DNA of 64,000 nt from positions 2,604,001-2,668,000 of the forward strand of contig NZ_CP064791.1 of assembly GCF_017094465.1 (NCBI RefSeq). Direction: 5' to 3'. The position numbers and the translations under genes are program-made. Shown here piece by piece: positions 1 through 64,000 of the stretch. The notes beneath the pieces were generated by a model, which was given only the letters and a program-made list of their open reading frames with translations, made no database searches and was not told the DNA's origin. Origin of the DNA: Halapricum desulfuricans (GTDB taxonomy: Archaea; Halobacteriota; Halobacteria; Halobacteriales; Haloarculaceae). Every line of letters begins with the position of its first letter. Positions within the stretch are counted from its first letter, which is position 1.

Positions 1-89
1 ACTGTAACAGCCATCTGGTGTACGGCGGGCGAGACGAGGCGTTTCCGGACGAAGTTCGGCGGGCGCACGCGAGTGCGCGAAACGACTGA
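1..89 (+). CDS. Possible 3' end of a gene cut by the window edge
   Basis: Frame 3 is open from the first base to a TGA at 87-89 and reads as a GC3-rich, charged tail ending in VRRAHASARND. Frame 1 is also open, to 114, but its composition looks less haloarchaeal. With only 28 codons visible no family can be named, and the stretch may be non-coding. Confidence 0.25.
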   Translation, partial: CNSHLVYGGRDEAFPDEVRRAHASARND

Positions 90-184
90 GTTCGTAGAAC
101 GACTCGAGACCTAAGACGGCTTTCGTTCGCCGGAAATCGTTGCGAGGGATCGCGTCGCTACTCTCGAATTAGCCGCCAGAGAAG

Positions 185-257
185 TAGTCCTGGGAGGATT
201 CGAACCTCCGTCGTAGCCCCCAGAAGGCTACATGATTGGCCACTACACCACAGGACT
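185..257 (-). tRNA. tRNA-Gln, anticodon CUG
   Basis: On the minus strand a complete 73-base cloverleaf can be folded. It has a 7-bp acceptor stem (AGTCCTG with CAGGACT), the T-loop GTTCGAATC, an anticodon stem GTAGCC/GGCTAC, and the 7-base loop TTCTGGG giving anticodon CTG, which reads CAG (Gln). The discriminator base is A. No intron is seen and CCA is not encoded, as is usual in haloarchaea. Confidence 0.95.
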
Positions 258-283
258 GCATTCGACAGAACGCCGTGGGTTTA

Positions 284-1129
284 CTAAATGTTGTCGCTTT
301 CTTCTGGGGTAACTACGGGGCGCTCGTAGTGTTCTTTCCGGTGGCAGTTCGCGCAGAGAACGACACACTTCTCGACTTCTGCGCGTATGTCCGACTCGGG
401 TTCGCCATTGGTGATCATCTCGCTGACACCCGCGTGTTTCTCCGAGACGTGATGAAACTGCAAACACACTGGATCGGTCTCCGAGCAACGCTGACAGCCA
501 CGCGTGCGCTTGTACTCGTAAGCCCACTGCCGGAGCCGTTCCACTCTAGTCTGAGCCCCTTCCGCCATCACGCGCGCCTCTGGCGCTGAAACGTGTTCTT
601 TCGCGTGGCAATTTGCACACAGAATCTCACATTTTTCCATTTCGGCCTCGATATCGGATTTCGAGTATCCGTACGGGACCATCTTGTTGACGGCCATCTC
701 CTTGTCCGCACTTGATAGGTGATGGAAATCAAGACAGGCCGGGTCGGACTCCGGACACTTGGTACACCCGCCGCTGTCGTCCTTTCGCTTGTGGATCCGG
801 GCGCGAAGCCGCTGACGGCGTCGCAGCGTTCGCCCGGTGTTCCACTCGCGGTTCTTGTAGTGCCAGCGTTGATACCGTGTGAGTTGTTCCCAGACGAGTC
901 CGTCCGGTAAGTCGACATCGTCCGGTTTAGACTGTACACGAGAACCGTGCGAAGCGTACGTCTCCAGCCCCGCCGCTTCTTTGGCGTTGTTCCAGCCACC
1001 CATCACGCGCTGGATCGTTCCCGAAGCGGGGATCAACCCCAACTCCTCGTACTGGGCTTTCGTCGGTGACTCGCCCAGCTCCTCGGCAGCCTCTCGCAAC
1101 GCGTCGACGCACTCGGACTCGGTCGTCAC
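284..1129 (-). CDS. Tandem-HNH nuclease-like protein with homing-endonuclease-associated repeat
   Basis: This 281-residue protein has an N-terminal homing-endonuclease-associated helical repeat (about residues 5-55, ending GGWNNAKEAAGL). Two near-identical zinc-finger HNH modules follow, at about 122-179 and 212-267. Each has the pattern CxxC, FHH, then CANCHxKEH (C122/C125/H136-H137/C171/C174 and C212/C215/H226-H227/C259/C262). The family is probably DNA-cutting or DNA-binding; a specific target cannot be read from sequence. The GTG at 1129 is chosen because a TATA box lies 28 bases upstream and the protein-like part begins there; an in-frame extension to 1348 is arginine-rich and lacks acidic character. 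It ends 26 bases upstream of tRNA-Gln on the same strand. The duplicated HNH module is the odd point. Confidence 0.75.
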   Translation of the reverse strand: MTTESECVDALREAAEELGESPTKAQYEELGLIPASGTIQRVMGGWNNAKEAAGLETYASHGSRVQSKPDDVDLPDGLVWEQLTRYQRWHYKNREWNTGRTLRRRQRLRARIHKRKDDSGGCTKCPESDPACLDFHHLSSADKEMAVNKMVPYGYSKSDIEAEMEKCEILCANCHAKEHVSAPEARVMAEGAQTRVERLRQWAYEYKRTRGCQRCSETDPVCLQFHHVSEKHAGVSEMITNGEPESDIRAEVEKCVVLCANCHRKEHYERPVVTPEESDNI

Positions 1130-1150
1130 GCCACGGGTTGTGCCGCCTTC

Positions 1151-1164
1151 CAATATATATAAAG
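1151..1164 (-). promoter_or_regulatory. TATA box of the HNH gene
   Basis: On the minus strand the sequence reads CTTTATATATATTG, centred about 28 bases before the GTG at 1129. This is the spacing expected for a leaderless haloarchaeal transcript and supports that start codon. Confidence 0.6.
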
Positions 1165-1443
1165 AGCTGAGTCGGGACCAGGCACGTCCAGAGGCGCGGT
1201 CGCTCTCGCGAACGCCGTCGGTGTGCCGTCGGCAACGACACCGCACACGGCGTCGACGAGTACGTGACAGCCGAAGACCCCGAACGGACGACGCGTGGTA
1301 CGAGCGGGTCCGTCGCTGTTCGCCGGACAGAGGTCGCAATAGTGGCATATACTGCTATTGAGGGGACAGAGCAACGGTTATAGGTCGCTTCTCCCAACAG
1401 GTGAGGTACGTCGCGAACACCGGCAACTCAAACGGAGACCACA

Positions 1444-1887
1444 ATGACAGGACCACACACAGTGCAGGTCGCGTTCGTCTGCGTCCAGAACGCCGGGCGC
1501 TCACAGATGGCCTACGCGTTCGCCGAGCGGGAGCTCGAAACACGCGAACTCGACGACAGAGTATCGATCGTCACGGGCGGGACCCGCCCGGCCGAGCACG
1601 TCCACGAGGAAGTGATCGAGGCGATGAGCGAGCGCGGCGTCGATCTCTCCGATCGCCAGCCCCGAGAGATCACTTTCGAAGAAACCAGCGATAGCGACTA
1701 CGTCATCACGATGGGCTGTTCGGCAGAGGACGTCTGCCCGGCGACCTGGAGCGGTGACAGCCGCGACTGGGACCTGGACGACCCGGACGGTCGACCGCCA
1801 GCCGAAGTCGCCGCTATCCGCGAGGAGATCGAACGGCGTGTCACAGCGCTGTTCGACGAACTCGAAGACAGGGTGCTTGAGGACTAG
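1444..1887 (+). CDS. arsC: Low-molecular-weight phosphatase / arsenate reductase (ArsC-like)
   Basis: The 147-residue protein is of the low-molecular-weight tyrosine phosphatase fold, which in its ArsC branch reduces arsenate to arsenite. The P-loop CVQNAGRSQMA (Cys about residue 13) fits CX5R, and the acid-loop region DWDLDDPDGRP near residue 107 is typical of thioredoxin-coupled arsenate reductases. A further Cys pair (GCS and VCP, about 96-104) could serve in the redox cascade. The C-terminal half carries the HVHEEVIEAM helix. GGAG lies about 7 bases before the ATG. The gene converges on the next gene with a 4-base overlap. It is well away from the arsM-arsR and permease-ArsR modules, so arsenate as substrate is inferred from sequence only. 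Confidence 0.8.
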   Translation: MTGPHTVQVAFVCVQNAGRSQMAYAFAERELETRELDDRVSIVTGGTRPAEHVHEEVIEAMSERGVDLSDRQPREITFEETSDSDYVITMGCSAEDVCPATWSGDSRDWDLDDPDGRPPAEVAAIREEIERRVTALFDELEDRVLED

Positions 1888-2258
1888 AACGGGCTTTGTT
1901 CGGCTGACTGTGAGCCATCGTCTCCGTCCGAATCGCCACTCGAGTCGGGAACGGAGACACCGATCGACTGCAGTTTCATCTTGCCTTCGTCGGTAGCCAT
2001 CCCCGGGGACCACGGCGGGTCCCAGACGAGTTCGACGGTCGCTTGCTCGACGTCATCGACCGCCTCGACGGCGTTTTCGGCCTGTGTGACCATCTGGCCG
2101 GCGATCGGGCAGGTCGGACTCGTCAGCGTCATCTCGACATCGACAGTGGCGTCGTTGATCTCGATCTCGTAGACGAGGCCGAGATCGTAGACGTTGACCG
2201 GGATTTCCGGATCGTGGACGCCTCGAAGCGCCTCGACGACTGCCTCGTGTTCGACCAT
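1884..2258 (-). CDS. MIP18/SufT (DUF59) iron-sulfur assembly protein
   Basis: This 124-residue protein contains the DUF59/MIP18 fold: VHDPEIPVNVYDLGLVYEIE at the N-terminus and the TSPTCPIAGQM motif with the single conserved Cys, then VWDPPWSPGMATDEGK. Family members (SufT, the PaaD C-terminal region, eukaryotic CIA2) help iron-sulfur cluster maturation or transfer. The last 25 residues are a low-complexity acidic Ser/Asp tail typical of halophiles. The ATG at 2258 is chosen because homology starts within a few residues; the open frame upstream looks non-coding. It is transcribed leftward, 106 bases after the histidine kinase, and may have its own promoter. Confidence 0.85.
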   Translation of the reverse strand: MVEHEAVVEALRGVHDPEIPVNVYDLGLVYEIEINDATVDVEMTLTSPTCPIAGQMVTQAENAVEAVDDVEQATVELVWDPPWSPGMATDEGKMKLQSIGVSVPDSSGDSDGDDGSQSAEQSPF

Positions 2259-2364
2259 AGCTCTACTTCGGGCTCGAAGAGTTTCAACCTTGTAGCGAGC
2301 GCCGAGGTCGACAAGGAGCCACAAGGCACACGGGATTGCCGTGAGACCGGAGTAGAGACACGTA

Positions 2365-3513
2365 TCAATCTGCCGGGCGCGGCGGGTCCGTGACAACGCC
2401 GACTCCGGAGAATTCAAATCGGGTCCTAGTCTTGTCGGATTCAACACTGCCGTTCCAGCCGTGTCCGGAAGCGACCCGTTCGACGATCAACAGGCCGAGT
2501 CCGCGGCGGCCTTTTCCATACGCACCGCCGAACAGCGACTCGGCAATCTCCTCAGGGAGGCCGGGGCCCGTGTCTTCGACGGCAAATCCGTCCTGAGTTC
2601 CCTCGACTGTCACCACCACGCCCGCATCGCAGTGTTCCTCGACGTTGCGGAAGAGGTTCTCGAACAGCTGACGTAGTCGGGACCTGTCGGCCTGGACGGT
2701 CCGATCGTTGCTGATCTCGAGAGTCGCTGTCGTCGGTGAAACTGTCTCCCACGCCACCCGGGCGACCGAGGACAGTTGCACCGGCTCTCGTTCCCCGACA
2801 TCCGCGCCCTCTTTGGCCAGCGTGAGCGTCTCGGTGATCAGCGTCTCCATCCGGTCGAGTGAGTCAAGCGCCGTCTGGAGATAGTCCGATTCGGGACCTG
2901 AGACCGATTCGGCAGCCAGTTCCGTGTATCCCCGGGCCCCAGTCAGCGGGTTTCGAAGGTCGTGTGCGAGCACGCCCGCGAACTCGTTGAGCCGCTCGTT
3001 CTGTGCGTCAAGCGCGCGATAGTGACGCTCACGTTCGATCTCGTGACCGATCCACTGGGTGAGCAACTCCACGAACTGTTTTTCTTCGGCCCCGAACGCG
3101 GACGGCCGTGGCTCGTCGCCCGAGAAACACAGCGTCCCGTAGGTATCGCCATCGACCACGATCGACGCGCCGACATAACACTGGAGACCGGTCACGTCCC
3201 GTGCGATGTCGTCGCTGTATGGCGAGTCACCCGCATCGGAAATTACGAGCGTCTCGTCGTCGCTGACGACGTGTCGACACCACGTCGTCTCCAGGTCGTG
3301 TGTCGAGCCGGCGGCGTACTGGCCGCTCTGTATCGTCGAGCCGATCACCTCGTAGTCGCCGCTGCCAGTGTGGGAGAGAACACCGTAATCAACGTCAAGG
3401 CGGTCCCGCCCGATCGTAATCGCCTGCTCGATTTTCTCCTCAAGCGATGCGGACGTATCGCTCCCCAATCGATAGAGGTCCTGAAAGTAGTCCCGAACCT
3501 CCGCGTCTGTCAT
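2365..3513 (-). CDS. GAF-domain sensor histidine kinase
   Basis: This 382-residue cytosolic kinase has a GAF sensor domain (about 25-160), a dimerisation/phosphoacceptor helix with AHDLRNPL (His184), and a HATPase_c domain with the N-box LFENLFRN (Asn290), G1 VEDTGPGLP and G2 GRRGLGLLI. No membrane segment is present. It lies 24 bases downstream of the glycosyltransferase gene on the same strand, as the last gene of the series response regulator, HEAT protein, glycosyltransferase, kinase. It is therefore a natural partner for the single-domain response regulator at 6104-6478. The GAF ligand is unknown. Confidence 0.85.
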   Translation of the reverse strand: MTDAEVRDYFQDLYRLGSDTSASLEEKIEQAITIGRDRLDVDYGVLSHTGSGDYEVIGSTIQSGQYAAGSTHDLETTWCRHVVSDDETLVISDAGDSPYSDDIARDVTGLQCYVGASIVVDGDTYGTLCFSGDEPRPSAFGAEEKQFVELLTQWIGHEIERERHYRALDAQNERLNEFAGVLAHDLRNPLTGARGYTELAAESVSGPESDYLQTALDSLDRMETLITETLTLAKEGADVGEREPVQLSSVARVAWETVSPTTATLEISNDRTVQADRSRLRQLFENLFRNVEEHCDAGVVVTVEGTQDGFAVEDTGPGLPEEIAESLFGGAYGKGRRGLGLLIVERVASGHGWNGSVESDKTRTRFEFSGVGVVTDPPRPAD

Positions 3514-3537
3514 ACGTGTTATTCGGTGCCGAACCCA

Positions 3538-4965
3538 CTAATCGTCCTCGGTCGTGAAGCCGGCTCGCTCCATCGCGCCCCACGTATCGACACCACGGAG
3601 ATACTCGAACAGCCCGCGCCAGGCGATGAACGCTCGCCACTGTCTGTAGCCGAAGTTCTCCAGTACGCCGTACCACAGCAGTCGAAGGATCTGCCAGGGA
3701 CTGTCATAACGGTTGAAACTCCAGACCTCGCTGAACACGCCGAACCACGACAGGAAGACGCCGAATCCGGTCGTCAGCAGGACGAACACAAGGAAGAACT
3801 CGATGTCCAACAGTCCGAAATACCACGCCAGCGGCAATAGAACGTAGCCGAGGCCCTCGACGAGCCGGCCGACCGTCTCCGCTGCGACGAAGAACGGCAG
3901 GATTACTGTCCCGACCCGGCCGTACCGGGGGTTAAACAGCATTCTCCTGTGTGTGACAACTGTCTCGACCATCCCCCGGAACCACCGCCGGCGCTGCCTG
4001 CTGAGTACTCGTAACTTCGAGGGGACCTCCGTCCACGCGACCGGCTCCGGGACGAAATCGACGGTGTAGGTCCGGTCGTGCTCTTTGAGATAGCGATGCA
4101 GGCGAACGACGATGTCGAAGTCCTCGGTGATCGTGTCGTGTCTGTAGCCACCGATCTCTTGGACGACATCGGTCCGGAACAGTCCGAACGCGCCGGAGAT
4201 GAGGATGAGACCGTTGACGCGATTAAGGCCCAGCCGCCCCGAATAGAACGCCCGTAGGTATTCCATCACCTGAATCCCCGGCAACCCGGTCTTCGGTAGC
4301 GCGGTCTCTTTGACGACCCCGTCCTCGATCGTAGACGCGTTGGCGACCCGGATCACGCCACCGGACGCGACGGCCGTCGTCGGCTCGTTCAGGAACGGCC
4401 GGACCAGTGACAGCAGCGCGTCTCGATCGATGATCGTATCGGCGTCGACGGCGCAAAACAGCGGCATCTCGGTCAGCCACAGGCCGGCGTTGAGCGCGTC
4501 GCTTTTGCCGCCGTTTTCCTTGTCAACGACGAGCAGCTCCTCGTAGGTCGTCGATCGATACACGTCGTGAATCTCCTCGGCTGGGACCTCGAACGGGACC
4601 TCGGCGTCGACAGATTCGAGATCAAAGGTATCGATCAGCTGTTCGAGCGTGCGGTCGGTCGAGCCGTCGTTGACCACGACGACTTCCAGTTCCGGATAGT
4701 TCAACGAGAGCATCGACTGCACGCTCTCGGCGATCGTTTCCGCCTCGTTGTACGCCGGGACGACGACACCGATCCCGGGATAAAACGGGCTGGCGAACTT
4801 CCGGAACGGTGGGTCCCAGCGCGACTCTCGAACGCTATCACGGAGTTCGAGCAGCGCCAGCGCGTGCAACAGGAGATAGCCGACGTTGATCAGCGCGTAG
4901 AGACTGACGGCAAAGACGCCGAAGGCGAACACGACCGTCGCGACGAGATGTGCGAGCGTGTGCAT
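3538..4965 (-). CDS. Membrane family-2 glycosyltransferase (processive, PgaC/HasA type)
   Basis: The 475-residue protein has two N-terminal membrane segments, a GT2 catalytic domain and about four C-terminal membrane segments. GT-A motifs are clear: VVPAYNEAETI and VVVNDGSTDRT for UDP-sugar binding, AVDADT as the DXD-type metal site, ITEDFD for the acceptor Asp, and RQRRRWFRG as the (Q/R)xxRW motif of processive beta-glycan synthases such as PgaC, hyaluronan synthase or cellulose synthase. It should polymerise and export a surface polysaccharide; sugar identity cannot be told. The ATG at 4965 is chosen because it sits one base past the stop of the HEAT gene; an upstream in-frame start would overlap it. 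Confidence 0.85.
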   Translation of the reverse strand: MHTLAHLVATVVFAFGVFAVSLYALINVGYLLLHALALLELRDSVRESRWDPPFRKFASPFYPGIGVVVPAYNEAETIAESVQSMLSLNYPELEVVVVNDGSTDRTLEQLIDTFDLESVDAEVPFEVPAEEIHDVYRSTTYEELLVVDKENGGKSDALNAGLWLTEMPLFCAVDADTIIDRDALLSLVRPFLNEPTTAVASGGVIRVANASTIEDGVVKETALPKTGLPGIQVMEYLRAFYSGRLGLNRVNGLILISGAFGLFRTDVVQEIGGYRHDTITEDFDIVVRLHRYLKEHDRTYTVDFVPEPVAWTEVPSKLRVLSRQRRRWFRGMVETVVTHRRMLFNPRYGRVGTVILPFFVAAETVGRLVEGLGYVLLPLAWYFGLLDIEFFLVFVLLTTGFGVFLSWFGVFSEVWSFNRYDSPWQILRLLWYGVLENFGYRQWRAFIAWRGLFEYLRGVDTWGAMERAGFTTEDD

Positions 4966-4966
4966 A

Positions 4967-6100
4967 CTAGCGCACCTTCTGAGTCTCCGCACGCCGTGCG
5001 AGACGGTCGTACTCGACGTGTTCGAGGCTCCAGTCCCACGCCGCCCCGAGCATCACCCCGGGGTCGGTCTCGAAGTGGTCCTGTCGTCTCGCCAGTGCCG
5101 TCATGCCGGCCGTGAGCGCACCGGAGTCAGTCTCCGCGGCCAGCGCCTGCTGGAGCACCTCGAGTGCCGCTCGGTCGCCCCACGACGCGAGCATCCCGTA
5201 GACTGCGTTTCGAACGCGCGGCGAGGGATCGTTCACCGCGCGTTCGAGAAACGCCCGATTGCGGAGCGACCCTCGCCATCCGAAACTGGCGAGCGCGTCG
5301 GCAGCGGCGGCCCGCGTGGCCTCTGTGCCGGTCTCAAGCACGGCGACGATCCACGCCAGTTCGCCGTCTCGAACGCTCGTTTCCAGTTGGGCACAGACCG
5401 CGAGCACCTGCCCCAACAGCGGTTCGGGCCACGTCTGGTAGGCCTCACTCGCTGTTCGAAGCAGGGGAGCGGGATCTCGGCGTGCGACGCGATAGAGCGT
5501 GTCCTGGCCGAACACGGTGAACTGCGCGTCGATGCCGTCGAGCAGGATCGCGATGCCAGTCTCCTCGTCCGCGAGTCGGTCAGTCTGCTCCAACAGCGTC
5601 ACCACCGACGCGCGCTCGCGTGGCGTCCGGGGTTCGAACGACGATTCGAGGTACGGTCCCGGGCGACGTAGCAGCGTCAGCCACGTGAGCGCGTGCAAGC
5701 GCTCGTACTCGTCGCCGGCTTCGAGTCGCCGACCCGCACGTTCGGGAATTTCGAGTGCGTCCCCCAGCCCTCGAAGCGTCTCGGCTTCAGTGCCGTCGAG
5801 TTCTCGGAGGTGTTCGTCCAGAAGCGACTCGACGACATCTCGCTCGACGGACGAGAGGTCACTGACCCACGCCTCCCAGTCCGGGTCCTCGGCGAACAGC
5901 CGGTCGAGAAGTTCACCACGCAGTTCCGACTCGACTCGGTCGCGACGCGTTTGCTTCACCGAGCGATAGACCGACAGTCCGATCGTGAGATAAAACTGCA
6001 CCGCGAGCAGGAGACCGACGACGAGTGCGACGAACACGAGCACAACGGTTTGAGGAACGGAATACCCAAACGCTGTCACGGCCAGGACGAGCCCAATCAT
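4967..6100 (-). CDS. Membrane-anchored HEAT-repeat protein
   Basis: The 377-residue protein has one long N-terminal membrane segment (about residues 5-45, possibly two passes). A helical cytoplasmic region follows whose second half shows HEAT/Armadillo-like repeats, e.g. ATRAAAADALASFGW and SPRVRNAVYGMLASWGD around residues 255-310. HEAT repeats make protein-binding surfaces. Its position between the response regulator (3-base gap) and the polysaccharide synthase (1-base gap) suggests that it relays the signal from the phosphorylated regulator to the synthase, or scaffolds the complex. That role is inferred from context; no enzyme motif is seen. Confidence 0.75.
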   Translation of the reverse strand: MIGLVLAVTAFGYSVPQTVVLVFVALVVGLLLAVQFYLTIGLSVYRSVKQTRRDRVESELRGELLDRLFAEDPDWEAWVSDLSSVERDVVESLLDEHLRELDGTEAETLRGLGDALEIPERAGRRLEAGDEYERLHALTWLTLLRRPGPYLESSFEPRTPRERASVVTLLEQTDRLADEETGIAILLDGIDAQFTVFGQDTLYRVARRDPAPLLRTASEAYQTWPEPLLGQVLAVCAQLETSVRDGELAWIVAVLETGTEATRAAAADALASFGWRGSLRNRAFLERAVNDPSPRVRNAVYGMLASWGDRAALEVLQQALAAETDSGALTAGMTALARRQDHFETDPGVMLGAAWDWSLEHVEYDRLARRAETQKVR

Positions 6101-6103
6101 CAG

Positions 6104-6478
6104 TCACGCACCGATGTGACGTTTGATCCGGGCCAGTAACTCGGAGCTGCGAAACGGTTTCGATATGTAGTCGTCGACGCCGGCCTCGAACCCTTCGAGG
6201 ACGTGCTCCTCGCGCCCGCGTGAGGTGAGCATGACGATCGGCAGGTCCGACCGGACCGCCAACTCTCCATTCCGGACCATCCGTGCGAGTCGAGTGCCGT
6301 TGAGGCGCGGCATCATTACGTCCAACACGACTAGATCGGGTTCGTACTCACCGTCGAGCAGGTCCGCGGCCTCGCGGCCGTCCTCACAGGCCCGAACCTC
6401 GTAACCGGAGGCTTCGAGCCGGTGGGTGACCAGCTGTCTGATCGTTTCGTCGTCGTCGACGACGAGTACTGACGTCAT
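6104..6478 (-). CDS. Single-domain response regulator (REC)
   Basis: This 124-residue protein is a bare CheY-like receiver. All key residues are present: acidic pocket DDD (8-10), phosphoacceptor Asp53 in VVLDVMMP, Thr85 in MLTSR, and Lys107 in ISKPF. It has no DNA-binding output domain, so it must act by protein contact. It is the first gene of a tightly packed leftward operon with the HEAT protein and the glycosyltransferase, which points to post-translational control of polysaccharide synthesis. Likely kinases are the GAF kinase at the end of the operon or the PAS kinase at 8889-11141. Confidence 0.9.
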   Translation of the reverse strand: MTSVLVVDDDETIRQLVTHRLEASGYEVRACEDGREAADLLDGEYEPDLVVLDVMMPRLNGTRLARMVRNGELAVRSDLPIVMLTSRGREEHVLEGFEAGVDDYISKPFRSSELLARIKRHIGA

Positions 6479-6594
6479 TGCCGCTCTATTGGCATCGACC
6501 GTGCAAAAGTGTGGTTATCCCTGCGACGAAAGTGGGTAGCGAGCACGCGAGACAGCGCCGACAGTCTCATTGTATCTCGACGGAATACAGACGT

Positions 6595-8817
6595 GTGGAC
6601 CGGAGACGATTCATGGCAGCAGTCGGGGCTGCAGGTACCGGGACGATCGCCGGATGCCAATCTCAGAGTCCGGAAAACCGAACGGAGTCCGAACGGTCGA
6701 CCCGGACTGATACCGAGCGGCCGGACCAGTCAGAGCAGCCGGACAAGCCGCGATTCCGGGTCGGCGACGACGGATTCGAAAAACTGCGTGGGGATACGTA
6801 TCAGTCGTTGTCCGTGCGAGGGATCAACCTCGGAATGGCAAAGCCGGGACGCTTTCCGGGTGAAGCGGCAATAACCCGGGCGGAATACGACCGCTGGCTG
6901 GCAGATATCGGCGAGATCGCGAACGTCGTCCGGGTCTACACGATCCACCCACCGGCCTTCTATCGGGCGCTTGCGGCGTACAACCGCGAGGCCACGGAGC
7001 CGCTCCTGTTACTCCAGGGGACATGGGTCCCGACGGCTGATCTCCTCGAGGCGGGCGACGCGACCGCTCTTTCGGAGTCGGTCGATCGGGAACTCGGACG
7101 GACCGTAGACGCCGTTCACGGGCGGACGACCCTGCCGGAGCGGCCCGGACACGCCGCTGGCACCTACGACGCCGACGTGAGCGACGCCGTCCTCGGGTTC
7201 CTGTTCGGGATCGAGTGGCCACCGGACGTAGTCGCCGAGACGAACGACAGCGGCGAGCACGGCGAGTACAGCGGCCGGTACTTGCAGACTCGGGACGGAC
7301 GCCCCTTCGAGCGATGGTTGGCCGGACGGCTGGATCGCGTCGTCACACACCAACTGGAACAGTACGGGATCCAGCGGCCCGTCTCGTTCGTCAACTGGGT
7401 GACGACAGACCCTCTGGAACACCCCTACGAACCGTTCGACTCCGAGGATCGGGTCAGCGTCGACCCCGACCGTATCGGCCCGACCGACGCGTTCGCCGCC
7501 GGTACCTTCGCGTCGTATCACGTCTATCCCTACTATCCAGATCTGTTGAACGAGACGCCGAAGTACGTCGAGTACATCGACCACCGCGGCGAGCCGAACA
7601 ATTACGCGGGCTACCTCGACGACATCACGACCCACACCGACCACCCGGTGTTGATCGCCGAGTTCGGCGTCCCGAGTTCCCGCGGGATCGCCCACCGAAA
7701 CGTGCACGGACGCGATCAGGGACGACTCACCGAGACCCAGCAGGGCGAAATCGCCGTCGCGATGTTCGAAGACATCGCCCACGCTGATACCGCGGGCGGT
7801 GTGCTGTTCTCCTGGCAAAACGAGTGGTTCAAGCGAACCTGGAACCTCGCCGAGCGTTCGGTGCCCGGGCGGCGTCCGTTCTGGTCGAACGTCGAGACGC
7901 CGGAACAGCGGTTCGGTCTCCTGGGATTCGATCCGGTCGACGGCGTCTCGCTCGACGGCTCAGCGAGCGACTGGACTGACGCGATGACGGTCGAGCCAGC
8001 CGAATCGACGACGGCACGGCCGGATCGAACACTGTCGCGTCTGCAGGTGACACACGACCTCGAAGGCCTCAACGTCCGACTGCAGTTCCAGGAGTTGCCG
8101 GAACCGATCGACTGGACGCGGATGAACGCACTCGTCGCTGTGGGTGTGACCGGGCGGGAGACGACGCTCCCGTTCGACACGGGGGCGGAAACGACGGCGG
8201 ATTTCGTGGCTCGACTCGCCGGCTCGGACGCCTCGCGGCTCCTCGTAGATTCGAGATACGACGCGTTCGCCAGGGAGTTCGGACGAATAGCGGATCTGTC
8301 GGTCGACGCCTATCGGGACGGCTCTGCCGGGTTCGTGCCGGTTCGAGAGACGGTCAACCGAGGGTACACCGTCCCGGCAAACGGGAAGCGGGTCCCGTTC
8401 GATGCGGTCGAGACCGGACGGTTGCGCTACGGCAACGGCAATCCGAACGCGGAGGACTACGACTCGCTGACTGATGTCCACGTCGACACCGACGGGAACG
8501 CTATCGAGATGCGACTCCCGTGGATCCTGCTGAACGTCGCCGATCCATCCAGCAAGCAACGCATCGCGACCGAGTGGGACGACGGACTGCAGAAAACCGC
8601 ATTCGATGGATTGGAAATCAGTGCGATGACGTTCGTTCCCGACGGGAACGGACAGGCGGCCAGCATCGATGGGCCGACGAACCTGTGTCATCAGATCCCT
8701 GACCGACGCGGCGCTCGTGTCGAAACGGCCGAATATACCTGGAAACCGTGGGATCGGCCGGCCTACGAAGAGCGACTGAAGGAGTCCTACGAGATACTTC
8801 GCGAGTATCTGTCCTGA
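6595..8817 (+). CDS. Tat-exported lipoprotein, TIM-barrel glycosidase-like with C-terminal beta domain
   Basis: The 740-residue protein begins DRRRFMAAVG, a twin-arginine signal, followed by the lipobox TIAGC (Cys21), so it is exported folded and lipid-anchored outside the cell. A low-complexity Ser/Glu/Asp linker follows. Residues about 75-440 resemble a clan-A glycosidase barrel (RGINLGMAKPGRFPG, FGIEWPP, and HPVLIAEFGVPSS with a candidate catalytic Glu near a strand end). The C-terminal about 250 residues look like a DOMON/CBM9-type beta domain (LDGSASDWTDAM). The GTG at 6595 is chosen because it puts the Arg pair at residues 3-4; the downstream ATG would lose the signal. It is divergent from the response regulator over a 116-base promoter region, so it probably trims or releases the polymer. 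Confidence 0.75.
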   Translation: MDRRRFMAAVGAAGTGTIAGCQSQSPENRTESERSTRTDTERPDQSEQPDKPRFRVGDDGFEKLRGDTYQSLSVRGINLGMAKPGRFPGEAAITRAEYDRWLADIGEIANVVRVYTIHPPAFYRALAAYNREATEPLLLLQGTWVPTADLLEAGDATALSESVDRELGRTVDAVHGRTTLPERPGHAAGTYDADVSDAVLGFLFGIEWPPDVVAETNDSGEHGEYSGRYLQTRDGRPFERWLAGRLDRVVTHQLEQYGIQRPVSFVNWVTTDPLEHPYEPFDSEDRVSVDPDRIGPTDAFAAGTFASYHVYPYYPDLLNETPKYVEYIDHRGEPNNYAGYLDDITTHTDHPVLIAEFGVPSSRGIAHRNVHGRDQGRLTETQQGEIAVAMFEDIAHADTAGGVLFSWQNEWFKRTWNLAERSVPGRRPFWSNVETPEQRFGLLGFDPVDGVSLDGSASDWTDAMTVEPAESTTARPDRTLSRLQVTHDLEGLNVRLQFQELPEPIDWTRMNALVAVGVTGRETTLPFDTGAETTADFVARLAGSDASRLLVDSRYDAFAREFGRIADLSVDAYRDGSAGFVPVRETVNRGYTVPANGKRVPFDAVETGRLRYGNGNPNAEDYDSLTDVHVDTDGNAIEMRLPWILLNVADPSSKQRIATEWDDGLQKTAFDGLEISAMTFVPDGNGQAASIDGPTNLCHQIPDRRGARVETAEYTWKPWDRPAYEERLKESYEILREYLS

Positions 8818-8888
8818 CGGCAGTCCGACTAAGCGAAAACCCCGCGTCTATTACTACCTTCGCCTCCTAACAACACCGAGAGAGCGAT

Positions 8889-11141
8889 ATGTCAGACAGT
8901 TCTGATGTGGACTCCCCTCATGAACGCTTTCAAATCGGCGGTGAGAGCGGGGAAAACGTCTACGAGACGATCTTTTGCGAAATCGAGGACGCGGTCTTTC
9001 TGATCGATGTCGAACAAACTGACGGCGACTATACGTTTACGTTCCAACGGAACAACGCGTCCCACCAGGAACAGACCGGCATTTCCGAAGACGAAATGCG
9101 CGGACAGACGCCGACTGAACTGCTCGGTGAGGAACAGGGCGCAGAGGTTTCGGCGCGCTATCGCCGGTGTGTCGAACAGGGAGAAACAATCGAGTACGAA
9201 GAGACGCTGGATCTTCCCGGCGGGACAAGACACTGGCAGACGAAGCTCACTCCGATCATCGAAGACGGAGACGTGAGCGGGATCGTCGGGGTCGCCCGTG
9301 ACGTGACGGAACGAAAGGAACAACAGCGGGAACTTCGGCAAACGCATCGGCGGTTCGAGACGGTACTTGATACGATGTCTGCGGCAGTGTTCTTGAAGGA
9401 CACCGACAGCCAGTATATCCTGATGAACCAGGCGTGTCGCGAACTGCTCGATGTGGAAGATCAGGACATTATCGGCCTGACTGACGAGGAACTCTTCCCC
9501 GCGGACACCGCTGAAAGGGCTCGATCAGACGACCGACACGTCATCGAGACTGGTGAGATGACCGAGGTAGAAGAGGTAATCCAGGGAGCCGAGGAAGACT
9601 CCGTCCGACTCACGCGGAAATCGCCAGTCTATGATGAGAACGGCGAGGTAACGGCTGTCTGTGGTGTTTCGACCGATATCACAGACCAGAAGCAACGAGA
9701 ACAGGAACTCGAAGCGACGAAACAGCGTCTGTCACTTGCTCTCACCGGAACGGATACCGGCGTCTGGGAATGGGACCTCGATACTGACGAAGTTGTCTGG
9801 ACTGAGTCGATGGAGCGCCTGTTTGGAGTCGAGTCCGGCACGTTCGACGGAACCTACGAGGCGTTCACCGAGTACGTTCATCCGAACGACATCCCGGCAG
9901 TCGAAAAAGCGATCGAACAGACAGTTTCGACGGGGGAACCGCTCCAAGTTGAGTACCGAATCCAGAGTGGAGCCGACGAAAAACTGTGGGGAGAGGCACG
10001 CGCCGAACTCGTCGAAGACGACGACGGCTCCCGACGTATCGTCGGAATCGTGACCGATATCACCGACCGGAAAAGGGACGAACAGGCGCTCCAGGCGGCA
10101 CGCCGGAACCTCCGGAAAGTCATCGACCTGGTGCCGGACCTGATCTTCGCGAAGAATCGCGAGGGAGAGTATCTGTTGGCCAACGAAGCGACGGCCAAGG
10201 CCTACGGGCTGACTCCGGCGGACGTTGAGAGCAAGCGCGAGGTCGAGATTCTGCCCGGGGCAAACGATTCCGACGAGTTCCGAGAGGACGACATCGACGT
10301 GATTGAGTCGGGAGAACCAAAAGAGATACCCGAGGAGACGCTGACGACTGCCGACGGCGAAGTACGCGTCTTTCAGACGACGAAGATCCCGTATCAGGTC
10401 CCGGGGAGTGGCGACGACGCAATGCTGGGCTACGCGCGTGACATAACCGACCTCAAGGCGTACGAACAGACACTGGAGGAACAGCGAGACACGCTCGAAC
10501 TCCTCAACAAGGTGATGCGACACGACATCCGGAACAAGTTGACAGTGATGGTGTCTTACACCGAGTTACTCCAGGAGTCGCTTACAGACGAGACAGATCG
10601 AGAGTACGCCCGCCGGGTGCTCAACGCGGGTCAGGAGGTAGTGGAAATCTCGGAGATGGCCGAGGACGTCACGGACGTGTTGCTCCGGGCCGACGTGGAC
10701 CGGTCTCCGGTGGAGTTGCGGCCCGTACTCGAAAGACAGATCGAGCAGATCCGGTCGGATCACGAGCGTGCGACGGTCGCCGTCGAGGGGACGATTCCTG
10801 ACGTGGCAGTACTGGCAGACGATATGCTGGAAGTGGTGTTTCGGAACATCCTGACGAACGCGATCTTCCACAACGACAAAGACATCCCCGAGATCACGGT
10901 ATCTGGACACCTCAGCGAGGGCACGGTTCGAATACGCATCGCGGACAACGGTCCGGGAATCGCCGACGATCACAAGGAACAGATCTTCGCCGAGGGCGAG
11001 CAGGGCCTCGACAGCACGGGGACGGGGCTCGGACTCTATCTCGTCAAGACCCTCGTAGACCAGTATGACGGTGCGGTTCGGGTCGAGGACAACGAACCGG
11101 AGGGTAGCGTGTTCGTCGTGGTACTGCCGACAGTCGAGTGA
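8889..11141 (+). CDS. Multi-PAS sensor histidine kinase
   Basis: The 750-residue soluble kinase carries four successive PAS/PAC units (about residues 20-150, 155-280, 285-405 and 410-535), each ending in a DxTxRK/DxTDxK-type PAC tail (RDVTERKEQ, TDITDQKQR, TDITDRKRD, RDITDLKAY). HisKA with VMRHDIRNKL and a HATPase_c domain with FRNILTNAIFHND, ADNGPGIADDH and STGTGLGLYLVK follow. There are no membrane segments, so it senses an intracellular cue such as redox state or a small ligand. It follows the lipoprotein gene by 71 bases and has no adjacent receiver; the bare regulator at 6104-6478 is a possible target. Confidence 0.88.
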   Translation: MSDSSDVDSPHERFQIGGESGENVYETIFCEIEDAVFLIDVEQTDGDYTFTFQRNNASHQEQTGISEDEMRGQTPTELLGEEQGAEVSARYRRCVEQGETIEYEETLDLPGGTRHWQTKLTPIIEDGDVSGIVGVARDVTERKEQQRELRQTHRRFETVLDTMSAAVFLKDTDSQYILMNQACRELLDVEDQDIIGLTDEELFPADTAERARSDDRHVIETGEMTEVEEVIQGAEEDSVRLTRKSPVYDENGEVTAVCGVSTDITDQKQREQELEATKQRLSLALTGTDTGVWEWDLDTDEVVWTESMERLFGVESGTFDGTYEAFTEYVHPNDIPAVEKAIEQTVSTGEPLQVEYRIQSGADEKLWGEARAELVEDDDGSRRIVGIVTDITDRKRDEQALQAARRNLRKVIDLVPDLIFAKNREGEYLLANEATAKAYGLTPADVESKREVEILPGANDSDEFREDDIDVIESGEPKEIPEETLTTADGEVRVFQTTKIPYQVPGSGDDAMLGYARDITDLKAYEQTLEEQRDTLELLNKVMRHDIRNKLTVMVSYTELLQESLTDETDREYARRVLNAGQEVVEISEMAEDVTDVLLRADVDRSPVELRPVLERQIEQIRSDHERATVAVEGTIPDVAVLADDMLEVVFRNILTNAIFHNDKDIPEITVSGHLSEGTVRIRIADNGPGIADDHKEQIFAEGEQGLDSTGTGLGLYLVKTLVDQYDGAVRVEDNEPEGSVFVVVLPTVE

Positions 11142-11213
11142 GCGATATCCCAAGACAGTGACAGATGGTGGGGATAATCACCGCGTCACGCCGTATTCGA
11201 CACGATTAATTTT

Positions 11214-11233
11214 GTTTCAATAGTTTTTGAAAC
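11214..11233. promoter_or_regulatory. Palindrome in the permease promoter, candidate ArsR operator
   Basis: The perfect inverted repeat GTTTCAA-TAGTTT-TTGAAAC lies just upstream of a TATA-like GCTATATGTG (about 11239-11248) and 55-75 bases before the GTG start of the permease. The operon encodes its own ArsR-family repressor, so this AT-rich palindrome is the best operator candidate. Function is inferred. Confidence 0.5.
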
Positions 11234-11287
11234 CGGTAGCTATATGTGAGGCTGCGTTTTAGATTGATTTGAAATGGTGGTCGTACC

Positions 11288-12454
11288 GTGACACCAGTCG
11301 ACGTGCTCGTGCCGGTGATCCGGGCCGGAATCGACGAAACGCTGTCGTACCTGACGCTACACGTCATCACGTGCCTAGTGCCGGCGTTTTTCATCGCGGG
11401 GGGCATCTCCGCGGTGTTGTCGGATCGGTTCATCAAGAAGTACCTCAGCGGCGACGCACCCAAACTCCAGGCGTACTCGCTGGCGTCGGTGTCAGGGATC
11501 GCGCTGGCGGTGTGTAGCTGTACGATACTGCCGATGTTCGCCGGCCTCTACAAGAAGGGCGCGGGGATCGGCCCCGCGACAGCCTTTCTGTTCTCGGGCC
11601 CGGCGATCAACGTCCTGGCGATCGTGTTCACCGCCCGCGTGCTCGGGCTGCCGCTCGGGGGCGCACGAGCGTTCTTCGCGATCGTGATGGCTGCCGGGAT
11701 CGGCCTGACGATGGCCTTCGCGTTCGGCACCAGCGACGACAGCGAGAGCCCCGAGGGACAGACCGTCGCCACCGACGGGGGCCAGGTCGTTGCCGAACGC
11801 GATCGACCTCTCTGGGTGACGGGCGGCTTTTTCGGCAGTCAGGTCGCGATCTTGCTGATCGCGGCGACCGGTCTGCTCTCCTGGGCAGTCAAGGCTCCGC
11901 TGCTCGCGCCGTGGTTCGCGCTGCTGGGGTACCTGCTGTACACGCAGTTCGACCGCGACGTGATCGACGAGTGGCTCCAGGAGACGTGGTTCTTCACGAA
12001 GGCGATCTTCCCGCTGTTGATCGCCGGGACGTTCGTCATCGGCATCATCGGCGCGATCGCCGCCATGGCTCAGGGAATGGGGCCGCTGGAGACGGTGACC
12101 ACCGACGCTGGCGAGACCTTCACGGCCCACCAGGTCGCGCCCGGGTTGCTGACCCAGGGCATCTTCGGCGAGACGACGCTGCTATCCTCCGGTCTGGCGT
12201 CGGTCATCGGCGCGGTGCTGTACATGCCGACGCTGCTGGAAGTGCCCATCATCGGGTCGCTGTTCGGCTACACCAACGGCCTGATGGCCGACGGTCCCGC
12301 GCTGGCGCTACTGCTGGCCGGTCCGTCGCTGTCGCTGCCGAACATGCTCGTCATCTGGAAGACCATCGGCACCAAGCGGACGGCCCTGTATATCAGCCTC
12401 GTGGCAGTGTCTGCGACCGTCGCAGGGCTGATCTGGGGGCTGCTGATCGTCTGA
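11288..12454 (+). CDS. COG0701 (DUF318/ArsP-type) membrane permease
   Basis: The 388-residue integral membrane protein has about eight to ten hydrophobic segments in two halves split by an acidic loop (about residues 150-180). The first half holds the hallmark AVCSCTILPMFAGLY with a Cys-Ser-Cys, then FLFSGPAINVLAI; the second half repeats a similar block (GLLTQGIFGETTLLSSGLAS, LLAGPSLSLPNMLVI). Relatives include ArsP and YraQ, exporters or carriers of organoarsenicals, metals or thiols. The start is a GTG, as the nearby ATG is out of frame. It is the first gene of an operon with a mini-thioredoxin and an ArsR regulator, which supports a role in metal(loid) resistance. The substrate is not known. 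Confidence 0.82.
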   Translation: MTPVDVLVPVIRAGIDETLSYLTLHVITCLVPAFFIAGGISAVLSDRFIKKYLSGDAPKLQAYSLASVSGIALAVCSCTILPMFAGLYKKGAGIGPATAFLFSGPAINVLAIVFTARVLGLPLGGARAFFAIVMAAGIGLTMAFAFGTSDDSESPEGQTVATDGGQVVAERDRPLWVTGGFFGSQVAILLIAATGLLSWAVKAPLLAPWFALLGYLLYTQFDRDVIDEWLQETWFFTKAIFPLLIAGTFVIGIIGAIAAMAQGMGPLETVTTDAGETFTAHQVAPGLLTQGIFGETTLLSSGLASVIGAVLYMPTLLEVPIIGSLFGYTNGLMADGPALALLLAGPSLSLPNMLVIWKTIGTKRTALYISLVAVSATVAGLIWGLLIV

Positions 12455-12497
12455 CGTATCGACGCACGACCAACTCACACCACACACAACACAACCT

Positions 12498-12740
12498 ATG
12501 AAAATCGAAGTCATCGGACCTGGCTGCGCCAGGTGCAAAAAGACCGCACAGAACGTCAACAAAGCGCTCGAGCAACTCGACGGCAGCGCCGACGCGACCG
12601 TCGAGAAGGTCGAAGCACAGATGGAGATCATCGATCGCGGCGTGATGCACACGCCCGCCGTCGCCGTCGACGGTGACATCGCCGTCGAAGGCGATATTCC
12701 CGACGTCGACCAGCTAGTCGACCTGTTCGAGACGGCCTAG
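12498..12740 (+). CDS. Small redox-active disulfide protein (mini-thioredoxin)
   Basis: The 80-residue protein matches the small thioredoxin-like family (redox-active disulfide protein 2): MKIEVIGPGCARCKK gives a CxxC at residues 10-13, followed by the cis-Pro loop HTPAVAVDG. It could donate electrons or hand a metal(loid) thiolate to the permease encoded 43 bases upstream; this trio (permease, mini-thioredoxin, ArsR) is common in archaea and bacteria. It is cytosolic and has no signal peptide. Confidence 0.88.
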   Translation: MKIEVIGPGCARCKKTAQNVNKALEQLDGSADATVEKVEAQMEIIDRGVMHTPAVAVDGDIAVEGDIPDVDQLVDLFETA

Positions 12741-12808
12741 GGCGATCGCTTCGGCTGGCCGGATGCACACACTGATTTGTGTGCCGGCCCTATCGTCAGC
12801 CAACAACG

Positions 12809-13144
12809 ATGTCCTCACAATCGGACGACTACCGGGTCTCGCCCGAGACAATGTCGGATCTGGAGTCGATGACCGCGACGTGCAGCGTCGAGAGCGCTCG
12901 CGACATCTTCCAGGCACTCTCGGACGACCGCCGGCTGCTGATCATGCGGCTGCTCGGCGAGTCGGAGCTCTGCGTCTGTGACCTGGTCGAGTTGTTCGAC
13001 ATCGAGTACTCGAAGCTCTCCTATCACCTCAAGAAACTCAAGGAGGCGGATCTCGTCGAAGCGGATCGAGATGGCAACTACGTGACCTACCGGCCGACCG
13101 AGCGCGGCGAGGACGTCATCGAGATCGTCCGGAGTATGTGCTGA
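12809..13144 (+). CDS. ArsR-family winged-helix metalloregulator
   Basis: This 111-residue protein has a winged helix. The motif ELCVCDLVELF is the alpha-3 metal(loid)-binding CVC site of ArsR/SmtB repressors, followed by recognition helix SKLSYHLKKLKEADLV and a wing with DGNYVTYRPT. Additional cysteines (ATC near residue 24 and the C-terminal MC) could complete a three-coordinate As/Sb site. The ATG at 12809 is used because the protein-like part begins there. It probably represses the permease operon through the palindrome at 11214-11233. Confidence 0.88.
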   Translation: MSSQSDDYRVSPETMSDLESMTATCSVESARDIFQALSDDRRLLIMRLLGESELCVCDLVELFDIEYSKLSYHLKKLKEADLVEADRDGNYVTYRPTERGEDVIEIVRSMC

Positions 13145-13256
13145 CGCTCTGGCCGGCGAATATTCCTGGATCGCTCGATTCTGGAATGTGTGCTAGTTAG
13201 TGCCACGCCGATTCGGGACCGACACGACCATGTCAGCGGCGCGAGCACGGTGGGAT

Positions 13257-13847
13257 ATGTACGTCGGACGATTCGTCGTCGTCGGCCCGGAGGTTGGCGC
13301 CTACCGCGTTTCATCGCGATCGTTTCCTAACCGCCAGGCGATCACTCGCAACGGGACCGTCACGATCGAACCCACGCCGGACGCCCCGCCGTCGGACAAC
13401 CCCTACATCTCCTACAACGGGCTGCGCGTGACCGACCGAGGTGCGGTCGTCGGCAACGGCAGTCACGTCGATCCCATCGCCGAGAAACTCGAGCTGGGCT
13501 ACCCCGCTCGGGACGCGCTCGCAGAACCGCTGCTGGCGCTGGACTTCGAGAAAGACGACTACGACACGCCCCGAGTCGCGGGCATCATCGGCCTGGAGGA
13601 CGATCCCACAGTCGAAAGCGCCGTGATCGGAACGGTCCGGCGAGACGCGTTGCTCGTCGAGGAAGTCACCGAGCCGACCATAGTTGCGACCTACGAGAAA
13701 GACAGTCCCGAGCCGTTCGCCTTCGAGGCGAGCGACGCCGCCGAGGCCGCTCGCGAAGCGTACGATCTGGAGTTCGAGCACGCCGTCTGTGCCGCTGGTG
13801 TCGCCGTCGACGGCGACGGCTTCGAGACGGCGATCGTCAACGAATAG
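13257..13847 (+). CDS. purO: Archaeal IMP cyclohydrolase PurO
   Basis: The 196-residue protein catalyses the last step of purine synthesis, ring closure of FAICAR to IMP. It begins [10 protein letters not shown] and holds [12 protein letters not shown] and [10 protein letters not shown], hallmarks of the archaeal PurO family, which is unrelated to bacterial PurH. Length is normal for the family. Two upstream in-frame ATGs (13200, 13230) exist, but homology starts at MYVGR. It converges with the RFC-like gene. Confidence 0.92.
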
Positions 13848-13860
13848 AGCAGATCCGGTG

Positions 13861-14871
13861 TCAGACACGCGTTTCCGCCGGCAGCGACGCCAAGAAATGT
13901 GAAAGGTGCAGGCGTTCGTCAGTCCCCTCAACCAGGTCGAAGTCGATCTCGCCGGCGAGCTGGTGGACCCGGGCGAGTTGCCGCCCGGTGTAACGCGATC
14001 GGGCAGTTCTGAGGATCGCCTCCATGAGTTCCGCACCGCTGTACCCTTCATCGACCAGCAGGTCGTCGAGCGCCGAGCGCGCGTCGTCGAACCGCCCCTC
14101 TTCGGCAGCGACGAGCATCGCCTCGACGTCGTCATCGGCCTCGATATCGCCCAGCACCTCGTATGCGGTATTCATGGTAATCTCGCCCTCGGCTTCGGCG
14201 GTCGTCTGGGCGCTCAGCACGGCCGTCCGGATGTCACCGTTCGCGTAGCCCGCGACGTACTCCAGGCCCTCCGCGTCGTAGGAAACGCCCTCAGCATCGA
14301 CGATCCGTTCGAGGACCGAGACGAGTTCTCCGTGAGTCGGCGCACGCACCGGGATCGGGAAGCACCGCGATCGGATCGGCGCGATCAGCGCGCTCGGCTG
14401 GCGCGTCGCGATGACGAACTGCGTGGCCTCGTAGTACTGCTCCATAACCCGACGCAGCGCCTGCTGGAAGTCCTCACGCATCGCCTCGGCGTTGTCCAGC
14501 AGGATCGTCTTGTAGTCCCCGCCCATCGGCGTGTAACTGGCCGATTCCTTGAGGACGTAGTTGATCATCTCCCGCTTGGGGAGGCCGCTTTTCCCCTGCA
14601 GGAACGACCGGAATCGGGGATCGTTTTTGATCTCCGTCTTCGAGCGATCGAAGAAGTCGGCGACGTTGAGTTCGATGAAGTCGTTCTCGACGTCCGCGTG
14701 AACGTCTGCGGCAAGTGCTCGAACGGCCGCGGTCTTGCCGGCCCCTTTCGGCCCGTGAACGAAGAGGTTCATCGGCTCCTCGCGAGCGCGTCCCAGGCGC
14801 TCGCGCACCGTCTCCTGGGGCAAGTCCTCGATCGCCGGCGCGTGCGTCGCGGTCCACAGCGGCCCGTCCAT
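13861..14871 (-). CDS. Replication factor C small-subunit paralogue (AAA+ ATPase)
   Basis: The 336-residue AAA+ protein resembles clamp-loader small subunits. It has Walker A GPKGAGKTAA (about 40-48), the arginine-finger SRC motif IRSRCFPIPV, and a C-terminal RFC-type helical region. Walker B is ILLDNAEAM, where the canonical RFC small subunit has LDEAD, so the second acidic residue is Asn. Such divergent second small subunits are known in haloarchaea and may serve as a regulatory or non-hydrolysing position in the loader. The start MDGPLWTATHAP is preceded by a TATA-like GATACTTC about 30 bases upstream. Confidence 0.82.
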   Translation of the reverse strand: MDGPLWTATHAPAIEDLPQETVRERLGRAREEPMNLFVHGPKGAGKTAAVRALAADVHADVENDFIELNVADFFDRSKTEIKNDPRFRSFLQGKSGLPKREMINYVLKESASYTPMGGDYKTILLDNAEAMREDFQQALRRVMEQYYEATQFVIATRQPSALIAPIRSRCFPIPVRAPTHGELVSVLERIVDAEGVSYDAEGLEYVAGYANGDIRTAVLSAQTTAEAEGEITMNTAYEVLGDIEADDDVEAMLVAAEEGRFDDARSALDDLLVDEGYSGAELMEAILRTARSRYTGRQLARVHQLAGEIDFDLVEGTDERLHLSHFLASLPAETRV

Positions 14872-15485
14872 CGGGCCGTGGTACGCGGGCGGCGTTGAAG
14901 TATCCTGCGAGCGACGGCCACTGCGGGTGTCGGAGTTCTATATATCGAAACGCAATTTATTCGAGGCGATCGGAGGGCCACATCTGCCGGACGACGGGAC
15001 ACCAGTACCCCGATTCTACGGGAATGCCGACTGCTCCGGGCTACCTAACATCGACCGGAGATGAGAGCGGCGAATCGTTCCGACAGCCCGGGCGCGTCAG
15101 AGAGGGTGCAAGTCGGTCGTTGTAGATCTGCCTGAGCCCCAACGTCCGTTCGTCGTTCACGACCGCAGTTGCAGTCAACTGCACAGTGCCCTATCGGCTA
15201 GTCAGCCCATCCGTGGCTCGCAGTCCAAGCCGGAATGACATCCCGGCCGGTTGGTCGCGACGATAGCGCGTCACTCGACGAGTCTCGCGCGGGATGCAGC
15301 TGCCGGAGCGGAGATCGACAGGCGAGAGAGGAATCACACCCAACAGCGAGCAGTCGCCATCGAACCACCTAATAAATCATATCCCGATATATAGAACTGG
15401 TCGGTGCCGAGATCTGGGCCGACCCACCGCCGTTAGCTTTAATCATCATGGACTATAATTATAAAACGTCAACGGACCACGTGCG
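14872..15485. other. Long intergenic stretch without a recognisable gene
   Basis: No open frame here has convincing haloarchaeal codon use or a family match. It contains two AT-rich TATA-like patches (about 14938-14960 and 15370-15395) and short inverted repeats, e.g. around GCAGTTGCAGTCAACTGC near 15162-15179. A small unannotated RNA cannot be excluded, but RNase P, SRP and tRNA patterns were not seen. Confidence 0.5.
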
Positions 15486-15758
15486 ATGATGTTCCAGGGA
15501 CCGACGTTAACCGTGGTCGTGGACGTTCTGACCCGCGCAGTCGTCGCGGGGAGCGGCGTCGTCGGCACCGCGGCACTGTTGTTGTTCGTACCGGTACACG
15601 TGCTCCGATTGCTGATCGCGGTAGTGCTCGTTGGCGCTGTCGCACTCGCGTTCGTCCTGCTGCAGTCGGTGTTGATCACGTTGTTCGGGCTCGCTGTGCT
15701 CGTCACGCTGGCGTCGCTGCCAGTCTCACGAGGACAGGGCCAGGCCGGTGCTCACTGA
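15486..15758 (+). CDS. Small two-helix membrane protein, unknown
   Basis: The 90-residue product is almost wholly hydrophobic with two long membrane helices (about residues 10-45 and 48-80) and a short polar tail. An AT-rich stretch with TATAATTATAAAA lies about 25 bases before the ATG, which supports a real leaderless gene. No family is recognised. It sits next to the copper module, but nothing in its sequence (no Cys, Met or His clusters) ties it to copper. Confidence 0.55.
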   Translation: MMFQGPTLTVVVDVLTRAVVAGSGVVGTAALLLFVPVHVLRLLIAVVLVGAVALAFVLLQSVLITLFGLAVLVTLASLPVSRGQGQAGAH

Positions 15759-15827
15759 TATTGACGGCTGGGACGAAGGAGAATTCGACGCTCGTTGATC
15801 AAACAGTCAAATATTCGCAAGCGGGAG

Positions 15828-16025
15828 CTAGGCGGCGGCGTCGTAGCCGGCGTCCTCGACAGCGGCGACCAGTTCAGCAGTATCGGCCGAGCCGTCGATC
15901 TCGGCGACGTCGGCCTCGTGATCAGCCGACGCCGAACTGACGCCATCGACGCCTTCGAGCGCCTCGACGACGGCCTGTTCGCAGTGTTCACAGCTCATGC
16001 CCTCGACGGTGAGTGTCAGACTCAT
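15828..16025 (-). CDS. copZ: Copper chaperone CopZ (HMA domain)
   Basis: The 65-residue single heavy-metal-associated domain has the ligand motif GMSCEHCEQAV (CxxC) and the typical C-terminal DAGYDA. It carries Cu(I) to the ATPase CopA in the cytosol. It is divergent from the Lrp-TRASH regulator; the 128-base region between has a TATA-like AAGTATACC for this gene about 25 bases upstream. Confidence 0.93.
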   Translation of the reverse strand: MSLTLTVEGMSCEHCEQAVVEALEGVDGVSSASADHEADVAEIDGSADTAELVAAVEDAGYDAAA

Positions 16026-16153
16026 TGCGTCCGTACGTAGGGGCTGGTATACTTTTTCGGTTTCTCCTTCGATCCGAAAGCGTTAGAGATCCCAGACTTG
16101 TGAATCGAAGGGGCTGCCAACGGATACTAGTACCCACCGACCGAACGAACGGT

Positions 16154-16735
16154 ATGCGCGACCTGGACGAGACGGACCTACGGATTCTGTCGTTACTCGC
16201 GGAGAACGCCCGTCGACCGTACAGCGAGATCGGCGAGGAAGTCGGCCTGTCCGGGCCGGCCGTCTCCGATCGCGTCACGCGACTGCAGGAGGCGGGGATC
16301 ATCCGGAACTTCACGATCGACGTGGATCGCTCGGAATTGCGCGCCGGCGTCCCGGTGTTGATCCGAGTGCAGACGGGGGCGATCGACCAACTTCGGGAAC
16401 GGCTTCGGGAGGCCGACCCGGTCGAACACGTGTTCGTCACCGCCGAGGGTGGAGTTCAGTTTTACGCCCGTGCCGAGGCACGGAACGTCCGAACGTGGGT
16501 CGAATCGCTGCTGGATGGTATCGACGCCACCTACAGCGTCACCCTGGTTGAGCAAGCCGAGTGGACGCCGTCGATCGAAGGACTGGAGTTCGCACTCACC
16601 TGTGCGGAGTGCGGGAATACGGTCGATACAGAGGGGGAGACGACTCGGATCGACGGGGACGTCTATCACTTCTGTTGTCCGTCCTGTCTGGACCGTTTCG
16701 AGAGTCGGTACCGGCAGTTCGAAGAGAGCGCATAG
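16154..16735 (+). CDS. Lrp/AsnC-type regulator with C-terminal TRASH metal domain
   Basis: The 193-residue protein has an AsnC winged helix (LDETDLRILSLLAENARR, recognition helix SGPAVSDRVTRLQ), an Lrp-like middle region and a C-terminal TRASH zinc-ribbon-like domain. The latter has CAECG, then YHFCCPSCLDRF (about residues 157-182), proposed to sense copper. Haloarchaeal proteins of this make-up (VNG1179C of Halobacterium) control copper-efflux genes. The ATG at 16154 is chosen since homology begins at MRDLDETDLRIL. The placement between copZ and copA supports copper control of both. Confidence 0.88.
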   Translation: MRDLDETDLRILSLLAENARRPYSEIGEEVGLSGPAVSDRVTRLQEAGIIRNFTIDVDRSELRAGVPVLIRVQTGAIDQLRERLREADPVEHVFVTAEGGVQFYARAEARNVRTWVESLLDGIDATYSVTLVEQAEWTPSIEGLEFALTCAECGNTVDTEGETTRIDGDVYHFCCPSCLDRFESRYRQFEESA

Positions 16736-16825
16736 CTGCTTTGGGATCGAAAGTAATCCGGCCTGTGAAGCGTGGTCTCGAAGCAGCAAACTGCCTAAGC
16801 GGGGAGGACGTATATTGAGATAGCA

Positions 16826-19405
16826 ATGGGTACGCAAACGACACACCTCGATATCATGGGGATGTCCTGTGCGAACTGCTCGGGGACGGTACAGGACGCC
16901 CTGGAGTCACTGGAGGGCGTCGCAGAAGCCAGCGTCAATTACGCGACCGACGAGGGATCGGTGACCTACGATCCCGAAGCGGTCTCGCTGGCCGAGATCT
17001 ACGATGCGATCGACGAGGCCGGGTACAGCGCGGTCTCGGAGACGGTGACAGTCGGGATCTCTGACATGTCCTGTGCCAACTGCGCACAGGCCAACGCGAC
17101 CGCCCTGGAGGAGACTCCGGGGGTCATCGAGGCGGACGTCAACTACGCGACCGACGAGGCGCAGGTGACCTACAACCCGGCCGAGTCCAGCAGGGAGGAT
17201 TTCTACGATGCGATCGAAGAGGCCGGCTACGATCCGGTCCGGGAGCAAGGCGGCGAAGAGGAGGGCGCTCGCGACGCCGCCAGGTCGGCAGAGATCCGGC
17301 ACCAGCGCAGGCTCACACTGTTCGGGGCGGCGCTCTCCCTGCCGTTCGCGCTGTTCATGCTCGACCGGTTCCTGCTGGGCGGGAGCGTCTTCCCCGAGGC
17401 GATTCTGGGCGTCGAGATCGGCTGGGTCGAGTTCCTGCTGGCGACACCCGTGCAGATCGTGCTCGGCCGGCAGTTCTACAGGAATTCCTACAAGGCGATC
17501 GTGACCAACGGCCAGGCCAACATGGACGTGCTGATCGCGCTGGGGTCCTCGACGGCGTACCTCTACTCGATCGCGTCGCTGACGGGCCTGATCGCGGGCG
17601 GTCTCTACTTCGACACGGCGGCGTTCATCCTGGTGTTCATCACGCTGGGGAACTACCTCGAAGCGCGCTCGAAAGGGCAGGCCAGCGACGCACTGCGGAA
17701 GCTGCTGGAGATGGAAGCCGAGACGGCGACGATCATCGCTGGCGACGGGACCGAACGGGAGGTCCCCTTAGAGGAGGTCGAGGTCGGCGACCTGATGAAG
17801 GTCCGACCGGGCGAGCGAATCCCGACCGACGGTGTCGTCGTCGACGGCCAGAGCGCGGTCGACGAGTCGATGGTCACCGGCGAGAGCGTCCCCGTCGAGA
17901 AGAGCGAGGGCGACGAAGTCGTCGGGTCGACGATCAACGAGAACGGCGCCCTCACCGTCCAGGCGACGAAAGTCGGCGCCGACACGGCGCTCCAGCAGAT
18001 CGTCCAGACGGTCAAAGAAGCCCAGTCGCGCCAGCCGGAGATCCAGAATCTGGCCGACCGTATCTCGGCGTACTTCGTGCCCGCGGTCATCGCGAACGCC
18101 TTGCTGTGGGGGACGGTCTGGTTCCTGTTCCCCGAGGCGCTGGCGGGCTTCGTCGATTCACTGCCGCTGTGGGGGCTAGTCGCCGGCGGGCCGGGTATCG
18201 CCGGCGGCGGCGTCTCAGTCTTCGAGTTCGCGGTCGTCGTGTTCGCCTCGGCCGTGCTGATCGCCTGTCCCTGCGCACTGGGGCTGGCGACGCCCGCGGC
18301 GACGATGGTCGGCACGGCGATCGGCGCGAGAAACGGCGTCCTGTTCAAGGGCGGTGACGTCCTCGAACGCGCAAAAGACGTCGACACCGTCGTCTTCGAC
18401 AAGACCGGGACGCTCACCGAAGGCGAGATGGAGCTGACCGACGTGATCGCGCTCGACGCAGTCGACGACGCCGTCGCGGACGGCGGGGCGCTCACGGCCC
18501 GCGAGCGGCCTGACGAGGACGAACTGCTCCGACTTGCGGCGATCGCTGAGAGCGCCAGCGAACACCCCCTCGCACAGGCGATCGTCGAGGGCGCACGCGA
18601 GCGCGGCATCGACGTGGGCGATCCGGAGGCGTTCGAGAACGTCCCCGGGCAGGGGATCCGGGCGACCGTCGACGGTCGCGAAGTGCTGGTCGGCAACCGG
18701 AAGCTGCTTCGCGAGAACGGGATCGATCCCTCGCCGGCCGCCGAGACGATGGAGCGACTCGAGAACGAGGGGAAGACGGCGATGCTAGTCGCCTACGAAG
18801 GTGAGCTCGCTGGCGTCGTCGCCGACGCCGACACGGTCAAACCGAGCGCGAAAGCGGCCGTGAGCGCTCTCCGGGAGCGCGACATCGACGTGATGATGAT
18901 CACCGGCGACAACGAGCGGACCGCGCGGGCGGTCGCCGAGCAGGTCGGGATCGACCCCGAGAACGTCCGAGCGGAGGTCCTGCCCGAAGACAAGTCCGAC
19001 GCCGTCGAAGCGATCCAGGACGAGGGCCGGCAGGCGATGATGGTCGGCGACGGCGTCAACGACGCGCCGGCGCTGGCGGTCGCCTACGTCGGGACGGCAC
19101 TGGGCTCGGGCACGGACGTCGCCATCGAGGCTGCCGACGTGACGCTAATGAGAGACGACCCGATGGACGTGCTCAAAGCCATCAGGGTCTCTGACGCGAC
19201 GCTGCAGAAGATCAAGCAGAACCTGCTGTGGGCGCTGGGGTACAACACGATGATGATCCCGCTGGCGTCGCTGGGACTGCTCCAGCCGGTGCTGGCGGCC
19301 GCGGCGATGGCCTTCTCCAGCGTCTCGGTGCTGACCAACAGCCTGCTGTTCCGGGCATACACTCCCGATCGGGACTACAGGCTACTGGGTCGGCTGCGGC
19401 GGTAG
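16826..19405 (+). CDS. copA: Copper-exporting P1B-type ATPase CopA
   Basis: The 859-residue protein starts with two HMA domains (GMSCANC near residue 12 and DMSCANC near 80). The P-type ATPase follows: the membrane CPC motif [13 protein letters not shown], phosphorylation site [12 protein letters not shown] motif EHPLAQA, and hinge [11 protein letters not shown]. About eight membrane helices are visible. It pumps Cu(I) out of the cell using ATP. It lies 90 bases after the TRASH regulator, which probably controls it; the leader holds CGTATATTGAG close to the start. Confidence 0.95.
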
Positions 19406-19427
19406 GACTGCGCCGGCCGTCGATCCC

Positions 19428-19817
19428 TCAGCGATGACTATCGTACCTGAACCGGACCGTGGGCGTCCCGTCGAAGGTCGGCCCGGTGCCGTCGCGTTCG
19501 AATCCCGCGTCGTCGACGGCCGCCTGTACGGTGTCGTTGGATTCGGGGAGCAACAGTTCGACGGCCATGTCCTCACCGGCAGCAAAGCCCATCGGTTCTT
19601 CGAGTAGCCGCGAGCAGGCGTCCGCCGTGCCTTCCATCTGCGTGATATGGACGGTCCGCTCGCGGGCGTCGAAACTCACGAACCCGACGATCTCGTCGTC
19701 GATCTCGGCGACGCGAACCGTGCGGTCGTGGATCAGGTTGCGCATGACGTCCCTCGGAGCGGCGGTCAACTCGGCCAGTCGGCCGGCGTCGGCCTCAACA
19801 GCGTCGCGGACCTGCAT
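19428..19817 (-). CDS. GNAT-family acetyltransferase
   Basis: The 129-residue protein looks like a compact GNAT fold. It begins MQVRDAVEADAGRLAELT, has the beta-strand DDEIVGFVSFDARERTVHITQ, and a C-terminal block ESNDTVQAAVDDAGFERDG like motif B of the family. The acetyl-CoA loop is degenerate, so the activity is uncertain. A TATA-like CAATATAAG lies about 27 bases upstream of the ATG at 19817. The long in-frame extension to 20237 is antisense to the aspartate kinase and is rejected. The substrate is unknown. Confidence 0.72.
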   Translation of the reverse strand: MQVRDAVEADAGRLAELTAAPRDVMRNLIHDRTVRVAEIDDEIVGFVSFDARERTVHITQMEGTADACSRLLEEPMGFAAGEDMAVELLLPESNDTVQAAVDDAGFERDGTGPTFDGTPTVRFRYDSHR

Positions 19818-19980
19818 ATCCGATCCGTCGGCTGCGTCGCACTTATATTGTTGGCTGTCAGCATACACCACGAAAGGGGACTCCGAAGGGGACGGGTTCG
19901 AGGCGCGAATGAACACAGTTATTCCCGGGGACGGGATATGGCGGGGTAATGAGTCACGCACACACAGCGCAGGTGATGGG

Positions 19981-21159
19981 ATGCGCGTAGTCACGAAGTT
20001 CGGCGGAACGAGCCTGGGCAACGGCGACCGGATCAATCGGGCCGCGGACTCGATCGCCAAAGCAGTCGAACAGGGCCACGAGGTGGCGGTAGTCGCCTCG
20101 GCGATGGGGAACACGACCGACGAGTTGATCGAGGAGATTGAGTTCGAGACCGACGAGGCGGACCGTGCACAGATCGTCTCGATGGGCGAGCGGACCTCGG
20201 TTCGGATGCTCAAGGCGGCACTGGCGGCCCGGGACATCGAGGCGATGTTTCTCGAACCCGGCAGCGATCAGTGGCCGATCATCACCGACGAACACGGCGA
20301 GGTCGACGTCGAGGAGACGACCCGCCGAGCGCACGCGCTGGCCGGGCAACTCGGCGACGTGGTCCCGGTGATCACGGGCTTTCTCGCCGAGGACCACCAG
20401 GGGAACGTGACGACGCTCGGCCGCGGCGGCAGCGACACCAGCGCCGTCATGCTCGGCAAGTACATGGACGCCGACGAGGTCGTCATCGTCACCGACGTCG
20501 AGGGCGTCATGACCGGCGACCCACGCGTCGTCGAAGGCGCACGCAACGTCAGCGAGATCACCGTCGACGAACTCCGGAACCTCTCGTTTCGGGGGGCCGA
20601 GGTGGTGGCCCCGTCGGCGCTATCCTACAAGGACGCGGACCTCTCCGTTCGGGTCGTCCACTACCAGCACGACGACCTGCTGGCGGGCGGCACGACCATC
20701 GAGGGACAGTTCGAGAGCCTGATCGACCTGGAGGAGACACAACTGGCGTGTGTCACGATCGCCGGTCGAGCGATTCGGAATAGTCCGGGAATCCTGGGCG
20801 ATCTCGCATCGTGTCTGGGCGACAAAGAAATCAATATCGAGGCCAACTCCTCGGGAATGGACTCGATCACGTTCTACGTTGCCGCCGCCGATGCCGACGA
20901 GGCCGAGGCGCTGTTGCACGACGAAGTCGTCGAGGACGAGACGCTCTCGTCGGTGACCGTCGAAGACGACATCGCGGTCGTCCGCGTGACCGGCGGGGAG
21001 TTCTCCAACGAGAACGGCGGGGTCAAGCGCGTCGTCGATCCGCTCGCTGACGCCCACATCGAACTGTACGACGTGATCACATCCGCGACGTCGGTGTCGG
21101 TGTTCGTGCCATGGGACGACCGCGAACAGGCCCTACAGCTGGTCCAGAAAGAGTTTTGA
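19981..21159 (+). CDS. lysC: Aspartate kinase
   Basis: The 392-residue enzyme makes aspartyl phosphate, the first step to Lys, Thr and Met. The N-terminal amino-acid-kinase domain shows KFGGTSLGNGDRI, GERTSVRML and LGRGGSDTSAVML. Two C-terminal ACT domains (ACVTIAGRAIRNSPGILGDL and AVVRVTGGEF) give feedback control by amino acids. The ATG at 19981 is the first that yields the conserved MRVVTKFGGTS; the long upstream open frame is antisense to the acetyltransferase. Confidence 0.93.
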   Translation: MRVVTKFGGTSLGNGDRINRAADSIAKAVEQGHEVAVVASAMGNTTDELIEEIEFETDEADRAQIVSMGERTSVRMLKAALAARDIEAMFLEPGSDQWPIITDEHGEVDVEETTRRAHALAGQLGDVVPVITGFLAEDHQGNVTTLGRGGSDTSAVMLGKYMDADEVVIVTDVEGVMTGDPRVVEGARNVSEITVDELRNLSFRGAEVVAPSALSYKDADLSVRVVHYQHDDLLAGGTTIEGQFESLIDLEETQLACVTIAGRAIRNSPGILGDLASCLGDKEINIEANSSGMDSITFYVAAADADEAEALLHDEVVEDETLSSVTVEDDIAVVRVTGGEFSNENGGVKRVVDPLADAHIELYDVITSATSVSVFVPWDDREQALQLVQKEF

Positions 21160-21233
21160 GCGGGGTTCGACCCGGCGTTGATGGATCCGCGTCGTTTTTG
21201 GAGGAGCGCGGCAGCACATCATCGGACACGCTA

Positions 21234-21322
21234 TCCGACGTGCATTTCCGGTTCGACCCCGTTTCAATTGGTATGAACGCCAGTTCGCTTGCGATTTCGA
21301 CATCGAATGCGGTGAAACAGCC
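21234..21322. repeat. Left copy of the duplicated rlmE upstream region
   Basis: These 89 bases align without gaps to 23030-23118, the region just before rlmE. I count about 65 of 89 identical, and 42 of the first 50, including TCCGACGTGCATTTC and TATGAACGC. Both copies end exactly at an ATG that opens an rlmE-like reading frame. The two copies flank the HTH/nucleotidyltransferase cassette. Confidence 0.8.
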
Positions 21323-21382
21323 ATGAGCGGCAAAGACAAATACTACAACTATTCGTCCCGGTCTGTTGTGCCTGCTAACTGA
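21323..21382 (+). pseudogene. Relic 5' end of an rlmE gene
   Basis: The frame reads MSGKDKYYN and then diverges, stopping at a TGA after 19 codons. The first nine residues match the start of the intact rlmE in this window (MTGRDMYYN), and MSGKD-YYN is a common form of the RlmE N-terminus in haloarchaea. The rest of the gene is missing here. It looks like the displaced start of rlmE, left behind when the neighbouring cassette arrived. Confidence 0.7.
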
Positions 21383-21582
21383 ACGCCGGCACGGTCGCTT
21401 CTCGGCCGAGCATATCGCGATGGCGATACCTCGATTTTCTACGCGTTCCTCGAACGACGATTCGGCTCCTCCAAGCCCGTCCAGCGCCTCGACTAACTCG
21501 TGAATTAGAGTCGATACAGCCTATCGGTGGTGATCAGTCCTTCTTCTCCGTTCAGAGTCCGCCGATGGATTCATTAGATATC

Positions 21583-21596
21583 ATCTCGTTCGAGAT
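21583..21596. promoter_or_regulatory. Palindrome at the start of the HTH/NTase pair
   Basis: The perfect inverted repeat ATCTCG-TT-CGAGAT lies 13 bases before the ATG of the HTH gene and just downstream of a TATA-like TTAGATATCA. This is where an autorepressing antitoxin would bind. Function is inferred. Confidence 0.5.
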
Positions 21597-21609
21597 AACT
21601 AGATAGAGA

Positions 21610-22293
21610 ATGACGACGACCGAATTCATAAATCCCACCGCTGCGAAGATCGTCTTGGCGGCCCAGCGTGGGGATTCTATCAACCGAATCTCGAATAAGA
21701 TCGGGACGTCGTATTCGTGGGTCTACGACTGGATCGACCGATTAGACGCCAAAGAGATTATCTCGAATACAGATAACGGAATCCGAGTTCGTGACTACGA
21801 GATGCGACGGCGCTACGAGGAGATGATGGGGACGTTGTACACCCGCGACAAAGTTTCACAGGAGGATGCGTACGTGATCCCCCACTTCGCCGGGATGGAG
21901 TTCGCCTACACGGAGATCGATGCCGCCTACGTCTGGACGCACGGCGGATTCCAGATCGCCAGAGCCCACGACGACTACCCCGTATTTATCGAGGTTCACG
22001 AGCGCGACATCGATCGGTGGATCGAGTTCTTCGAGCGGTTCGGGGTCGACACGACCGTGGATGAACGTCCGGACGCGGCCGATGTTGATGGAAGCGTCCA
22101 CTACGTCTTGTTCCCGCAGACAGATGACATTGAGATCGAGTGGGTCGACGGCAACCCCGTGATTCCGTTGGACGACGCGGTCAGTCAGATGATGGAGACC
22201 CGTCCGGCGTACGAGCCGGCGTTGGAGATGATCGCCGACGAGCACGACGTGGACATCAACGCGAGTCACCACGACCAGATGACTACTGACTGA
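21610..22293 (+). CDS. HTH protein, likely antitoxin of an AbiE-like pair
   Basis: The 227-residue protein has an N-terminal helix-turn-helix (about 10-60: TAAKIVLAAQRGDSINRISN, SYSWVYDWIDRLDAKEII) and a long C-terminal region that I cannot assign. The next gene, a nucleotidyltransferase, follows after 11 bases. The pairing of an HTH protein with an NTase resembles AbiEi/AbiEii type IV toxin-antitoxin systems, in which the HTH protein neutralises the toxin and represses the operon. The sequence is not a close match to classic AbiEi, so it may be a separate archaeal type. Third codon positions are less GC-rich than in neighbours, a sign of transfer. Confidence 0.65.
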   Translation: MTTTEFINPTAAKIVLAAQRGDSINRISNKIGTSYSWVYDWIDRLDAKEIISNTDNGIRVRDYEMRRRYEEMMGTLYTRDKVSQEDAYVIPHFAGMEFAYTEIDAAYVWTHGGFQIARAHDDYPVFIEVHERDIDRWIEFFERFGVDTTVDERPDAADVDGSVHYVLFPQTDDIEIEWVDGNPVIPLDDAVSQMMETRPAYEPALEMIADEHDVDINASHHDQMTTD

Positions 22294-22304
22294 ACGGGTC
22301 ACCA

Positions 22305-22991
22305 ATGAGTCTCCAAGAGCGTCAAGTCGAGCTCGTCGACACACACCGCGCCGTACAGGACGAAGACCTACCGTATGTACTCGTCGGAGGATGGGCAATC
22401 TCGGCGTTTCAGACTCGATTCACTACTGATGTCGATATGGTGATCCCTGAAACAGAACTCGACGCGTACGACGCCTTCCTCGGCGAAATGGGGTACAGCA
22501 AAGCGTTCGATAACGACGTGGCAAACGTGTACGAGGGACGAATCGTCCGGTACGAAAAAACGGTTGGCGACAACGCGGTCGAATTTGACGCACTCGTCGA
22601 CGCACTTCGCTGTCGCCAGACCGATGCGGAATGGTCGTACCGCTATCTCCACGAACACAGCATTGTCGAGTCTCTCGAGGTAGCAGAGGGGCTGACTGCT
22701 CGGATTCCCGAGCCGGCACTGTTGTTCGCGCTCAAGCTCCACAGCGCTCGGCTCGCGGATGCGCGAGATCTGGTGATCGTCGGTTCCGAGGCAGATCTCG
22801 ACAGCATCGAACAACACATCCATCGCGGGAATCCGAACCAGTTGATCGAGCAAATCGAACGCGTACTGGCGGAACTCGAAAGCGACGAGTTCGCGGACTC
22901 GTTCAAGGGCGTATTCCAGCAGACGGAACTCCCGGAGGACAATATCGACGAACTGATCGAGTTCTTGCGAACCCAACTCGACAGACTCTGA
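22305..22991 (+). CDS. Nucleotidyltransferase, likely AbiEii-like toxin
   Basis: The 228-residue protein has the DNA-polymerase-beta-type nucleotidyltransferase signature: VLVGGWAISAFQTRFTTDVD (about 25-45) with the glycine pair and the DxD-type metal pair TTDVDMV, then a third acidic position around VEFDALVD. The following PALLFALKLHSARLADARDL resembles the K-x(n)-RxKDxxDL region of AbiEii/DUF1814 enzymes. Such toxins transfer nucleotides to tRNA or protein and stop growth. It is coupled to the HTH gene. Its stop lies 38 bases before the right copy of the rlmE upstream repeat. Confidence 0.7.
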   Translation: MSLQERQVELVDTHRAVQDEDLPYVLVGGWAISAFQTRFTTDVDMVIPETELDAYDAFLGEMGYSKAFDNDVANVYEGRIVRYEKTVGDNAVEFDALVDALRCRQTDAEWSYRYLHEHSIVESLEVAEGLTARIPEPALLFALKLHSARLADARDLVIVGSEADLDSIEQHIHRGNPNQLIEQIERVLAELESDEFADSFKGVFQQTELPEDNIDELIEFLRTQLDRL

Positions 22992-23029
22992 GCGGGAATG
23001 ATGGCAGGATCGGCGTCGGCGACAATCCA

Positions 23030-23118
23030 TCCGACGTGCATTTCAGGTTCGACCGCGTTTCACTGTATATGAACGCTATTTCGCCTGTGGCTCCCACGCC
23101 GAACGCGAGGAGGAACAC
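23030..23118. repeat. Right copy of the duplicated rlmE upstream region
   Basis: This is the partner of 21234-21322 and directly precedes the intact rlmE ATG. It holds the likely promoter and an SD-like GAGGAGG about 8 bases before the start. That the distance to the ATG is 89 bases in both copies argues for duplication or replacement of one gene start, not chance similarity. Confidence 0.8.
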
Positions 23119-23910
23119 ATGACCGGACGAGATATGTACTACAACAAGGCCAAACAGGAGGGGTATCGCGCCCGGTCGGCCTACAAGCTCAAGCAACTCG
23201 ACGAGACTGCGGGGCTGCTCGGCGAGGGCAACACCGTGATCGACCTCGGTGCCGCGCCCGGCGGGTGGCTCCAGGTCGCCGCCGAGCGAGTCGGCCCCGA
23301 CGGGAGCGTCGTCGGCGTCGACCGCCAGCGGATCGACGAGCTGGACGATCCGGGCGCGGCCGTCGAATACGTCCGCGGGGACATGACCGAAGACGCGACG
23401 AACGCCGAAATTCGGGAGCGACTCGGCGCCGACGACGGGACCGGTGGCCCGGCCGATCTGGTCATGTCGGACATGGCCCCGAACGTCACCGGGGAGTACG
23501 AACTCGATCACGCCCGGTCGGTCCATCTGGCGCGTCAGGCGTTCGAGGTCGCGCTCGATCTGCTCGATTCCGGCGGGGACTTCGTCGCGAAGGTCTTCGA
23601 CGGACAGGATCTGGACGACTTCGAAGCCGACGTCGAGCGGGAGTTCGAGTACGCTCGCCGGGTCCGTCCGGACGCCACCCGTGACGAGTCCTCGGAGGTC
23701 TATCTCGTCGGCAAAGGACGGCTCACCGCGCCGGTTCGGGAAGGCGACACGCGAGAGGTCGAGATCGTCGACACCGGCCGCGACGGGGACGGCATCGCCA
23801 AGGTAGACGGGTTCACGGTCTTCGTCGCCGGCGTCGAGGAGGGCGAGACCGCGACCATCCGGATCGACGACGTGAAACCGCGCTACGCCTTCGCCCAGCC
23901 GGTCGAGTAG
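23119..23910 (+). CDS. rlmE: 23S rRNA 2'-O-ribose methyltransferase RlmE (FtsJ/RrmJ) with TRAM domain
   Basis: The 263-residue enzyme methylates a uridine 2'-OH in 23S rRNA using SAM. Visible motifs are YRARSAYKLKQLDE (catalytic Lys), DLGAAPGGWLQ (SAM site), DLVMSDMAPN (catalytic Asp), FVAKVFDG (second Lys) and SSEVYLVGKG (Glu), completing the K-D-K-E set. The last about 60 residues (REGDTREVEIVDTGRDGDG, IAKVDGFTVFV) form a TRAM RNA-binding domain, usual in haloarchaeal RlmE. The N-terminus MTGRDMYYN differs from the relic MSGKDKYYN upstream, so the present 5' end may be acquired. Confidence 0.93.
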   Translation: MTGRDMYYNKAKQEGYRARSAYKLKQLDETAGLLGEGNTVIDLGAAPGGWLQVAAERVGPDGSVVGVDRQRIDELDDPGAAVEYVRGDMTEDATNAEIRERLGADDGTGGPADLVMSDMAPNVTGEYELDHARSVHLARQAFEVALDLLDSGGDFVAKVFDGQDLDDFEADVEREFEYARRVRPDATRDESSEVYLVGKGRLTAPVREGDTREVEIVDTGRDGDGIAKVDGFTVFVAGVEEGETATIRIDDVKPRYAFAQPVE

Positions 23911-23990
23911 CTGTCCGCTCCGTGGTCGTTCGCTGTGCCCGAAGCAAAATATCGGTAGTTTCTTCGTGGTAATTCGGGAACGGACTAGAT

Positions 23991-24827
23991 ATGCGTTCAC
24001 GGGGACTCGTGACCCCACTCGGTTTCCTGGCCGTCGTCGGTGCCGTCCCTGTCCTGACGGGCGCGTCGGCGGGCAGCACGGGGGTAACTCCGCTTGCAAC
24101 CTCGAGTGCGAGCGACCTGACGATCGGCTATCTCGCCGGGCTGGCACTCGCAGACGCGGTCAATCCGTGTGCGCTGGCGGTCCTGCTCGTGTTGTTGACG
24201 ACGATACTCACGCGCCACCCCGAACAGCGAGACCAGACGCTCTGGGCCGGGCTCGCGTTCGCGGCGGCAGTATTCGCCAGCTACGCCGTGCTGGGCGCGC
24301 TGTTGATTGCCGGGCTGAAGTCGACGACCGATGTCGTCAGTGCTCTCCAGTTCGAGCGACTACGGCAGGTGTTCGGACTCTTCGCGATCGTGATGGGGCT
24401 GTTGAACTTCAAGGACTGGATCAGCCACGGCGCGGGCGGGTTCGTCCTCGAGGTGCCTCGCTCGTGGCGCCCGTCGATGCAACGCTATCTGACCGACCCG
24501 CTCTGGCGGTTCCGCTCGGTCGTCATCGGGTCGTTTCTCGCCGGCGTGAGCGTCACGCTGTTCCTGTTGCCGTGTACGGCCGGCCCGTACCTCGTCGCCG
24601 GTGGGCTGCTCGCGCCCTACCCCTGGTCAACGTCACTGCCGCTGCTGGCAGCGTATAACCTCGTGTTCGTCCTGCCGATGGTCGCCATCACGCTCGTCGT
24701 CTACGGCGGGTTCGCGACCGTCGATGAAATCGGCGACTGGCGCGAGGAGAACGTCGAACGGCTGCATTTCGTCGCCGGCGTGATCCTCTTCGCCCTCGGC
24801 GTCGCGCTCGTGGCCGGGATCGTGTGA
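23991..24827 (+). CDS. ccdA: CcdA/DsbD-type thiol-disulfide transmembrane protein
   Basis: The 278-residue protein has about seven membrane segments. Its two redox cysteines sit in DAVNPCALAVLL (segment 1) and FLLPCTAGPYLVAGG (segment 4), the pattern of CcdA/DsbD membrane domains that carry electrons from cytosolic thioredoxin across the membrane. The N-terminal about 35 residues look like a signal or anchor. The next gene, 44 bases on, encodes an anchored thioredoxin that faces outward and is the likely partner. Confidence 0.85.
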   Translation: MRSRGLVTPLGFLAVVGAVPVLTGASAGSTGVTPLATSSASDLTIGYLAGLALADAVNPCALAVLLVLLTTILTRHPEQRDQTLWAGLAFAAAVFASYAVLGALLIAGLKSTTDVVSALQFERLRQVFGLFAIVMGLLNFKDWISHGAGGFVLEVPRSWRPSMQRYLTDPLWRFRSVVIGSFLAGVSVTLFLLPCTAGPYLVAGGLLAPYPWSTSLPLLAAYNLVFVLPMVAITLVVYGGFATVDEIGDWREENVERLHFVAGVILFALGVALVAGIV

Positions 24828-24871
24828 CCGGAATCGGCAGATTATTCGAATAGTCGGAAATATTTGCCCCT

Positions 24872-25333
24872 ATGGAGCGGTCAGAGGCGATACGACTGGC
24901 GATCGCGCTCGGGATGATGGGCGGTATCGTGGCCGGCACGCTCGTGTACGTCCAGAACCCGACAGCGAGCGACGACACGGACTGGGACGTGGATGTCTCA
25001 GAGCTATCGACCGAGGACAACACCAGCGTCTGTGTCGTCTTCTTTTACTCGCCGGGCTGTCCGCACTGTGGAAACGTCGAAGAATTCCTCGCTGCCGTCC
25101 CCGACGACGTGAATCTCACCGTGCAGAGATACGAGGTCCGGAAGGAACCTGCTCGTTTCGATCGGTATCTCGAAGCCTACGACGTGCCCGAATCCGATCG
25201 CGGATCCGTCCCCGCCGTGCTCGTCGGCGAGGAGTACGCCATCGGCGACCGACCCGCAATCGAACTGATCGTCAATGCGATCGAGTCGGGCAAGACTGTC
25301 CGCTGTCCAGCGGTCAACGAAACGACGAGCTGA
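24872..25333 (+). CDS. Membrane-anchored thioredoxin-fold protein
   Basis: The 153-residue protein has an N-terminal membrane anchor (IRLAIALGMMGGIVAGTLVYV) followed by a thioredoxin-like domain with the active-site motif SPGCPHCGNVEE (CPHC, about residue 66-69) and a cis-Pro region SVPAVLVGEE. It probably receives electrons from the CcdA-like protein encoded upstream and reduces disulfides outside the membrane, as in cytochrome c maturation. A third Cys is near the C-terminus (VRCPA). Confidence 0.82.
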   Translation: MERSEAIRLAIALGMMGGIVAGTLVYVQNPTASDDTDWDVDVSELSTEDNTSVCVVFFYSPGCPHCGNVEEFLAAVPDDVNLTVQRYEVRKEPARFDRYLEAYDVPESDRGSVPAVLVGEEYAIGDRPAIELIVNAIESGKTVRCPAVNETTS

Positions 25334-25392
25334 GCAGGACAGCACTGTTGCGTGCGAAATGTTCTTTAGTTGAGAGTGCAAGAAACCGATAG

Positions 25393-25929
25393 ATGGACCG
25401 CGCCGTCGCACCGGTCGTCTCGACGATCCTGCTGGTCGCGATCGCCGTCATCCTCGCGGCGACGATCTCGGTGTTCGTCTTCGATTTCGGCGAGGAAGTC
25501 GAGGAGACAGCGCCGGTTGTCGGCCAGTCCAGTGGAGAGTTCAGCGCACAGAGTGGGAACGACGGACGGATAGTGACCATCAGCCACGTTGCAGGCGACG
25601 ATATCCCTGTCAGTGAGATGGAAGTCGCAGTAGCTGCGACGTGCAGTGGTCGAACACAGCGCGGCCGGCTAGTGAACTTGCCGCTCGAAAGCAACAAGAT
25701 CGAGCAGTCGAACATCAACGGGACCGATATCTTCGATAATCGTTACGATACGGGCTATTCGTGGGATCTCGGTGCGCTAAAATCAGAATCGTTCACTGCA
25801 GGTGAGAAAATCGAATTCCGGATCCCCGACGGGGAGTGTGGCCTCACAAGGGGTGACACCGTCACCGTCCGAGTGATCCACGTCCCGACAAACGCGGTCG
25901 TGATCGAGCAAGAACTCACAGCCCGGTGA
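25393..25929 (+). CDS. Archaeal type IV pilin-like protein
   Basis: The 178-residue protein starts with a class III pilin signal: MDRAVAPVVSTILLVAIAVI, a short charged leader then a hydrophobic helix that serves as assembly core after PibD cleavage, followed by FVFDFGEEVEETAP. The rest is a Ser/Thr/Asn-rich beta head with two Cys, including DGECGL. The gene is single, with no pilus ATPase nearby, so the assembly machinery must be elsewhere. It abuts the convergent prs gene. Confidence 0.8.
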   Translation: MDRAVAPVVSTILLVAIAVILAATISVFVFDFGEEVEETAPVVGQSSGEFSAQSGNDGRIVTISHVAGDDIPVSEMEVAVAATCSGRTQRGRLVNLPLESNKIEQSNINGTDIFDNRYDTGYSWDLGALKSESFTAGEKIEFRIPDGECGLTRGDTVTVRVIHVPTNAVVIEQELTAR

Positions 25930-26775
25930 TCACAGTTGCTCGGCGATCGCCGGCGCGGCGCTGACCTCGCTGACAGGGCGTTCGAGCGTGTCGGTCCCGT
26001 AGATCGCCTCGACGCCGGCGGCTGACAGCTTGAGCACGGCGTTGCGGGCCAACATCGGGTGGACGCAGGTGACGAACACGCGCGCGGCGTCGCGCTCGCC
26101 GATCGCGGCCACGGCTTCGGACATCGTCGAGCCGGTGGCGACGATGTCGTCCACGAGCACCACGTCTCGGCCGGCCACGTCGGCGTCGCGGGGTTCGATC
26201 TCGACGTCGGTACTGGAGTGGCGAGTCTTCTCGAAGTAGTCGGTCTCGCCGCCGCCGTAGGCGTCCCGGACAGTCCCGGCGAGATCGATCGCCCCCTCGT
26301 CGGGCGCGACGAAGACCGGTTCGGCCAGGTCAGCCAGCGGCTCGGCGAGTCGGCCGGCGGCGTCGACTGCGGTCGTGGGCACGTCGAAGAAGTCGGTCAC
26401 GCCCCGCTCGTGGGGATTGACCGTCAGCACGCGATCGGTCCCCGTCGAGACCGCACGCGCCATCGCCCGCGCGGAGATCGGGTCGCCGGTCTCGAAGACC
26501 TTGTCCTGGCGGGCATAGCCCATGTACGGCAGGACGGTAGTGATCTCGGAGACGCCGGCCTCCCGGAGAGCGTCCTGCAGTTGCAGGAGTTCGAGATGGG
26601 CGTCGCCGGTTGGCGTCGAGGCGACGACGACCGCCTGATCAGTTGGGGGGTCCGGGACACGGACCTTCAGTTCCCCGTCGGGAAAGCGATCGTACTCGAC
26701 GGTGGCGAGCGATCGGCCGGTGACGGCGGCGAGTTCGGCCGAGAGGATCTGGGAGTGCGAGCCGCTGACGATCAT
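25930..26775 (-). CDS. prs: Ribose-phosphate pyrophosphokinase
   Basis: The 281-residue enzyme makes PRPP from ribose 5-phosphate and ATP. It has the flexible loop YMGYARQDKVFETGD, the Mg/ATP histidine and NPHERGVTDFF block, and the PRPP-binding loop VVLVDDIVATGSTM. It is shorter than bacterial enzymes, as usual for archaea. The ATG at 26775 gives the conserved MIVSGSHSQ start. Confidence 0.93.
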   Translation of the reverse strand: MIVSGSHSQILSAELAAVTGRSLATVEYDRFPDGELKVRVPDPPTDQAVVVASTPTGDAHLELLQLQDALREAGVSEITTVLPYMGYARQDKVFETGDPISARAMARAVSTGTDRVLTVNPHERGVTDFFDVPTTAVDAAGRLAEPLADLAEPVFVAPDEGAIDLAGTVRDAYGGGETDYFEKTRHSSTDVEIEPRDADVAGRDVVLVDDIVATGSTMSEAVAAIGERDAARVFVTCVHPMLARNAVLKLSAAGVEAIYGTDTLERPVSEVSAAPAIAEQL

Positions 26776-26835
26776 ACGCGGTCGCAAGCGGGCCGGGATA
26801 AACCCGTTTTCGGTATTCAGACGTCGGTGACCGGG

Positions 26836-27651
26836 CTACTGTTCCGGAATCGCGAACCCGGCCGTCTCGTCGAGCCCGAGCGCGCGTGAGCGCCATCCGC
26901 TGGCGCCGTCTTTGGCCGCCGCGGGATCGACCAGAAACCGCCCCGCACCGGTGATCGCGACGACGCCGCCGTCGGCGATATAGCCGACATCGACGATGGG
27001 TTCGTCCGTCGGCGTCTCGCGTTCGCGCCAGCCCTCGCCCGCAGTTTCGAACAGCCCGTCGGCCGTCACGGCGTGCGCTCGCGAGTCCGCGGCGGCCACG
27101 ACCGACGTGTCGGCGTCGAGTTCACGCGTCCAGCCCGGTCCGAGTCGATAGAGTCCGTCAGTCGTCCCGGCGTACGGCGTCGGCCCGCCGACCACGTCCC
27201 GGGCGTCGTCCAGTCCGACGTGCTCGAGACTCCCGTCGGCCCGGAAAACGCCGTCAGCGGTGGCGACGAGCGGCCAGTCGATCGCTCGCGGCTCCGGGAC
27301 GGTGCCCAGTTCCGTCCACCCCTCGTCGGTGGCACGGGCGACAGTCCCGTCCGGCGCGGCTGCGAGGGGTGCGTCTCCGCCGCCGACCGCCACAGCCGGG
27401 CCGAAGCCCAGCGACTCGACGGTCGGCTCGTCATCGGCTGGATCGATCGCGAGCACGTCCTCGTCGGTCGCGACCAGCAGGTCCGTGCCGTAGGCAGCGA
27501 TATCGCGGGCCGTACAGCGATGGTGGAGTTTGAACTGTCCGATACGGTCGTTCGAGACCGACACCTCGACGACGCCGAGCCCCGCCGCAACGTAGACGTC
27601 GGTCTTGCCGAGCGTGTCGGCGTAGATCCGGTCTTCCTCGAGTTCTCCCAT
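26836..27651 (-). CDS. Haloarchaeal beta-propeller protein (HVO_0234-like)
   Basis: The 271-residue protein is built of repeated short beta-sheet units (DVYVAAGLGVVEVSVS, TDLLVATDEDVLAIDP, ADGVFRADGSLEHVG, TDGLYRLGPGWTREL, ADGLFETAGEGWRER), about six blades, as in a WD/Kelch-like propeller. It has no catalytic motif or signal peptide. A protein of this kind is conserved in haloarchaea (the HVO_0234 family). It lies in the same direction as prs and 58 bases after the phosphotransferase gene, which may share a transcript. The ATG at 27651 is chosen because the upstream open frame is a shadow of the phosphotransferase. Confidence 0.72.
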   Translation of the reverse strand: MGELEEDRIYADTLGKTDVYVAAGLGVVEVSVSNDRIGQFKLHHRCTARDIAAYGTDLLVATDEDVLAIDPADDEPTVESLGFGPAVAVGGGDAPLAAAPDGTVARATDEGWTELGTVPEPRAIDWPLVATADGVFRADGSLEHVGLDDARDVVGGPTPYAGTTDGLYRLGPGWTRELDADTSVVAAADSRAHAVTADGLFETAGEGWRERETPTDEPIVDVGYIADGGVVAITGAGRFLVDPAAAKDGASGWRSRALGLDETAGFAIPEQ

Positions 27652-27709
27652 ACGCGTGAACGCGCGACAGAGCGTCGAAAACGTGTCGACATCGGCGCGA
27701 CCGGATCGG

Positions 27710-28723
27710 TCACTCCGAAAGCGCGGAAACGAGGTGCTCGAACTGTTCGCGGTAGTACGCCTTGGCACGGGCTTCGGCGAGCCCGCCGGCGTCGGCGAAG
27801 GCCTGCTCGAACCCGCCCATCCGCCACAACAGCGTCGAGAGTTGATACAGGGGGCGGCGGCGATCGTAGCCGTCCTCGGTGGGGAATTCCCGATGGTCCC
27901 GATACCCCTCGTGGAACCGGTCGCGAAGCGACGCCCGCCGGTCGGGATCGCGAACGACCGAATCGACGAACAGCAACTCCGCCTGAGCGACGTTGTACTC
28001 GGGGTGACCGGCGAGGGCGTTCTGCCAGTCCAGAACGGCCCTGATCGGCTGGTCGGCATCGGGATCGAACGTCAGATTGGCCGGGCGGAAATCGTCGTGG
28101 ACGAGCCGCGGCGTCGCGGTGGTCGGGATGGTCTCGATCGAGCGGTCGATCGCGCGTTCCGCAGGGTCGCGCAAGTCGTCGAACGGCGTCGATTCGAGAC
28201 GATCGAGGTGTCGCCGCGTGAACGATTCGAAGAACTCCCGCCAGTCCCAGGTGAGGTTCTCGACGACGAGACGGTCGTCGTCGAGCCCGAAATAGCCGAA
28301 CCCCTCGAAGGCGATCGTCGAGTTGAGTTCGCCCAGGATCTCGCCGACCTGTGTCATGATACGATCCTGTAGATCGGCGTCGAGACCGTCGAACTGATCC
28401 GAGAGACTCTCGCCTTGCATGCGCTCGGTGACGAAATACGGCGGGACGTCACGGTCCGGGTAGGGTTCGAACACGAGGATGCGCGGCACCGGCAGCGACG
28501 TCCGGTCGGCGACGTACTCGTGGAGTCGCGGCTCGAGCGCGAACGTCGCCTCGTCGTTGGGCTGAAACTTCACGACGACCTCGTAGGTCTCGCCCTGATA
28601 GCTCAGCGAGACGATGTAGACGGCGCTCTGGCTCCCGCCCGTCGGCTGCTCGTAGGTGAAGTCCTCGTAGTCCGGTCCGGATTCCTCGAGCACAGCCTCG
28701 ATGTTCGCTGCGGGAGAGGACAC
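27710..28723 (-). CDS. Phosphotransferase of the APH/choline-kinase-like family
   Basis: The 337-residue protein has the aminoglycoside-phosphotransferase fold: ATP-binding N-lobe (GGSQSAVYIVSLSYQGETYE, VVKFQP with the Lys), catalytic loop LVHDDFRPANLTFD and the metal-site AVLDWQNALAG. Such proteins phosphorylate small alcohols, sugars or amino sugars; resistance is not implied. The substrate is unknown. It is divergent from the L40e gene. Confidence 0.82.
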   Translation of the reverse strand: MSSPAANIEAVLEESGPDYEDFTYEQPTGGSQSAVYIVSLSYQGETYEVVVKFQPNDEATFALEPRLHEYVADRTSLPVPRILVFEPYPDRDVPPYFVTERMQGESLSDQFDGLDADLQDRIMTQVGEILGELNSTIAFEGFGYFGLDDDRLVVENLTWDWREFFESFTRRHLDRLESTPFDDLRDPAERAIDRSIETIPTTATPRLVHDDFRPANLTFDPDADQPIRAVLDWQNALAGHPEYNVAQAELLFVDSVVRDPDRRASLRDRFHEGYRDHREFPTEDGYDRRRPLYQLSTLLWRMGGFEQAFADAGGLAEARAKAYYREQFEHLVSALSE

Positions 28724-28866
28724 GATAGTACGTATGCGGACCCCCTAAGTGAATGTTGCCCATATCGAATTCCATGCGGGGAGGTCACGCGTCACATCTT
28801 CAGGGTGCATCGACGGAATCGAAGGAAGCAACCTTTAAACGCGCCGGTACGAAAGGAACAGTCACC

Positions 28867-29016
28867 ATGGCCAGTTTCGACAAAGCTGAGGGACGCATCC
28901 TCGACAAACAGATCTGCATGCGCTGTAACGCTCGCAACCCCGAGCGTGCCGACCAGTGTCGCAAGTGCGGCTACAAGAACCTCCGACCGAAGGCCAAAGA
29001 GCCGCGAACGGTATAA
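28867..29016 (+). CDS. rpl40e: Ribosomal protein L40e
   Basis: The 49-residue zinc-ribbon protein reads [20 protein letters not shown] and [12 protein letters not shown], with two CxxC pairs, the complete archaeal eL40 of the large subunit. A TATA-like CCTTTAAACG stands about 30 bases before the ATG at 28867. Confidence 0.95.
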
Positions 29017-29240
29017 CGCAGCTCGATTGCTTCGACAGGTCGTCACTCGGTCACAACCGATCAGCCAGTACTGGTGATCCCCGCAGTCGCTGGCTCGTGC
29101 AGGATACTGCATCACGGCCATCTCTGCCCGTTCTCGCAGTGAATCGACGTGAGCGGTCGGTCCCGGGTCCCAGACAGCTGTGCCGATTTGTTGCTTCGAC
29201 TGTGGACGGTCGATGTGGAACGGACTGACAGCGGACCGTC

Positions 29241-29849
29241 TCAGTCTGGATATTTCGGGTCGCGTCGCTCGGCGCGTTCGAGCGCGGTCTCGACGACATC
29301 GCGGACGTCGCCGTGAAAGACCGACCCGTGCCCGGCGTACATGTGCTCGACGCTATCGGGCATTCGATCGAGGAGTCGGCGGATGCTGTCGATGAGTCGC
29401 TCGCGTGACTGGCCCGGCCGGTCGGTCCGGCCGAAGCTACCGTAGTCGAACGCACCGTCGTCGTGGACGACGACGTCGCCGCTGAACAGCGACGACGGGC
29501 CGACGAGCGAGACGTGATCGTCGGCGTGGCCGGGCGTGAAGACGACCTCGCAGGACTCGTCGCCGACGGTGACTGTCTCGCCGTCCGCGACGGCGTGAGT
29601 CCGGAGCGGGTGGTCGGCGTAGGCGTACACGTCGGGATCGAATGCCTCGACGACGGCACCCAGCTCGGCGACGTGATCGCCGTGCTGGTGGGTCAGGACG
29701 ACGGCATCGAGAGCATCCGTGTGAGAGGCGACGACGTCGACAACGCCGTCCATCGCGCCCGCGTCGACCAGCGTCGTCCGGTCGCCGACGGCGAGATACG
29801 CGTTCGCGGTGAACGTCTCCGCGTCGGCCGTGACGTTGTACACATCCAT
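29241..29849 (-). CDS. Metallo-beta-lactamase-fold hydrolase
   Basis: The 202-residue protein has the binuclear zinc motif TLTHQHGDHV-like (VVLTHQHGDHVAELGAV), FTPGHADDHVSL, SGDVVVHDDGAF and AGHGSVFHG, all ligands of a glyoxalase II/MBL hydrolase. The substrate is not known; hydrolysis of a thioester or lactone is typical. The ATG at 29849 (MDVYNVTADAETF) is preferred to the longer start at 29897, because alignable sequence starts there. Confidence 0.82.
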   Translation of the reverse strand: MDVYNVTADAETFTANAYLAVGDRTTLVDAGAMDGVVDVVASHTDALDAVVLTHQHGDHVAELGAVVEAFDPDVYAYADHPLRTHAVADGETVTVGDESCEVVFTPGHADDHVSLVGPSSLFSGDVVVHDDGAFDYGSFGRTDRPGQSRERLIDSIRRLLDRMPDSVEHMYAGHGSVFHGDVRDVVETALERAERRDPKYPD

Positions 29850-29904
29850 AGACGATCCCACGGCCGGGTCGCGTTTCAGGCTGGCGGTCGTCCCCATCTT
29901 GATT

Positions 29905-29995
29905 CAGCGAGGGAATCCCGCCCTTCCCGTGAGTGACGAGTGTTCCGACGCTCAGTCGGAACCGAGGAACGAACAGGGCGGGAGGGAATCGCATA
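29905..29995 (+). ncRNA. Hairpin block resembling a TnpB omega-RNA scar
   Basis: Between the MBL gene and the TnpB element lies a nested structure: outer arms TCCCGCCCT (29916-29924) and AGGGCGGGA (29975-29983) enclose a perfect hairpin GTTCCGAC-gctca-GTCGGAAC (29942-29962). The outer-stem, inner-hairpin, GGGAGG-tail plan resembles the 3' RNA of the neighbouring TnpB, but no tnpB precedes it. It may be the right-end remnant of a lost element. It could also be a plain terminator-like repeat. Confidence 0.35.
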
Positions 29996-30052
29996 AGCTC
30001 CAGGCGACAACCGCCGGGACTGACGCCTGATTGAATACCAGACGTAAGCGTT

Positions 30053-30073
30053 TACTTACATGGGTACTTACAT
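30053..30073. promoter_or_regulatory. Direct repeat TACTTACAT x2 upstream of the tnpB operon
   Basis: The 9-bp sequence TACTTACAT occurs at 30053-30061 and 30065-30073, a 12-base period, overlapping the TATA-like CATATATCTG. Its position fits an operator for the small DNA-binding-like protein encoded directly downstream. Function is inferred. Confidence 0.45.
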
Positions 30074-30079
30074 ATATCT

Positions 30080-30220
30080 GTGCGAACCGACGTAGACATG
30101 GAGCGGGGCGGCGACCTACACGAACGAGTCAAGGAGTATGCCCGTGAGAACGGTCTTCGCCACCCGCGAGCATACCGCGAGCTAATCGAGAAGGGATTAG
30201 AAGCCACTGATGCCGACTAA
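30080..30220 (+). CDS. Small protein preceding tnpB
   Basis: The 46-codon frame starting GTG reads RTDVDMERGGDLHERVKEYA and goes on to HPRAYRELIEKGLEAT. It has a short strand-helix-helix look, similar to small ribbon-helix-helix/antitoxin-like proteins. An inner ATG at 30098 is an alternative start and would be nearly leaderless after the TATATA at about 30075. Its stop overlaps the tnpB start by 11 bases, so the two are translationally coupled. Small ORFs of this kind often sit ahead of tnpB in haloarchaea. It probably regulates the element. Confidence 0.65.
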   Translation: MRTDVDMERGGDLHERVKEYARENGLRHPRAYRELIEKGLEATDAD

Positions 30221-31451
30221 GACGCTCGAAGCGACACTCGCGCCGCCGACAGCCCACAAAGAGCGAAAGCTACAGGAACTCCATGACCTGTATCACGAGG
30301 GACTACACGAAGCGTTCGAGGCTGGCGCTAATACGCAGTCGGCAGTCAACGACATTGTGACGCCCTACGACCTGCCGTATCAGGTCAAAGACGCACTCAA
30401 AAACTACGTGCCGTCGTTAGACGACGCACAGGAATTGAGTGACGACCACCCGACACGGATGGTCAACCGTGCCGCCGGCTTCGACTACTCAGAGGAGCGA
30501 ACACACAGCTACGTGTGGGAAGTCCCGCAACCCGGACGTGGGACGAATTTCTGGATACCGCTTCGCATCAATCCTGAACAGGAGCAACTGTGGGCCGACC
30601 TGCTGGACGGAAATGTGTCGCCCGGTCAACTCCAACTGATACAGAATCGAACATCATGGACGCTACACATCGCTGTCGAGTATGCCGTCGAGGACGCCGA
30701 CTACGATACCGAGAGCGACGACGTGACGCACATCGGTCTGGACATTGGTGAATCGTCGCTTATCATGGGCTGTGCCCTCACAGACGGTTCACCGACCCGC
30801 CCGCTTGTGTGTGACGGGGGCCGTGCCAAGCATCTCCGCAAAGAGATGCACACGACGCTGAAACGACTGCAAGAGCGTGACGCTGCCGAGTGGCGCATAG
30901 ACGAGCGGTTCGACCACTATCAAAACGCCCTGACAGATATTGTCGAGAAGGCGTCTCGGCAGGCTGTCGAGTACGCCCGGCAATTCGAGAAGCCGGTGCT
31001 GGTGATGGAGGACCTGACTTACATCCGCGAATCGCTGGACTGCGGCAAATTCATGAACCGGCGACTCCACGCATGGGCGTTCGCTCGGTTGCAGGGCCGT
31101 ATCGAGGACAAAGCGCGAGAGGCTGGTATCCCGGTCGAATACGTGAACGCCGCATACACGTCGCAGACGTGCCACGAGTGCGGTCACATCGGCTACCGAG
31201 ACAGTGGCGGAGTGTTCCACTGTACGAACGACGAGTGCCACATCACGACGTTTGAGGGAGATATAAACGGCGCTATCAATATCGCACAGCGGGCAGACCC
31301 GTGGGGAGAGAGCGTGCCGCTGAAACCGGCAGGCAATGACTCGCCTCGGGATGGGAGTGCCTGTGACAGCACCACGACCCACACCGAGCAGAGCCAATCA
31401 GAGCAGATGACGCTCGGTGAGTTCGGGTCGAAACCCACTGCCAGTAACTAA
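30210..31451 (+). CDS. tnpB: TnpB, RNA-guided nuclease of IS1341/IS605 type
   Basis: The 413-residue protein is a full-length TnpB. The split RuvC triad is intact: Asp178 in HIGLDIGESS, Glu267 in LVMEDLTYIRES and Asp351 in FEGDINGAINIA. A zinc ribbon (C321, C324, C338, C343; CHECG...CTNDEC) lies before the last RuvC motif. TnpB uses an omega-RNA made from the element's 3' end to cut DNA next to a short TAM, and so helps the element persist. No tnpA transposase is present, so the element is of the IS1341 type and cannot move alone. The intact catalytic set suggests that the nuclease is active. Confidence 0.92.
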   Translation: MPTKTLEATLAPPTAHKERKLQELHDLYHEGLHEAFEAGANTQSAVNDIVTPYDLPYQVKDALKNYVPSLDDAQELSDDHPTRMVNRAAGFDYSEERTHSYVWEVPQPGRGTNFWIPLRINPEQEQLWADLLDGNVSPGQLQLIQNRTSWTLHIAVEYAVEDADYDTESDDVTHIGLDIGESSLIMGCALTDGSPTRPLVCDGGRAKHLRKEMHTTLKRLQERDAAEWRIDERFDHYQNALTDIVEKASRQAVEYARQFEKPVLVMEDLTYIRESLDCGKFMNRRLHAWAFARLQGRIEDKAREAGIPVEYVNAAYTSQTCHECGHIGYRDSGGVFHCTNDECHITTFEGDINGAINIAQRADPWGESVPLKPAGNDSPRDGSACDSTTTHTEQSQSEQMTLGEFGSKPTASN

Positions 31452-31550
31452 CTGGTATTCCCACGCAGGGAAGCCGCGCCGTCGTCGGGCTTTGCCCGAC
31501 TGCCTGAGGGATCTTCGATACCTCTCCGTTCACGGCGCGGAGGATGTCAC
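31440..31550 (+). ncRNA. Putative omega-RNA (reRNA) scaffold at the tnpB 3' end
   Basis: Directly after the tnpB stop, a three-way structure can be drawn. Closing stem CCGCGCCGT (31474-31482) with ACGGCGCGG (31532-31540) holds hairpin GTCGGGC-TTT-GCCCGAC (31484-31500) and hairpin GAGGGATC-TTC-GATACCTC (about 31506-31524, one mismatch). The stretch ends AGGATGTCAC at 31550, likely the element's right end, so the guide would be the flanking bases starting CTCGGGAGCC. Overlapping sense transcripts of this kind are known for haloarchaeal tnpB. Exact ends are inferred. Confidence 0.65.
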
Positions 31551-31654
31551 CTCGGGAGCCGAACGTGCACGACTGCAGGCGTATTGTTCCGACCCGATCA
31601 CATAGTAATTTTCAGCGACATTTTTTGCAGGCGAACACAGACATCTAGACGAAC

Positions 31655-31831
31655 ATGGGGTTCGGGAGCTACGACGAATCCGAACAGGAGAATCAGGAGT
31701 ACGACACGGACCTCGATGACGACGGCGTTTCTGCGGATGAGAACACCCACGACGGTGACGTCGAGTTCGAGTTTACCGCCTCGAACGACGAGTTGATCGA
31801 CAAACTTTCCGACATCAAGGAGAACACGTGA
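31655..31831 (+). CDS. Small acidic haloarchaeal protein (DUF5786-like)
   Basis: The 58-residue protein begins MGFGSYDESEQENQEY, continues with an Asp-rich middle and VEFEFTASNDELIDKL. It is a highly acidic protein conserved in haloarchaea, with no assigned function. It has no signal, membrane helix or Cys. It lies 31 bases before the endonuclease-dU-like gene and may share its transcript. Confidence 0.8.
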   Translation: MGFGSYDESEQENQEYDTDLDDDGVSADENTHDGDVEFEFTASNDELIDKLSDIKENT

Positions 31832-31862
31832 CCGAGCCGGGTAATATCGTCGCCAGATTGCC

Positions 31863-32420
31863 ATGAAGTCGGGGGTTCGCGCCCTCGGTGTGGCCGAGTC
31901 CTACCGGGCGGACACGAGCACGCTCGCCGGTGCAGTCGTGCGTGCCGACCGCGTCGTCGACGGCTTCGTTTTCGGGCAGTGTACGGTCGGCGCCAGCGAC
32001 GCGACCGCATCGGTGATCGAGATGATCGAGCGAGTGGATCGGCCGGACGTTCGGTACGTCATGCTGGCCGGGATCGCGCCCGCCTGGTACAACGTGCTCG
32101 ATCTGTGGCGGATCAACGAGGCGGTCGAGCGGCCGGTGCTGTCGGTCTCCTTCGAGGACAGCGACGGGCTGGAGTCGGCTCTGCGTGCGGCCTTCGACGG
32201 CGAGGCTCTCGCGGAGCGGCTCGCGACCTATCGCGACCAGCCGGAACGACGAGCCGTCGAACTCGACGGGGAGGCCGTTTACGTCAGAGCCGTCGGCTGT
32301 TCGGACGGGGAGGCTGAGCGAGTTATTCGGGCGTTCACGCCGGAAGGCGGGCGTCCCGAACCGCTGCGGGTCGCGAGGGAAGCCGCCAGAGCGGTCGAGA
32401 CGGTCCGGCGGGAATCGTGA
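31863..32420 (+). CDS. DUF99 / endonuclease dU family protein
   Basis: The 185-residue protein matches UPF0215/DUF99: KSGVRALGVAESYRADTSTL at the start, then VDGFVFGQCTVGASDAT and VMLAGIAPAWYNVLDL. Members are archaeal and some have been named endonuclease dU, cutting at deoxyuridine or other deaminated bases. The next gene is a uracil-DNA glycosylase, which supports a role in deaminated-base repair. The activity itself is known only for the family. Confidence 0.8.
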   Translation: MKSGVRALGVAESYRADTSTLAGAVVRADRVVDGFVFGQCTVGASDATASVIEMIERVDRPDVRYVMLAGIAPAWYNVLDLWRINEAVERPVLSVSFEDSDGLESALRAAFDGEALAERLATYRDQPERRAVELDGEAVYVRAVGCSDGEAERVIRAFTPEGGRPEPLRVAREAARAVETVRRES

Positions 32421-32453
32421 GGGTTCATACGGTGGGGGCACGCAGGTGGTGGT

Positions 32454-33032
32454 ATGGACGAGCAGTTGCGCGTCACCGACTGCGAACGCTGTAGTGAACT
32501 CGTCGACTCCCGGAGCCGGATCGTCGACGGCGTCGGTCCGGCGGATGCGGACCTGCTGTTCGTCGGCGAGGGGCCGGGCGCACAGGAAGATCAGGAGGGC
32601 AAGCCGTTCGTCGGCCGCAGCGGGGACGTCCTTGACGACGCCCTTCGGGATGGCGGACTCTCGCGGGCGGACGTCCGGATCACCAACTGCGTGCGCTGTC
32701 GGCCGCCCGAGAACCGCGATCCGACGAGCGAAGAACTCGAACACTGCCGGGGATACCTCGAGACCGAAATCGACCGCGTCGATCCGGACGTGATCGTCAC
32801 GCTCGGGAAAGTCCCCAGCGAGCACCTGCTGGAGCGGGACGTGGCCGTCACGAGCGAGGCGGGCGAGGTGTTCGACGCGCAGGTCGCCGGCCAGCCCCGT
32901 CGCGTGCTCGTGTCGGTCCACCCGGCGGCGACGCTGTACGACCGCAGTCAGGAGGCGACCTTCGAGGCGACGATCGAGCGCGCCGCCGAGTTCACCGACG
33001 GCGGCGACCAGGCGCGGCTCGGCGAGTTCTAG
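32454..33032 (+). CDS. Uracil-DNA glycosylase, family 4/5 type with Fe-S cluster
   Basis: The 192-residue enzyme removes uracil from DNA. It shows the family-4 active-site block FVGEGPGAQEDQEGKPFVG and RSGDVLDDAL, TNCVRCRPPENRDP, and the C-terminal SVHPAA. Cysteines at CERC (about 10-13), CVRC (about 78-81) and a later CRG supply the 4Fe-4S cluster. It is the likely partner of the DUF99 gene 33 bases upstream. Confidence 0.9.
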   Translation: MDEQLRVTDCERCSELVDSRSRIVDGVGPADADLLFVGEGPGAQEDQEGKPFVGRSGDVLDDALRDGGLSRADVRITNCVRCRPPENRDPTSEELEHCRGYLETEIDRVDPDVIVTLGKVPSEHLLERDVAVTSEAGEVFDAQVAGQPRRVLVSVHPAATLYDRSQEATFEATIERAAEFTDGGDQARLGEF

Positions 33033-33092
33033 TCGGGCCGGTTCGGTTGCGCGAACGGAAAGGGACTTGACGGCACTCCACTAACGACGTGT

Positions 33093-33743
33093 ATGAGCAG
33101 CACGCGCGAGACCACGGCGTCGATCGTGGTGGTCGACTACGGGCTCGGGAACCTCCGAAGCGTCACCCGTGGACTGGAACGTGCCGGGGCGAGCGTCGAG
33201 ATCAGCGACGACCCTACCGACTTCGAGGCCGCCGACGGGATCGTTCTGCCCGGTGTGGGGGCGTTCTCCGAGGGGATGGACAACGCCGGCCCGTTCCGGG
33301 AAACGCTTATCGAGCTCGCAGAGGACGGCAAGCCCTTCTTCGGGATCTGCCTGGGGATGCAGATGCTGCTGACGACCAGCGAGGAAGCCGAACACGCCGG
33401 CGAGGGCGGCGCCGAAGGGCTGGACCTGATCCCGGGGTCGAACCGTCGGTTCACCGGCGACCGCAAGATCCCGCATATGGGCTGGAACGAGCTATCTGTC
33501 GAGCGCGAGCATCCGCTCGTCGAGGGCGTCGACGGGGAATACGCCTACTTCGTCCACTCCTACTATGCCGACCCCGAGGACCCCGACGCCATCGTGACGA
33601 CGACCGACTACGGCACCGAGTTCGCCAGCGTCGTCGCCAACGAGGCCGGCAACGTCTTCGGGACGCAGTTCCACCCCGAAAAGAGCGGTGAGACCGGACT
33701 GCAGATTCTACGGAACTTCGTCGACTACTGCGCGGAGCAGTGA
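33093..33743 (+). CDS. hisH: Imidazole glycerol phosphate synthase subunit HisH
   Basis: The 216-residue class I glutamine amidotransferase supplies ammonia to HisF in histidine synthesis. The triad is present: Cys in FFGICLGMQML, His and Glu in GTQFHPEKSG. PGVGAFSEGM and IPHMGWNEL are HisH marks. The other his genes are not next to it. Its stop codon lies inside a 28-bp repeat that recurs 143 bases on. Confidence 0.93.
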   Translation: MSSTRETTASIVVVDYGLGNLRSVTRGLERAGASVEISDDPTDFEAADGIVLPGVGAFSEGMDNAGPFRETLIELAEDGKPFFGICLGMQMLLTTSEEAEHAGEGGAEGLDLIPGSNRRFTGDRKIPHMGWNELSVEREHPLVEGVDGEYAYFVHSYYADPEDPDAIVTTTDYGTEFASVVANEAGNVFGTQFHPEKSGETGLQILRNFVDYCAEQ

Positions 33744-33761
33744 GCGTACGCGCCGCAGGCG
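33734..33761. repeat. 28-bp direct repeat, copy 1, covering the hisH stop
   Basis: This sequence is identical to 33877-33904 over 28 bases. Within it ACGCGCC-gca-GGCGCGT (33748-33764) forms a perfect 7-bp hairpin. It overlaps the last codons of hisH. Confidence 0.8.
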
Positions 33762-33939
33762 CGTTTCACTCGACCGAACGCAGTGAGGGCGAGGTTGTTT
33801 TTCCCCACGTTTTTGCGCGAGGGTGCCCGCAGCGAACGCAGTGAGCGAGGACACCCGACGCGGAAAAAGTGGTCGGGGAGCAGTGAGCGTACGCGCCGCA
33901 GGCGTGTTGTACCGGCTGTCGGCTTGTGTGACGAGCGTG
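33744..33939. repeat. Repeat-rich, hairpin-forming intergenic block between hisH and arsM
   Basis: Besides the two 28-bp repeats, GAACGCAGTGAG occurs at about 33777-33788 and 33836-33847. T-rich TTTTTCCCCACGTTTTT is opposed further on by GGAAAAAGTGG, and GAGGGTG by GGACACCC. The block can thus fold into a long imperfect stem. This is the style of REP-like GC-rich intergenic repeats in haloarchaea; it may also terminate the convergent transcripts. Confidence 0.6.
33877..33904. repeat. 28-bp direct repeat, copy 2
   Basis: This is an exact copy of 33734-33761, which includes the hisH stop codon, placed 143 bases downstream. It suggests a local tandem duplication or homologous repair slip. Confidence 0.8.
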
Positions 33940-34761
33940 TCACTCGGCCGGTTTCTCGGCCTCGATCCGCGCCGAGAGCAGCGATCCGCCGAGATCGTAC
34001 TCGTCGTGCCACTCGTCGATGACCTCGCGACTGTCGGGATCGAGTTCGACGCTGATATCGACGAATCCAGCTGCTTCGAGCAGGGTCGTGATCGTCTCCG
34101 GTGACTCGGCACCGCTGATACAGCCCGCCAGCGATCCGGGGTCGCCCCGGACACCGTCGGGGAGCGAGTCGATCCGGACCGGATCGGTGATCGCCAGCCG
34201 GCCGCCCGGTCGGAGGACGCGGTAGGCTTCCTCGAACACCCGATCTTTCGCCGGTGAGAGGTTGACCACACAGTTAGATATGATCACGTCGACGGTCGTA
34301 TCAGCGACCGGAAGGTGTTCGATTTCGCCCAGGCGAAACGAGACGTTTCCGGCATCGTTCTCTCCGGCGTTCGCGCGGGCTTTCTCGATCATCTCCGGCG
34401 TCATATCGACGCCGATGACTCGGCCCTCGGGCCCAACTTCCCGGGCGGCCAGAAAGCAGTCGAAGCCGCCCCCGGAGCCCAGATCGAGGACCGTCTCGCC
34501 CGGTTCGAGGTCGGCGATCGCCGTCGGGTTGCCACAGCCCAGTCCGAGGTTGGCCTCGCCCTCGACGGTCTCGAGCGACTCGTCGTCGTAGCCGATCTCA
34601 CGGGCGATTCTGTCGGCGTCGCCGTCTGTACCACTGGCATCGGAGCCGCTGTCGCCGCCCCCACAGCAGGACGTCTCGGCTCCGCCACAGCAGCCGTCGC
34701 TCGCAGCGTCGGCGTAGCGGTCCCGAACCAGCCGTCGAACCGCACGTTCGTCGTTCGTCAT
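33940..34761 (-). CDS. arsM: Arsenite S-adenosylmethionine methyltransferase ArsM
   Basis: The 273-residue enzyme methylates arsenite to volatile or less retained forms. SAM site VLDLGSGGGFDCFLAA and VIGVDMTPEMI are clear, and conserved cysteines occur in LGLGCGNPTA, ISNCVVNLSP and AGCISGAESP, matching the three As-binding Cys of ArsM. The N-terminal CCGG/CCGGG clusters (about 24-35) are also typical of ArsM. It overlaps the upstream ArsR gene by 4 bases (ATGA). Confidence 0.93.
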   Translation of the reverse strand: MTNDERAVRRLVRDRYADAASDGCCGGAETSCCGGGDSGSDASGTDGDADRIAREIGYDDESLETVEGEANLGLGCGNPTAIADLEPGETVLDLGSGGGFDCFLAAREVGPEGRVIGVDMTPEMIEKARANAGENDAGNVSFRLGEIEHLPVADTTVDVIISNCVVNLSPAKDRVFEEAYRVLRPGGRLAITDPVRIDSLPDGVRGDPGSLAGCISGAESPETITTLLEAAGFVDISVELDPDSREVIDEWHDEYDLGGSLLSARIEAEKPAE

Positions 34762-35108
34762 CGGCGATCCCCCCGAATCGCGTCCAGCGTCGAGAGCAAC
34801 TGTTCGGCCTCGTCGGTCAACCCGTAGTATCGCCAGTTGCCGTCCTTCCGCCGTGTCACCAGCCCCGCGGTGTACAGCCGTGAGAGCGCCTGGCTCACGG
34901 CACTCTGGCTGACACCGACGGCCGCTTCGAGGTCACAGACACAGGCCTCGCGGTCCGCACCGTCGATCCGCCGGAGCAACTCGTATCGCGTGTCGTTGCC
35001 CATCGCCGACAGCAACTCGACGTCCGCCGCCAGCGCCTCGGTGTCGACCGCCCCAACCGGCTCACAGCAGGCCGCTTCCTCGGTCGCCACGTCTACGTCA
35101 CCACTCAT
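34758..35108 (-). CDS. arsR: ArsR-family arsenic-responsive repressor
   Basis: The 116-residue winged-helix protein has an N-terminal ACCEPVG Cys pair, the helix ACVCDLEAAVGVSQSAVSQA with a CVC metalloid site, and wing KDGNWRYYGLT. It heads an operon with arsM and very likely controls it through the direct repeats at 35117-35142 next to its start. Confidence 0.92.
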   Translation of the reverse strand: MSGDVDVATEEAACCEPVGAVDTEALAADVELLSAMGNDTRYELLRRIDGADREACVCDLEAAVGVSQSAVSQALSRLYTAGLVTRRKDGNWRYYGLTDEAEQLLSTLDAIRGDRR

Positions 35109-35116
35109 ATTAACTA

Positions 35117-35142
35117 TCTCTTATATTGGTGTTCTCTAATAT
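35117..35142 (-). promoter_or_regulatory. Direct-repeat operator in the arsR-arsM promoter
   Basis: On the minus strand ATATTAGAGA and ATATAAGAGA stand 6 bases apart (16-base period), 9-34 bases upstream of the arsR ATG. They overlap the AT-rich TATA region, so a bound ArsR would block TBP/TFB. Confidence 0.55.
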
Positions 35143-35209
35143 AGATGTTTTGATCGTCGCTCGCTCGTCAGAGGACGGCCGCATCTCATCCAGAGGACAA
35201 CGGGGGCGA

Positions 35210-35815
35210 TCAGCCGGCGTCCCGGCCGAGGACAGCCCGGACGCCGAGGACAGAGAGACAGCCGAGCACCGCCAGTATCGACAGATGGCCGACCGAGAGC
35301 ATCCCGCCCTGAGCGAAGACGTTCTCACCCGCTACAGCACCCAGGTACGTCGAGAGGACGGAGGCGCCGAACGCGCCGAGCGCAATCAGGCCGACCGTCG
35401 CGACGATCGCCAGACCACCAGTGATAAGCGAGAGTCCGATCGCGATCTGTTCGACGGTGACGATCGTCCGGGCAGTGGCCTCGCTGAGGGGTTCGGTGCG
35501 GATCCGATACCAGTATGTGCCAGTGAGCGTCAACGCCGATCCGATCTCGCTGGCCCAACCGACGACGCCCAGAAACAGGACCTGAGGCGTCGCGAAAAAC
35601 GGGTCGAGCGTCCCGACGTGTTCGGCGACCGCGTCCGGATAGACAGCATATAGCGGTAGAATCGTCGCCAACAGTCCGAGCAACGCGGCCTGATAGGTCA
35701 GGACCCGACCGACGGGGACAGTGATAATGCCCTCAGTATAGCGGAGACGCTCGTAGACCGACTCCGAGAGGATCGCGTCGGTGATCGGATCCGCTCCTCT
35801 CGGATCGTCCGACAT
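35210..35815 (-). CDS. DoxX-like multi-pass membrane protein
   Basis: The 201-residue protein has four or five membrane helices, with a loop region DPFFATPQVLFLGVVGWASE and AQGGMLSVGHLSILAVLGCL. The overall plan resembles the DoxX/DoxD family of quinone-linked or oxidative-stress membrane proteins, but the match is weak. The ATG at 35815 (MSDDPRGADPI) is chosen; one at 35830 is possible. No partner is evident. Confidence 0.6.
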   Translation of the reverse strand: MSDDPRGADPITDAILSESVYERLRYTEGIITVPVGRVLTYQAALLGLLATILPLYAVYPDAVAEHVGTLDPFFATPQVLFLGVVGWASEIGSALTLTGTYWYRIRTEPLSEATARTIVTVEQIAIGLSLITGGLAIVATVGLIALGAFGASVLSTYLGAVAGENVFAQGGMLSVGHLSILAVLGCLSVLGVRAVLGRDAG

Positions 35816-35912
35816 CGGGCCACCGGGCATGTTACGTGGTAACGTTACTAGTAAACTGTACAGAATAACCGTTTCGGCCGATATTTGCAGCAGGAAAGGT
35901 CATGACGACAGG

Positions 35913-36296
35913 TCACACAGACACCGCCGCACCGTAGATCACACTGACGAGAAACACGGTGGCGGCGAGGGCCTTCCCGGTGATGAGCGCCGCCTGCCGG
36001 ATGTCCTGTGAGTGGGCGTCGCTGTCCTCGACGGCCCCCTCGGCGTCGTCGAAGCCGTAGTGGCCGGCCACCGCGTAGCCGGCACAGAACTGGCGTCGCG
36101 CCTGGAGGAGACCGAGAACCCCGCCGTACAGAAAGATGAAACTCCCCAGGATGTACGTCTCGGGGTAGCCAGCAATCAGGACAGCCACGATGTAGACGAA
36201 CGCGAGCGCGAAACTGGCATAGCCCAGGAGGCGACGCCGTCGCTGCTCGGCACTGCCGATGTTGCACGCACCGGGTTGGTATTCGGAATTAGCCAT
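35913..36296 (-). CDS. Small three-helix membrane protein, unknown
   Basis: The 127-residue protein has two membrane helices in its first half (LLGYASFALAFVYIVAVLIA, and ILGSFIFLYGGVLGLLQA), a soluble acidic loop with FCAGYAVAGHYGFDDAEGAVE, and a third helix at the end. Two Cys (CNIG and FCAG) are present. No family is recognised. Codon use and acidic loop look genuine. Confidence 0.65.
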   Translation of the reverse strand: MANSEYQPGACNIGSAEQRRRRLLGYASFALAFVYIVAVLIAGYPETYILGSFIFLYGGVLGLLQARRQFCAGYAVAGHYGFDDAEGAVEDSDAHSQDIRQAALITGKALAATVFLVSVIYGAAVSV

Positions 36297-36326
36297 ACCA
36301 GGGATACGAGCGGCGTCAGCAAAAGT

Positions 36327-36848
36327 CTAGGACTGCTGGGTCGCCAGCGCGTGCTGGAGTGCGCCGCCGAAAGCACCAGCAAGAGCGGGCAACAGGAGGT
36401 TGCCGAACAGGAGCGCGACGTAGCGCAGCGGGATGGGAGTGTCCGACGCCGGCGTCGACGGAAGCAGATAGACAGTCAGCGCCGCGAGCGTCGCCAGACA
36501 GACGCCGACACCGACGGCCGCGCCCGCTTTCGTCGCCGCCCAGCCGTTGCCGAGTTGCTCGGCCCGAACCGGGACGATTGCACCGCCGGCGACGGCGACG
36601 AGCAGGCCGACCAGCCCCGGGAGTGCCAGCGACGGCGGGTACGACCCGCCGAACAGCAACAGCAGCGCGAAGACGCTACCGAAGACGTAGAGCATACCGG
36701 CAGCGCCGGGAGCCGAAAAGACGTCGAGAAGCTGTGGCGGCCGCACGATGGCGACGAAGACCAGCGAGAAGAGATACCCGGCGACCCAGACCCCGATCCC
36801 GACGGCGACGCCGGTCAAAAACGGGGACCGCTTGCGACGGTAGGACAT
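36327..36848 (-). CDS. Five-helix membrane protein, unknown
   Basis: The 173-residue protein begins MSYRRKRSPFLTGVAVGIGV and has about five hydrophobic helices separated by short loops. It follows the positive-inside rule at the N-terminus. No motif points to a function. The longer in-frame extension to 37511 is antisense to the next gene and low-complexity, so it is rejected. Confidence 0.65.
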   Translation of the reverse strand: MSYRRKRSPFLTGVAVGIGVWVAGYLFSLVFVAIVRPPQLLDVFSAPGAAGMLYVFGSVFALLLLFGGSYPPSLALPGLVGLLVAVAGGAIVPVRAEQLGNGWAATKAGAAVGVGVCLATLAALTVYLLPSTPASDTPIPLRYVALLFGNLLLPALAGAFGGALQHALATQQS

Positions 36849-36945
36849 GTCGGTGTCACGAGTTGGCGGGGACAAATAGCTACCGGCAGGAACCGTGGTG
36901 TCAGTCGAACGTAGGTATATGACGCTGGCGGGCGATGCTGCGGGT

Positions 36946-37428
36946 ATGGACCGCGAGGACCTCACGGACCGGATACCGACCGATCGAATACCGCTTGGCC
37001 GAGTGCCGGGACTCGGCGGCGAGTCCGAGCCCGAACCGACAGACACGTTCGACGGGTCGACAGGGGCGTCGGACGCGACGGGGAGCGAACAAAAGCGAGG
37101 CGACGCGGAAACAGAAGCGGTCGGTGACGGCGAAGATGAGCTCACAGACGAAGAGGGGCCGTCCCGGCGCGAACGGGCCAGGAAAGCGCTGCTCGGCGTC
37201 TCGATCGGTGGCGCCGTGCTGGCGGTGCTGGCCGCCGTCTTGCGTCGACTGCTCGGTGAGGACGAATCGGAAGGGGCAAGCGAAGAAGACGAGGGGGCCG
37301 TCCGCATCGAGCTGGAGGACGAAGGGGCCGAACCGGCACCCGACGCCGAGGCGGTCGCGGCAGTGATCGGGCTGGCCTTCCAGCTGCTGGTGCGTCGGCT
37401 GGTCGGCGAGGACGATCCGGACGCGTAG
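36946..37428 (+). CDS. Acidic protein with one membrane helix, unknown
   Basis: The 160-residue protein has a disordered acidic N-terminal half, one clear hydrophobic helix (ALLGVSIGGAVLAVLAAVL), an acidic linker, and a weaker second helix near the end. The start MDREDLTDRIPTDRIP at 36946 lies about 28 bases after a TATA-like GTAGGTATATGA. An earlier ATG at 36895 is possible. No family is recognised. Confidence 0.6.
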   Translation: MDREDLTDRIPTDRIPLGRVPGLGGESEPEPTDTFDGSTGASDATGSEQKRGDAETEAVGDGEDELTDEEGPSRRERARKALLGVSIGGAVLAVLAAVLRRLLGEDESEGASEEDEGAVRIELEDEGAEPAPDAEAVAAVIGLAFQLLVRRLVGEDDPDA

Positions 37429-37509
37429 ACAGCGATCGGCGCCACAGACTCACAGACAGCAACTCCCAGGTTCGACAGTCTAAAGCGACTAGCCCCGGAT
37501 CCAACAGGC

Positions 37510-39945
37510 ATGGACTATCACGAGGCGGCGAACTTCTGTCTGGAACTCCGCCGGTTCCCGCCCGGACGCGAGACCGACGCTACCGAGGCGTTGCTGTCGG
37601 AGCTGGGCGACCCCCACGAGGCGGTGCGGGCGATCCAGATCGCCGGATCGAACGGCAAGGGCTCGACGGCCAGAATGCTCGAATCCACGCTTCGGGAGGC
37701 GGGGCTATCGGTGGGATTGTACACCTCGCCGCATCTGGACGACGTCCGGGAGCGGATCACGGTCGACGGTCGCAAGCTCCCGAAAGCGGCGCTGATCGAG
37801 TTCGCCGAGCGGATCCAGCCGTACGTGACCGAGCGGGCAGCCGAAGGGGAGGCGCCGACGTTCTTCGAGACGATGACCGTGCTGGCGCTGTGGCAGTTCG
37901 CCCGCGCCGGCGTCGACGTCGCGGTACTTGAGGTCGGGATCGGCGGCCGTTACGACGCCACGAGCGTGGTCGATCCGGTCGCCAGCGCCGTCACCAGCGT
38001 CAGCCTCGAACACACGGATCTGCTGGGTGAGACCGTCGAGGAGATTGCCCGGGACAAGGCCCACGTCGCACCTGCGGACGCGCCGATTGTCACCGGTGCG
38101 ACCGGCTCCGCACGCGAAGCGATCCGCGAGGTCGCCGGCGAGGTCGTGACCGTCGACGAGGACGACGCCGACACGACGGTTTCCTACGGCGGTGTGAGAG
38201 ACACGGACGGGCAGGTCGAACTCGACGGCGAGGGGTTTCACGTCGAGACGCGGCTGCCGCTGCCGGGCGCTCACCAGGCCCGCAACGCGGGCGTCGCCGC
38301 GACGCTGGCCCGACAGGTCGCCGACGTCGACGAGGAGACGCTGGGGAGGGGGCTGCGAAACGCCCACTGGCCCGGCCGGTTCGAAGTGATGGACCGGGAG
38401 CCGCTGACCGTCCTCGACGGGGCGCACAACCCCGGCGGCTGCGAGCGGGTCGCCGAGACTCTCGAGGAGTTCGAGTACGACGACCTCCATCTGGTCGTCG
38501 GCGCGATGGTCGAGAAGGACCACGAGGGTATCGCCGCCGCCCTGCCCGATCCGGCGCACGTCGTGGCCTGTCAAGCCGACGTCGACCGGGCCGAAGACGA
38601 GACAGTCGTGGCCGCCGCCTTCGGGAGTGCGTACCCCGACGCGACGGTCGAGACGCGCTCTGACGTGGCGGGCGCCCTGGAGGAGGCACTCGACGCCGCC
38701 GATCCGGACGACGCCGTCCTCGTGTCCGGATCGCTGTACACCGTTCGGGAAGCCCGCACACGCTGGACGCGGGCGGTCATCCCCAAGCGGATCGAGGAGC
38801 TAGACGACGCACGCGAGACCCTGTCGGGGGCGCACGTCACCGACGCGGGCGTCTGGCGGATGCGCGGGAAGGGCGTCCACCGCGTCCTCAAGACGCGCGT
38901 CCAGCCCCGCCAGGCCCAGTACCTCAAAGAGGAGTTGCTCTCGCTCGGCGGGGAGTGTGCGGTCTCGGGGCTGAACAACCAGGACGAGGAGCCCCTGGAC
39001 GTCGTGCTGATGGCGACGATGGCGCAGTTCAAGCGGCTGGTCGGGAAACTCGAGGGGCAGCCCTACGGCCTCTCGCCGCTCGCGGATCGGCTGCGTGAGC
39101 ACCTCGAAATCGGCGTCGAACCCGACCGGCGGGGTTACCCCTGGGAGGACGGCACCGCGATCATGGGGATCCTCAACGTCACGCCGGACTCGTTCCACGA
39201 CGGCGGCGAGTACGACGCCGTCGAGGACGCCGTCGCCAGGGCCGAGGAGATGGTCGAAAACGGGGTCGACATCGTCGACATCGGAGGGGAGTCGACCCGA
39301 CCCGGCGCGGATCCGGTCCCGGCCGAAGAAGAGATCGAGCGCGTCGTGCCGGTGATCGAGCGCGTCACCGAGCTGGACGTCGCGATCTCGATCGACACGC
39401 GCAAGGCGCCGGTCGCCGAGGCCGCACTGGCAGCGGGCGCGGACATCCTCAACGACGTGTCGGGACTCGAAGATCCCGAGATGCGTCATCTCGCGGCCGA
39501 CTACGACGTGCCGGTCGTGGTGATGCACAGCATCGACACGCCGGTCGATCCCGATCGAGAGGTCCACTACGACGACGTCGTCGAGGACGCCATCGACCAG
39601 TTGAAAGAGCGGGTCCTGCTGGCCGAGAAGGCCGGGCTGGACCGGTCACAGATCCTCGTCGACCCCGGGATCGGGTTCGGGAAGACGCCCGCCGAGGACT
39701 TCGAGTTGCTCGGCCGGCTCGAGGAGTTCCGGGCGCTGGGCTGTCCGGTGCTAGTCGGCCACTCACACAAGTCGCTGTTCGGTCATATCGGGCGTGACAG
39801 CGACGAGCGATTAGCTCCGACTGTCGCCGGGACGGCGCTGGCGGCCGAACACGGCGCCGACGTGGTCCGCGTGCACGACGTCGCGGAGAACGTCGCCGCC
39901 CGGGACGTCGTGGCTGCCGCCGAGGATCCGGACGCCGCCGAATGA
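37510..39945 (+). CDS. folCP: Fused folylpolyglutamate synthase / dihydropteroate synthase (FolC-FolP)
   Basis: The 811-residue protein is a FolC-FolP fusion. The N-terminal half (1-410) is a Mur-ligase-type folylpoly-gamma-glutamate synthase: AGSNGKGSTARMLESTLREA (P-loop), TSPHLDDVRERI, SLEHTDLLG, LDGAHNPGGCERV. The C-terminal half (about 540-810) is dihydropteroate synthase: IMGILNVTPDSFHDGGEY, DIGGESTRPGADPV, DPGIGFGKTPAEDF, GHSHKSLFG. A linker of about 120 residues lies between. The enzyme makes and glutamates folate precursors. This fusion is known from haloarchaea. Confidence 0.95.
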   Translation: MDYHEAANFCLELRRFPPGRETDATEALLSELGDPHEAVRAIQIAGSNGKGSTARMLESTLREAGLSVGLYTSPHLDDVRERITVDGRKLPKAALIEFAERIQPYVTERAAEGEAPTFFETMTVLALWQFARAGVDVAVLEVGIGGRYDATSVVDPVASAVTSVSLEHTDLLGETVEEIARDKAHVAPADAPIVTGATGSAREAIREVAGEVVTVDEDDADTTVSYGGVRDTDGQVELDGEGFHVETRLPLPGAHQARNAGVAATLARQVADVDEETLGRGLRNAHWPGRFEVMDREPLTVLDGAHNPGGCERVAETLEEFEYDDLHLVVGAMVEKDHEGIAAALPDPAHVVACQADVDRAEDETVVAAAFGSAYPDATVETRSDVAGALEEALDAADPDDAVLVSGSLYTVREARTRWTRAVIPKRIEELDDARETLSGAHVTDAGVWRMRGKGVHRVLKTRVQPRQAQYLKEELLSLGGECAVSGLNNQDEEPLDVVLMATMAQFKRLVGKLEGQPYGLSPLADRLREHLEIGVEPDRRGYPWEDGTAIMGILNVTPDSFHDGGEYDAVEDAVARAEEMVENGVDIVDIGGESTRPGADPVPAEEEIERVVPVIERVTELDVAISIDTRKAPVAEAALAAGADILNDVSGLEDPEMRHLAADYDVPVVVMHSIDTPVDPDREVHYDDVVEDAIDQLKERVLLAEKAGLDRSQILVDPGIGFGKTPAEDFELLGRLEEFRALGCPVLVGHSHKSLFGHIGRDSDERLAPTVAGTALAAEHGADVVRVHDVAENVAARDVVAAAEDPDAAE

Positions 39946-40084
39946 AAAGAGCGGCGAGCCGACTCGACGACGAGACCGAGTTTGTAGTGCAGTGATAATA
40001 CACAACCACCAACACAAAATTGGTTCGGTAATTCACCCACAGCAATAAGTCTCCGTTGACGTGTTCGTGAGAGGTTCTCTTCGA

Positions 40085-40100
40085 CCCCAAATATTTGGGG
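40085..40100. promoter_or_regulatory. Perfect 16-bp palindrome upstream of cooS
   Basis: CCCCAAATATTTGGGG is its own complement and lies 37 bases before the cooS ATG. Its AAATATTT core could itself serve as a TATA box with a start about 18 bases before the ATG; a second TATA-like CAATATAATAC follows at 40115-40125. A dimeric regulator sitting here would control cooSC. Confidence 0.65.
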
Positions 40101-40136
40101 CACACCATCATAGTCAATATAATACAATACCGGCCT

Positions 40137-42098
40137 ATGGGAGATCCCCCAGAACCCGTCATCGATCTCGGTGATGCGGGCGATCCGGACAGAACGGTCG
40201 AGGCACAGCGCGAGATCGACTACGAGATGCCGGCCGACAGGCTCGACGAACAACAGCCCCAGTGTCCGTTCGGCCAGGCCGGGAGCTGCTGTGACATCTG
40301 TTATATGGGGCCGTGTCGGGTAAGCGACGACGACCAGTACGGGGACGACCGCGGGGTCTGCGGGGCGACGCCCGGAACGGTCGTCTCGCGCAACCTCTAT
40401 CGCGAGATCGGCGCCGGCGTGTCCTCTCATTCCCACCACGCCCGCGAATCGGTGGAGTTGCTCGCGGAGATCGCCGAGGAGGAGGCCGGGGACTTCGAGA
40501 TCAAAGACGAGCAGAAGCTTCGATCGATCGCCGAAGACATCGGACTCGAGGCCGACGGGGACGTCAACGAGGTCGCGAAAGCCGTCGCCGACGCGGCGAT
40601 GGACGACTTCGGCCCCGGCGGGGAGACGCTCAACTGGCTCGAACGGATGCCGGACAGCCAGCGCGAGGTGCTCGACGAGCAAGGGCTGCTCCCGCTGAGC
40701 AGCGTCGATCAGCAGGCCGCCCGGGCGCTCGCACAGACCCACAAGGGCAACGACTCGGACACGGGGCACATCCTGAAGAGCGCACTCGAAGCCGGGGTGG
40801 CCGACGGCTACGCCGGGTTGACGATGGCAACCGACCTCCAGGACGTCATCTTCGGGACGCCGTCGCCGACCGACGCGACGGCACACCTCGGCGTGCTCGA
40901 GGAGGACCAGGTCAACCTCGCGGTCCACGGCCACTCCCCACAGCTCAGCGAGATGGTCGTGAAAGCCGCCGAGGAACTGGAAGACGAGGCCCGCGAGGTC
41001 GGCGCGGACGGGATCAACCTCGTCGGGATCTGCTGTACCGGGAACGAACTGGCCGAACGCCACGGCATCCCGATGGCGGCACACAGCCTCCAGTCGGAGC
41101 TAGCGGTCACGACCGGGGCGCTCGACGCGATGGTCGTGGACATCCAGTGCATCTGGCCGGGCATCTCCGACCTCATCGAGTGCCACCACACGCGGCTCAT
41201 CACCACCGTCGACTACGTCCGCATGGAGGAGGCGACGCACATCCCGTTCGACGAGGAGACGGCGATGGAAGACGCCAAGAAGCTGGTTCGGGAAGCGATC
41301 GAGGGCTATCAGGACCGCAAGCGCCGCCAGAAGTACGAGGTGAACATCCCCGACCGCACCCAGGAGGCGATGGTCGGGTTCTCCGACAGCGCGATCCTCG
41401 GCGTGCTCGAATCGATCGACCCCGAGAACCCCGCCCAGCCGATCGTCGACGCGATCCAGGCGGGCCAGTTGCGCGGGATCGTCGGGATCGTCGGCTGTCC
41501 CAACCCCAAGATGCGGGAGGCCAACATGACCGAGAAGCTCATCGAGAACTTGCTCGCCGCGGACGTGTTGCCGGTCGTGACGGGGTGTATCGGCCACATC
41601 ATGGCCCAGGGCGGCTACCTGGACCCCGACAGGGTCGACGAACTCGCCGGCGACGGGCTCCAGGAACTGCTGTACACGCTCGGTGACGCGGCCGGGCTCG
41701 ACGGGCCGCTCCCTCCTGTGTTGCACATGGGTTCCTGCGTGGACAACTCTCGGATCGGCAACGTCATCCGCGCGATCTCGGAGGGGAGCGGGATCCCGGT
41801 CCAGGACCTGCCGGTCGCCGCGAGCGCGCCCGAGCTGATCGCCGAAAAGGCAGTCAGCATCGGTACCTGGGCGCTCGCGCTCGGACTGCCGCTGCACACC
41901 GCGCCCGCTCTCCGGATCGAAGCCAGCGAGGTCGTCACCGAGACGCTCACCGAAGACCTCAAGGACATCACGGGCGGGTACCTGATCCAGGACGGAACGC
42001 CGGACGGAGCAGCGGAGCAACTCATCGACGCGCTCGACGAGCGGCGAGCGCCGCTAGTCGATGCAGACATCGAGGCGGAGGCTGGCACGGCGGACTAA
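40137..42098 (+). CDS. cooS: Anaerobic Ni-Fe-S carbon monoxide dehydrogenase, catalytic subunit CooS
   Basis: The 653-residue protein interconverts CO and CO2. Its N-terminal cysteines (CPFGQAGSCCDICYMGPCRV) bind the D- and B-clusters. The C-cluster region shows HSHHARES, GICCTGNELAER, VVDIQCIWPG, IVGCPNPKMREA, VVTGCIGHIM and LHMGSCVDNSR, so all expected Cys and His ligands are present. Length is normal. No ferredoxin (CooF), hydrogenase or acetyl-CoA synthase gene is adjacent, so the electron acceptor is unknown. This is the oxygen-sensitive type, not the Mo-dependent CoxL. The ATG at 40137 is the first suitable start; M30 (40224) would remove only an acidic leader. Confidence 0.92.
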   Translation: MGDPPEPVIDLGDAGDPDRTVEAQREIDYEMPADRLDEQQPQCPFGQAGSCCDICYMGPCRVSDDDQYGDDRGVCGATPGTVVSRNLYREIGAGVSSHSHHARESVELLAEIAEEEAGDFEIKDEQKLRSIAEDIGLEADGDVNEVAKAVADAAMDDFGPGGETLNWLERMPDSQREVLDEQGLLPLSSVDQQAARALAQTHKGNDSDTGHILKSALEAGVADGYAGLTMATDLQDVIFGTPSPTDATAHLGVLEEDQVNLAVHGHSPQLSEMVVKAAEELEDEAREVGADGINLVGICCTGNELAERHGIPMAAHSLQSELAVTTGALDAMVVDIQCIWPGISDLIECHHTRLITTVDYVRMEEATHIPFDEETAMEDAKKLVREAIEGYQDRKRRQKYEVNIPDRTQEAMVGFSDSAILGVLESIDPENPAQPIVDAIQAGQLRGIVGIVGCPNPKMREANMTEKLIENLLAADVLPVVTGCIGHIMAQGGYLDPDRVDELAGDGLQELLYTLGDAAGLDGPLPPVLHMGSCVDNSRIGNVIRAISEGSGIPVQDLPVAASAPELIAEKAVSIGTWALALGLPLHTAPALRIEASEVVTETLTEDLKDITGGYLIQDGTPDGAAEQLIDALDERRAPLVDADIEAEAGTAD

Positions 42099-42105
42099 CG
42101 ATACC

Positions 42106-42846
42106 ATGAAAGTCGCAATCACCGGAAAAGGAGGCGTCGGCAAATCGACACTCTCGGCGGCGGTCGCACGGGAGATCGCGGACGAACGGCGGATGATCGC
42201 GATCGACGGCGATCCCGACATGAACCTCGCGAGCGCGCTCGGGATCGACCAGCCCGATCCGATCACACAGGAGACGGACCTCATCGAGGATCGAGCCGGT
42301 TCGTCCGGCGGACTGATCCAGCTCCGCCCGGAGGTCACGGACGTGCTCGAATCAAAGTCCGTCGCGTTCGGCGAGCGCGGCCGGCTCGTCACTATCGGCC
42401 CGCCGGAAGCCGGCGGGACCGGGTGCATGTGCCCGGAGAACAACTTCATCCGCTCGCTCGTCAATCAGGCGCTGGATTACGACGACGTCGTCATGGACAT
42501 GGAAGCCGGGATCGAGCACCTCGGCCGGGGGACCGCCGACGACGTGGACGCGATGATCGTCGTCGTCGAGCCCTCGCAGGCGTCGATCGAGACGGCCCAC
42601 CAGATACAGACGCTGGCGGATGACATCGGCATCGACGCCACCTACGCGTTCCTCAACAAGGTCCGCGACGAGAGCGAGGCCGAGCTGATCGAGGACCAAC
42701 TCGCGCTGCCGATCGTCGAGACGTTCGGCTACGACGACGACATCGCCAGCGCCGGCCTGGAAGGCGTCTCGCCGGTCGAGGCGAGTCCCGCACTGCGGGC
42801 GACGGCCCGAGACGTACTCGATTCGGTCGTCGCCGACATCGAGTGA
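42106..42846 (+). CDS. cooC: CODH nickel-insertion ATPase CooC
   Basis: The 246-residue MinD/CooC ATPase matures CooS by nickel delivery. It has a deviant Walker A GKGGVGKSTLS, switch DGDPDMNLASALG, and the CxC metal motif GTGCMCPENN that binds Ni or Zn between the two subunits, then DMEAGIEHLGRG. It follows cooS by 7 bases, one operon. Its presence implies that CooS is really nickel-loaded in this organism. Confidence 0.93.
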   Translation: MKVAITGKGGVGKSTLSAAVAREIADERRMIAIDGDPDMNLASALGIDQPDPITQETDLIEDRAGSSGGLIQLRPEVTDVLESKSVAFGERGRLVTIGPPEAGGTGCMCPENNFIRSLVNQALDYDDVVMDMEAGIEHLGRGTADDVDAMIVVVEPSQASIETAHQIQTLADDIGIDATYAFLNKVRDESEAELIEDQLALPIVETFGYDDDIASAGLEGVSPVEASPALRATARDVLDSVVADIE

Positions 42847-42925
42847 ACGGGAAACGCGGGCCGGAGAACAGCGCACGGACAACGGCGGCGGGCACCCACC
42901 GCGTTTGCCGCGATCAGGGGGCGAT

Positions 42926-43984
42926 TTACACCAGTCCGTATTCGTCCCGGACGTCCCGATACAGATCCAGATACGAGCTGATGACGGCGTCGTGGTCGTA
43001 CGCGTCCCAGTCGTCGTCGACAGTCAGGTGCTCGAACTCGCCGGCGTCGGTGATCGCGTCGGCGAGCTGCTGGGGCGTCGTCACCCGGAAGCCCCGACGG
43101 TGGTTCTCAACCAGTTCGTGGGCGCTCGATTCGGCCTGGTACTCGACGATGCCGACACAGCCGGCGGCGAGCGCCCACAGGAGTTCGGTGGCGAACTGTT
43201 CCCGGTAGGCGGTCTGGACGAAGACGTGCGCGCTCCGATAGACGGCCAGCCGTTCCGAGAGTGGCCGCTCGCCGACGAACTCGACGCGGTCGTCGATGCG
43301 CAGGTCTTCGGCTTCGGATTCGTAGGCCCCGCGGGCGGGGCCGTCGCCGATAATCGTCGCCGACCAGTCCCGGTCGCGCAGCTCCGCGAGCCCCAGCAGG
43401 AGGCTCTTGACGTTCGCCGTCTCGTCGAGCGGATGGGCGAAAACGACATCGACGTCGTCGGCGGGATCGACCGCCCGGATCCGGTCCATGTCGATGCTCT
43501 CGGGCAGGGTCCGCAGACGGTCGTCCGCGACGCCGGACTCGCGAAGCTCGGTGCGGACCATCTCGGAGGGAGCGACGATCCGGGCGGGCGCCGAGAGCGC
43601 CCTGCCGGCCCAGCGCGATCCCGACGGGTCGGTGTCGCCGAAGAACTCGACGAGAAGCGGCGCACGCGAAAGCGACCCCCCGACGCTCGCGGCGACGACC
43701 TGCGAGGCGGGTGTGGGCAACGCGTGGATCACGTCAGGGTCGAACCGGGCCAGCGCCCAGGGAAGCCCAAGCGCGAACGACGTCGGCGCCGGCGAGTCGG
43801 TCACGCCGTGATAGACGACATCGGAATCGGTCACCGTCTCGCGGTCATCCTCCCAAGATCGGGCGCAGAAGACGGTCACGTCGTGGCCGCGTTCGGCAAG
43901 CAGGCGGGCGAGCCGTTCGAACCGACGGGTGCCCGGCCTGTCGTCGTGATGGGTCGTCTCCATCGAGACGAACGCGACGCGCAT
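42926..43984 (-). CDS. Family-4 glycosyltransferase
   Basis: The 352-residue GT-B enzyme begins MRVAFVSMETTHHDDRPGTR, a donor/acceptor Rossmann half. It then shows IVAPSEMVRTELRESG and LPESIDMDRI, ATIIGDGPARGAYESEAEDL, VEFVGERPLSERLAVYRSAH and a variant EX7E block (ATELLWALAAGC). It probably adds a sugar to a lipid or glycoprotein intermediate. It lies 58 bases downstream of a sensor kinase on the same strand. Confidence 0.82.
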   Translation of the reverse strand: MRVAFVSMETTHHDDRPGTRRFERLARLLAERGHDVTVFCARSWEDDRETVTDSDVVYHGVTDSPAPTSFALGLPWALARFDPDVIHALPTPASQVVAASVGGSLSRAPLLVEFFGDTDPSGSRWAGRALSAPARIVAPSEMVRTELRESGVADDRLRTLPESIDMDRIRAVDPADDVDVVFAHPLDETANVKSLLLGLAELRDRDWSATIIGDGPARGAYESEAEDLRIDDRVEFVGERPLSERLAVYRSAHVFVQTAYREQFATELLWALAAGCVGIVEYQAESSAHELVENHRRGFRVTTPQQLADAITDAGEFEHLTVDDDWDAYDHDAVISSYLDLYRDVRDEYGLV

Positions 43985-44042
43985 ATCTCCGTCGTCGGTA
44001 CCAACCGACAAAAAGCGGGCGGTTTCCCGTGGCGGCGGCGAG

Positions 44043-45713
44043 TCACTCGGGTTCGACGCCGCGGATCTCGAACCGTGCGCCGCCCTCGTCGCTCTCGGTG
44101 ACGGCGATCGACCAGCCGTGGGCGGTGGCGATCTCGCTGACGATCGCCAGCCCGAACCCGGTTCCGTGTGTCGCCGTCGAGTAGCCGCTCTCGAGGACCG
44201 CCTCGCGGTCGTCTGCCGGGATTCCCCGCCCGTCGTCCTCGACGTAGAATCCCTCCGAGAGCGGACCGACCCGAACGGTGAGCGACGCGTCCGCGTCGGA
44301 TCGGCCATGCTCCACGGCGTTGCGAAACAGGTTTTCGAGCAGTTGCTGGAGTCGGTCGGCGTCGGCGGCGAGCAGACGGGTCTCCTCGATTTCGAGGTCC
44401 GCATCGGGCGCATCGACCATCATCCAGGCCGACTGGGCGATCGTCGAGAGGTCCACGGTCGTCGGCTCGTCGATGGGCTGACCGTGGCGAGCCAGCGCGA
44501 GCACGTCGTCGATGAGACGTTCCATCCGTTCGAGGGCGTCAGCGGTCGTCTCCAGGTTCTCGTCGTCGCGATCGTCGCGAGCCAGTTCGAGCCGGGCCAT
44601 CGCCACGCTCAGCGGGTTGCGCAGGTCGTGGCTGACCATGCTCGCGAACGACTCCAGCCGGTCGTTCTGGCGTTCGAGCTCCCGGCGATACTGCTCGCGT
44701 TCGGTGACGTCTCGCAGGACGACCAGCCGGCCGAGCTGGGGTTGATCGACGGCGAAGTCCCGCTCGGAGACGTGATAGTACTCGACGCCGCCCGGCCGGT
44801 CCAGCGCGATCGTTGGCGCGTCCGCAGCGAGCGCGTCGGCTACGTCGGGCAGCGTCGACCACAGCGGTTCGCCGAGTGCCGTACCGGCCCGCAGGCACGG
44901 GAACAGCCCCTCCGCGCCGTCGTTGTACTCGCGGATCCGGTCGCGCTGGTCGAGCAGGATCGTCGGCTCGTCGCGGTCGCCGGTCGCCTGGACGGCCTGA
45001 AACCGGTAGAAGTAGACGAACAGCAACCCGACGGCGAAAAGCGCCACGCCGATCGGTTCGTACGTGATGTCGATGAGATGTGGCGTGGCGAAGCCAACGA
45101 CGTCGAGGACGACCGGTAGGATCGTCACGCTGGCGAGCGCGAACAACGGTCGGGTGTCGTAGCTGACCTGCCGGAACCGCTCGTAGAGCATGAAGTATCC
45201 GATCATCGACAGGCCGTAGGACAGTCCCATCACCAGCCAGTGAAACAGCTGGTGGCGGACAGCGATATGCGGGAACGGCTGGGCGACGAGGGCCGGTTCG
45301 TAGTAGAGGTAATGGTACGGATTGGTCACCTTCACGGCGACGATCACCAGAAAGATCGCGAGCAGTCCGGTGCGGAGCCGCCGGTCGTGATGAAGCGTGC
45401 GGCCAGTGTACGCCGACGTGAAGTACAGCCACGGTCCGACTGCGGCCAGCCCGACGATCAGACCGACGGTGTAGAACCCGAGCGAAAGCTCGACCGTCGG
45501 CGCGAGCAGGAATCCGACGTGTGCAGTTGCCCACCCGCCGGTCGTGAGCAACAGCGCCGCGAGCCCGCGGCGCGTGTCGGGGTCTTCGATCCGCGATGTC
45601 GCGGCGACGCTGGCGAAACTGGCGACCGCGGCAGCCACGAAGACGAGAACGTAGGCGACGAACAGCGGATCGAGCGTCGGCGCGAGTCCGAATACCACAC
45701 CGACAGTACGCAC
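44043..45713 (-). CDS. Membrane sensor histidine kinase with 7TM N-terminus
   Basis: The 556-residue kinase has seven predicted membrane helices (about 10-225), a PAS-like domain (about 235-340; VLRDVTEREQY tail), HisKA with MVSHDLRNPL (His near 360), and HATPase_c with LLENLFRNAVEHG, VEDDGRGIPADD and HGTGFGLAI. The 7TM module is the haloarchaeal histidine-kinase N-terminal type that may sense a small ligand. The GTG at 45713 follows an ACATATACT box; a start a few codons later is possible. No response regulator is next to it. Confidence 0.85.
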   Translation of the reverse strand: MRTVGVVFGLAPTLDPLFVAYVLVFVAAAVASFASVAATSRIEDPDTRRGLAALLLTTGGWATAHVGFLLAPTVELSLGFYTVGLIVGLAAVGPWLYFTSAYTGRTLHHDRRLRTGLLAIFLVIVAVKVTNPYHYLYYEPALVAQPFPHIAVRHQLFHWLVMGLSYGLSMIGYFMLYERFRQVSYDTRPLFALASVTILPVVLDVVGFATPHLIDITYEPIGVALFAVGLLFVYFYRFQAVQATGDRDEPTILLDQRDRIREYNDGAEGLFPCLRAGTALGEPLWSTLPDVADALAADAPTIALDRPGGVEYYHVSERDFAVDQPQLGRLVVLRDVTEREQYRRELERQNDRLESFASMVSHDLRNPLSVAMARLELARDDRDDENLETTADALERMERLIDDVLALARHGQPIDEPTTVDLSTIAQSAWMMVDAPDADLEIEETRLLAADADRLQQLLENLFRNAVEHGRSDADASLTVRVGPLSEGFYVEDDGRGIPADDREAVLESGYSTATHGTGFGLAIVSEIATAHGWSIAVTESDEGGARFEIRGVEPE

Positions 45714-45775
45714 TGAAGTAGTATATGTGTAGCCATGGCGGCCGCCGTTTTCGGATGCGGGCGGCTCGCCGCGGA

Positions 45776-46552
45776 TCAGCCGAGCGTCTTCTCGGCCCAC
45801 GTCAGCGCGTAGTCGGGACCGTGCTCGCGGTAGGCGTCGGTGTTCAGCGCGCCGAACGGCGTCGGCAGTTCGAGGTCGTGTTTGATAGCGCTGCAGGCCA
45901 GTTCGGCGCCGTCGCCGAAGGCGGTCCGGCCGCTTGCGATGTCCGAATCCAGCGAGGACAGCCGTGGCTGCAGGCGCTGTCCGGCGTCGACCCAGGCGTC
46001 GTGCAACTGCGGTCGATCGTCGGCCCAGTCGGCGAACACGGGCCGAGTGTGCAACCCGAGATACCCCTCGTAGAGCGCGGCCGAGAGCTGGTAGGTATCG
46101 ACGGGATCGAGCCGGTCGGAGACGGCCGCGGCGAACGCCCGGTAGCGGTCCTCGAAGAACCCGAGGAACTGTTCGGGGACGCCGAGCCCGATCTGGACCA
46201 GCGCTTCGGCGACAAGGAATCGAACGAACGAATCGGGCGAGCCCGACAGCCGCGGCTTGACGAGCACGACGGGCGGGTCGGTCTGGCGCGTCCAGGCGAC
46301 GCCGCCGTCCCCGGGTGCGCCGACGGTGAACGTGTCGCTGGCGTATTCGACGAGCAGGTCCGGGGCGTCCGCCGGGAGCCACGACCGGGGATAGCTCGCC
46401 GGCTCCAGGGCGTCGGCGACGAGCCCGAGCTGTTCGGCGCTTGCGGGCGGTAACGTCTCGAAGTCCCGTTCGACATCGAGCACGACCGCGTCCGGCGCGT
46501 GTACGGCCCGGACCTGCTCGACGGCCTCAGGCAGCGATCGTTCGGTGAACAT
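45776..46552 (-). CDS. Conserved haloarchaeal hypothetical protein
   Basis: The 258-residue soluble acidic protein begins MFTERSLPEAVEQVRAVHAP and contains VVLVKPRLSGSPDSFVRFLV and a largely helical C-terminal half. I recognise it only as a haloarchaeal conserved unknown (of the DUF7089 kind, uncertain). It has no metal or nucleotide motif. It is translationally coupled to the 30-residue gene upstream by a TGATG overlap. Confidence 0.65.
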   Translation of the reverse strand: MFTERSLPEAVEQVRAVHAPDAVVLDVERDFETLPPASAEQLGLVADALEPASYPRSWLPADAPDLLVEYASDTFTVGAPGDGGVAWTRQTDPPVVLVKPRLSGSPDSFVRFLVAEALVQIGLGVPEQFLGFFEDRYRAFAAAVSDRLDPVDTYQLSAALYEGYLGLHTRPVFADWADDRPQLHDAWVDAGQRLQPRLSSLDSDIASGRTAFGDGAELACSAIKHDLELPTPFGALNTDAYREHGPDYALTWAEKTLG

Positions 46553-46644
46553 CAGGCTGCCAGTGCCGTGTTGACGATCAGCGCGACGGCCGCGGCCGCC
46601 GACAGGCCGACCGTTGCGAGGACGATCTTCGTCGCTGTACTCAT
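46552..46644 (-). CDS. 30-residue membrane peptide
   Basis: The frame encodes a single hydrophobic helix, beginning MSTATKIVLATVGLSAAAAV and ending NTALAA. Its TGA overlaps the ATG of the next gene by one base (TGATG), which indicates translational coupling and supports a real gene. It sits just downstream of the TFB gene. No function is known. Confidence 0.6.
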   Translation of the reverse strand: MSTATKIVLATVGLSAAAAVALIVNTALAA

Positions 46645-46697
46645 ACGCCGTCCTTCCGGGCCGGGTGAGTTAAACGCACCGCAGTTTGTGGCTGTGT

Positions 46698-47552
46698 TCA
46701 CCGGAGTCGGTGGTAGGTCTCCCTGAGTGTCGCCGGAGCGACACCGGCAACGTCGGCAGCTTCGCGCTGGGTGAGCGAACAGTCGGCCTCGATTGCCGCG
46801 GTGTACAGACAGGCGCCCGCCACGCCGGCCGGATTGCGCCCGGCGGCGATGCCCTCGTCTGTAGCGCGGGCGGCCAACTGGCGCGCCCGGCGTTCGACAT
46901 CGGCCTCGAGACCGAGTTCGGTCGCGAACCGCGGGAGGTACTCCGCGGGATCGATCGGGCCGGTCTCGAGTTCGAACGCGCGGTTGAGCACCCCATAGCA
47001 GTTCTTGAGCCGGCCGCGGTCGACCCGCGAGACGGCAGCGACCTCCGCCAGCGTCCGAGAGATGCCCGCAATGCGACAGATCGCGTACACCGCGGCCGTC
47101 GCGATCCCCTCGATCGACCGTCCGCGAAGCAGGTCGTCCTCCTGGGCGCTCGTGAAGAGGACGCACGCCCGGTCCCGGATCGCATCCGGCAGGGAGAGGC
47201 GGCCGGTCATCCGCCAGATCTCGCCGAACCCTTCGCGTCGGTTGCGGGCGACTTTCGAGGGTGCGCTCGCCCGGCGGTGCTGGGTGCGCATCCGCGTGAG
47301 TCGGCGCCGTTTCCCGGCCGAGACGCCGGCGTCGTGGCCGATCTCGGTCGACAGGCCCATGTCGTGGCGTGCCGGCGTCAGCGGCGCGCCGGTCCGCTCG
47401 CGGGTCTCGTCGTCGAAGGCGCGCCACTCCGGCCCGCGGTCGAGTCGATCGGCCTCAACGACGAGGCCACACTCAGTACAGACCGTCTCCTGTTCTCCCG
47501 TCCGAAGGGTTCCCCGACACTCCGGGCACGTCCGTCTTCCGCTAGTTTGCAT
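46698..47552 (-). CDS. tfb: Transcription initiation factor IIB (TFB)
   Basis: The 284-residue protein has an N-terminal zinc ribbon (CPECRGTLRTG, CTECGLVVEADRL), the B-reader/linker with PEWRAFDDE, and two cyclin folds (about 105-190 and 195-284) ending with a helix-turn-helix TQREAADVAGVAPATLRETY. TFB binds TBP-DNA and recruits RNA polymerase; haloarchaea have several. The ATG at 47552 is used instead of the adjacent GTG at 47555. The B-linker is shortened compared with main TFBs, suggesting a specialised paralogue. Confidence 0.92.
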   Translation of the reverse strand: MQTSGRRTCPECRGTLRTGEQETVCTECGLVVEADRLDRGPEWRAFDDETRERTGAPLTPARHDMGLSTEIGHDAGVSAGKRRRLTRMRTQHRRASAPSKVARNRREGFGEIWRMTGRLSLPDAIRDRACVLFTSAQEDDLLRGRSIEGIATAAVYAICRIAGISRTLAEVAAVSRVDRGRLKNCYGVLNRAFELETGPIDPAEYLPRFATELGLEADVERRARQLAARATDEGIAAGRNPAGVAGACLYTAAIEADCSLTQREAADVAGVAPATLRETYHRLR

Positions 47553-47591
47553 CACCCCACTTCGATCGAAGGGTCGACTTAAATTTCGGGG

Positions 47592-48017
47592 TCAGAGCCG
47601 GTCGGCAATCGACTCGGCTACGTCGTCGAGTTCGGCGTCGGAGGGGTCCGGCCGGGCGTCGAACAGCGCGTGGATCGGGCCGGCGCCGTCGTCCGCCGAC
47701 CGCGGGACGACGTGGGCGTGGACGTGCGGGACCTCCTGGCCGGCGGCCTCGCCGTTGTTGACCGCGACGGTCGTGGCGGGCACGTCGAGAGCGTCCTCGA
47801 CCGCGGGGACGACCTCGTGGAGCGCCCCGTAGAAGTCAGTCGCCTCCGCAGCGGGAATGTCGTCGAGACGCTCGTAGTGGTCTTTCGGGACGACCAGCGT
47901 GTGACCCATCGTCAGCGGGTTGGCGTCGAGAAACGCCAGCGCGGCGTCGTCCTCGTAGACGGTTCGGCTCGGGATCTCGCCGTCGACGATACGGCAGAAA
48001 ATGCAATCGTCGCTCAT
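47592..48017 (-). CDS. HIT-family nucleotide hydrolase/transferase
   Basis: The 141-residue protein has the zinc-site start DCIFCRIVDGEIPS and the histidine triad EVPHVHAHVVPR. It cleaves nucleotide phosphoramidates or AMP conjugates. The ATG at 48017 gives the usual HIT start; the upstream frame is antisense-like to the regulator gene region. Confidence 0.92.
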   Translation of the reverse strand: MSDDCIFCRIVDGEIPSRTVYEDDAALAFLDANPLTMGHTLVVPKDHYERLDDIPAAEATDFYGALHEVVPAVEDALDVPATTVAVNNGEAAGQEVPHVHAHVVPRSADDGAGPIHALFDARPDPSDAELDDVAESIADRL

Positions 48018-48114
48018 GTGCGTCTCTGCGTCGGCCACCAAAATAACGTCTTGGGCGTCGGCCGAGAACGGCGGTCCCGTCCACGGAACGTCAATCCGGC
48101 CCCACCCGCGGGCG

Positions 48115-49194
48115 TCAATCGTAACTGACGTCCTCGATGACGATCCGGGTCGCCTCGAAGTCCTCGATGACAGCGCCCCAGCCACCGACGGCGATCGGTC
48201 CGTCGTCGGTCTCGACGGTGATCGTGGCCTGGCCGCCGAGGTACGAGAACAGGGGATCGCGGCCGACGTTTTCGAGGCTGGGGTAATCGATGTCGACAAT
48301 GTCTCCTTCGAGGGTGACCTCGGTGCCCGAATCGACGTCGAGACCTTGCACGGTGGCAGCGATCGTCGCTCCGTCCTCGAGCAGCGGTGCGATGTCACGA
48401 ATGCAGTTGCGGATGTTCACGTACGTCCGGGGCAACGAGTCGTCGTCGTCGGTGAACAACGGCTCCGTCGACTCCCAGAGACCGGCCATGAAGAACCAGT
48501 GGAAGACATAGGCGTGCGTCCGATCCTCGACGATGATCCCGTAGCGGTTCGTCGAGAGGTCGTGCGGGGCGAAGCAGGTCGCGGTCCGGTCGATGAGCGC
48601 GATCAGCGGCATCGGGATCGACCGGTACCGGGCTTCCGTCGCGACCTCCCGCAGTTCCGATTCCGACGGGAGCGAATGCGGCGAGTCCTCCTCGGCGTAC
48701 ATCGCCAGTCGCACGTGCACACCGCGCTCGCGTGCGTCCTTCAGGGCGTCCCGAAGTCGGACGTACTGACTCTGGCTGACAGCGACCAGGACCTGGTTTT
48801 CCGCCGCACGGATCTTCGCTTCCGCCTTGTCGAGGACCGTGTCGATCCGCTTGACGAAACTCACCGTATGCGAGTCCATCGTCGGTGCTTCCCAGCGGTC
48901 CTCGATCTCCTCTGCCGCGTCCTCGAATCGATCGGCGCGTTCGCGGAGGTCCTCGAGGACCGATTCGGGGCTGTACGCCCTGGCGTGGAGGCTGTCCTGC
49001 TCGTAGGTCTCGACGTAGCCGCGTTGTTCCAGATCCCGGAGTACGTCGTAAATCCGTGGGTCCGGGACGTCGCTCTCCTCGGCGACGTCGGTCGCCGACG
49101 CGGACCCCAGCTCCAGTACTGTCACGTACGCCTCCGCCTGATACGGCGAGAGGCCGGCGTCTTCGAGTACTGTTGTAAGCTTCGATTTATTCAT
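48115..49194 (-). CDS. TrmB-type sugar-sensing transcription regulator
   Basis: The 359-residue protein has an N-terminal winged helix (LEDAGLSPYQAEAYVTVLEL, PDPRIYDVLRDLEQRGYVE), a coiled segment (about 85-115) and the C-terminal TrmB sugar-binding region. Family members sense sugars and either repress or activate ABC transporter and glycosidase genes. It heads the carbohydrate locus and is its likely regulator. The ATG at 49194 (MNKSKLTTVLEDAGLS) is chosen. A GTTGTAAA element is 25 bases upstream, so it may control itself. Confidence 0.88.
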   Translation of the reverse strand: MNKSKLTTVLEDAGLSPYQAEAYVTVLELGSASATDVAEESDVPDPRIYDVLRDLEQRGYVETYEQDSLHARAYSPESVLEDLRERADRFEDAAEEIEDRWEAPTMDSHTVSFVKRIDTVLDKAEAKIRAAENQVLVAVSQSQYVRLRDALKDARERGVHVRLAMYAEEDSPHSLPSESELREVATEARYRSIPMPLIALIDRTATCFAPHDLSTNRYGIIVEDRTHAYVFHWFFMAGLWESTEPLFTDDDDSLPRTYVNIRNCIRDIAPLLEDGATIAATVQGLDVDSGTEVTLEGDIVDIDYPSLENVGRDPLFSYLGGQATITVETDDGPIAVGGWGAVIEDFEATRIVIEDVSYD

Positions 49195-49218
49195 TGTTGG
49201 TATTGTTATGCCATCAGG

Positions 49219-49226
49219 GTTGTAAA
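49219..49226. promoter_or_regulatory. GTTGTAAA element, TrmB gene promoter
   Basis: GTTGTAAA occurs 25 bases upstream of the regulator start. It is the same half-site as in the other promoters of this locus; the facing half-site is poor. Confidence 0.4.
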
Positions 49227-49293
49227 CTGTCCGCTTTGGTATCACTCCGCGCGGTATCGATGCTGGCGGTCGTATCGGGCACGGGACGGCGAA

Positions 49294-50289
49294 TCACCTG
49301 TCTTTGCCCTCCTGTGGCCATTGCGGGAACTTCGGTTGGGCGATTCGCTCGACCTCCGCGTCAGTCAGCGAGATGTCGACTGCCGCGACGTTCTCTTCGA
49401 GGTGGTCGATCCGCCGCGGCCCGATAATCGGGGCGGTCACCACGTCCTGTGCCAGCAGCCAGGCGAGGCTGATCTGCGCCGGGGTGGCGTCCCGTTCGTC
49501 GGCGATCGACCGGATCTCCTCGAGAACGGCCCAGTTCTCGTCGGTGAATCGGTTCGACGTGTACTCGTCGGTCGCAGCCCTGGTGTCCCCGGATGGTTCG
49601 TTGTCGCGGTCGTACTTGCCAGTGAGGAACCCGCCCGCGAGCGGCGACCACGGGACGACGCCGATATCCTCCTCGGCGCAGATCGGCAGGAGGTTCGCCT
49701 CCTCGTGGCGGTCGACGGCGTTGTACTCCGGTTGCATCGAGACGAACCGCTCGTAGCCCTCGATATCGGCGGTGTACAGCGCCTTCGAGAACTGCCAGCC
49801 GGCCATCGTCGAGGCACCGATATAGCGGACCAGCCCCTCGTCGACGAGATGGGTCAGCGCCGACAGCGTCTCCTCGATCGGCGTGTTCTCGTCCCAGCGG
49901 TGGATCTGGTAGAGGTCGATGTAGTCGACGCCAAGCCGATCGAGACTGGCATGGGCCTGGTCGATGATGTGTTTGCGAGACAGCCCCTGCCCGTTCGGCC
50001 CGTCGTGCATCTCGCCGAAGACCTTGGTGGCGATCACCAGTTCGTCCCGGCGATAGTTGGCGATCGCCTCGCCGACGATCTCCTCGCTCTCGCCGGTGGA
50101 GTAGACGTTCGCGGTATCCAGGAAGTTGATCCCGAGATCGAGCGCTCGATGGATGATCTCGCGACTCTTCTCACGGTCGTCGATCATCCACTCGGCCTCG
50201 CTCCCGAAGTTCATGCACCCGAGCGCCAGCTCGGACACCTCCAACCCGGTCGATCCGAGTGTTGTATGTGGTACTGTATCACTCGACAT
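49294..50289 (-). CDS. Aldo/keto reductase
   Basis: The 331-residue TIM-barrel oxidoreductase has the family residues NFLDTANVY (Asp/Tyr), ELVIATKVFG (Lys) and LYQIHRWDENTP (His), and a C-terminal NADP loop PIIGPRRIDHLEENV. It reduces a sugar aldehyde or ketone to an alcohol, or the reverse. It lies between the regulator and the glucosylglycerol-hydrolase-like enzyme, so handling of a released aldose or glyceraldehyde is plausible. The ATG at 50289 is preferred over 50367, which would extend into the promoter. Confidence 0.88.
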   Translation of the reverse strand: MSSDTVPHTTLGSTGLEVSELALGCMNFGSEAEWMIDDREKSREIIHRALDLGINFLDTANVYSTGESEEIVGEAIANYRRDELVIATKVFGEMHDGPNGQGLSRKHIIDQAHASLDRLGVDYIDLYQIHRWDENTPIEETLSALTHLVDEGLVRYIGASTMAGWQFSKALYTADIEGYERFVSMQPEYNAVDRHEEANLLPICAEEDIGVVPWSPLAGGFLTGKYDRDNEPSGDTRAATDEYTSNRFTDENWAVLEEIRSIADERDATPAQISLAWLLAQDVVTAPIIGPRRIDHLEENVAAVDISLTDAEVERIAQPKFPQWPQEGKDR

Positions 50290-50308
50290 ACCACTATTTT
50301 TAATCCCC

Positions 50309-50316
50309 GTTGTAAA
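50309..50316. promoter_or_regulatory. GTTGTAAA element, aldo/keto reductase promoter
   Basis: GTTGTAAA lies 20 bases upstream of the aldo/keto reductase start, next to an AT-rich TATTTTTAAT stretch. It shares the half-site found across the carbohydrate locus. Confidence 0.4.
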
Positions 50317-50415
50317 AAGGCTGGCGTCGAGTGCGATTTGGGTGGGAGGGATCGTCTCGAAAAGCAAGACGCGAGAGCGGCGCGACGCGTCCGGCAGGTC
50401 AGCCTGCCGATCGCA

Positions 50416-52830
50416 TCACGGTCGGCGGGTCCAGACGACGGCCTGTCCGTTGTCGAGCGTGAGCGTGTCGAGGTCGGGCGCAGTGCCCGGGGACGCGAGC
50501 GCGGGTTCCCAGCCGTCCGCCGGGATCGACGGGTCGAGACCGGTCGGCTCGACGGTCACCTCGGGCCCTTCCATGTTCCCCACGAACAGCACCTGTTCGT
50601 CGCCGTCCGGAGACGCCCTGAAGCCGTAGTAGACGACCGTCCCGTCGACGGGATGGACGTAATCGAAGACCTCCGATCCGTCGACGTCAATGTCTTCGAG
50701 CAACCACGGCCGGTCCTGACGGAACTCCCGGACGCGCTGGGTGAACTCGGCGCGGTCCGGGTCGAGGGTGTCCAGCCAGTTCGAAAGATTGGCGAACTCG
50801 TTGACGTCGGCCATCCAGTGTTCGCTGAATCGTTCGAGATCCTCGGGCGTCACCGTCTCGCCTGCAAGCGGTGATCCCAGTGCCTCGATAGTCGCTGCCA
50901 TGTCCTCCAGTTCCCAGTCGGTCGCTTCGCCGACATCGTGCAGGACGTGCACGAAGTGATCGAGGTCGTCCCGGTCGTCGATGCCCATCGACTTCAGCCG
51001 CCCGAAGAACCGATCGTCGTCGTACAGCTCGGCAGGGACGTGCCAGTCGAGGACGTTGTCCTCCTCGGCGACGACCTTGACGTTCCACTCGTCGTCAGTA
51101 TCACGCATAAACGACCAGGGCGCGTGGGCGTTGGCGTTGAGGAAGTCCATCGGCACGCCGGGCAGCAGGCAGTGCAACAGCATGTTCGTCGAGGGCTGGT
51201 CGTAGGCTTCGTCGATGATCTCCGGCCCGTCGTCGCCCAGGTAGGGGTTGATCGGATCTTCCTCCCAGCCTTTCGGGAGGGGCTGTTGGGTCCCCCTGCG
51301 GAGCGTGTCGTGATTCGCGACGCCAGTGATCCAGTTGCTGCCGAAATCGGCGACCTCGAAGACGCGCCACCACTTGCTCGCCCAGAACGTCAGCAGGGCG
51401 GGCTTGTTGTGCGCGAAGGTGATCGGCGACCACTGGAAGGAGTGGGGGTGCTGTTTGATGAGCTCGCGATAGGTCGAAGCCAGTTCCCAGTCCCCGCGGG
51501 GCCAGGGCCGGCCGTCTTCGTAGATCATCCACGGCCGGTATTCGGTCCCGCCGACTTCCTGTGTTACCTCGTCCATCTCCGCGAGGAACTCGTCGTCGTG
51601 GAACAGTTCGTCGGGGCCGGGGTCGTAATACTTGAAGTCCTGTGCGCCGTCGACCCGGATTCCGTCGGCACCGAAGTCCATCTTTCGGCGCTGGAGCTCC
51701 AGCACCGTCGCCCGGACGACCGGATGCAGGTAGTCCAGTTCCAGGCCGTACATCCCCGGGCCTTCGATGAACTCCTCGTCGAGCAGTTCGTCGGCCCGTC
51801 CCTCGGCGTGGCCCAGCGCGATGTCGAAGACGATCCGGATCGGCTCCGGGAGGTTGTGACAGGCGGCGATGAAATCGACCAGTTCGTGTGGTCGCCCTGT
51901 CTCCAGGATTGCGGGATTGGGTGCCGAAAACGCCCGGATGACGATGTCGTAGCCCCAGTTTATCAGGTCGGGTTGCTCGGCGATGAGCTCGGCCGTCTCG
52001 CCGCCCTGGGGTGCGACGCGGTCGCCCTCAACCTGCCAGAACTCGTGGTTCTCGCGGTGTTCGGTGATCGGCTCGATCGGCATCAGCTGGATCCCGTCGT
52101 AGCCCATATGGATCCGCTCGCCGGCAGTCAGGTCCTCGCCCGTGCGGAGCTTCTCGCTGATCCGATCGTATCGCCGTGCCAGCCCTCCTAGAGACCCGTT
52201 CTCGGTTGCCGTCCCCGGATGGATTTCGACCATGCTCGTCGCGGGCTCGATCCGCGGCAGGCCGTCGTCCTCGCTGGTCGGGATCGGCTCCGCGTCGGTA
52301 CCGAGGTGCTCGAAGTACTCGCGGTCGTCACGCTCGGCGTCGAGCGTGTCGAGATCGATCAGCTCGGCGGGGCCGAACACGCCGAACGGCACCGAGTACG
52401 CAAGCGGATCCTGAACCGTGTGCCACTCGCCGTCCTCGCGGTAGACCAGCTGGTAGAGGGAGCCGAACTGCTCACGCGTGCCCGGACGCATACCCTCGAC
52501 GACCGCCCAGTGGTACTCGCCTTCGCGATGGATCGGAAGCCGATCGCGCCGGACCTCGATCGTCTGCTGATCGACGCCGTCTTCGAAGACCCGAACGTCC
52601 TCCGTCGGGGTCAACACTTCGAGATAGACGTCATCGTGCGGGACGCCAGCGTCGACGATCTCGGGCGTCCAGAAGCCGATCTCGGTCACGCCGTCTTCGT
52701 AGTGTGCGCCCAGTCGGGTGACGATCTCCTTGGCCGCCTCGAAGTCGTCGTCGTGGCGCTCCCGCTGCGCTCGATGCCACGCACGCAGGTCCTCGGTGGG
52801 TTCGTCCAGCAGCCGGACGTTTGCTGTCAC
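50416..52830 (-). CDS. gghA: GH13-like glycosidase, glucosylglycerol hydrolase (GghA)-like
   Basis: The 804-residue protein has an N-terminal beta region (about 30-200) and a GH13-type barrel: VFDIALGHAEG, GADGIRVDGAQDFKYYD with the nucleophile Asp, WMIYEDGRPWP with the acid Glu, and TGVANHDTLRRG with the third Asp. Layout and size recall cyanobacterial GghA, which splits the osmolyte glucosylglycerol into glucose and glycerol. A C-terminal beta domain follows. The start is a GTG at 52830 with AGGAG about 10 bases before it. It is divergent from the amylosucrase gene. Other alpha-glucosides remain possible as substrate. Confidence 0.72.
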   Translation of the reverse strand: MTANVRLLDEPTEDLRAWHRAQRERHDDDFEAAKEIVTRLGAHYEDGVTEIGFWTPEIVDAGVPHDDVYLEVLTPTEDVRVFEDGVDQQTIEVRRDRLPIHREGEYHWAVVEGMRPGTREQFGSLYQLVYREDGEWHTVQDPLAYSVPFGVFGPAELIDLDTLDAERDDREYFEHLGTDAEPIPTSEDDGLPRIEPATSMVEIHPGTATENGSLGGLARRYDRISEKLRTGEDLTAGERIHMGYDGIQLMPIEPITEHRENHEFWQVEGDRVAPQGGETAELIAEQPDLINWGYDIVIRAFSAPNPAILETGRPHELVDFIAACHNLPEPIRIVFDIALGHAEGRADELLDEEFIEGPGMYGLELDYLHPVVRATVLELQRRKMDFGADGIRVDGAQDFKYYDPGPDELFHDDEFLAEMDEVTQEVGGTEYRPWMIYEDGRPWPRGDWELASTYRELIKQHPHSFQWSPITFAHNKPALLTFWASKWWRVFEVADFGSNWITGVANHDTLRRGTQQPLPKGWEEDPINPYLGDDGPEIIDEAYDQPSTNMLLHCLLPGVPMDFLNANAHAPWSFMRDTDDEWNVKVVAEEDNVLDWHVPAELYDDDRFFGRLKSMGIDDRDDLDHFVHVLHDVGEATDWELEDMAATIEALGSPLAGETVTPEDLERFSEHWMADVNEFANLSNWLDTLDPDRAEFTQRVREFRQDRPWLLEDIDVDGSEVFDYVHPVDGTVVYYGFRASPDGDEQVLFVGNMEGPEVTVEPTGLDPSIPADGWEPALASPGTAPDLDTLTLDNGQAVVWTRRP

Positions 52831-52835
52831 AGTAG

Positions 52836-52851
52836 TACAACTCCTGTAGTA
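52836..52851. promoter_or_regulatory. TACAACTCCTGTAGTA element, gghA promoter
   Basis: This 16-base near-palindrome differs at only two positions from TACAACTCATGTTGTA at 59019-59034. It stands 6 bases before the gghA start, overlapping the SD-like AGGAG. Confidence 0.5.
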
Positions 52852-52918
52852 ATAATGAACCCCATTCATCTTAAAGACACACCCCGCGTCCGGGCCGGAT
52901 ACGCGATCCCACCCATCT

Positions 52919-52936
52919 AACCACACCTGTTGTAAA
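52919..52936. promoter_or_regulatory. GTTGTAAA element, amylosucrase promoter
   Basis: AACCACACCTGTTGTA matches 12 of 16 positions of the 59019 palindrome and continues AA. It lies about 75 bases before the amylosucrase start; a TACAA half-site also occurs at 52955-52959. Confidence 0.45.
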
Positions 52937-53009
52937 GAATTTTGATGCCGGGGATACAATGGTACACTATGACCGAAAGCGCCCGTATAGCGTGGTACAG
53001 GAGGGGACA

Positions 53010-55277
53010 ATGAGCGAGGCCAGCGGTGACCGGAACGAGGCCCCGATAGCGGATTGGCCCCCGGAGGACCCCGTCGAGGCGCTGCGGACGTTTCTGATCG
53101 ATCGCTACGCGGACCATCCCGAGAGCGATGTGTTGCGCGAGCGGATCGAGGAACACCTGCCGGACCTCTGGCGGGCGTTTACCGAGGTCTACGGGGACGA
53201 CCGCGAGAGCGTCACCTGGCTGCTCGAAGCGGTCGATGCGGCCGTCGAGACCTTCGATGCCCGACCCGAGCGTCTCCGCTCGCTCGATCGGTCCCGCGAG
53301 GGCGTCGAGGACTGGTTCCAGCGACCGGAGGAGGTCGGCTACATGTGTTACGTCGACCTGTTCGCGGGGGACCTCCAGGGCGTCCGCGAGAAGATCCCCT
53401 ATCTGAAGGAGCTCGGCGTGACCTACCTGCATCTGATGCCGCTGCTGGAGCCACGCGAGGGGCAAAACGACGGCGGGTACGCCGTCACGGACTACCGGGC
53501 GGTCGATCCCGACCTGGGGACGATGGACGACCTGCGGGAACTAGCCGCGGACCTCCAGGAGGAGGATATTCACCTCGCGCTCGATTTCGTGATGAACCAC
53601 ACCGCTCGCGAGCACGAGTGGGCCCAGGCCGCGATGGACGGCGACGAGCGCTTCGAGGACTTCTATCTCACCTTCGAGGACCGCGAGCGCCCCGACCAGT
53701 ACGAGCAGACGCTCCCGGAGGTGTTCCCGGACTTCGCGCCGGGGAACTTCACCTACGTCGAGGAGCTACAGCAGTGGGTCTGGACGAGCTTCTACGACTT
53801 CCAGTGGGATCTGGACTACTCGAACCCGGACGTGTTCGTCCAGATGTTCCGGGAGATGGCGTTTCTCGCGAACGTGGGGACCGACGTGCTCCGGCTCGAC
53901 GCCGTCCCCTTTCTCTGGAAGGAACTGGGGACGGACTGCCGGAATCTGGACGAGGCCCACTGGATCCTGCGGGCCTACCGGGCGCTGATGCGGATCGCCG
54001 CGCCAGGCGTACTGTTCAAAGCCGAGGCCATCGTCACGCCCGAGGAGACGATCAGGTACCTCGGCACGGGCGGCCACGAGGGCGAGGAGTGTGACATCGC
54101 CTACAACGCGCCGCTGATGGCCCACCTCTGGCACGCGCTGGCCAGCGAGAACACCCAGTTGCTGGAACAGGCCCTCGAATCGCTCCCGGCGACCCCGGAG
54201 GGGGCCTCGTGGCTCAACTACGTCCGGTGTCACGACGACATCGGCTGGGGCCTGGACGACGAGGACGTCCGCGCTGTCGGTCAGGACCCGACCAGTACGC
54301 GCAAGTTCTGCTCGGACTTCTACGCGGGCGATCACCCCGACAGCTACGCCGAGGGGTATCGCTTCCAGGAGGAGGCGACCGGCGTCGCCCGAACCTCCGG
54401 GACCGCCGCGGCACTGACCGGCCTCCAGAAAGCCCGCGTCGAGGGCGACCCCGAGGACGTCGACGCGGCGATCCAGCGGTACCTGCTCATGCACCAGGCC
54501 GCCTTCGTCATGCAGGGGATGCCGTTGCTGTACAGCGGCGATGAGCTCGCCCAGCTCAACGACTTCTCGTATCTGAACAACCCGATCAAGGCCGAGGACA
54601 ACCGCTGGGTCCACCGCTCGCCGATGGACTGGGACGCCGCCGAGCGCCGCACGCTGGAGGGGTCGGTCGAACAGCGCGTCTTCGACGGGATCAAGCGCCT
54701 CTCGAACGCGCGAGCGGGGCGCGAGGCGTTGCACCACCGCGGTGAGGAAGTCGTTCACGACGTGTCGGACGATGCGGTGTTCGTCGTCGAGCGCGCCCGC
54801 GACGGCGAACGCCTGCTTGCGCTCTCGAACTTCTCCGGGGAGTCGCGAGCGGTCGCCTTCGGCGAGCTTCCCGACGGCTGGGACGCCGGAAGCTACCGCG
54901 AGGTCCTCCGGGACGAGTCGGCGTTCTACCCCGACGGTCGGATCCTCCTGGAACCGTACGGCTATCGCTGGCTCGAACCGGCCGACGCGACGCCCGGCGA
55001 GGCGGTGACGACCCGCGTCGAGATCGACGTCGAAGCCGAATACGGCGAGGAGGTGTTCCTGACCGGTAACCACGAGGCGCTCGGCAACTGGGACGTCGAG
55101 CAAGCGGTAGCGCTGTCGGGCGAGGACTACCCGACCTGGCGGGGCGAGTTCGAGTTGCCAGCGGGGACCTACGTCGAGTTCGAGTGGCTGAAAAAGAGCG
55201 AGGGGGAGCCGGTCGAGTGGTCCGGACACCGCTACGTCACGAAAGCCGGCTGGGACACCGCCTGGCTGCTGGAGTGA
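53010..55277 (+). CDS. Amylosucrase-like GH13_4 enzyme with C-terminal CBM20
   Basis: The 755-residue enzyme has the amylosucrase architecture: helical N-domain (about 15-100), barrel with HLMPLLEPREGQNDGGYAV, DFVMNHTAREH, DVLRLDAVPFLWKELGT (nucleophile), LFKAEAIVTPEE (acid Glu) and YVRCHDDIGWG (the amylosucrase RSHDDIGW with Cys for Ser). Amylosucrase turns sucrose into alpha-glucan and fructose. Residues about 665-755 form a CBM20 starch-binding domain (VFLTGNHEALGNWDVEQAVA), an unusual addition. No signal peptide is seen, so it is cytosolic. A strong SD (GGAGGGG) precedes the ATG at 53010. Confidence 0.82.
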   Translation: MSEASGDRNEAPIADWPPEDPVEALRTFLIDRYADHPESDVLRERIEEHLPDLWRAFTEVYGDDRESVTWLLEAVDAAVETFDARPERLRSLDRSREGVEDWFQRPEEVGYMCYVDLFAGDLQGVREKIPYLKELGVTYLHLMPLLEPREGQNDGGYAVTDYRAVDPDLGTMDDLRELAADLQEEDIHLALDFVMNHTAREHEWAQAAMDGDERFEDFYLTFEDRERPDQYEQTLPEVFPDFAPGNFTYVEELQQWVWTSFYDFQWDLDYSNPDVFVQMFREMAFLANVGTDVLRLDAVPFLWKELGTDCRNLDEAHWILRAYRALMRIAAPGVLFKAEAIVTPEETIRYLGTGGHEGEECDIAYNAPLMAHLWHALASENTQLLEQALESLPATPEGASWLNYVRCHDDIGWGLDDEDVRAVGQDPTSTRKFCSDFYAGDHPDSYAEGYRFQEEATGVARTSGTAAALTGLQKARVEGDPEDVDAAIQRYLLMHQAAFVMQGMPLLYSGDELAQLNDFSYLNNPIKAEDNRWVHRSPMDWDAAERRTLEGSVEQRVFDGIKRLSNARAGREALHHRGEEVVHDVSDDAVFVVERARDGERLLALSNFSGESRAVAFGELPDGWDAGSYREVLRDESAFYPDGRILLEPYGYRWLEPADATPGEAVTTRVEIDVEAEYGEEVFLTGNHEALGNWDVEQAVALSGEDYPTWRGEFELPAGTYVEFEWLKKSEGEPVEWSGHRYVTKAGWDTAWLLE

Positions 55278-55329
55278 GCCGGTCCACAGCGACGATTTCG
55301 AGTCGTCGGTCGCGGACGTGACTGTTCTC

Positions 55330-55408
55330 ATACTGCCGGCTGTGACTTCGTGGAAGTATTCGCCACCCCAGGTGGCGAAATTCTGCACGTGATCACAGCC
55401 GGTAGTAT
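55330..55408. repeat. 79-bp nested palindrome between convergent GH13 genes
   Basis: Outer arms ATACTGCCGGCTGTGA (55330-55345) and TCACAGCCGGTAGTAT (55393-55408) pair at 15 of 16 positions. The core TTCGCCACC-CCA-GGTGGCGAA (55359-55379) is a perfect 9-bp hairpin, and the parts between pair imperfectly. It lies between two converging genes, with the last base in the stop codon of the leftward gene. It may be a bidirectional terminator or a short palindromic mobile element (MITE-like). Confidence 0.75.
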
Positions 55409-57075
55409 CAGGGCTGTCCGAGCGGGACGCGCTCGCCCTCGCTGTCGCCGCGGACCCAGACGTAGTCGTAGCCGTCCAGATAGAACGTCATCGGGCCGTC
55501 TTCCTCGAACTCGTAGTGGCCGGGGCCGAGCAGGTCGGCCGTCGCGCCCCACGGCAGATCGGGGTCGATCGTCACCTCGCGGTACTCCCCAGAGAGGTTG
55601 TGCACCGTGATCAACACGGTGTCCTCGTACTCGGCGCGGAAGACCCAGACGTCGTCGGCGTCGACCGGGACCTGCCCGAACTCGCCCTGCCAGAGTTCCG
55701 AGCAGACCGATCGCGTGTGTGCGATGGCGGCGATCCGGTTGTACAGCGAGTAGGGTTCGCCGAGCTGGTCGGCGACGTTGATCTCCCGGTAGCTGAACTC
55801 GCCCTCGTCGATGACAGGGAGGATGAGATCATCGGAGTCGGCCGTCGAGAAGCCGGCGTTGCGGTCGTCGGACCACTGCATCGGCGTCCGAACCGGGTCA
55901 CGCTCGTCGAGCGAGAGGTCCTCGCCCATACCGATCTCGTCGCCAGCGAGGATGACCGGCGAGCCCGGCAACGAGAACATAAGGCTATGAGCCATTGCGA
56001 TCCGCTCGGGGTTGTTCTCGAAGATGCCGGCGGTCCGGCGGGCGTGACCGCGCTCGAAGATCCAGGCGTCCTCGTCGTCGGGATTGAACAGCTCCTTGGC
56101 GTGCCAGAACGCGTCGTCGGGCAGTTTCAGCAGGTTCAGCTCGTCGAAGTTCCGCAGGAAGTTCGCCCACTGGCCGTTCTCGAAGACGTCGTAGGGCAGG
56201 ATATCGAACAGCCGCTCCAGGGGCCAGGTGTCCTCGATGCCCAGCGCGTACACCAGGTGTGCGTTGCCGACGAAGTTGAGCTGGAGGTCGAACTCGTCGC
56301 CGTCGCCGAAGTACTCGTCCAGCAGTTCGGGCTGATCGTCGGCCTCCGCCAGCAGGACCGCATCCTCCTTCTTCTCGCGGACGGTCCGGTTGAGCCGTCG
56401 GAAGAGAGCGTGGGGATCATCGAGTTCGTGGCCGTCCTCGCCCTTCCGGAAGGTCATCGGCGCGACGGCATCGACCCGGAAGCCGTCGACCCCCTGGTCG
56501 AGCCAGAACTCCAGGACGTCCTCGACCTCGGATTGAAGTTGTGGGTTGGCGATGTCGAGATCGGGCTGATAGTGATAGAACTGGTGGAAGTAGTGGGCGT
56601 CGGCGACCTCGTCGTAACTCCAGACGCCGTCCTCGTGCTCGGGGAAGATGTTGACCGTCGAGTAGGCCGACTCGGGGTCGTCGGTCCAGCAGTAGAACTC
56701 CCGGTACTTCGAATCGGGGTCCTCGCGGGCGCGCTGGAACCACTCGTGCTGGTCGGAGGTGTGGTTAAATATCATGTCGATCAGCACGCGGATGTCCCGG
56801 TCGTGGGCCGCCTCGACGACAGCCCGGAAGTCCTCTAAGGTCCCCAGGCGGTCGTCGACGTCGTAGTGATCGGCCACGTCGTACCCGTTGTCCCGCATCG
56901 GACTCGGGTAGAAGGGCAGCAGCCAGATCGCGTCGACGCCGAGGCGATCGAGATAGTCCAGCCGCTGGCGGAGCCCCTCGAAGTCGCCCCAGCCGTCGCC
57001 GTCGCTGTCATAGAAGCGCTTGACGTCGAGCTCGTACAGTACGGCGTCCCGGAACCACTCTGGCTGTTCGATCAT
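55408..57075 (-). CDS. Trehalose-synthase-like GH13 enzyme with altered active site
   Basis: The 555-residue protein follows trehalose synthase (GH13_16) through most of its length: LYELDVKRFYDSDGDGWGDF, PFYPSPMRDNGYD, MIFNHTSDQHEWF, GVDGFRVDAVAP (nucleophile Asp), DAVLLAEADDQPE (acid Glu), and FLRNFDELNLLKLP. In the last motif GH13 enzymes have NHDE; here the His is Phe, while the paralogue at 59079 keeps NHDE. The His normally stabilises the transition state, so activity may be changed or lost. The ends of both paralogues are alike (VWVRGDSEGERVPLGQP). It could act on trehalose, maltose or another alpha-glucoside. Confidence 0.8.
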   Translation of the reverse strand: MIEQPEWFRDAVLYELDVKRFYDSDGDGWGDFEGLRQRLDYLDRLGVDAIWLLPFYPSPMRDNGYDVADHYDVDDRLGTLEDFRAVVEAAHDRDIRVLIDMIFNHTSDQHEWFQRAREDPDSKYREFYCWTDDPESAYSTVNIFPEHEDGVWSYDEVADAHYFHQFYHYQPDLDIANPQLQSEVEDVLEFWLDQGVDGFRVDAVAPMTFRKGEDGHELDDPHALFRRLNRTVREKKEDAVLLAEADDQPELLDEYFGDGDEFDLQLNFVGNAHLVYALGIEDTWPLERLFDILPYDVFENGQWANFLRNFDELNLLKLPDDAFWHAKELFNPDDEDAWIFERGHARRTAGIFENNPERIAMAHSLMFSLPGSPVILAGDEIGMGEDLSLDERDPVRTPMQWSDDRNAGFSTADSDDLILPVIDEGEFSYREINVADQLGEPYSLYNRIAAIAHTRSVCSELWQGEFGQVPVDADDVWVFRAEYEDTVLITVHNLSGEYREVTIDPDLPWGATADLLGPGHYEFEEDGPMTFYLDGYDYVWVRGDSEGERVPLGQP

Positions 57076-57105
57076 GGTTATCCTAGTTCCCTATTTACTA
57101 TGGCT

Positions 57106-57114
57106 GTTGTTAAA
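57106..57114. promoter_or_regulatory. GTTGTTAAA element, promoter of the TreS-like gene at 57075
   Basis: GTTGTTAAA lies 31 bases upstream of the start. It is the weakest match to the GTTGTA half-site in the locus, next to an AT-rich CTATTTACTA that may be the TATA box. Confidence 0.35.
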
Positions 57115-57151
57115 TCATTCGGGCCGATGAGTACTGAGGCGTGAAACGGAG

Positions 57152-58831
57152 CTAGAGACCGTAGACGCGTGCCTCGTACGGCCGAAGCGTCGCCTCCCCG
57201 AAGCCGGACGCGTCGTCGTAGTTCGAGAGCAGGAGCGTCGCGTCGTCGGTCGACAGCGACGCCGACGGCGCGAACGACTCGTCCTCGTCGCTCCAGTTCA
57301 ACACGACCAGCACGCGCTCCTCGCCGAGGGTCCGGGTGAACACGTACAGCGGATCCGGCGTCTCGAGGAGGTCGTACTCGCCGTAGACGAGCACGTCCGA
57401 GCTCGAGCGCAACTCGATCAACTCGCGGTAGTAATGCCAGACGGACGACTCCGCCGAGCGGGCGGCCGCGACGTTGATCTCGGGATACCGCGCGTTGACT
57501 TTGATCCAGGGCTCGCCGTCGGTGAACCCGGCGTTTTCCTCGTCCGACCACTGCATCGGCGTTCTGGCGTGATCGCGCGAGCGGTAGTTCACGGCCTCGC
57601 GGATCTCCTCGTAGCTGTCTATCTCCCCGTTTTCGAGCAGCAACTCGACCGGCTGGCGCGTGTCGACGTCTCTGACCTCCGAGAGGGACGCGAAGTCGGC
57701 GTTGGTCATACCGATCTCCTGGCCCTGGTAGACGTACGGCGTCCCCTTGAGGGTGAACAGGAGCGTCCCGAGCATCGTCGCGGACTCGTAGCGGTAGGTC
57801 TCGTCGTCGCCAAAGCGGGAGACAACCCGCGGCTGGTCGTGATTCTCCCAGTAGAGGCCGTCCCAGCTGGTCTCATCGAGGCCGGTCTGCCACTCGCCGA
57901 AGATCTCCTTGAACTCCGAGACCGACCACTCGCCGATGTCCCACCGACCCTCCGGGCCGAAGTCCAGGAACATATGATCGAAGTGAAACGCCATGTTCAA
58001 CCCGTCGCCATCCGCGCCGAGGTACGCGTTGGCCTCTTCGACGTCGAGATCAACCATCTCGGCGACGGTCATCACGTCGTAGTTCGCGAACGTCTCCTCG
58101 TACAGTTCCCGCAGGTACTCGTGGATCCGCGGCCCGTTGACGAAGTGTTCGCCCCCGGTCGGATAGGTATCGACCTCGCCGTCGGGATACCCCTCGGGCT
58201 TGGAGGGGAGGTTGATCACGTCCAGCCGGAAGCCGTCGATGCCGCGATCGAGCCACCAGTTGACAGTCTCGTAGAGGGACTCGCGGACCTCGGGGTTGCG
58301 CCAGTTGAGGTCGGGCTGTTTCTCGTCGAACAGGTGGAGATACCACGCCTCCCGGACCTCGTCGTAGCTCCAGGCCGACCCGCCGAAAAACGACCCCCAG
58401 TTGTTCGGCGGGTCATCGGGTTCGCCCTCGACCCAGTGGTAGTAGTCCTCGTACCCGCCTTCCTCGCGGCGCGAGCGCTGGAACCACTCGTGTTCGTCGG
58501 AGGTGTGGTTCAACACCATGTCCATGACGAGCTTGATATCGCGCTCGTGGAGGGCGTCCCGCAGTCGCTCCCAGTCGTCCATCGTCCCCATCTCGTCCAT
58601 GATCGAGCGGTACTCCCGGATGTCGTAGCCGTTGTCGGCGTTGGGCGAGTCGTAGACCGGACAGAGCCAGACCACGTCGATCCCCAGCTCGTCGAGATAA
58701 TCGACCTTCTCGACGATCCCGGGGATGTCGCCGACGCCGTCGCCGTCGCTGTCGTTGAAACTACGCGGGTAGATCTGGTAGACGACCGCTTCTTTCCACC
58801 AGGAACGATCGATCTCGTCGCTAGCAATCAT
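57152..58831 (-). CDS. Oligo-1,6-glucosidase / alpha-glucosidase (GH13)
   Basis: The 559-residue enzyme is a full GH13 alpha-glucosidase: VVYQIYPRSFNDSDGDGVGD, MVLNHTSDEHEWF, GFRLDVINLPSK (nucleophile Asp), MTVAEMVDL (acid Glu), YWENHDQPRVVSRFGDD (Asp) and ARTPMQWSDEENAGF. The Val in DVINL next to the nucleophile is typical for alpha-1,6-linked glucosides such as isomaltose. It is cytosolic and follows the import of oligosaccharides. The ATG at 58831 is chosen because the sequence upstream holds the promoter palindrome. Confidence 0.9.
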   Translation of the reverse strand: MIASDEIDRSWWKEAVVYQIYPRSFNDSDGDGVGDIPGIVEKVDYLDELGIDVVWLCPVYDSPNADNGYDIREYRSIMDEMGTMDDWERLRDALHERDIKLVMDMVLNHTSDEHEWFQRSRREEGGYEDYYHWVEGEPDDPPNNWGSFFGGSAWSYDEVREAWYLHLFDEKQPDLNWRNPEVRESLYETVNWWLDRGIDGFRLDVINLPSKPEGYPDGEVDTYPTGGEHFVNGPRIHEYLRELYEETFANYDVMTVAEMVDLDVEEANAYLGADGDGLNMAFHFDHMFLDFGPEGRWDIGEWSVSEFKEIFGEWQTGLDETSWDGLYWENHDQPRVVSRFGDDETYRYESATMLGTLLFTLKGTPYVYQGQEIGMTNADFASLSEVRDVDTRQPVELLLENGEIDSYEEIREAVNYRSRDHARTPMQWSDEENAGFTDGEPWIKVNARYPEINVAAARSAESSVWHYYRELIELRSSSDVLVYGEYDLLETPDPLYVFTRTLGEERVLVVLNWSDEDESFAPSASLSTDDATLLLSNYDDASGFGEATLRPYEARVYGL

Positions 58832-58848
58832 AGCGGAACGTAGAGATT

Positions 58849-58861
58849 TACAATACTTGTA
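58849..58861. promoter_or_regulatory. TACAA-TAC-TTGTA palindrome, alpha-glucosidase promoter
   Basis: This perfect 5-bp inverted repeat with a 3-base gap lies 18-30 bases upstream of the alpha-glucosidase start, at the place of the TATA box. A regulator bound here would probably repress. Confidence 0.5.
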
Positions 58862-59006
58862 GTTTACTCCGTGGATGATAGATGGGGCTATCGGTCGAGA
58901 CGGGAACGCCGACATCGAGAGCGTGCCCCTTAGCAGTGAGAGGGTCCGGAGCTATTCGCCGCAAAGACAGGACTGCGCCGGCGTTTCGCAGACGGCACGC
59001 CCAGCC

Positions 59007-59034
59007 ATGAGTTGAGAATACAACTCATGTTGTA
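59007..59034. promoter_or_regulatory. Overlapping palindromes, TreS-like gene promoter
   Basis: ATGAGTTG-agaata-CAACTCAT (59007-59028) and TACAAC-TCAT-GTTGTA (59019-59034) are both perfect and overlap. They end about 10 bases before a TATA-like GATTTATGTA (about 59044-59053) and 45 bases before the ATG. That upstream position suits an activator site. Confidence 0.6.
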
Positions 59035-59078
59035 TATCACTGCGATTTATGTAGGAGGGCACAATAGTTAGCCTAACA

Positions 59079-60740
59079 ATGGGTTCCACGACGGGCTGGC
59101 ACGAGGATGCGGTCATCTATTCGCTGGACGTGAAGACGTTCAACGACAGCGACGGCGACGGCTGGGGCGATTTCCAGGGGCTGATCGACCGGCTGGGCTA
59201 TCTCGACGAGCTCGGGGTCGACTGTCTGTGGGTGCGGCCGTTCTTCCCGAGTCCGCTCCGGGACAACGGCTACGACGTCGCTGACTACTACGGCGTGGAC
59301 TCACGGCTCGGATCGCTCGGGGACGTCCGGGAGTTCGTCGAGCGCGCCCACGACCGCGGGATCCGCGTACTGACGGACATGGTGTTCAACCACACCTCCA
59401 CCGACCACGAGTGGTTCCAGCGCGCCCGCCGGGACCCCAACTCAAAGTACCACGATTACTATCTCTGGACGGAACACCCCGAGGAGGCGTATTCACACCC
59501 TAACATCTTCCCCGACCACGAGGACGGGGTCTGGACCTACGACGAAGTCGCCGGGAAGTACTACTACCACCAGTTCTACGGCCACCAGCCAGATCTCAAC
59601 ATCGCCAACCCCGCCGTCCGCGAGGAGATCCACGATGTCCTGCGATTCTGGCTCGATATCGGCGTCGACGGCTTCCGGATCGACGCCGCGCATCCGATGA
59701 TGCATCCGAAGGGGCACAACGCCATCTCCGTCGCGGAGGGGATGGGTATCTTCGAGGAGATGAAGCGGGTCGTCCGTGAACAGAAAGAGGACGCGATCCT
59801 GCTGGCGGAGGCCGACGACCAGCCCGACCAGCTCGACGAGTACTTCGCCGGCGGCGAGGGGTTCGACATGCTCTTCGATTTCGTGACCAACCAGCACCTC
59901 GTGTACGCCGTCGCGGTCAAGGACATGTGGCCGCTGTACCGTGCGAACGAACTGCTGCCGGACGTTTCGGGCGTCGGCCAGTGGGCGAACTTCCTGCGCA
60001 ACCACGACGAGTTCAACCTCCTGAAGCTCCCCCACGAGGCGTTCGAACACGCCCGCGAGTTCTTCGGCGACGACGAGGGCGACTCCTGGATCTTCGGGCG
60101 GGGCCACCGGCTGCGGCTGGCTGATCTGTACGCGGGCGACCACGACCGCATCGCGATGGCTCACAGCCTCATGTTCTCGATCCGCGGGTCGCCGGTCATC
60201 CTGGCCGGCGACGAGATCGGTATGGGATCGGACCTCTCACTCGACGAGCGCGAGTCAGTCAGAACGCCGATGCAGTGGTCGGACGGGACGAACGCCGGCT
60301 TCTCGACGGCTGACCCCGAGGCCTGTTACAACCCGGTCATCGACGAGGGTGCGTTCAGCTACCGGGAGATTAACGTCGCAGATCAGTTGAACGATCCCGA
60401 CTCGCTGCTCGAACGGATCAAACGCCTAATCGACGCCCGGACGATGTGTACCGAGATCGGCCACGGCGACTACCACATCGTCGACGTCGAGCCCAAGGAG
60501 GTGTTCGTCCACCGGATGGACCACCGCAACACCGTGCTGATGGCCGCCCACAACAGCGCCACGGAACCACGGACGGTTACCGCGAGCTTCGAAGTACCGC
60601 CGGCGGCCGCGACGGACATCGTCGGCCCCGGCGAGTACGAAATGGCGGACGGGGAGATCACCTTCGAACTCGACGCCTGTGACTACGTGTGGGTCCGTGG
60701 CGACAAACGCGGCGAGCGCGTCCCGCTGGGCGAGCCGTGA
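59079..60740 (+). CDS. Trehalose-synthase-like GH13 enzyme
   Basis: The 553-residue protein is the intact paralogue of the enzyme at 55408-57075: IYSLDVKTFNDSDGDGWGDF, PFFPSPLRDNGYD, MVFNHTSTDHEWF, GVDGFRIDAAHPM (nucleophile Asp), DAILLAEADDQPD (Glu) and FLRNHDEFNLLKLP (His-Asp). A C-terminal beta-sandwich ends VWVRGDKRGERVPLGEP. Trehalose synthases interconvert maltose and trehalose; hydrolysis is an alternative. It is not fused to a maltokinase. A TATA-like box and TAGGAGGG precede the start. Confidence 0.83.
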   Translation: MGSTTGWHEDAVIYSLDVKTFNDSDGDGWGDFQGLIDRLGYLDELGVDCLWVRPFFPSPLRDNGYDVADYYGVDSRLGSLGDVREFVERAHDRGIRVLTDMVFNHTSTDHEWFQRARRDPNSKYHDYYLWTEHPEEAYSHPNIFPDHEDGVWTYDEVAGKYYYHQFYGHQPDLNIANPAVREEIHDVLRFWLDIGVDGFRIDAAHPMMHPKGHNAISVAEGMGIFEEMKRVVREQKEDAILLAEADDQPDQLDEYFAGGEGFDMLFDFVTNQHLVYAVAVKDMWPLYRANELLPDVSGVGQWANFLRNHDEFNLLKLPHEAFEHAREFFGDDEGDSWIFGRGHRLRLADLYAGDHDRIAMAHSLMFSIRGSPVILAGDEIGMGSDLSLDERESVRTPMQWSDGTNAGFSTADPEACYNPVIDEGAFSYREINVADQLNDPDSLLERIKRLIDARTMCTEIGHGDYHIVDVEPKEVFVHRMDHRNTVLMAAHNSATEPRTVTASFEVPPAAATDIVGPGEYEMADGEITFELDACDYVWVRGDKRGERVPLGEP

Positions 60741-60779
60741 TCCCACTGTTTTTACCGTGAGCATGCGAACGCGTCGCGC

Positions 60780-61242
60780 ATGTCGGGGGACAATGCAGTA
60801 CCACTCGAATCGATCGCCAGCCTCCCGGAGTTCTACAGGCGGAGCAGGCCGAGTGCCTCGGGGTCGTACGGAAATCGAAGATTTCCGTGATGGGCGTGGG
60901 ACGAAGTCCCACGAACCTGCGAACGGCGCAAGCGCCGTGAGCAGATGACGAGAATCGGAGATTCTCGAACCACTTGACCCCGGAGCAGTTCACCATCAGA
61001 CCATCTCGCCGGACGGCTCACAGGTCGCGTTCTACTACGACGAGAACGGCCGTAACGAACTGTATCTGCTCGATCGAACAGGCCCGGCTGTTCCGTGACG
61101 CGACGTGGTGGATCGGGGCTGGGTCGACGGCGAGGAGTACGAGTACGTGGAACTCGGCGAGGAAGGACACGGCTCGACGGACATCCAGCAGAAGATCCGC
61201 GCGTTCGAACACCTGAGCGACTACCTGCGTCGGCGGCTGTAG
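60780..61242 (+). pseudogene. Broken S9 (prolyl oligopeptidase) family peptidase
   Basis: Three in-order pieces of an S9 peptidase remain. First, MSGDNAVPLESIASLPEFY (60780 on) is the usual N-terminus. Second, after a hairpin-rich insert, SPDGSQVAFYYDENGRNELY with LLDRTG (about 60988-61090) is the first propeller blade. Third, WVDGEEYEYVELGEEGHGST, then DIQQKIRAFEHLSDYLRRRL (about 61112-61242), is the catalytic-domain C-terminus with the active-site His. The middle about 500 codons are gone and stops and frame changes separate the parts. It cannot make an enzyme. Confidence 0.78.
60849..60967. repeat. Array of five evenly spaced perfect hairpins
   Basis: Five perfect inverted repeats follow one another. 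They are CCGAG-tgc-CTCGG (60849-60861), CGGAAATC-gaa-GATTTCCG (60869-60887), CGTGGGAC-gaa-GTCCCACG (60895-60913), ACGGCGC-aa-GCGCCGT (60923-60938) and CGAGAATC-gga-GATTCTCG (60949-60967). Centres are 23-28 bases apart. Stem sequences differ but loops are alike, so the form and not the sequence is repeated. The array splits the S9 peptidase pseudogene after its N-terminal piece. Confidence 0.8.
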
Positions 61243-61301
61243 GCGTCTCCGACAGCGCCGGCAGAAAACGCGGTGACCGAGAGTTCGCACCGGACGACTG
61301 A

Positions 61302-62429
61302 TCAGGCGATTTTGTGCGTGATAGCTTGCCCTCTGTCCGTATCGAAGAGGTGGATGTTCTGCTGATCGAAGACGACCTCGATGTCTTCGCCCTCATGGAT
61401 ATCGGTCTGTGGATCCAGATTGAGGAGCAACTGTCCCTCCCCGCGGCCTTCGACGTTGGCTTCGACGTCCTCATCGAGGAGTAGATAGGCGAAGACCTCG
61501 TCGCCCATCGGTTCGAGGACGTCGACTGTCGCGCCGATCGTGCGGGTCGGCTCGTTGGCCTCCTCGCGGTCCCGGGCGAGATAGACATCCTCGGGCCGGA
61601 CGCCCAGCGTCAGGTTCTGTCCGGGCGTGATGTCGTTGGCGGCGGGATCGAACGAGATATCGATGAACTCCGAGTCGAAGCCGCTCTCGACGGCCTCCCC
61701 TTCGAAGAAGTTCATCGCGGGCGAGCCGATGAAGCTGGCGACGAACAGCTTGTCCGGTTCGTTGTAGCAGGTCAGCGGCGGATCGACCTGCTGGAGGTGG
61801 CCGTTGTCGATGACCGCGATGCGGTCGGACATGGTCATCGCCTGGGCCTGATCGTGGGTGACGTAGATGATCGTCGTGTCGAGCTCGCGGTGCAGTCGCT
61901 GGAGCTGTGTCCGCATGTGGATACGCAACTCGGCGTCCAGGTTCGCCAGCGGTTCGTCCATCAGGAACACGTCGGGTTCCCGGACGATCGCGCGTGCGAT
62001 GGCGACGCGCTGGCGCTGCCCGCCGGACATCTCCGCCGGCATCCGGTCCATCATCCCTTCGAGCTGGACGACTTCGGCCGCCTGTTCGACGCGCTCTTCG
62101 ATCTCGTCCTGGTCGTACTTCCGGAGGCGAAGCCCGAAGGAGATGTTGTCGTAGACGTCCATGTGCGGGAACAGCGCGATGTTCTGGAACACCATCGCGA
62201 CCCCGCGGTCCTTCGGTGGGAGGTCCGTGACATCCCGACCACCGATGTACACCGACCCCTCGGTCGGCTGGGTGAGGCCGGCGATCGTCTCCATCGTCGT
62301 CGACTTGCCACAGCCCGACGGCCCGACGAGTGTGAGGAACTCGCCGTCCCTGATCTCCAGGTTCATGTCTTCGACTGCGATCTCGTTCCCGTACGCCTTC
62401 GTGACGTTTTCTAGTGTAACTGAAGCCAT
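61302..62429 (-). CDS. Sugar ABC transporter ATP-binding protein (MalK/UgpC type)
   Basis: The 375-residue ATPase powers sugar uptake. It shows Walker A VGPSGCGKSTTME, Q-loop VFQNIALFPH, signature MSGGQRQRVAIARAI, Walker B VFLMDEPLANLDA, and H-loop IYVTHDQAQAM. A C-terminal OB-type regulatory domain (NLTLGVRPEDVYLARDREEA) is typical of CUT1 transporters (MalK, UgpC). The ATG at 62429 is the standard MASVTLENVTKAYG start. It is 4 bases after the permease stop, so the genes are one operon. Confidence 0.93.
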   Translation of the reverse strand: MASVTLENVTKAYGNEIAVEDMNLEIRDGEFLTLVGPSGCGKSTTMETIAGLTQPTEGSVYIGGRDVTDLPPKDRGVAMVFQNIALFPHMDVYDNISFGLRLRKYDQDEIEERVEQAAEVVQLEGMMDRMPAEMSGGQRQRVAIARAIVREPDVFLMDEPLANLDAELRIHMRTQLQRLHRELDTTIIYVTHDQAQAMTMSDRIAVIDNGHLQQVDPPLTCYNEPDKLFVASFIGSPAMNFFEGEAVESGFDSEFIDISFDPAANDITPGQNLTLGVRPEDVYLARDREEANEPTRTIGATVDVLEPMGDEVFAYLLLDEDVEANVEGRGEGQLLLNLDPQTDIHEGEDIEVVFDQQNIHLFDTDRGQAITHKIA

Positions 62430-62433
62430 AGCA

Positions 62434-63408
62434 TCACTCCTTGAGTCCGCCTTGTGTGAGTCCGCTGACGATCTTGTCCTGTGCGACGATAACCAGTATT
62501 GCGACCGGTAACACCGCGATGATGCTCGCTGCACCCATCACGTTGAACAACACCTCGTACTGACCCCGGAACGCGAGGATCCCTTCGAGCATCGGTCCCC
62601 AGTCTTCTGCCGCCCCGCTGGTCATCAGCGACGAGAAGAAGTACTCGTTGTAGACCGTGATGAACGTCAACACACCGGCGGTCGCGACGCCGGGGGCCGA
62701 CAGTGGGGCGATCACCCGGAAGAGCGCGCCGACCCGGGTCGTCCCTTCGACGCGAGCGGCGTCCTCGAGGCCGTCCGGGATCTGCGAGTAGAACGTCATC
62801 AGGATGAAGATCGACAGTGGCAGATACAGCGCCGAGACGGGAATGATGATCGCGTACGGCGTGTTGTACAGCGACCCGTCAGCCATCAGCGGCCGAAGCA
62901 CGTCGAAGTTCGTGTTGAACAGCCGGTTCAGCGGGACGAAAAACGCCGCTGGCGGGAAAAAGGACACCACCAGCACGGCCAGCAGCATCACGTTCTTCCC
63001 GCGGAACTGGAGGCGGCCGAACACGTAGCCGGCGAGGCTCGCGACGAACAACACCAGCACTGTCGAGACGACCGCGATCAGGAAGCTGTTGAACAGGAAC
63101 CGCTGGAATGGGACGCCGTATTCGAGGAACACGTCGACGAACACTCCCGGATTGAACCCGCCGGGCGTGAGGACGCCGACCTGGTTGAGGTCGTTGCTCG
63201 GGGTGAGCGCCACCATGAGCAACCAGTAGAACGGGAACAGCGTCGTGACGAGGAAGAATATCGTCGCGACGTAGAACGCGCTCTTGTAGGCTCGGTCGGG
63301 ATTGGATATCATCCTGGCGGCCCAGGCCTCGACGACGCCCCGATCGAGCTCGGGCTCTTCGTCCATCTGTTCCTGTGCTGCCAGATCCGGGTGTTCCGAG
63401 TCGCTCAT
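62434..63408 (-). CDS. Sugar ABC transporter permease (MalG type)
   Basis: The 324-residue membrane protein has six helices after a charged N-terminal tail. The EAA loop that docks to the ATPase reads LEDAARVEGTTRVGALFRVI, then PLSAPGVATAG. The gene overlaps the next permease gene by 4 bases (ATGA). It forms the heterodimeric channel of a CUT1 sugar importer; the binding protein must lie beyond the window. Confidence 0.92.
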   Translation of the reverse strand: MSDSEHPDLAAQEQMDEEPELDRGVVEAWAARMISNPDRAYKSAFYVATIFFLVTTLFPFYWLLMVALTPSNDLNQVGVLTPGGFNPGVFVDVFLEYGVPFQRFLFNSFLIAVVSTVLVLFVASLAGYVFGRLQFRGKNVMLLAVLVVSFFPPAAFFVPLNRLFNTNFDVLRPLMADGSLYNTPYAIIIPVSALYLPLSIFILMTFYSQIPDGLEDAARVEGTTRVGALFRVIAPLSAPGVATAGVLTFITVYNEYFFSSLMTSGAAEDWGPMLEGILAFRGQYEVLFNVMGAASIIAVLPVAILVIVAQDKIVSGLTQGGLKE

Positions 63409-64000
63409 GTCAGACCACTCTCCGAGTCACGCAGGCCGAGGAGATACAGGAGGACGAGGACGCTGATCACGACGGCCGTCAGGAACGCGACCGCCGACGC
63501 CGACGCCCATCGTCTGGTCTCGTTGAACGCGGTGACGACCAGACAGCTCATCGACGGCACCGTCTGACACCCGGCCGTCGCGTCGATCAGCCCGTAGATG
63601 CGCATCGCGTCCATCGTGCGGAACAACATCGCGACGAGCAGCGGCCCCGAGATCAGCGGCAGCGTGATGTACTTGAAGCGCTGCCAAGGTGACGCACCGG
63701 TCACCTTCGCGACGTCGTAGAGCTGCCGGTCGATACTCTGCAATCCGGCGAGGATGAGCAGCGCCATGAACGCCGATGTCTTCCAGACGTCGGCGACGAG
63801 TACGATCAGGAACGAATCGGTGGTCGTCGATAGCGGGTTCGACCCGAAGACGCCGATCGACTGCATGAACTCCGTCGCGAAGCCGACTCGCGTGCTGAAC
63901 ATCAGGTAGAAGATCATCGCCTGGATGACGATCGGGATCGCGTAGGGGATGATGATCGCCACGCGGACCCACCGGCGCCCGCGGAAGTCCTGGTCGAGGA
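63405..64000 (-). CDS. Sugar ABC transporter permease (MalF type), 5' end beyond the window
   Basis: The visible part (about 198 codons) is the C-terminal two thirds of a MalF-like permease: RRWVRVAIIIPYAIPIVIQA, then a periplasm-side loop, VADVWKTSAFMALLILAGLQ, and an EAA loop YDVAKVTGASPWQRFKYITL with PLISGPLL. The frame continues to the window edge, so the ATG-like position at 63962 is not its start. It is the partner of the MalG-type permease. Confidence 0.9.
   Translation of the reverse strand, partial: LDQDFRGRRWVRVAIIIPYAIPIVIQAMIFYLMFSTRVGFATEFMQSIGVFGSNPLSTTTDSFLIVLVADVWKTSAFMALLILAGLQSIDRQLYDVAKVTGASPWQRFKYITLPLISGPLLVAMLFRTMDAMRIYGLIDATAGCQTVPSMSCLVVTAFNETRRWASASAVAFLTAVVISVLVLLYLLGLRDSESGLT

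Follow-up and report, generated by a model that had tools for sequence, protein, structure and literature searches.

Small paired-hairpin repeats dispersed in genomes are known from REPINs and the Rickettsia palindromic elements, some copies of which lie in frame in genes, and REPINs are linked to Y1-type transposases. The units described below resemble them in form, as small, dispersed, paired-hairpin repeats, and differ in that they mainly target IS605 elements and nest in each other. In Haloquadratum walsbyi, palindrome-associated transposable elements (PATEs) were described by Dyall-Smith et al. 2011 (PMC3119063). As characterized in passages of that paper, PATEs possess near-terminal palindromes, lack terminal inverted repeats, target duplication, and a transposase gene, and have ends in common with IS605-type elements, with terminal-only forms of ~52 bp (PMC3119063). 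The same passages present the small mobile repeats SMR-A of Haloquadratum (HqIRS42, HqIRS43, and HqIRS55), which are ~110 bp long, occur in many copies with inverted ends and no target duplication, and insert in the near-terminal palindromes of PATEs and IS605-type elements; in 2011, their "mechanism of mobilization remains enigmatic" (PMC3119063).

The present study concerns a row of hairpins in the window, i.e., the whole analysed stretch of 64,000 nt (Table 1). Very probably, the segment is a three-layer nest, in which a PATE holds a hairpin unit (unit A), unit A holds a second one (unit B), and the stems would be kept up by DNA template switching. Row and element belong to two types already named (PATE and SMR-A-like), and what is new is the anatomical detail together with a testable copying signature.

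Table 1. Features of the nested segment, in positions of the window.
Feature	Position	Strand	Description or evidence
S9-type peptidase relic	60780-61242	+	G002 gene alignment, frame translations
TCTAC target pentanucleotide	60832-60836	+	Precedes the element in all full copies; present at the L009 empty site
Terminal-only IS605-type element (PATE), no target duplication	60837-60993	+	Copies elsewhere in the genome; empty sites in G002 and for L009
Left arm (GCCTCGGGG) of near-terminal palindrome	60855-60863	+	Pairs with CCCCGAGGC in row-free L021, L026, and L027
Right end CTTGACCCCGGAGCAGTTCAC, including right palindrome arm	60973-60993	+	IS605 right ends that follow tnpB have this end type, e.g., L020/L268
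109-bp hairpin row between GGGG and CTTGACC (SMR-A-like)	60864-60972	+	Absent from L021, L023, L026, and L027; 54 bp in L013, L015-L018, and L024
Unit A, left half, with hairpin 60868-60888	60864-60891	+	Covariance model R2 match 60864-60918, 55.9 bits, E 5.7e-17
Unit B, 55 bp, lying within unit A at its centre, with hairpins 60895-60913 and 60923-60938	60892-60946	+	L249 vs L255; B alone elsewhere
Unit A, right half, with hairpin 60949-60967	60947-60972	+	Copy comparison
Hairpin 1, CCGAG-tgc-CTCGG	60849-60861		Stem 5 bp, loop tgc
Hairpin 2, ACGGAAATC-gaa-GATTTCCGT	60868-60888		Stem 9 bp, loop gaa
Hairpin 3, CGTGGGAC-gaa-GTCCCACG	60895-60913		Stem 8 bp, loop gaa
Hairpin 4, ACGGCGC-aa-GCGCCGT	60923-60938		Stem 7 bp, loop aa
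Hairpin 5, CGAGAATC-gga-GATTCTCG	60949-60967		Stem 8 bp, loop gga

A copy search across the two contigs (2.88 Mb) of the genome that contains the window revealed four further near-full copies of 60832-60993 (99, 97, 90, and 88% identity) plus many partial ones, the IS605-derived relic being represented there by ~20 full or partial copies. All full copies sit behind TCTAC and start with AGGCGGAGCAGGCCGAGTGCCTCGGGG or a near variant, and most end with CTTGACCCCG-GAGCAGTTCAC or a variant; the pentanucleotide would be the TnpB target-adjacent motif of the IS605 subtype here. Given these dispersed copies with common ends, of which the left one adjoins IS200-type tnpA genes and the right type stands behind tnpB, the segment 60837-60993 is a terminal-only derivative of an IS605-type transposon, that is, a PATE. 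An intact tnpA with the matching left end is encoded in the same genome (132 aa; Y1_Tnp, E 2.7e-37), where four of five tnpA matches are unbroken, and the PATE was presumably moved in trans by an IS200-type TnpA that the genome still encodes. Similar to PATEs, the element shares its ends and near-terminal palindrome with IS605-type elements, is too short (157 bp) for a transposase gene, and shows no target duplication, here with a fixed 5' target in all full copies and with two empty sites; unlike PATEs, it belongs to another genus, and its palindrome holds a 109-bp insert. A phage-borne element was rejected, with no match in 50,697 phage records; 62 haloarchaeal plasmids matched.

The 157-bp PATE is inserted 3' of TCTAC in the peptidase gene, the relic of which consists of 19 N-terminal codons, the element, more N-terminal codons after 60993, and, beyond a large internal deletion, the final ~40 codons. 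In the related genome G002, the peptidase gene is intact, with an open frame of 618 aa, and does not contain the segment; its GAG TTT TAT followed directly by CAT CCG ACC corresponds codon for codon to GAG TTC TAC, the 157 bp, and CAT CAG ACC in the window. The original prediction that the hairpins may be an inserted element in the S9 peptidase relic is thereby borne out. Its suggestion that the element caused the gene break stands insofar as an in-frame stop is added at 60888-60890, but the large internal deletion is a second lesion; the idea that the element alone inactivated the peptidase was rejected, as the relic is without most of the gene's middle. The second empty site concerns the element copy L009, which lies in an unrelated 85-bp repeat; unoccupied copies of this repeat in sister genomes read TCTAC directly followed by GAATG. 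Judged by these two empty sites, PATE insertion is precise and free of target duplication. The ~85-bp sequence (L009, L305, L306, and L309; G000:C1:1220298-1220363 and 1220519 on; G005, G001) is a separate dispersed repeat, with 16 matches in the window's genome and ~40 each in G001 and G005, and holds the PATE in one copy. At another locus (L270; G000:C1:728049-728199, minus strand), the element's left end with a row of A and B joins a foreign tail (LIYRRSRPSASGSYGNRRFP) to what by eye is an apparent archease gene.

With respect to the inner layers, row-free element ends have an unbroken palindrome, CCTCGGGG directly followed by CTTGACCCCGAGG (L027; L021 and L026 with one change), and it is at this junction that L013, L015-L018, and L024 carry the 54-bp two-hairpin unit A. 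The 109 bp of the window and its near copies consist of unit A with the 55-bp two-hairpin unit B in its centre. In G001, the host site L249 has A alone and the paralogous site L255 has A plus B; stand-alone B-like units were observed in other genomes, both at the 3' ends of tnpB and between genes, and the hairpin apex of one unit A in L284 holds another unit A. At the level of sequence, comparison of the copies demonstrates that the units are nested and recurrent and where they are inserted. Following the PATE, the second layer would have arisen when the SMR-A-like unit A inserted at the step between G and C in the apex of the near-terminal palindrome, bringing near-symmetric ends (TCGT.../...ACGA or ...ACCA) and two hairpins flanking a TGATSA centre, and the third when unit B, a second two-hairpin repeat, entered that centre. 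The even spacing of the hairpins follows from this architecture, as each unit consists of two ~20-nt hairpins with short linkers and the units are nested. As the palindrome keeps its base stem, the host element may still be able to move, carrying the row. The stem sequences, which had been taken as unrelated to each other, instead fall into a few recurrent types, the row being built of two recurrent units with two hairpins each, one nested in the other. As the source of the four hairpins, tandem doubling of a single unit had been considered and was replaced by nesting on account of L249/L255 and the stand-alone B. A third two-hairpin row type was observed in another IS605-like palindrome (CCCCGCCC...GGGCGGGG) at L260, L263, and L265 (G001 C1:490603, C1:706686; G000:C2:55724).

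Unit A is likened to HqIRS42, HqIRS43, and HqIRS55 by their described properties, not by sequence, and is itself present in Haloquadratum contigs (L134 and L155). The window row agrees with SMR-A in length (109 bp), but most unit A relatives measure 54 bp; unlike SMR-A as described, the ~110-bp form here resolves into two nested ~55-bp units. SMR-A has prominent inverted terminal repeats; unit A has TCGTYCG/CGRACGA at the family level, and the outer ends of the window copy pair imperfectly (TCGT/ACCA). As in SMR-A, there is no target duplication, palindrome and tnpA sites being found with and without unit A. Hairpin rows, such nesting, and loop inversion are not described in the passages of PMC3119063 considered here. 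Compared with the right-end and omegaRNA hairpins of IS200/IS605 elements, the row-bearing palindrome is of the same right-end/left-end hairpin type, but in its apex the row has been added, which many copies lack.

A covariance model of unit A (R2), searched over 76 family genomes at a threshold of E below 1e-8, matched 59 of the 76 genomes and 21 of 22 genera, and a DNA pattern finds unit A in genera from Haloquadratum and Halorubrum to Natronomonas and Natrialba; these genome-wide counts were obtained by model and sequence searches, and 80 loci in the sample come from a pattern fixing part of hairpin 2, their stems being partly paired by the pattern. According to hand-made host-site classes for 171 non-redundant rows, 81 rows lie in IS605 near-terminal palindromes, a preference shared with SMR-A, 13 in a CCTCAAGGAG stretch at tnpB 3' ends, and 5 at one tnpA position, while 10 lie in halves split by unit B; among the remaining 62 are rows at additional tnpB positions and in intergenic islands rich in hairpins. 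The unit stands between G and C in 57 of 61 distinct sites, and the junction flanks pair over at least 7 bp in 65/171 rows compared with 1/166 controls taken 25 nt further out. In L059 (1501-1554; G000:C1:727730-727783), a 54-bp unit A splits tnpA between EILS and LHIS without duplication, as seen against the intact L066 and L273, and the same tnpA position is also occupied in L098, L118, L150, and L158.

The high share of rows in IS605 palindromes, and the row of A and B that near-identical dispersed copies (97-99% identity) show to have been copied together with the PATE, as far as sequence can tell, would suit a rival explanation in which the row is only a passenger, A and B having arisen once in an IS605 palindrome and spread solely by IS605 transposition or recombination. 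This is rather unlikely, though the most viable of the alternatives, as unit A occurs at several unrelated tnpA and tnpB sites, in other palindromes, and within another unit A (L284), and unit B is also found alone. The sites in tnpA and tnpB and the nested ones make independent movement of the units likely. No transposase with ends matching those of units A and B is known, which was counted against the three-layer reading. A tentative and somewhat doubtful extension of that reading would make A and B a self-standing class of ~55-bp paired-hairpin parasites of IS605 elements that insert at steps between G and C, prefer hairpin apexes, nest mutually, and are not moved by a conventional transposase but made and rewritten through template switching at DNA hairpins. 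Obscure haloarchaeal mini-repeats (SMR-A) become tied to countable properties, namely a target between G and C, often in a hairpin apex, and a DNA-copying signature in the stems. A different two-hairpin row was seen in frame near the TnpB C terminus (LQYLRR-PQKS...) in L264 (G000:C1:1175200-1176000), L230, and L233, where it would overlap the omegaRNA region, with a unit B following it in L264. In addition, L062 (1140-1860; G003:C1 about 2010000) and L068 represent intergenic islands that consist nearly entirely of perfect hairpins differing from one another, include a unit A, and have no transposase gene seen nearby.

Stem upkeep was analysed on 108 unique 54-nt rows, in which 1654 of 1728 stem pairs were Watson-Crick and the mismatches comprised 16 G.T, 22 A.C, and 36 other (G.T vs A.C, P = 0.42). 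Variable stem positions alternate between GC, CG, and AT, or between AT, TA, and GC, with changes on both sides, and such switches are not passable through G.U alone. Differing loops on the same stem type were reverse complements in 386 of 2518 pairs, compared with 9 reversals and 4 complements, these pair and loop counts not being independent because the rows share ancestry; between the window and its near-identical copy L010, the last loop reads gga/tcc. Template-switching footprints, including multi-pair stem changes and inverted loops, have been reported (PMC8794818). Hairpin arms copied from each other during DNA synthesis would yield new sequence, perfect stems, and inverted loops. The two-sided stem changes, the lack of a G.T excess, and the reverse-complement loops suggest that DNA-level copying is favoured over RNA selection. 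The original prediction had called for selection or a copying process acting on structure; its copying branch gains from this pattern of change, whereas RNA selection is not supported by the G.T test.

It is considerably less probable that the row is a functional RNA domain, such as extra arms on the right-end hairpin of a TnpB-guiding omegaRNA, brought in on a non-autonomous element and kept up by selection on RNA pairing. The 157-nt element does fold far better than its own shuffles (z -6.8 as RNA, and -6.0 as DNA), and the stems of the rows change on both sides, but G.T is in no excess over A.C (16 vs 22), even though G.U is favoured by the covariance model. At tnpB right ends, the row is situated immediately upstream of the element's end, in the omegaRNA-encoding region, and H. 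salinarum omegaRNAs carry a right-end hairpin (PMC12558985); yet rows were also observed at left ends, inside tnpA, and between genes, positions from which no omegaRNA would be expected. At tnpB right ends, where the row would form part of the right-end hairpin of the omegaRNA, an RNA role is conceivable but gains no support from the G.T test. An Rfam search gave no match up to E 5, on which ground a known RNA family was rejected. As a warning, base-pair changes on both sides of a stem, a pattern commonly regarded as proving a functional RNA, can come about with no excess of G-U, and sequenced haloarchaea offer many such hairpins, which would be a good natural test set for template-switch mutation.

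With regard to geometry, place, loops, and perfect pairing of the five hairpins were as first proposed, and so were steps of 23-28 bases (centre to centre, ~23-28 nt), but the stems span 5-9 bp instead of 5-8 bp. The 5-bp hairpin at 60849-60861 is not a unit of the row but another way of pairing within the left arm of a longer palindrome; in the palindrome that holds it, the minimum-energy fold pairs GGGGTC with GACCCC. Against 60 dinucleotide-preserving shuffles of the window, one four-stem row (stems of at least 6 bp, within 130 nt; 60868-60967) was observed where 0.017 were expected per 64 kb, in accordance with the expectation that such rows exceed those in shuffled sequence of equal composition, and one five-stem row (at least 5 bp) where 0.1 were expected. 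The hairpin row is real, non-random, and not unique to the window. A chance cluster of palindromes in GC-rich DNA is scarcely credible and was rejected in view of the shuffles and the dispersed copies, as the same row recurs at other loci with 90-99% identity and the structural model matches dozens of genomes (E below 1e-8), notwithstanding that single perfect 6-bp hairpins are common in the window (120 observed vs 87 expected) and that two further three-hairpin rows lie in its ordinary-looking coding DNA. The latter are located at 20919-21015 and 39477-39583, with 0.5 such rows expected by chance.
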